A DNA stretch of 17,041 bases from Planctomycetota bacterium (lineage in GTDB: Bacteria; Planctomycetota; Phycisphaerae; WQYP01), in assembly GCA_021852225.1 (NCBI GenBank), contig JAJZOA010000077.1, positions 1 through 17,041 on the forward strand. Reading direction: 5' to 3'. How positions within the stretch are numbered: position 1 is the first letter of the stretch; each line of letters begins with the position of its first letter. This document shows, piece by piece, positions 1-17,041 of this stretch. The notes beneath the pieces were generated by a model. It searched no databases, was not told where the DNA came from, and saw only the letters and a program-made list of their open reading frames with translations. Position numbers and translations under genes: made by a program.

Positions 1-1835
1 AACGCCCGGGCGGCCCGATTCGAGAGATGGAAATAAAATGCAATCAGAATTCCACCGAGTGCCAGAGCCGCGTCCAGGCCCATCATCACGGTTGAATTAA
101 CGCGTACAGCGGCGCTGACCGGCTGCGGGGTACCATTGGCGGAAACCTGCTGATTCAGGTGAACGGGACTAAGGAAATTCGCAAACCAACCGCCCGCGTG
201 TCCGTGGCCGCCAAAAACTCCCAGAAGGCCAACCAGGGTGGCACCAAGTGCCAGCAGCACCAGCGGCCCCCACATGCGGATGGAACCATCCAGACTCACG
301 GGAACGCCGTTGGCACCCGCATGCGAATGACCATGTGCATCGTGCGAGGCATCCATGCCGTGATGTGCATCCCCCGGTTCGGCCGGCAAAGCAAATGGGG
401 ATGGTTCATGATGGCCCGCTGTTTCCGGAAGTATTTCCGGCCCCATGAAGGCGCGGAAAAATACGCGGAAAGTGTAGTAGGCGGTAATCAGAGCTGTCAG
501 CATTCCAAAAATGGCCAGCGTGGGACCGAATCTCCAAGAGGAATTCATGGCCGCATCCAGAATTTCACCCTTGCTGAAAAATCCGGCCCAGGGCGGCATA
601 CCGGCCAGTGCCAGACAGCCCATTAAAATGCAGACTGTGGTGATAGGCATGCGCTTGCGAAGACCTGACATTTTTCGGAAATCCAATTCGCCGCCCATCG
701 CGTGCATGACTGATCCGGCCGAAAGAAACAAAAGGGCTTTGAAAAACGCGTGCGTGAACACATGAAACACCGCGGCTGAACCAGCCGCGACACCCAGCGC
801 CATGAACATGTAGCCCAGTTGTGATACGGTTGAATAGGCGAAAATACGTTTGATGTCGTATTGACAGGTGGCGATGGTGGCCGCCATGAACGCGGTGAAG
901 CACCCGACAATGCCGACCAGATGCAGGACAGGCACATCCAGCCGGAACAGCGGCATGCAACGGGCAATCAGGTAAATGCCGGCGGTGACCATGGTGGCGG
1001 CGTGAATAAGAGCGGAAACCGGTGTGGGACCCTCCATGGCATCGGGCAACCAGACGTGCAGCGGAAACTGCGCCGATTTGGCGAACGCGGCCAGCATCAG
1101 CAGCAGCGTGATCCAAAAAATAGCGGTATGGTGATGCATAATAAACACCGGATTGGCCAATCCGGCATACAAAACATCAGCGAACTGCAAGGAATGGAAA
1201 TTCAGATAAATAATGAAGATGGCGACCGCAAAGCAGGCGTCGCCAATCCGATTGACGACAAATGCCTTGGTGGCGGCATCACGCGCCGCCGGCTTGGGAT
1301 AGTAATACCCCACCAGCAGATAACTGGCCAAACCGACGCCTTCCCAACCCAGGTAAACCAGGAGGAAATTATTGGCCAGAACCAGTACGGTCATCGAGAA
1401 CACGAAAAAGCTTAAATACGCGAAAAAGCGGTAATAGCCATAATCGCCGGCCATATAACCGGAGGAATAAATGAAAATCAGAAGAGAAATGCCGGTTACA
1501 AACGCCAGGAACAGACTGGAAAGCGGGTCTACAAAAACACCGATGGGGGCTTTAAAGCCGCCTGCGGTAATCCAAGTCCACAGGTTTGTCTGCAAATAAC
1601 TTGAATCGGATCCGGCGAGCTTGCCGCTTTGCATTGCCATCAGCAGTGCGAAGGCCAGCACAAACGAAATACCGACGCCGATTATGGCCGGCGCGTGCGA
1701 ACCGCCTTTTAACAGGCGCGATCCGAAGAAGGTAATAATAACAGCCGCCGCCAGAGGGAAAACCGGAATAAGCGATGCGGTTTGAAGCGCCGTCAGGTGC
1801 AATCCGCCAAGCAGGGCCAGGGTTTCTGAAAACAC
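1..1835 (-). CDS. nuoL: NADH-quinone oxidoreductase subunit L (complex I), 3' end cut by window edge
   Basis: NuoL is the distal antiporter-like proton-pumping subunit in the membrane arm of NADH:quinone oxidoreductase. The frame is open without a stop for 611 codons from 1835 to the left edge. The start is GTG at 1835-1833, with GGAG six bases upstream. It is the first possible start after an in-frame TGA, which is why no ATG-initiated reading frame matches this gene. Antiporter hallmarks are visible: GWEGVGLASYLLVG with the TM5 glutamate at E165, and AKSAQFPLHVWLPDAMEG with the proton-path lysine at K253. E. coli NuoL has E144 and K229. The chain then continues through AATMVTAGIYLI and many hydrophobic segments. 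A His-rich loop (about residues 472-505) interrupts the C-terminal third. It lies 95 bases downstream of nuoK in the same operon. The usual NuoL length suggests that only a short C-terminal stretch is missing; nuoM would be expected next. Confidence 0.95.
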   Translation of the reverse strand, partial: MFSETLALLGGLHLTALQTASLIPVFPLAAAVIITFFGSRLLKGGSHAPAIIGVGISFVLAFALLMAMQSGKLAGSDSSYLQTNLWTWITAGGFKAPIGVFVDPLSSLFLAFVTGISLLIFIYSSGYMAGDYGYYRFFAYLSFFVFSMTVLVLANNFLLVYLGWEGVGLASYLLVGYYYPKPAARDAATKAFVVNRIGDACFAVAIFIIYLNFHSLQFADVLYAGLANPVFIMHHHTAIFWITLLLMLAAFAKSAQFPLHVWLPDAMEGPTPVSALIHAATMVTAGIYLIARCMPLFRLDVPVLHLVGIVGCFTAFMAATIATCQYDIKRIFAYSTVSQLGYMFMALGVAAGSAAVFHVFTHAFFKALLFLSAGSVMHAMGGELDFRKMSGLRKRMPITTVCILMGCLALAGMPPWAGFFSKGEILDAAMNSSWRFGPTLAIFGMLTALITAYYTFRVFFRAFMGPEILPETAGHHEPSPFALPAEPGDAHHGMDASHDAHGHSHAGANGVPVSLDGSIRMWGPLVLLALGATLVGLLGVFGGHGHAGGWFANFLSPVHLNQQVSANGTPQPVSAAVRVNSTVMMGLDAALALGGILIAFYFHLSNRAARA

Positions 1836-1930
1836 AAAACTCTCCGGGCAATATGCCCAAAATCATAACTCAAAAGCCTGTAAGTCCAGCGGCCGAAAAC
1901 CACGTCGGATGCCTGCCGCCGCAGGACGGC

Positions 1931-2290
1931 TCATCCCTGCATATCTGACCAGGCATCCACATTAAGTGTCTGGCGTCGGCGGAACAACATGACGACCAGC
2001 CCCAGCGCCAATGAAGCCTCCGCCGCGGCGACCGTAAGTACAAAAATAACAAACGACTGACCGTCGGAATTCTGCCAGTAGCGGCTGAAAGCAATAAGGT
2101 TAATGGCAATTCCCTGAAACATGATTTCCGTGGAAAGGAAAATCATGATCATGTTTCGCCGCACCATGAAGCCAACCAGCCCCAGCGCAAAAAGTGCTGC
2201 ACCCAGCGCCAGGTAATGGTAAAGCATCGGATTGCCAAAAGTTTGCATAACGTTTTCGCCGCTTAAAAAGTCATCTGCCTGTCCAATCAT
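1931..2290 (-). CDS. nuoK: NADH-quinone oxidoreductase subunit K (complex I)
   Basis: NuoK is a three-helix membrane subunit (MrpC homologue) in the proton-translocating arm of complex I. The 119-residue product has three hydrophobic segments and both conserved membrane glutamates, E55 in FLSTEIMFQGIAIN and E91 in VAAAEASLALGLV. They are 36 residues apart, the same spacing as E36 and E72 of E. coli NuoK. The ATG at 2290 overlaps the nuoJ stop as ATGA, indicating translational coupling. A second start at Met15 (2248) would give the classical length of about 105 residues, and the sequence from there (MQTFGNPMLYHYLALG) aligns better with typical NuoK. The true start is therefore uncertain. Confidence 0.95.
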   Translation of the reverse strand: MIGQADDFLSGENVMQTFGNPMLYHYLALGAALFALGLVGFMVRRNMIMIFLSTEIMFQGIAINLIAFSRYWQNSDGQSFVIFVLTVAAAEASLALGLVVMLFRRRQTLNVDAWSDMQG

Positions 2291-3030
2291 TCGGCAGGCA
2301 AGTCTCCCGTGCCCAGAATATGGGCGGTCGGTTCATTTTTACGGGCAATCATGACCGCACCCACAAGGGAAATGGTCAAAAGAATGCCCGCCAGTTCCAG
2401 TGGAAGTGCGTAGCGCGAATATAAATTCGCACCCAGAAGTTCCAGGCTGCCCATGCCATGCACCGCAGCTTGCCCGGCCGCGAGCGGATGCATAAATCCA
2501 TTCGGTCCGGTATAAAACATCACCTGCAGCACGGTACCCAGCAGCACAAAACTGACCAGAATAGCCATGAATCCGTCTGCGCTATGGGTGTCATATTGCG
2601 CGGTGGCCGCCTCGCCGCCCTGGCTGGCCAGCATAATGACGAACACATAGGTCACCAATATGGCACCGGCATAAATAATGATAAGTACCACCGCAATAAA
2701 TTCCGCCATCAGCATGATGAACAGACCGGAAACCGCCAAAGTCATGAGTACAAAATAAAGAGCGGCATACAATGGCCGCGGATGACACACCACGCCTGTG
2801 GCCGATGCCAATGCTAATACCGCAAATGCGTAAAAGAATATGTTTGCAACCACTGCTCCCTGGCCGGCATGTACGGTTGTGGACAAATGAATCACCCAGG
2901 TAATTGCCAATCCCAGCGCCAAAACGCCGGTCAGGGCACCGAGTTTGACCAAATTAGACCGGCCGCGCGGCAGCAGCAGGTACAATGCAATCGCCCCTAG
3001 GGCTGTCGCAACTATAAGCGCATAATCCAT
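2287..3030 (-). CDS. nuoJ: NADH-quinone oxidoreductase subunit J (complex I)
   Basis: NuoJ (ND6-like) is a membrane subunit that couples quinone reduction to proton pumping in complex I. The signature TM3 segment AEFIAVVLIIIYAGAILV lies at about residues 109-126 of the 247-residue product, preceded by PLYAALYFVLMTLAVSGLF. I chose the ATG at 3030 (MDYALIVATALG) because it begins a hydrophobic helix and has AGG eight bases upstream. An in-frame ATG at 3126 would add 32 Arg-rich, non-membrane residues unlike any NuoJ. About 60 residues with two extra hydrophobic segments precede the region that normally starts NuoJ, and the protein is longer than the usual 165-200 residues. It is the first gene of the nuoJKL run; no nuoI is seen upstream. 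Confidence 0.92.
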   Translation of the reverse strand: MDYALIVATALGAIALYLLLPRGRSNLVKLGALTGVLALGLAITWVIHLSTTVHAGQGAVVANIFFYAFAVLALASATGVVCHPRPLYAALYFVLMTLAVSGLFIMLMAEFIAVVLIIIYAGAILVTYVFVIMLASQGGEAATAQYDTHSADGFMAILVSFVLLGTVLQVMFYTGPNGFMHPLAAGQAAVHGMGSLELLGANLYSRYALPLELAGILLTISLVGAVMIARKNEPTAHILGTGDLPAE

Positions 3031-4175
3031 AAACGACGCCTGTTCTCCAACGGGCCGGTGGTGCAAACTCTGTACCGGGCCAACGCGCCCCCTGCGGAAC
3101 AACTTCCGCCGGGATGGCGCGGTCAAACGCGGTCGGCGGGAATATGATCCCGGAAGACCGCAAACCCAGAATTATGGCGCTATGGGCAGGAATTGCAAGC
3201 CTTGCGCTTTGGAAGAAGCAATCGGCACGGAATAGGAACGGCCGAAAAGAGGTTGGCAATTTTTACGACAGCGGCCGTAAGACGCCCATCAAATCGAGAA
3301 TTTTAAGTCAAAACATTCGCACAAACGGGCCAAAACGGTTGATCCACATTTTTTTCAGGACAGTTGCGGATGAGACTCACCTGTAAAAATTAATGATTTT
3401 CTATGCGGATATGCGGCGGATGATTAAGACTGGCCGGGCGCGAATTCTTTATGCCAGTTGTGGCGTGTGCTGCACTTCCTTTCGTCCATAGTATTCGCGG
3501 AAGCCGGTCCCCGGCCCGCAATGACCAGCCGCCGAACGACCGCCGGACTTTGCTGGCCGATCGTGCCGCGGACCGCGTGGCAAATTATTTCCGGCGTATT
3601 CTGGTGCTGCCCCGCGATATTGGCCAATCTAAATCATCAAAAGACAGGGCGCTCGCATTCCGGGCAACTGCGGAGGCCGCAGGGTTCCTTTGCCTGTATG
3701 TCGGCGGCAACGGCGAAATTATCCATCCGGAGAAGTTGATCTCCCGCAAATTCGGGCCATGCTGATTTGGAACGCGCGGGCCTTTTTGAAGTATGGAATA
3801 TCCGGCGGTATTAAAAAGAAATTTGGCCAACAAATTGCCTCCAATAGGGTTACGTTATTCAGGGTCGCGGATTCGGTACCGGCGACGGGCAGCGATTCAA
3901 TGAACAATGATCAAAGGTCAAAGGTCAATAAAGGCCGACGGGAAGGCGGGCGGGTTACTGGCCGGTTTTGGCCGCCCGCTGACAGTGAACTTAGATTTGG
4001 AGCGTACAATACGCCCTGAACGACGGCTGACGAAAGCGAGCAATGGAGGCTTGAAATCGGAATGCGAGATTCGTCCATGTGTAGTTCACCGGCCTTGAAG
4101 TGGGCGTACAGGCAGTCACCGTGAACTAATGACGGCGACTGCCGCGGGAATCCTAAACGCGCCGGGCCTTAGATA
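3031..4175. other. Gene-poor intergenic stretch between nuoJ and the Avs-like gene
   Basis: No reading frame in these 1145 bases resembles a known protein; those present are short, lack good ribosome sites and have shadow-like composition. No tRNA or known RNA was recognised. Small structures are visible: an 8-bp inverted repeat GCGGGCGG/CCGCCCGC at 3946-3953 and 3972-3979; a 7-bp inverted repeat AGTTCAC/GTGAACT at 4083-4089 and 4121-4127; and a short direct repeat CAAAGGT/CAAAGGT near 3912-3925. The region should contain the promoter of nuoJKL and the 3' end of the Avs-like transcript, but I could not fix either. It may be decayed DNA from insertion of the neighbouring defence gene. Confidence 0.5.
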
Positions 4176-7100
4176 TTAACGTTTTATCGGGCGAATCTTG
4201 TGGTTCGTGATTCCGCCGACCAGGGAATCTCCCTTACGGTAGAACACGCCACTGAATTCAGCGATCTTCGGTACGATGCACTCTTTCGCTTCTGAGCTTA
4301 TGCAGCACCGCTCGCCAAGCAGCCCCCAGACGATTTCCCAGCCCGACTGCCGCAAGCGTTCGGTGAGTGTGTTCCGAAGGACGATGGCCGGCGGTGTTTC
4401 GGCACCGTATTTTGGGGGCGGCGAGGTGAAAATTGTGGTCCCGTCGGTGCCAACGAAGTTGAGATCGTCACCGGCCCAACGGGCACCAAGAGCCTTGCAC
4501 AGCTGGGGCGAGGGAATAAGGCCGCCATTGTATTCGCAGACCGCTTGCACGTGCGGGATTTCTATTTTTTGCAGCCATTCATCTGGTTTCTCGCACCGGC
4601 GCCCAATTTCTCGGTGGGCCTGCCCCCAGGGGTATTCACCGAGCCATCCCTGTCCGACTTCGACGCGCATGCACCCGTGGCCCCAGAAGTGCAGTTTCTC
4701 AATCGCAGCCACAAACGGCCTCAGGTTCGCTCTTCGCACGAGCCAGCTGCGAATATGAAGCCACATTTTAAGCCGGCCGTTTTCGCTTTCGGCCGTGTAA
4801 TAGGGAAGATTCTCGTTCCACTCATAATGGCCCGCGACGGCGAGGTGATCGGCGTCGCGACCGGGTGCGCCCCCTATATCGATGAGCGCGGTGAGATTGT
4901 CTGGTTTGGCCACCACCCACGCTTCGCGGTCAGGTACTGATTGGTCATCAGTGAGCGGATCAGGGTATTTGTCCCACCATGGGCGCTGCGTTGGGGGAGA
5001 ATCATTCGTTCCGGAATCACCCTCATCCGGAAGGTCGCGCAGGGGCTGTGAGGGGTCGAAATCGCGTGCCCATAAATTCCATGTTCCATCAAACGGCGGG
5101 GCTTTGTCCTCTCCCCGGCCACGCGTGAGGCGGTAATGATCGGAGAGATAAGCCTGTAATTGGTGAAGTGCGATCCATTGGTATTTTTTGCTAATCCTTT
5201 CTACGCGTGACTTTTCGACATCTACGGATTGCCTTCCCTTGCAGGGAAGGTCCCGCTCGTAATTGCCGAAAAGCTTCGGTGTCCAGCCAAGTTGTTTCAC
5301 ACGCTGAAGAACCCAGCGGCGGGCCGTCATTGCGTTAAACGGAATTTCGGCGGTTTTCTTCTTAAACTTCTCCTTGATACGAACGCCGGAGAATTGTTGC
5401 ACATGTGATTGCATGACATATCGGCCGAAATCGCCGTACATGCTGGTGCATGCCGGCTGGATGGAGCTTTTGATTTCTTCCCATCCTTTGGCATTTTCGA
5501 TTGGCTTTACCCTTGTCTCAGTCCAGATTTGCGGCCAATTGGAGGTATAAGGGGGGCGGTATCGCTTGGGATCAATCCGCGTCGGGAGGCAATTACGGTT
5601 GTTCGCGAGCTCCAGCACGCAACGTGCGTAGTCCCGAAGCAGGATATGCGCCGGCACGGATTTGCCAGCAAAAACGGTCTCGTACACCGCGCCGGCAAGA
5701 AGCCGAATCGCGGCAGCCTTTCGCTCTCTCATCGCTACGCCACAAGCGATGGCAAAGACGCGTTCTGCAATAAAAGGGTCATTGCAGTCGTGAAAATCCC
5801 AGACCAACTGTGCGGTTTGTTCGCACCTTCCTTCGAGGATACGAATTGCGGCAAGTGTTGCGCGGAGGCGGAATGGCTTGTGGTTGCTGCTCAGGAACCA
5901 CGCGAGCGCACGAGCCCAGAGCAGAGCTTGATTATTGGAGACAAGATTCTGTTGAACGCGGAGGGCCCATTTCACGATCAGTCCGGGCGCGCAATCACCG
6001 CTTTGCGAGACCATTGTGGAAATTTCCTTGGTCCAAATTTCGTCCCGCCGTGCGAGCGTCATTGGTTTCAGGCGACTGTGGAGGTAGTCGGCATTGTAGG
6101 GGTGGCCGGGGATCGTTGATGTGCGGAGCAGAGATGAAAGCAAGGAATCTAGGCCTACCCGTTTAGACGCGATCATTATTGGGTGGCTCTCCTTCCCAAA
6201 TGACTTGGCACCGCGCCAAGGTAAGGACGAAAGGAAGTCCAAGTGCACTTGGTGGAATAATTCACGGTTTTTTATGAGCGTGGCGACCTCGATTCCGAAT
6301 CGCTCGGGGAGCAAAATCGCCATGGCCCACATAATGCCTTGCAGCTTGCGGAATTCGGGCGGACTCTTGATGCGTCGGAGCGTGCCGTCTTTCGTCCATC
6401 CGGATTTCAGGGCGTTGGCGGTTTTAAACGGGCGAATCATCTTTTCTGCGATGAAATAGTCGGAGAAGCGTTCGTATGGAAATCGGACGGTCACCTGCGC
6501 CTCGGGGTCCGTTGGAGCGCGATAACAACCAACCTCCACCAGGAAACCGTTTGACCTGAGGTGCCGATAGAGTGATTTCGATTCACCCTGGATTGGGAAC
6601 AGTGCGTCAATTTTGGGCCTTATCGTCTGCATTGGCACGGCCATGCCATGGTTTGCCTGGATTAGCTCAGCCGCCAGTTCGATGGCCTGATGCGTCGTCT
6701 GTATCGGGCAGTCGATGTCGTGCAGTAATTTTGTGCAAATCTTTGACACTCGCTGGTCCATCACCTTTTTTAGCGTAATGGGGCCATTGGGTAACGGCGA
6801 GTTCTCAAACGCTTCGCAAAAAGTCTTGAGAAAAAGCGGGTTCTGGAATTCTTCCAATAACGGCGGGAGATGGTCGGCGTGGATATTGTAACCGTTGAAA
6901 TAACTGGCAACAGCATCAAGCATTCCGGCGCCGTAACCCCGGTGATTAATTGTCGCCCACGATTTATCAGTTCGCTTGGCAACAGCATCCGGCAGGGTTA
7001 GCTGCACGAAATCGCTTCGGCAACCGATGAGTAATCGGACATGCGGATGGCGCTCGAATTCTCTCGCGAATCCATTAAGATGGCTCCGCCAGAGGGACCG

Positions 7101-8414
7101 TTCCGAGCTTTCATTGATTGCGTCGATACACACTAAAGCCGGATGGCCCGATATATCGGCAGCTTCGTTGAGTACGGACAGAAAGTCTGACGCGCCTCCC
7201 TCCCATTGCAGCTTGGCGAGAAGTTGAGTCCACGGGTCGTTATTACCCGTAAAATGTTCTCCTAAAACCAATAATGCCGGCTGTTGCCGGCTGAGTGCTT
7301 GGTGGACAGCATTCGCGAGAAGATGGCTCTTTCCAGATCCGGCAGGCCCAATTACGATGGCTTTACGGGAATCGGCGCAGGCAAATCGCGACAGGAAACT
7401 GTCCAAATTTCGCAGTTCGGCCGCCAGGCGGACCAGCAACGTTAGCGGCCAGCCGAAGGGGCCACGGCGATGTGGCCATTTCTCTCGCTCCTCGGGCGAT
7501 GCTGTTGCCTGTTCCAGCTTGTCATTTAGCTGTTGGACGGCATTTTTCAGGTCGTCTATGGATGAACGGACGTCACTAAATGGCGGAACGCGCCGGCCAT
7601 CTCCAAAGCCGCGTGATGTTTTTTGAATAGCAGAGACAAAGATTTTGCATTCTTTTTGGGCCGCCCGCTTGGTTTCTTTTGCAGCCGCCGCTTCATGCAG
7701 TTTTCGACCTGCGTCGGAGACCGCCTTGACTATCCCGTAATAGTCGTTGGTGAAGCTAGCCTTCCGGAAAAATGCGTCTAGGCGTCTTTCAGAATCCGTT
7801 TGGATGTGGTGATCGGGCGTGTAGCGGCAATCCAAATCTTTTAGAGCAGAATCGACGCGACCAGCTAGCCATTCGATGGAGAATGGGTGGCGACCGAACC
7901 AGTAGTGGAGCTTTCCGCTTTGGGATGGCGGTGTGAGGAGGTTGAGGAGTTCCGACGCTCCCCACCATACATAATTGATTTTCCGCCGAAGACTTTTCTC
8001 CCTTGCACTCGGTTGCCATTGCTTGACCAGTTTGTTCCATTTCTCTATCTGCGATGGGCTTCTGTCAAGTGGGACAGCGACGTAATACTTGGTAAGTTTC
8101 GGGTGATTGTGTATTGCGGAGTTTACCGAGGCCGAAATTTGCTTCCACTGCGGGGCACCCAGTTGATCGAAGAGCTTTGCTTGGAGTCCAATTTCCTGGT
8201 CACCCTGCAGCGTCGCGAATGCTTCGACACCCCCGTCTCCTCCGGCCCCATTTACGCGGACCAACTCGAGGGCGCCTTTCAACTCAGATCTGAACAGTTG
8301 AACCGATAATTCCTCGAAAGCGGCAGAGCGCGTACCCTGGTATTCCCGAATATTTTGTAGGTCAATTTGCGGTGGTCTATTCATCTGGGCCTGCAATAAC
8401 ATATCATTACCCAT
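4176..8414 (-). CDS. Avs-like STAND NTPase with N-terminal PD-(D/E)xK nuclease (candidate anti-phage defence)
   Basis: The 1412-residue protein is arranged like Avs (AVAST) proteins. In that family a C-terminal sensor recognises a phage protein, the STAND ATPase oligomerises and an N-terminal nuclease cuts DNA. Visible parts are: a Mrr/PD-(D/E)xK-like motif set at residues 34-80, with E34/E35 in FEELSVQLF, D60 in GAGGDGGVEAF and Q78-A-K80; a linker that looks partly helical (about 210-310); Walker A GPAGSGKS at 356-363; Walker B ALVCIDAINE at 426-435; a GCRSDF strand at 464-469; an NPLFL motif at 525-529; and VRFPYERFSDYF at 643-654, before some 750 residues of unrecognised sequence. No transmembrane segment or signal peptide is seen. 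ATG codons at 8414, 8402 and 8384 are all possible starts and none has a strong ribosome site. The gene stands alone, with gene-poor DNA on both sides. The NTPase and nuclease calls are firm; the Avs assignment is from recall of motif order, and the exact type and phage trigger cannot be told. Confidence 0.8.
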   Translation of the reverse strand: MGNDMLLQAQMNRPPQIDLQNIREYQGTRSAAFEELSVQLFRSELKGALELVRVNGAGGDGGVEAFATLQGDQEIGLQAKLFDQLGAPQWKQISASVNSAIHNHPKLTKYYVAVPLDRSPSQIEKWNKLVKQWQPSAREKSLRRKINYVWWGASELLNLLTPPSQSGKLHYWFGRHPFSIEWLAGRVDSALKDLDCRYTPDHHIQTDSERRLDAFFRKASFTNDYYGIVKAVSDAGRKLHEAAAAKETKRAAQKECKIFVSAIQKTSRGFGDGRRVPPFSDVRSSIDDLKNAVQQLNDKLEQATASPEEREKWPHRRGPFGWPLTLLVRLAAELRNLDSFLSRFACADSRKAIVIGPAGSGKSHLLANAVHQALSRQQPALLVLGEHFTGNNDPWTQLLAKLQWEGGASDFLSVLNEAADISGHPALVCIDAINESSERSLWRSHLNGFAREFERHPHVRLLIGCRSDFVQLTLPDAVAKRTDKSWATINHRGYGAGMLDAVASYFNGYNIHADHLPPLLEEFQNPLFLKTFCEAFENSPLPNGPITLKKVMDQRVSKICTKLLHDIDCPIQTTHQAIELAAELIQANHGMAVPMQTIRPKIDALFPIQGESKSLYRHLRSNGFLVEVGCYRAPTDPEAQVTVRFPYERFSDYFIAEKMIRPFKTANALKSGWTKDGTLRRIKSPPEFRKLQGIMWAMAILLPERFGIEVATLIKNRELFHQVHLDFLSSLPWRGAKSFGKESHPIMIASKRVGLDSLLSSLLRTSTIPGHPYNADYLHSRLKPMTLARRDEIWTKEISTMVSQSGDCAPGLIVKWALRVQQNLVSNNQALLWARALAWFLSSNHKPFRLRATLAAIRILEGRCEQTAQLVWDFHDCNDPFIAERVFAIACGVAMRERKAAAIRLLAGAVYETVFAGKSVPAHILLRDYARCVLELANNRNCLPTRIDPKRYRPPYTSNWPQIWTETRVKPIENAKGWEEIKSSIQPACTSMYGDFGRYVMQSHVQQFSGVRIKEKFKKKTAEIPFNAMTARRWVLQRVKQLGWTPKLFGNYERDLPCKGRQSVDVEKSRVERISKKYQWIALHQLQAYLSDHYRLTRGRGEDKAPPFDGTWNLWARDFDPSQPLRDLPDEGDSGTNDSPPTQRPWWDKYPDPLTDDQSVPDREAWVVAKPDNLTALIDIGGAPGRDADHLAVAGHYEWNENLPYYTAESENGRLKMWLHIRSWLVRRANLRPFVAAIEKLHFWGHGCMRVEVGQGWLGEYPWGQAHREIGRRCEKPDEWLQKIEIPHVQAVCEYNGGLIPSPQLCKALGARWAGDDLNFVGTDGTTIFTSPPPKYGAETPPAIVLRNTLTERLRQSGWEIVWGLLGERCCISSEAKECIVPKIAEFSGVFYRKGDSLVGGITNHKIRPIKR

Positions 8415-8714
8415 GGATTGTAGTTGAAGGTCTGAGGGTACGTCTACATTGCATCGTTAATTGGTAGCAATTCGTCAAAACCGGACCGGTGGAGAGGCCT
8501 GACGGGTTGGGGTTGCCGGCCTCGGCGTGGCGGATCGGGCTGTTGGGAACCGCCTTCGGCAGAATGGGAGATGGCGATGGATTGCCGTGATTAAAGCGGC
8601 TGTCGAACATGTTGCGACGGGGCGGGAATGGTTTGCGATTGGTTTGTTACGTCGGTTGGTTGCGATAAGAACCTGGGTGTCGCGTTTTTCTGTTCGCGGC
8701 GGCTTCATTTTTGG
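8415..8714. other. Intergenic region upstream of the Avs-like gene
   Basis: About 300 bases separate the Avs-like gene from the tail of the Tes-like operon. Short open frames occur on both strands (for example 8527-8751 plus), but none has a convincing ribosome site or recognisable sequence. The promoter of the Avs-like gene should lie here; I found no clear -35/-10 pair. Confidence 0.45.
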
Positions 8715-8843
8715 TCATTTAAAATGTTGCGGCCCGGACAACGCGCAATAAGCCAGCAGGGCGAAAAAAATAAGTGCCAGAATTAGAAATATGCCCAGTA
8801 CAATGGAGACTATAAAGAGAAAAATCCGGAGCAGTATTCTCAT
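8715..8843 (-). CDS. Small single-span membrane protein (42 aa)
   Basis: The frame encodes a 42-residue peptide. Two early arginines (MRILLRIF) are followed by about 27 almost uninterrupted hydrophobic residues and a short polar tail ending GPQHFK. This is the layout of a one-helix inner-membrane peptide with its N-terminus inside. It starts 19 bases after the stop of the Tes-like gene, so it is probably the third member of that operon. An upstream in-frame ATG at 8951 would overlap the Tes-like gene by about 90 bases and add a Pro/Arg-rich stretch that is the neighbour's reading shadow, so I prefer the ATG at 8843. The ribosome site is weak (GGTGAT just before the ATG). No family recognised. 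Confidence 0.5.
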   Translation of the reverse strand: MRILLRIFLFIVSIVLGIFLILALIFFALLAYCALSGPQHFK

Positions 8844-8862
8844 AATATCACCATTCGGACAA

Positions 8863-10341
8863 TCAGGGCGCGTTCGACAGGGTCCGGGTTCTGTGGGCTT
8901 CATGCGATGAAGGATCAGTCGAAAGAATATCCAGCGGAAGTGCGTATCCATTAAGGCGGCGTAATTCGGTCAGGCGCTTTTCCTTTCCATCCCGGTAGAA
9001 CATGTTAAACGTGTCAAACGGAATGATTCGCCCATCTGGATGAACAATATGGACGCAGCTTCGCTTGACGGATCGCACGTCAAAATTCCATGGATCCAGG
9101 AACTGCATAATGATGATACGAAACACGTTTTTGTAGTTTAAGTCCGCGGGTGTTGATATTGCGGGCAGGCAGCAAAGCAGGCGGCTTAAGGCGTGGCTTG
9201 CCGACTCGGGCGAATGATTTGTGGCAAACGCCTTTAGCAGGGCCCGGGCGACATCGGAATTTCGCTCGTACACAATGGTGCTGCCCTCCGCGGAAAGCAG
9301 AAGCTTAGGGTCCATCAGTCCGGTAAGCGGTGTGACCGAACCGTTGAGTTTCAGGGCGTAGGCCATGGCCAGACAATCCGGATGGCAGGGCACAGGTATG
9401 ACATCCGCGGGCTTAAAAACGGAGGTCTGCGATAAAATATTGGCCCGAACTTCGGAAACCGTCAGCCGATCCACGCCACAATCGAAACCCTCCAGACGAC
9501 CGGCTCGCTGCACGGGTTGAAACGATACTCCGCGGACGGCCGGCTGTTGCAGGGCAAAATCGATAATGGGACCAATTTGATCATCGTTCACGCCTTTGGC
9601 CAGCGTGACAACCAGAGTGGTGGATATATTTAGATTATTTAATTTATCCAATGCCTTCAGGCGGGTCGCCAGGATATCTTTGCCGCGCAGTGCAACCAGC
9701 GGTCCGGCGGTTAATGAATCAAATTGGAGGTAAATTTCAAACCCAGGCGTGTAATCGGCCAGCCGGCGGGCGAAAGCGTCGTCCGCAGCAATACGCAGAC
9801 CATTGGTATTCAGCATCAAATGCTTGATCGGGCGGCGACGCGCGGCATCAAGCACCGCGAAAAAGTCCGGGTGCAGGGTCGGTTCGCCCCCGCTGATCTG
9901 GACGACATCCGGCTGGCCTTCATTGGCGACGACGCAATCCAGCATAAATTCAATTTGTTCCAGGCTGCGGTGCGTCAGCCGATGTGGCCCGGATTCGGCA
10001 TAGCATACCGGGCAGGTTAAATTGCACTGATCGGTAATTTCAACAAGGGTAAGGCAACTGTGTTGTTCGTGGTCCGGGCACAGGCCGCAGTCATAGGGGC
10101 AGCCATGGCGTATCGGGGTGTTGAATTTCAGGGGCATCTGCCCGGGCTTGATAAAATCCCGCTGCATGCGATAAAAATCGGGATCTGTCGAAATAAGAAC
10201 TTTTTCCAGCTTGTGCTGCGGGCACCATTTATACATATAGATGCGATTATCCTGCTGAACAATTTTGGCTTCCACCTTCCGCAGGCAACTCGAACAGACG
10301 CTGGTGGTCAGGTCAAGAAATAGATAAGGACGGTCTGCCAT
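8863..10341 (-). CDS. Radical SAM protein of the tetraether lipid synthase (Tes)/MJ0619 family
   Basis: Enzymes of this family use S-adenosylmethionine and several iron-sulfur clusters for radical chemistry on unactivated carbons. Archaeal Tes joins lipid tails to make membrane-spanning tetraethers. The 492-residue product has the family layout: an N-terminal rubredoxin-like Cys/His site (C16, C19, C40, H43); an auxiliary-cluster motif GCPYDCGLCPDHEQHSC (C81, C85, C88, C96); the radical SAM motif CNLTCPVC (C106, C110, C113); SGGEPTLHP at 150-158; the SFQPVQRAGR strand at 273-282; and late cysteines in PVPCHPDC (C319, C323), near 389-390 and at C429. FLDPWNFDVRSVKRSCVH near 414-431 also matches the family. 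It starts three bases after the stop of the Lgt-like gene, indicating one transcript. Family membership is well supported. The substrate is not known; a pterin or other lipid substrate is possible. Confidence 0.85.
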   Translation of the reverse strand: MADRPYLFLDLTTSVCSSCLRKVEAKIVQQDNRIYMYKWCPQHKLEKVLISTDPDFYRMQRDFIKPGQMPLKFNTPIRHGCPYDCGLCPDHEQHSCLTLVEITDQCNLTCPVCYAESGPHRLTHRSLEQIEFMLDCVVANEGQPDVVQISGGEPTLHPDFFAVLDAARRRPIKHLMLNTNGLRIAADDAFARRLADYTPGFEIYLQFDSLTAGPLVALRGKDILATRLKALDKLNNLNISTTLVVTLAKGVNDDQIGPIIDFALQQPAVRGVSFQPVQRAGRLEGFDCGVDRLTVSEVRANILSQTSVFKPADVIPVPCHPDCLAMAYALKLNGSVTPLTGLMDPKLLLSAEGSTIVYERNSDVARALLKAFATNHSPESASHALSRLLCCLPAISTPADLNYKNVFRIIIMQFLDPWNFDVRSVKRSCVHIVHPDGRIIPFDTFNMFYRDGKEKRLTELRRLNGYALPLDILSTDPSSHEAHRTRTLSNAP

Positions 10342-10344
10342 AAA

Positions 10345-11133
10345 TCAGCCCGCGGCCTCCAGTTGAACCGCCACGTCTTTTTTCTGCGGCAACGAAAGTT
10401 TTCCCAGAAGCCAATACATGCAATAGCCAAAAACAGGCAGACAGAGCCACTGAATGGCCGTTAAGCCAAGGCAGGTCCAATGGGCGGGTTTGAGAAAATC
10501 AATCAGGAACCGGTAACCAGTGTACGCCGCCATGAATAAGCGAAATCGCACGCCCGGTATGCGGTGACGGCCCAGGCCCAGTAGCACGAGGCCCAGGAGG
10601 AATAGAAACAGGATATCGTAAAGCTGCGTGGGGTGTCGCGGAACGCCATCGCCAAAGTTGACACCCCATGGCAAATTCGTGGGAGAACCACATGTACCAT
10701 CCGCAAGACCGGTAAAAAAGCAGCCCACGCGCCCAATCATCATTCCCAGCATGACAGGAAGTACCATCGGATCCCCTGTGGAGCCAGTGATCCGCAGGAT
10801 TTTTTTTCCCAGCTCCACCCCAAGCCAACCCCCCACCAGCCCGCCGACCACTTCCTGCCCGCCGCGCAGCAACATCCAATTAAAATGGTTGGCCAGAAGT
10901 GATATCGCCAATTCGGGGTTTTGCGCCCAAGCCAGCAGACGACTCCCGACCAGCGATCCGAAAAACATAAAAACCAGCAGCCAAACGTTCTTTTGAATAT
11001 TCAGAGTTGATGGGGATGTGCGCAAACGATTAATGACGTACCAGGTTATACCGACAAGATAAGCGAGAGCTTCCGCCGCTGGGTGAACAGGCACGGTTAG
11101 ACCGAAAGGATGAAAGATCACTGGAAAGTGCAT
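10345..11133 (-). CDS. Lgt-like membrane protein lacking canonical catalytic residues
   Basis: Lgt moves a diacylglyceryl group from phosphatidylglycerol to the lipobox cysteine of prolipoproteins in the inner membrane. This 262-residue polytopic protein keeps the Lgt frame: GRVGCF at 134-139 (R135 matching E. coli R143), GSPTNLPWGV at 149-158, HPTQLYD at 167-173 and YRFLIDF at 207-213 (R208 matching R239). Key positions differ: the Lgt FHGG motif reads VVGG at 95-98, so H103 is lost; N146 is replaced by C138; and E243 by D212. It therefore looks like a paralogue with a different acceptor or chemistry rather than the housekeeping enzyme. The start at 11133 has GGTGA six bases upstream. It is the first gene of an operon with the Tes-like gene, pointing to lipid modification. 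Automated annotation would probably call it lgt, which I consider doubtful. Confidence 0.8.
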   Translation of the reverse strand: MHFPVIFHPFGLTVPVHPAAEALAYLVGITWYVINRLRTSPSTLNIQKNVWLLVFMFFGSLVGSRLLAWAQNPELAISLLANHFNWMLLRGGQEVVGGLVGGWLGVELGKKILRITGSTGDPMVLPVMLGMMIGRVGCFFTGLADGTCGSPTNLPWGVNFGDGVPRHPTQLYDILFLFLLGLVLLGLGRHRIPGVRFRLFMAAYTGYRFLIDFLKPAHWTCLGLTAIQWLCLPVFGYCMYWLLGKLSLPQKKDVAVQLEAAG

Positions 11134-11171
11134 AGTAATTCACCGGTTCCTGTGTGCCTTTTATTCCTTAG

Positions 11172-11201
11172 ATAGTACCATGGCATGCCGAATACTCGCA
11201 A
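11172..11201 (-). promoter_or_regulatory. Possible sigma-70-type promoter for the Lgt-like/Tes-like operon
   Basis: On the minus strand TTGCGA (11201-11196) and TACTAT (11177-11172) are separated by 18 bases, each matching four of six consensus positions. Transcription would begin about 30 bases before the Lgt-like ATG. The match is only moderate and such pairs arise by chance. Confidence 0.3.
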
Positions 11202-11234
11202 TAGGGAATTGATTTTCGCCATGTTGTCAAGAAG

Positions 11235-11273
11235 TAGAATTGTCACCCCTTAGCCGAAATAGAAGTGTCACCC
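11235..11273. repeat. Pair of 14-bp direct repeats, insertion-sequence-end-like
   Basis: TAGAATTGTCACCC at 11235-11248 and TAGAAGTGTCACCC at 11260-11273 differ at one base and start 25 bases apart. Repeated short boxes of this kind are typical of the transposase-binding ends of some insertion-sequence families (IS21- or IS481-like). No transposase gene is present, so this would be a solo end or remnant. A regulator binding site is the alternative. Confidence 0.5.
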
Positions 11274-11322
11274 GGGCATCAATGGTTCGCGGATGCAGCC
11301 GCGGATTTTACGGATTCCTCTG

Positions 11323-11364
11323 GATTGGAACGGTCTGATTGGAGCGGCCTGATTGAAACGGATC
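11323..11364. repeat. Three-unit 14-bp imperfect tandem repeat
   Basis: The units GATTGGAACGGTCT, GATTGGAGCGGCCT and GATTGAAACGGATC follow one another without spacer at 11323-11336, 11337-11350 and 11351-11364. They share the pattern GATTGRARCGGNYY. As 14 is not a multiple of three and no gene reads through, this is a non-coding array. It may be a protein-binding site upstream of the secreted hydrolase gene or a simple slippage product. Confidence 0.6.
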
Positions 11365-11466
11365 ATGCTTTGTTACACCGGCAATCATGGTTTAAGGATA
11401 AGCCTGCGGCGCGACCCGGCGGCCACGGGTCTTGTTGTGCATCGTCAGCGTATAAGCGCTTGCGCT

Positions 11467-11492
11467 GGCCGGGTGGCTTGCCGCCCGCGGCC
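11467..11492. repeat. Strong GC-rich hairpin in the lgt-like/hydrolase intergenic region
   Basis: GGGTGGC (11471-11477) pairs with GCCGCCC (11480-11486) through seven base pairs including one G-U. Outer GGCC (11467-11470) pairs with GGCC (11489-11492) around a two-base bulge. No T-run follows on either strand, so it is not a typical intrinsic terminator. It could be a REP-like element or part of a leader. The rest of the 522-base interval (11134-11655) holds no recognisable gene. Confidence 0.4.
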
Positions 11493-11655
11493 TCATGGCC
11501 CGCCATCAACCGGTAATTGCAGGTGTGGCCGAGCACCAATGGTAAATGGAGGAATGCAAGCGGAAGTATTTTCCGGCGTTATAGTTAGCTTGGTCCGGCG
11601 CTATTCGCATTGGTGTTGTATGCAAAAATTCAAGCCGGACGGACAGGAAAAGGCA

Positions 11656-13008
11656 ATGAATTATCGTCTGTTTTCCAGTGTTATATGTCTGCTGGCTATC
11701 CTGGCGAATGCGGGTGTTGGCCATGCGGCTGGCGCTATAGGTCTGCGGATTTCGGTGAATCGAACCAGTCTGCTTGAAGGGCAATGTGTGGTGGTAACCG
11801 GGACCGCCAAAACAGCACAGAAAGCGCCGATTTCCGGATTGAGAATCGAGGCCGTTGTCAACGGCAAGCGCTGGTGTGCCGGACAGACCACATTGGCTTC
11901 CGGCGTTGTGCATTTGCTGCTGCCGCTGCCGGAGCCGGGGATCAACAGGATTACTCTTCACGGTGGCAACGTCGTTTCGATGCCGGTTAAAGTTCTGGTG
12001 AAGCGGCGGGTTTTTCACATCATTACGGATCCAAAGCACTTAATCGGCATGGAATATGAAACCTGGTTCGGTCCGGGTTACGCCCAATGGGGGCACGAAG
12101 AGGCCGAGCCGGTGCTGGGTCACTATAGTTCGCTGGATTCGCGCGTGCTGCGCCAGCAGACGCTTTGGTTCAACCAGATGGGCATCAACTTTGTGGAGCT
12201 GGACTGGACGAACAATCTGACCGGGCCGTTCCCCGACGCAACCGCCCGCGAATGCATCGCCTCCAACAATGCATTGTTTCATTTATATGCACATATGCGG
12301 CAACACCCCAAGGTCGTGTTCCTCATGGGGCCGGAGCACAATGTATGGTTGAACCATACCACCCCCTACACCGGGCCATGGTACACCAGCCAGGTGAATT
12401 ATATTTATGACCATTACATCAATCGTCGGAAATACCGGCATATTTATTTGCGGTATCATCATAAGCCACTGCTGCTGCTGTATTTGAATGGTCCACGATT
12501 TGCGCATCCGCCGGTCATACACGACCCGCGTTTTACCATCCGGTTTGTTGGCGCATGGCTGGAGTATACGAAAGAACAGCGGTATGGCGTCTGGTCGTGG
12601 TATGACCAGAAAGCCACTCCGACTTTTCATCATGGGCGGCCGGAGGCCTTAACTGTCGCCAGTGGTTATCCGGCTATTCAATCACCCGGGGCCGGGCTGA
12701 ATAACTGGCTTTCACCGGATGCGGGCGGCAAAAATTATGGCGAAACGTATCGTACGCAATGGCGGGTGGCGGATAAATATTTCCCGCACTTTCTGTTTTT
12801 ATGCCAGTGGAATGAATTTGAACCACCCGATCAATTTAATGTGAATTTGAGCAATGATATGGAACCTACGTTGATGACTGAAACCGGTTCCCACCAGGCC
12901 AGCGGCTGGGGCTTTTTTTACAATGATCTGACCCGCCGGGAAATAGCCCGTTACCATCGCCTGATCACGGCGCAACGGCCAGCACGGAAGGATTCCGTCG
13001 CAAAATAG
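11656..13008 (+). CDS. Secreted GH99/DUF5010-like glycoside hydrolase-type protein
   Basis: The 450-residue product starts with a signal peptide (MNYRLFSSVICLLAILANAG, probable cleavage after GHA at 24). A beta-rich domain (about 28-115) of the kind seen as Ig-like modules comes next, then a domain resembling GH99/GH71/DUF5010 (beta/alpha)8 proteins. Hallmarks are ETWFGPGYAQWGH at 135-147, VLGHYSSLDSRVLRQ at 153-167, INFVELDWTNNL at 177-188 and LCQWNEFEP at 382-390, the last resembling the WNEW-type strand of these families. Such proteins act on mannans or related glycans. The substrate here cannot be read from sequence, and activity is not proven. The start at 11656 has AGGAAAAGG just upstream; the longer frame back to 11353 adds 101 residues without protein character. 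It is transcribed alone and convergent with the YHYH gene. Confidence 0.7.
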   Translation: MNYRLFSSVICLLAILANAGVGHAAGAIGLRISVNRTSLLEGQCVVVTGTAKTAQKAPISGLRIEAVVNGKRWCAGQTTLASGVVHLLLPLPEPGINRITLHGGNVVSMPVKVLVKRRVFHIITDPKHLIGMEYETWFGPGYAQWGHEEAEPVLGHYSSLDSRVLRQQTLWFNQMGINFVELDWTNNLTGPFPDATARECIASNNALFHLYAHMRQHPKVVFLMGPEHNVWLNHTTPYTGPWYTSQVNYIYDHYINRRKYRHIYLRYHHKPLLLLYLNGPRFAHPPVIHDPRFTIRFVGAWLEYTKEQRYGVWSWYDQKATPTFHHGRPEALTVASGYPAIQSPGAGLNNWLSPDAGGKNYGETYRTQWRVADKYFPHFLFLCQWNEFEPPDQFNVNLSNDMEPTLMTETGSHQASGWGFFYNDLTRREIARYHRLITAQRPARKDSVAK

Positions 13009-13368
13009 TGCATAAGTGGAAGAACTTGATTGAACTGTATGATTTGCAGGTATGCGGCCGGATATCGGCGGATCCGCGGGCCTTTTTTGGGCTTAAAGAA
13101 GTCCGAAAAGCGGATTCTGTGGGACCATAAGATCAATGTTTACGGGCTTTGATCCATTTTGCAAACTATCGCGGCATGTATTCACTTGCCCAACAGACGG
13201 AAGCGGCGGTTCACTGAGCTTTTGTGCGGGGCGCAGTCATTGCGTCTATGGGCGGAAGGTGACTGTTCGTCCTTTCATAGATAGTGAATTCGGATAGCAG
13301 AAATTTGCTTCGGTTCAATCCGGATGCCCTGCAATGCGGCGCACTGCAGGCCGGAATCGTTTGGTGAA
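13009..13368. other. Convergent intergenic region with possible terminator
   Basis: No gene is seen in these 360 bases between two converging genes. A stem GCCG/CGGC (13057-13060 with 13066-13069) and an overlapping perfect palindrome GCGGATCCGC (13068-13077) are followed by GGGCC and six Ts (13083-13088). This could end transcription of the hydrolase gene, although the 3' arm does not pair cleanly next to the T-run. Confidence 0.4.
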
Positions 13369-14379
13369 TCAATAGCCGCCATCCGCACCCGGCGGGCCGA
13401 ATGGCCGAGGGCCTGGGCCGGGGCGACCGAATCCGCCGCCACCTCCGCCCGGACCAAAGCCGTTGCCGCCACCGCGTCCGCCACGTCGGCCGCCGCGGGG
13501 TGGCTGCTTGTAAAAACTGCGGTCCGGTGTTCCGCGAAAATATCGCGGAATGAAGGGAAACGCATGAGATGCCACATAATAATACGTGCCGTCCGGATAT
13601 TCCGGAGTTATGCCATACCGGCCGTTGGCCTGGTCCAAATCTCCCAACCCATGGACATATTCAAAATCACCAGTGTAGCGCCCATCATAGCGGCCGCCCG
13701 GACCATCCGGTGAGCCGGGCCGTTCGCCACGCTTCAGGCGGTAGCTGGTCCGCAATTCCCGCACATTGCTGTGCACATTCCTGGCTTCCGCATATCCCCA
13801 AGGGCCGTATATGGGAAAACCGTCGGCGGCATAACCTATCAACATTACTTTTCCCCATGCATGGCGGGATTTAATTAACTCCGTCGGAACGCCGTGGTAA
13901 TGGTACGTGCCGTCGCGCTGCACATGGGCGTGGCTCGCGTCCAGACCCAGATTGCCAAAACCCGTCAGCAGAGCGTAATTCCAGATTGAATCGCGCTGCT
14001 GATGCCAGAATCCGGCGGTGCCGGGATCGAATACCACACCGTCCAACGCCACGCCGAAGTCGATGCGGTTGATGAGTTTCATAAACCTTGAATTGCCCAC
14101 GGGATGAAGCGGCATCCGGAAATGAAAATCCTGCGGACTTATGGCATTGGGACATTGGCGGTCTGGAAAATGTCCGACCTTATGGTCCGGAATGTCATTG
14201 GAGGTGACATAGCGATAGTGGCCACGGGTATAAAAACGAACCTTGCTTGCGTATGCCGGCCAGACATTGCACGGCTCCAGCGAATTATCGAACGCTTCGG
14301 CTGTTTTTTGGGTTGCCAGCGCAACGCCGCTGGCGGCCAGAATGCTCAGCCAGGTTCTGCGTGAAATCGGTTCGTTCAT
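13369..14379 (-). CDS. Tat-exported YHYH-domain protein with Gly/Pro-rich tail
   Basis: The 336-residue product begins MNEPISRRTWLSILAASG, a twin-arginine signal (R7, R8), with a probable cleavage near AEA at 27-29. It is thus expected to be folded before export, often a sign of a bound cofactor. The YHYH domain is shown by LDASHAHVQRDGTYHYHG (146-163), GFPIYGPWGYAE (187-198) and YGITPEYPDGTYYYV (255-269). YHYH proteins are secreted His-rich proteins of unsettled function and many are annotated only by this domain. After about residue 293 the chain is Arg/Gly/Pro repeats to the end, probably disordered. The ATG at 14379 was chosen because AGGAG lies seven bases upstream and it begins the Tat signal; an ATG at 14412 adds eleven unrelated residues. 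It is monocistronic on the evidence here. Confidence 0.85.
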   Translation of the reverse strand: MNEPISRRTWLSILAASGVALATQKTAEAFDNSLEPCNVWPAYASKVRFYTRGHYRYVTSNDIPDHKVGHFPDRQCPNAISPQDFHFRMPLHPVGNSRFMKLINRIDFGVALDGVVFDPGTAGFWHQQRDSIWNYALLTGFGNLGLDASHAHVQRDGTYHYHGVPTELIKSRHAWGKVMLIGYAADGFPIYGPWGYAEARNVHSNVRELRTSYRLKRGERPGSPDGPGGRYDGRYTGDFEYVHGLGDLDQANGRYGITPEYPDGTYYYVASHAFPFIPRYFRGTPDRSFYKQPPRGGRRGGRGGGNGFGPGGGGGGFGRPGPGPRPFGPPGADGGY

Positions 14380-14720
14380 AAAAACACTCCTTTGCCGACA
14401 TTCCGCAAGCACTATCCGAAATAAGTCGGCGGCCCATGCATAACCGCCAGCCGTTTAGTGTGGACCCAAGCGAGGCAGGTTTTGAATTTTCCGTAGGTGG
14501 GATGATATTTGTCGGCTGTCGCCGAAGCCGCCAATATACCGATATGTGCCACCGCACGGTTTGGTGAAACAGCGGGCTGACACGGGCGACCGAAAATATT
14601 CTGATTCACCACAATTAGCCGCAATAGATGGTCCGCCGCCCCCCGGCCGCCAGACGGTCGGAAATTTCAGTGGCCTTGTGTTTTTCCTCTGATTCGGCTA
14701 TTTTCAAGGGTTCACATTCC
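14380..14720. other. Intergenic region between the YHYH gene and tRNA-Ala
   Basis: This interval separates diverging genes. Short open frames on the minus strand (such as 14412-14624) resemble no protein family I know. It should hold the YHYH promoter, which I could not locate, and the tRNA promoter. Confidence 0.45.
14676..14704 (+). promoter_or_regulatory. Possible promoter of tRNA-Ala
   Basis: TTGTGT (14676-14681) and TATTTT (14699-14704) are 17 bases apart, and the -10 box ends 16 bases before the tRNA. Match to the sigma-70 consensus is weak (three and four of six), so the call rests mainly on position. Confidence 0.3.
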
Positions 14721-14793
14721 GGGGGCATAGCTCAGTTGGGAGAGCGTCTCGATGGCATCGAGAAGGTCAGGGGTTCGAGTCCCCTTGCCTCCA
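14721..14793 (+). tRNA. tRNA-Ala (anticodon GGC)
   Basis: A full cloverleaf can be drawn over 73 bases. The acceptor GGGGGCA (14721-14727) pairs with TGCCTCC (14786-14792), with discriminator A at 14793. The anticodon stem is TCTCG/CGAGA with loop ATGGCAT, giving anticodon GGC. The T-arm is AGGGG/CCCCT with loop TTCGAGT. The third acceptor pair is G-U, the hallmark identity element of alanine tRNAs. The terminal CCA is not encoded. It reads codons GCC and GCU. Confidence 0.97.
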
Positions 14794-14802
14794 TTGGAAT
14801 GT

Positions 14803-14836
14803 AAGGTCGGCCGCGAAAAGACGCCCCGGCCTTTTT
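14803..14836 (+). terminator. Rho-independent terminator after tRNA-Ala
   Basis: AAGGTCGG (14803-14810) pairs with CCGGCCTT (14826-14833) through eight pairs including one G-U, with a 15-base loop. The 3' arm runs into five Ts (14832-14836). It lies ten bases after the tRNA and matches an intrinsic terminator. Confidence 0.75.
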
Positions 14837-15171
14837 AGTTTTGCGGGGCCGCCTTTTACCAGCCGCGTCCTGAAATTGTTTGGGGATCGCCCGGATGTTA
14901 TTCCGGTATTGATCAGGGTTAGCGGTGGCCGCCAAGCGGCCGACCAGGTCCCACAATGAACACCGGAGGAAGGCAATGGATAACGGCCCGGCGCATTTCT
15001 TTCAAATTCTGTCCAAATGTTGATAATTGAACGTACCAGGCGCCGGTCAGTTTGCGTTTTGTGCACCGTACTGCGTGAGCTTCTCTGCCTGGCGGGCTGG
15101 GCTTTTTTTTGTAAATTGCCGGCGCAAACCATTGGCGGCATTCGGAATCGGGCCGACCACAGGAGATCGCC
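14837..15171. other. Intergenic region before the FAD oxidoreductase gene, with a possible 15-codon leader ORF
   Basis: No known gene lies in these 335 bases. A 15-codon frame at 14976-15023 (MDNGPAHFFQILSKC) has a near-ideal GGAGG six bases before its ATG. It ends about 150 bases before the oxidoreductase start, so it could be a leader peptide. A run of eight Ts (15106-15113) follows a G/C-rich stretch of weak hairpin potential. Confidence 0.4.
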
Positions 15172-16272
15172 ATGCCGAAAAAACTTGTGCTACTTGGCGG
15201 TGGTCATGCCCATCTCCATGTACTGGCGCATCTTTCCGATTACATTTTCACGGATATTCAGGTCACGCTGATTTCGCCACGGACGTTCTGGTATTCGGGC
15301 ATGGGGCCGGGAATGCTGGGCGGGTTCTACAGCCGCGCCGACGCAACCGTGGACCTGGGGAAACTGGTATCGCGCGCCGGCGCGGATTTAATTGACGGAA
15401 TGGCGGAAAGTTTTAACCCGCTTACCGCACAGGTGCGTTTGACTGACGGCCGCACCGTGCATTTTGATGCGCTTTCCCTGAATCTGGGCAGCGGCATAAT
15501 TCAGGGGGCCATCCCCGGACACGAATATGCCACCACAGTCAAACCGGTTTCCAATTTGCACCGCCTGCATGAACAATTGGATATGGTGCGGCCCAAACAG
15601 CTTGCGGTGGTGGTCATTGGCGGCGGTCTGGCGGGTATTGAAACAGCGGCCAATCTGGCTAAGCTGCTGACCAAAATAAAAACCGATTGGACCTGTATTC
15701 TGCTGGCCGGCGGTCGCGGTCTGGCGGCGGGCTTTCCCCGGAGATTCGTACGACAGGCCGAACGGGAACTTATGCGGCTGGGCATAACCGTCATGGCGGA
15801 AGTCAGCGCGATAGATGTATCTCCCGAAAGTGTTCTGCTGGACAGTGACGAAAGACTTGAATCACAATTAACCATTCTGGCCACCGGTGTGCAGCCGCCT
15901 CAAATAGTCGCTGATTCCGGCGTGACGGTGGATTCAAGCGGGGCGATGGTGGTAACGCCGACACTGCAAAGTGTTTCCCACCCGAATATTTTCGGCGGTG
16001 GGGACTGTATCACCCTGATGAACCGGAAACTGGCCAAAGCGGGCGTATACGCCGTGCGCCAGGGACCGATCTTGCGGCATAATCTGCGGGCATTTTTTTC
16101 GGGCACCCCCATGCGGCATTTCCGGCCGCAAAAAAAGTTTCTGCTTATCGCGAGTTTAGGCGGTCAACGGGCGCTGGGAAGTTGGGGTGGCTTAACATTT
16201 GGCGGGAAAAAGGCGTTATGGCTGAAGCACTACTTGGATCGCAAATTTATGGAACGGTATCAGGACAGATAA
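15172..16272 (+). CDS. NDH-2/SelD-N-terminal-like FAD-dependent pyridine nucleotide oxidoreductase
   Basis: This 366-residue flavoprotein has two Rossmann folds. The N-terminal FAD site is LLGGGHAHLHVL (7-18), the second dinucleotide site is VVIGGGLAGIETA (147-159), and the FAD-proximal SHPNIFGGGDCI motif is at 269-280. The GGGHAHL start and the tail GGLTFGGKKALWLKHYLDRKF (about 339-359) are typical of a group related to type II NADH dehydrogenases. The same module is fused to selenide, water dikinase (SelD) in some bacteria, but no SelD part follows here. Likely role is electron transfer from NAD(P)H to a quinone or other acceptor at the membrane surface; the C-terminal region may form the membrane-facing helix. 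AGGAG lies six bases before the ATG. The acceptor cannot be told from sequence. Confidence 0.8.
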   Translation: MPKKLVLLGGGHAHLHVLAHLSDYIFTDIQVTLISPRTFWYSGMGPGMLGGFYSRADATVDLGKLVSRAGADLIDGMAESFNPLTAQVRLTDGRTVHFDALSLNLGSGIIQGAIPGHEYATTVKPVSNLHRLHEQLDMVRPKQLAVVVIGGGLAGIETAANLAKLLTKIKTDWTCILLAGGRGLAAGFPRRFVRQAERELMRLGITVMAEVSAIDVSPESVLLDSDERLESQLTILATGVQPPQIVADSGVTVDSSGAMVVTPTLQSVSHPNIFGGGDCITLMNRKLAKAGVYAVRQGPILRHNLRAFFSGTPMRHFRPQKKFLLIASLGGQRALGSWGGLTFGGKKALWLKHYLDRKFMERYQDR

Positions 16273-16368
16273 ATGCGGCTTAGCGATGCGGCTTGTGGGA
16301 AATCCGCCGATACAAATTAATTGATATGCGGTAATTTCAGCGCTTGCAGCATCAAACACAAGGCATAG

Positions 16369-16398
16369 TTGACAATTCAAATCTGAATACTGTATGTT
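16369..16398 (+). promoter_or_regulatory. Candidate promoter of the riboswitch-controlled reductase gene
   Basis: A perfect -35 box TTGACA (16369-16374) is followed after 18 bases by TATGTT (16393-16398), four of six matches to TATAAT. Transcription would start about 15-25 bases before the first conserved part of the cobalamin riboswitch, which is where a promoter is expected. Confidence 0.55.
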
Positions 16399-16424
16399 GT
16401 GGGTGTTGTCGGTCTACACGGCTT

Positions 16425-16625
16425 TCGAGGTTGCTCGCAATCTGAAAAAGCGGCGTGTGGCGCAAAAGGGAACCTGGTGAAAATCCGGGACTGCCCCGCA
16501 GCGGTAAACGGGAACGACCGCCGTAAAATGCACTGTTCTGCCATGTCAGAATGGGAAGCAACGGCCAGTAGGAACCGCGTCTGAAACAGGCGCATCAAGC
16601 CCGCAAGTCCGAAGACCTGCCGACA
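16425..16625 (+). ncRNA. Cobalamin (B12) riboswitch
   Basis: Conserved landmarks occur in the right order. They are AAAGGGAA (16466 onward), GGTGAAAATCCGGGACTGCC (16476-16495), CCCGCAGCGGTAA (16494-16506) and the B12 box AGTCCGAAGACCTGCC (16606-16621). Together they define the adenosylcobalamin-type aptamer. Such RNAs usually lower expression of the downstream gene when the coenzyme is bound. A 7-bp hairpin CGCCCGC-TCC-GCGGGCG (16628-16644) follows directly but lacks a real T-run. Control may therefore be translational or through another structure in the 210-base leader, such as the ACCTTC/GAAGGT hairpin at 16660-16675. Confidence 0.95.
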
Positions 16626-16835
16626 ATCGCCCGCTCCGCGGGCGTCTTAAATTGCCAACACCTTCGCGGGAAGGTACGGGTATGGGTTTGCACGCGCTGT
16701 GGCTTTGTGGCTTCATGTGACATGGCGCGGGTTGAATTCGTTTCCGTCTGCTTTTCCGTGAATATCCGAAACGGCTTATGTGTGCCGGCGTGTATCGGCA
16801 TATGCCTACTGGCGCGCGATCAAATGGAGATTTTG

Positions 16836-17041
16836 ATGAATTTAAATTCATGTATGTTAACGGTCCGGAAGCGTGACGGCCGCGAAGTCGATTTTGAAAT
16901 TGGCCGAATCGCCAACGCGATTACCGCCGCGTTTTGTGCCCAGCTCGAAATTCCCGCTGGCCGCCCGCTGCCGGAACCGACTGCTGCGGAAATTCAGGCC
17001 CTGGTCCTGCGGGTGCGGGAGCAGGTCTTACACGCCGCGGA
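16836..17041 (+). CDS. Ribonucleotide reductase, N-terminal ATP-cone (cut by window edge)
   Basis: Sixty-eight codons are present before the right edge. Residues 8-35, including VRKRDGREVDFEIGRIANAI, match the ATP-cone, the allosteric dATP/ATP-binding domain at the start of many ribonucleotide reductase large subunits (and of NrdR). The ATG at 16836 has GGAG six bases upstream. NrdR is unlikely because its cone is preceded by a zinc ribbon, absent here. The gene lies under the cobalamin riboswitch. That is compatible with a class I or III (B12-independent) enzyme repressed when B12 is available; class II NrdJ cannot be excluded because the diagnostic catalytic residues are outside the window. 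Confidence 0.85.
   Translation, partial: MNLNSCMLTVRKRDGREVDFEIGRIANAITAAFCAQLEIPAGRPLPEPTAAEIQALVLRVREQVLHAA

Follow-up and report, generated by a model that had tools for sequence, protein, structure and literature searches.

The window, by which we mean the whole stretch of 17,041 nucleotides analysed here, contains a compact operon of three genes on the minus strand. The first gene (10345–11133) encodes a 262-residue Lgt-like membrane protein, assigned from its ORF and a match to PF01790, and the second (8863–10341) encodes a 492-residue radical SAM (rSAM) protein of the Tes/TrsS superfamily, assigned from its ORF with PF04055 and PF23545. The third (8715–8843, with its ATG at 8843) encodes a 42-residue membrane peptide with a single helix, recognised from its ORF and its counterparts at related loci, which we propose as the putative substrate of the system. 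The Lgt-like and rSAM genes are separated by 3 bases and the rSAM and peptide genes by 19 bases, and the ORF coordinates thus confirm the three tightly packed genes described in an earlier, sequence-only reading of this DNA.

The 262-residue protein matches PF01790 with 84.7 bits (cut-off 24.9; Pfam) and is accordingly placed in the Lgt fold, and it scores 31.4 bits against the lgt equivalog TIGR00544, below the cut-off of 118.9 (NCBIfam). Specifically, R135, Y204, R208 and H167 are kept and correspond to R143, Y235, R239 and H196 of E. coli Lgt (PDB 5AZB), whereas V96 stands for His103, C138 for Asn146 and H17 for Tyr26 in E. coli numbering. The phospholipid-side residues R143, R239 and Y235 are each kept in 80/80 Lgt-like proteins that are paired with the rSAM protein. 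By contrast, His103, which belongs to the HGGL motif and is given as an essential Lgt residue in the accessible text of PMC4728403, occurs in 0/80 of them as against 11/19 ordinary Lgts compared (18 Lgts plus that of E. coli). His17, Glu21 and Cys138 are fixed in the Lgt-like family, and a cysteine in place of Asn146 is also found in 6/19 ordinary Lgts. This residue pattern and the distinct family bear out the description of the protein as a divergent Lgt. Without His103 the Lgt-like protein may be something other than a transferase, but 8/19 ordinary Lgts also lack this residue.

The pairing with the rSAM gene is conserved far beyond the window. Using an alignment of Lgt-like proteins only, we scanned GTDB-species contigs and took the best 80 of 556 places, a choice by similarity in which distant Lgt-like proteins are under-sampled. 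Among these best 80 of 556, an rSAM gene whose product is 53–71% identical to that of the window lies downstream on the same strand in 77, at a distance of at most 1.5 kb in 70 loci and at most 4 kb in the other seven; in two of the three exceptions the rSAM gene is elsewhere in the genome, and in one none was found. The adjacency, which might have been confined to one genome, is seen in ten phyla (Planctomycetota, Verrucomicrobiota, Bacteroidota, Acidobacteriota, Chlorobiota, Ignavibacteriota, Cyanobacteriota, Pseudomonadota, Bacillota and Thermoplasmatota), and carriers of the set include Mucilaginibacter, Hymenobacter, Nodosilinea and Paenibacillus. When the neighbouring genes were compared all against all, the next clusters after the pair, among the 45 largest, reached at most 21/80 loci, mainly in Mucilaginibacter and with small membrane proteins among them, and clusters spanning phyla reached at most 7 loci, for example DnaJ or a reading frame on the strand opposite the pair. 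A second, ordinary Lgt that merely happens to adjoin an unrelated radical SAM gene would also match PF01790 above its cut-off, yet this explanation is hardly credible and we reject it, because it is contradicted by the downstream rSAM gene at 77 of the best 80 places in ten phyla, by the fixed residues of the family, and by a further Lgt-family match in 32/34 genomes that carry the Lgt-like gene.

Two phylum samples, in which loci were not selected by their Lgt-like gene, were used for the adjacency; their genome counts are lower bounds, part of the first-look candidates having been scored per genome. In 199 Acidobacteriota genomes, the Lgt-like profile scores at least 184 bits in at least 14 and the remaining matches reach at most 105.5 bits, a clean split. 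An rSAM protein of the pair clade (54–70% identity) is present in at least 12 genomes, all among these 14, and the two genes lie at most 0.8 kb apart in 11/12 (in G262 the contig start truncates the Lgt-like gene) and 2.6 kb apart in one. In the other two of the 14, the Lgt-like gene is at a contig end (G193) or 1.1 kb from a more distant rSAM gene (G371, locus L133). In 294 Planctomycetota genomes, the rSAM protein (at least 52% identity, one partial) is present in at least 27. The Lgt-like gene precedes it in 17/27 (within 70 bases in 16 and at 1.8 kb in one), a more divergent Lgt gene follows directly downstream in four more (L155, L157–L159), five loci are cut by contig edges where the Lgt gene would sit, with none in the remainder, and L156 has no Lgt gene. 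With the five contig-edge loci set aside, the rSAM gene therefore has an Lgt neighbour in 21/22 testable Planctomycetota.

The association extends to some of the more distant rSAM proteins. Planctomycete sister proteins at 36–43% identity have an Lgt-like gene nearby in 5/5 loci (L162–L166; four within 0.4 kb and one at 3.7 kb), and of three acidobacterial proteins at 37–39%, only that of L133 has an Lgt-like neighbour within the short flanks. At two planctomycete loci (L168 and L169), two Tes-superfamily rSAM genes lie in tandem, with about 33% and 28% identity to that of the window, and there is no Lgt-like neighbour. In the reversed-order planctomycete variant (L155, L157, L158 and L159), an rSAM protein 53–60% identical to that of the window is followed by the divergent Lgt, and no small protein whose transmembrane (TM) helix ends in a cysteine was recognised. 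At locus L036 the Lgt-like gene is followed by genes for four small TM proteins in tandem (6642–8495), in each of which a cysteine lies close to the end of the last helix; elsewhere, this genome has an rSAM gene accompanied by another Lgt-like gene and by two further small proteins of this kind (L154/L167). Among archaeal MAGs (Thalassarchaeaceae, Poseidoniaceae and a euryarchaeote), L038, L059 and also L058 carry the Lgt-like and rSAM genes, for which contamination is possible; L038 has a small cysteine-bearing TM protein with an N-terminus that by eye is EF-hand-like, and in the two archaeal genomes searched the sole PF01790 match is the operon Lgt-like gene.

In the PDB, the sequence that matches the rSAM protein best is that of 7TOL, a tetraether synthase from M. 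jannaschii (E 4.7e-66), and the predicted structure of the rSAM protein has the GDGT-MAS fold with the rubredoxin-like (C16/C19/C40/H43), N-auxiliary (C81/C85/C88/H91) and radical SAM (C106/C110/C113) metal sites. Distinct from Tes, however, the pair proteins have C-terminal cysteines of their own, C319, C390, C391 and C429, which are kept in 41/41 aligned rows, and the column of D443 holds Asp (33) or Glu (8) where 13/13 archaeal Tes proteins have Cys. The column equivalent to Met439 holds Met in only 21/41 pair rows, and the C-terminal ligand set of Tes is thus absent; seven acidobacterial rows, counted apart, follow the same C-terminal pattern (7/7), except that C319 is present in 6. According to the accessible text of PMC9433317, the labile Met439 is completely conserved in archaeal Tes homologues, and the M439A variant of M. 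jannaschii Tes still worked, so the mismatch at this position bears on membership in Tes and not on activity.

The rSAM protein falls below the cut-offs of both TrsS (NF045646; 326.8 bits against 490) and Tes (NF045702; 286.3 bits against 450) in NCBIfam, with TrsS, a radical SAM (seleno)protein family, giving the best score. A tree with archaeal Tes and bacterial homologues places 48 pair rows in a clade (100/100) outside the Tes clade of 21 rows (100/99); under a midpoint root, and with some long branches, it joins the pair clade with TrsS as a separate branch. The tree left out 7/127 rows with a broken frame or fewer than 400 residues (L037, L002, L068, L049, L125, L126 and L127), as well as rows more than 85% identical to a retained one. 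Among the 120 relatives of the rSAM protein listed, the named ones belong to Tepidisphaeraceae, Humisphaera or Phycisphaerales, which makes a phycisphaeral planctomycete the probable host. Of the earlier assignment to the Tes family, the predicted Tes fold stands, but the protein lies apart from Tes proper (GDGT-MAS, MJ0619; PDB 7TOL and 7TOM) in its clade, its C-terminal ligands, its score and its operon with Lgt-like and cysteine-bearing TM proteins. Pterin chemistry was considered for the rSAM protein and rejected; the accessible text of PMC9433317 reports no corroboration of the pterin annotation for MJ0619, the Tes prototype, and judges it incorrect. A TrsS-like role by name only was likewise rejected on the score below cut-off, TrsS being a table entry in the accessible literature. 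On the other hand, the rSAM protein may act on a non-lipid substrate, as TrsS may do, which would put the module outside lipid chemistry; the nearer TrsS score, the joint branch in the midpoint-rooted tree, the C-terminal ligands unlike those of Tes and the bare TrsS literature entry all fit this reading, but the tight association with an Lgt-like protein that has a phospholipid-enzyme fold and intact donor residues speaks against it, and we judge it decidedly improbable.

The third gene product consists of a positively charged N-terminus (MRILLR), a TM helix, the residues LLAYC ending at Cys33, and a nine-residue tail. Its Cys33 codon (8745–8747, minus strand) marks the proposed lipidation site at the outer helix end, as judged from the sequence and from a cysteine-anchored comparison of 59 small proteins. 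The ORF matched no Pfam or NCBIfam family at E 0.1, and the small proteins of related loci matched no named family above cut-off (20 proteins in Pfam and 9 in NCBIfam), the nearest for one of them being DUF4870 with 24.3 bits against 25 (Pfam). We defined Cys-TM proteins as proteins of 30–260 residues in which a hydrophobic stretch of 15 is followed by a cysteine within the last 21 residues, and examined 72 testable loci, 5/77 with fewer than 300 bases after the rSAM gene being left out. A Cys-TM protein is present at 60/72 loci, within 700 bases downstream of the rSAM gene at 58 and only between both genes at 2 (L029 and L042), and the antisense strand of the downstream region passes the rule at 4/72. 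Because counterparts recur at the same place in 58/72 loci against 4/72 for the antisense strand, the 42-residue ORF is unlikely to be a chance ORF, and the tiny one-helix peptide picked out earlier is real; by its sequence it seems to be the minimal form of the Cys-TM proteins. Other small TM ORFs more than 1 kb away in the same loci pass in 2/53 cases, one of the two coming from a locus of the set.

When the search was widened to include 900 bases upstream, Cys-TM proteins were found beside Tes proper in 2/33 loci (archaeal 2/22 and bacterial 0/11), beside TrsS in 0/5 loci tested, which further sets the pair apart from TrsS, and in the planctomycete sister set in 5/5. The same search passed 3/10 further acidobacterial pair loci with short flanks, 0/3 acidobacterial loci at 37–39% identity, and 1/5 of the reversed-order planctomycete variant, in which the frame that passes is that of the Lgt itself. 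Of the 12 loci that fail the rule, six (L041, L043, L053, L066, L067 and L070) have, by eye and without a control, a small protein with a cysteine that ends an earlier helix, and after inspection no Cys-TM protein was found at 6/72 (L002, L006, L045, which is ambiguous, L048, L059 and L072).

Across the small proteins, the helix and the cysteine recur and the N-termini vary. In 37 Bacteroidota proteins the only invariant residues are Met1 and the cysteine; these proteins were selected by their cysteine, whose invariance is therefore built in, and what matters is how little else is fixed. Lys and Arg are commoner before the helix than after the cysteine in 55/59 proteins, and positive charge marks the cytoplasmic side of a TM helix (the positive-inside rule), which would place the cysteine at the outer face, where lipoprotein signal peptides have theirs. 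The Cys-TM proteins further resemble a lipobox signal peptide in their charged N-terminal side, hydrophobic helix and cysteine at the far helix end. However, their cysteine usually lies close to the C-terminus and is followed by no mature domain, and the small residue is at position -2 (Gly, Ser or Ala in 57/59, the window's included) rather than at -1. The lipobox, defined as [LV][ASTVI][GAS]C at the end of an N-terminal signal helix in the accessible text of PMC8689077, is absent from the window peptide, which has LAYC, and even its relaxed form [LVIMF][ASTVIG][GAS]C occurs in 13/59. Additionally, 40/57 downstream small-protein genes overlap the rSAM stop, 34 of these by the same four bases.

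The cysteine at the end of the TM helix, which the sequence-only reading had missed, points to protein lipidation instead of, or besides, free-lipid synthesis, and the joint role first suggested, an unusual free membrane-spanning lipid, is not supported as written. Judged from their sequences, the Lgt-like, rSAM and Cys-TM genes together look like a new way to lipidate a small membrane protein and then alter the lipid. We tentatively propose that the three genes form a lipid-modification module with a small-protein substrate, Lgt-like lipid transfer and rSAM tail chemistry, a reading that is plausible but short of probable. It builds on the three-gene linkage, the recurrent cysteine and topology signals, the two predicted folds and the pattern of retained and lost active-site residues. 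In this module, the small protein would be a dedicated substrate whose TM helix enters from the cytoplasmic side and presents its cysteine at the outer face. The Lgt-like enzyme would bind phospholipid as Lgt does and move a lipid-glyceryl group onto this cysteine, and its rebuilt acceptor side (His103 lost; His17, Glu21 and Cys138 fixed) may match a non-lipobox acceptor. The Tes-fold rSAM protein would then abstract hydrogen from the lipid tails and couple or otherwise modify them. We infer cysteine lipidation, the Lgt-like enzyme as its agent, rSAM chemistry on the lipid tails and the sequence of these reactions; lipid transfer followed by radical tail chemistry is suggested by the combination of a phospholipid-enzyme fold, a tail-coupling fold and a recurrent outer-face cysteine. 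Against the module stand the non-classical lipobox (relaxed form in 13/59), the six of 72 loci without a small protein, the 3/10 further acidobacterial loci that pass and the reversed-order variant with none, and an rSAM protein that looks cytosolic while the cysteine would sit outside.

The same genes may instead serve a free-lipid pathway, in which the rSAM protein joins or alters the tails of free phospholipids to give a membrane-spanning or tail-modified lipid, a possible but on balance unlikely reading. The accompanying roles, in which the Lgt-like protein presents or trims lipid and the small protein is an accessory subunit with its cysteine as hydrogen donor or contact, are doubtful to the same degree. 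The predicted Tes fold and the retained PG-handling residues of the Lgt-like protein are consistent with such a pathway, and bacterial Tes homologues, including those of Phycisphaerae, are in print as possible makers of brGDGTs or membrane-spanning lipids (PMC8941075 and PMC11868695, accessible text). In a search of 7 genomes, a Bacteroidota small-protein profile found its 10 matches exclusively at the operon, a pattern that a subunit would show as well; homologues confined to the operon fit the substrate and subunit readings alike and bear neither way on unrelated clients in trans. However, two or more Cys-TM copies are present at 19/59 loci and are less than 45% identical in 17/19, which is odd for a subunit and argues for the small proteins as substrates. 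The recurrence of helix and cysteine with varying N-termini likewise speaks against a subunit, and Cys-TM proteins beside Tes proper are not above background.

The multiple copies per locus also suit a pathway of peptide maturation, in which the rSAM protein modifies the small peptide itself, for example with a thioether at the cysteine, and the Lgt-like protein adds lipid, yielding a modified lipopeptide that serves as a signal or toxin. The very small proteins (42 residues in the window; 32, 44, 63 and 63 in L047, L050, L051 and L040) agree with this, as do the structural neighbours of the predicted rSAM protein after Tes, which include the RiPP maturases SuiB and SkfB beside MoaA; we nevertheless regard it as distinctly unlikely. 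A more specific form of the lipid-modification module, which we consider quite improbable, is a lipid staple, in which the rSAM protein would couple the tail tip of the cysteine-borne lipid to an inner-leaflet lipid tail. The product would be a membrane-spanning lipid covalently tied to a small protein, a system that gene transfer would have carried into ten phyla, archaea among them, and we rate it equally low.

No description of a set of Lgt, radical SAM and cysteine-peptide genes was found in the accessible text of the open PMC literature. What we call new is the three-gene system, each enzyme being a variant of a known family. A known parallel is the MYXO-CTERM/myxosortase system, which has a TM segment, an invariant cysteine and a proposed Lgt-like lipidation; as its accessible description (PMC11980579) has it, however, the cysteine motif comes before the TM helix, the orientation in the membrane is the reverse of that of lipoproteins and cleavage by a protease takes place, whereas in the present set the cysteine comes after the helix and none of the other neighbouring genes recurs at many loci. 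Tat tail-anchored proteins, as far as described in the accessible text of PMC10924467, were considered and found unrelated to the Cys-TM set. If true, the lipid-modification module would constitute a second, radical-chemistry branch of bacterial protein lipidation and would give Tes-fold enzymes in bacteria a protein context; its sharp prediction is that one cysteine in the small peptide is modified. Surveys of bacterial Tes homologues may need to separate the pair clade, because it belongs to the same superfamily but to another clade and another operon.

Adjoining the operon, positions 4176–8414 (minus strand) encode a 1412-residue AVAST-like defence protein, which matches Avs2 (NF041813) with 691 bits against a cut-off of 1000 and has an N-terminal stretch weakly like Avs4. 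On the other side, a 551-residue frame (11353–13008, plus strand) contains by eye an exported-looking start and matched no Pfam or NCBIfam family at E 0.1. Translations from 3–3126 (minus strand) resemble what we take to be the respiratory complex I subunits NuoL, NuoK and NuoJ. The remaining neighbours are a YHYH-domain protein (13369–14412, minus strand; PF14240, 216 bits) and an oxidoreductase (15172–16272, plus strand) that scores just below the cut-off of TIGR03169 'Nterm_to_SelD' (304.2 against 310 bits).
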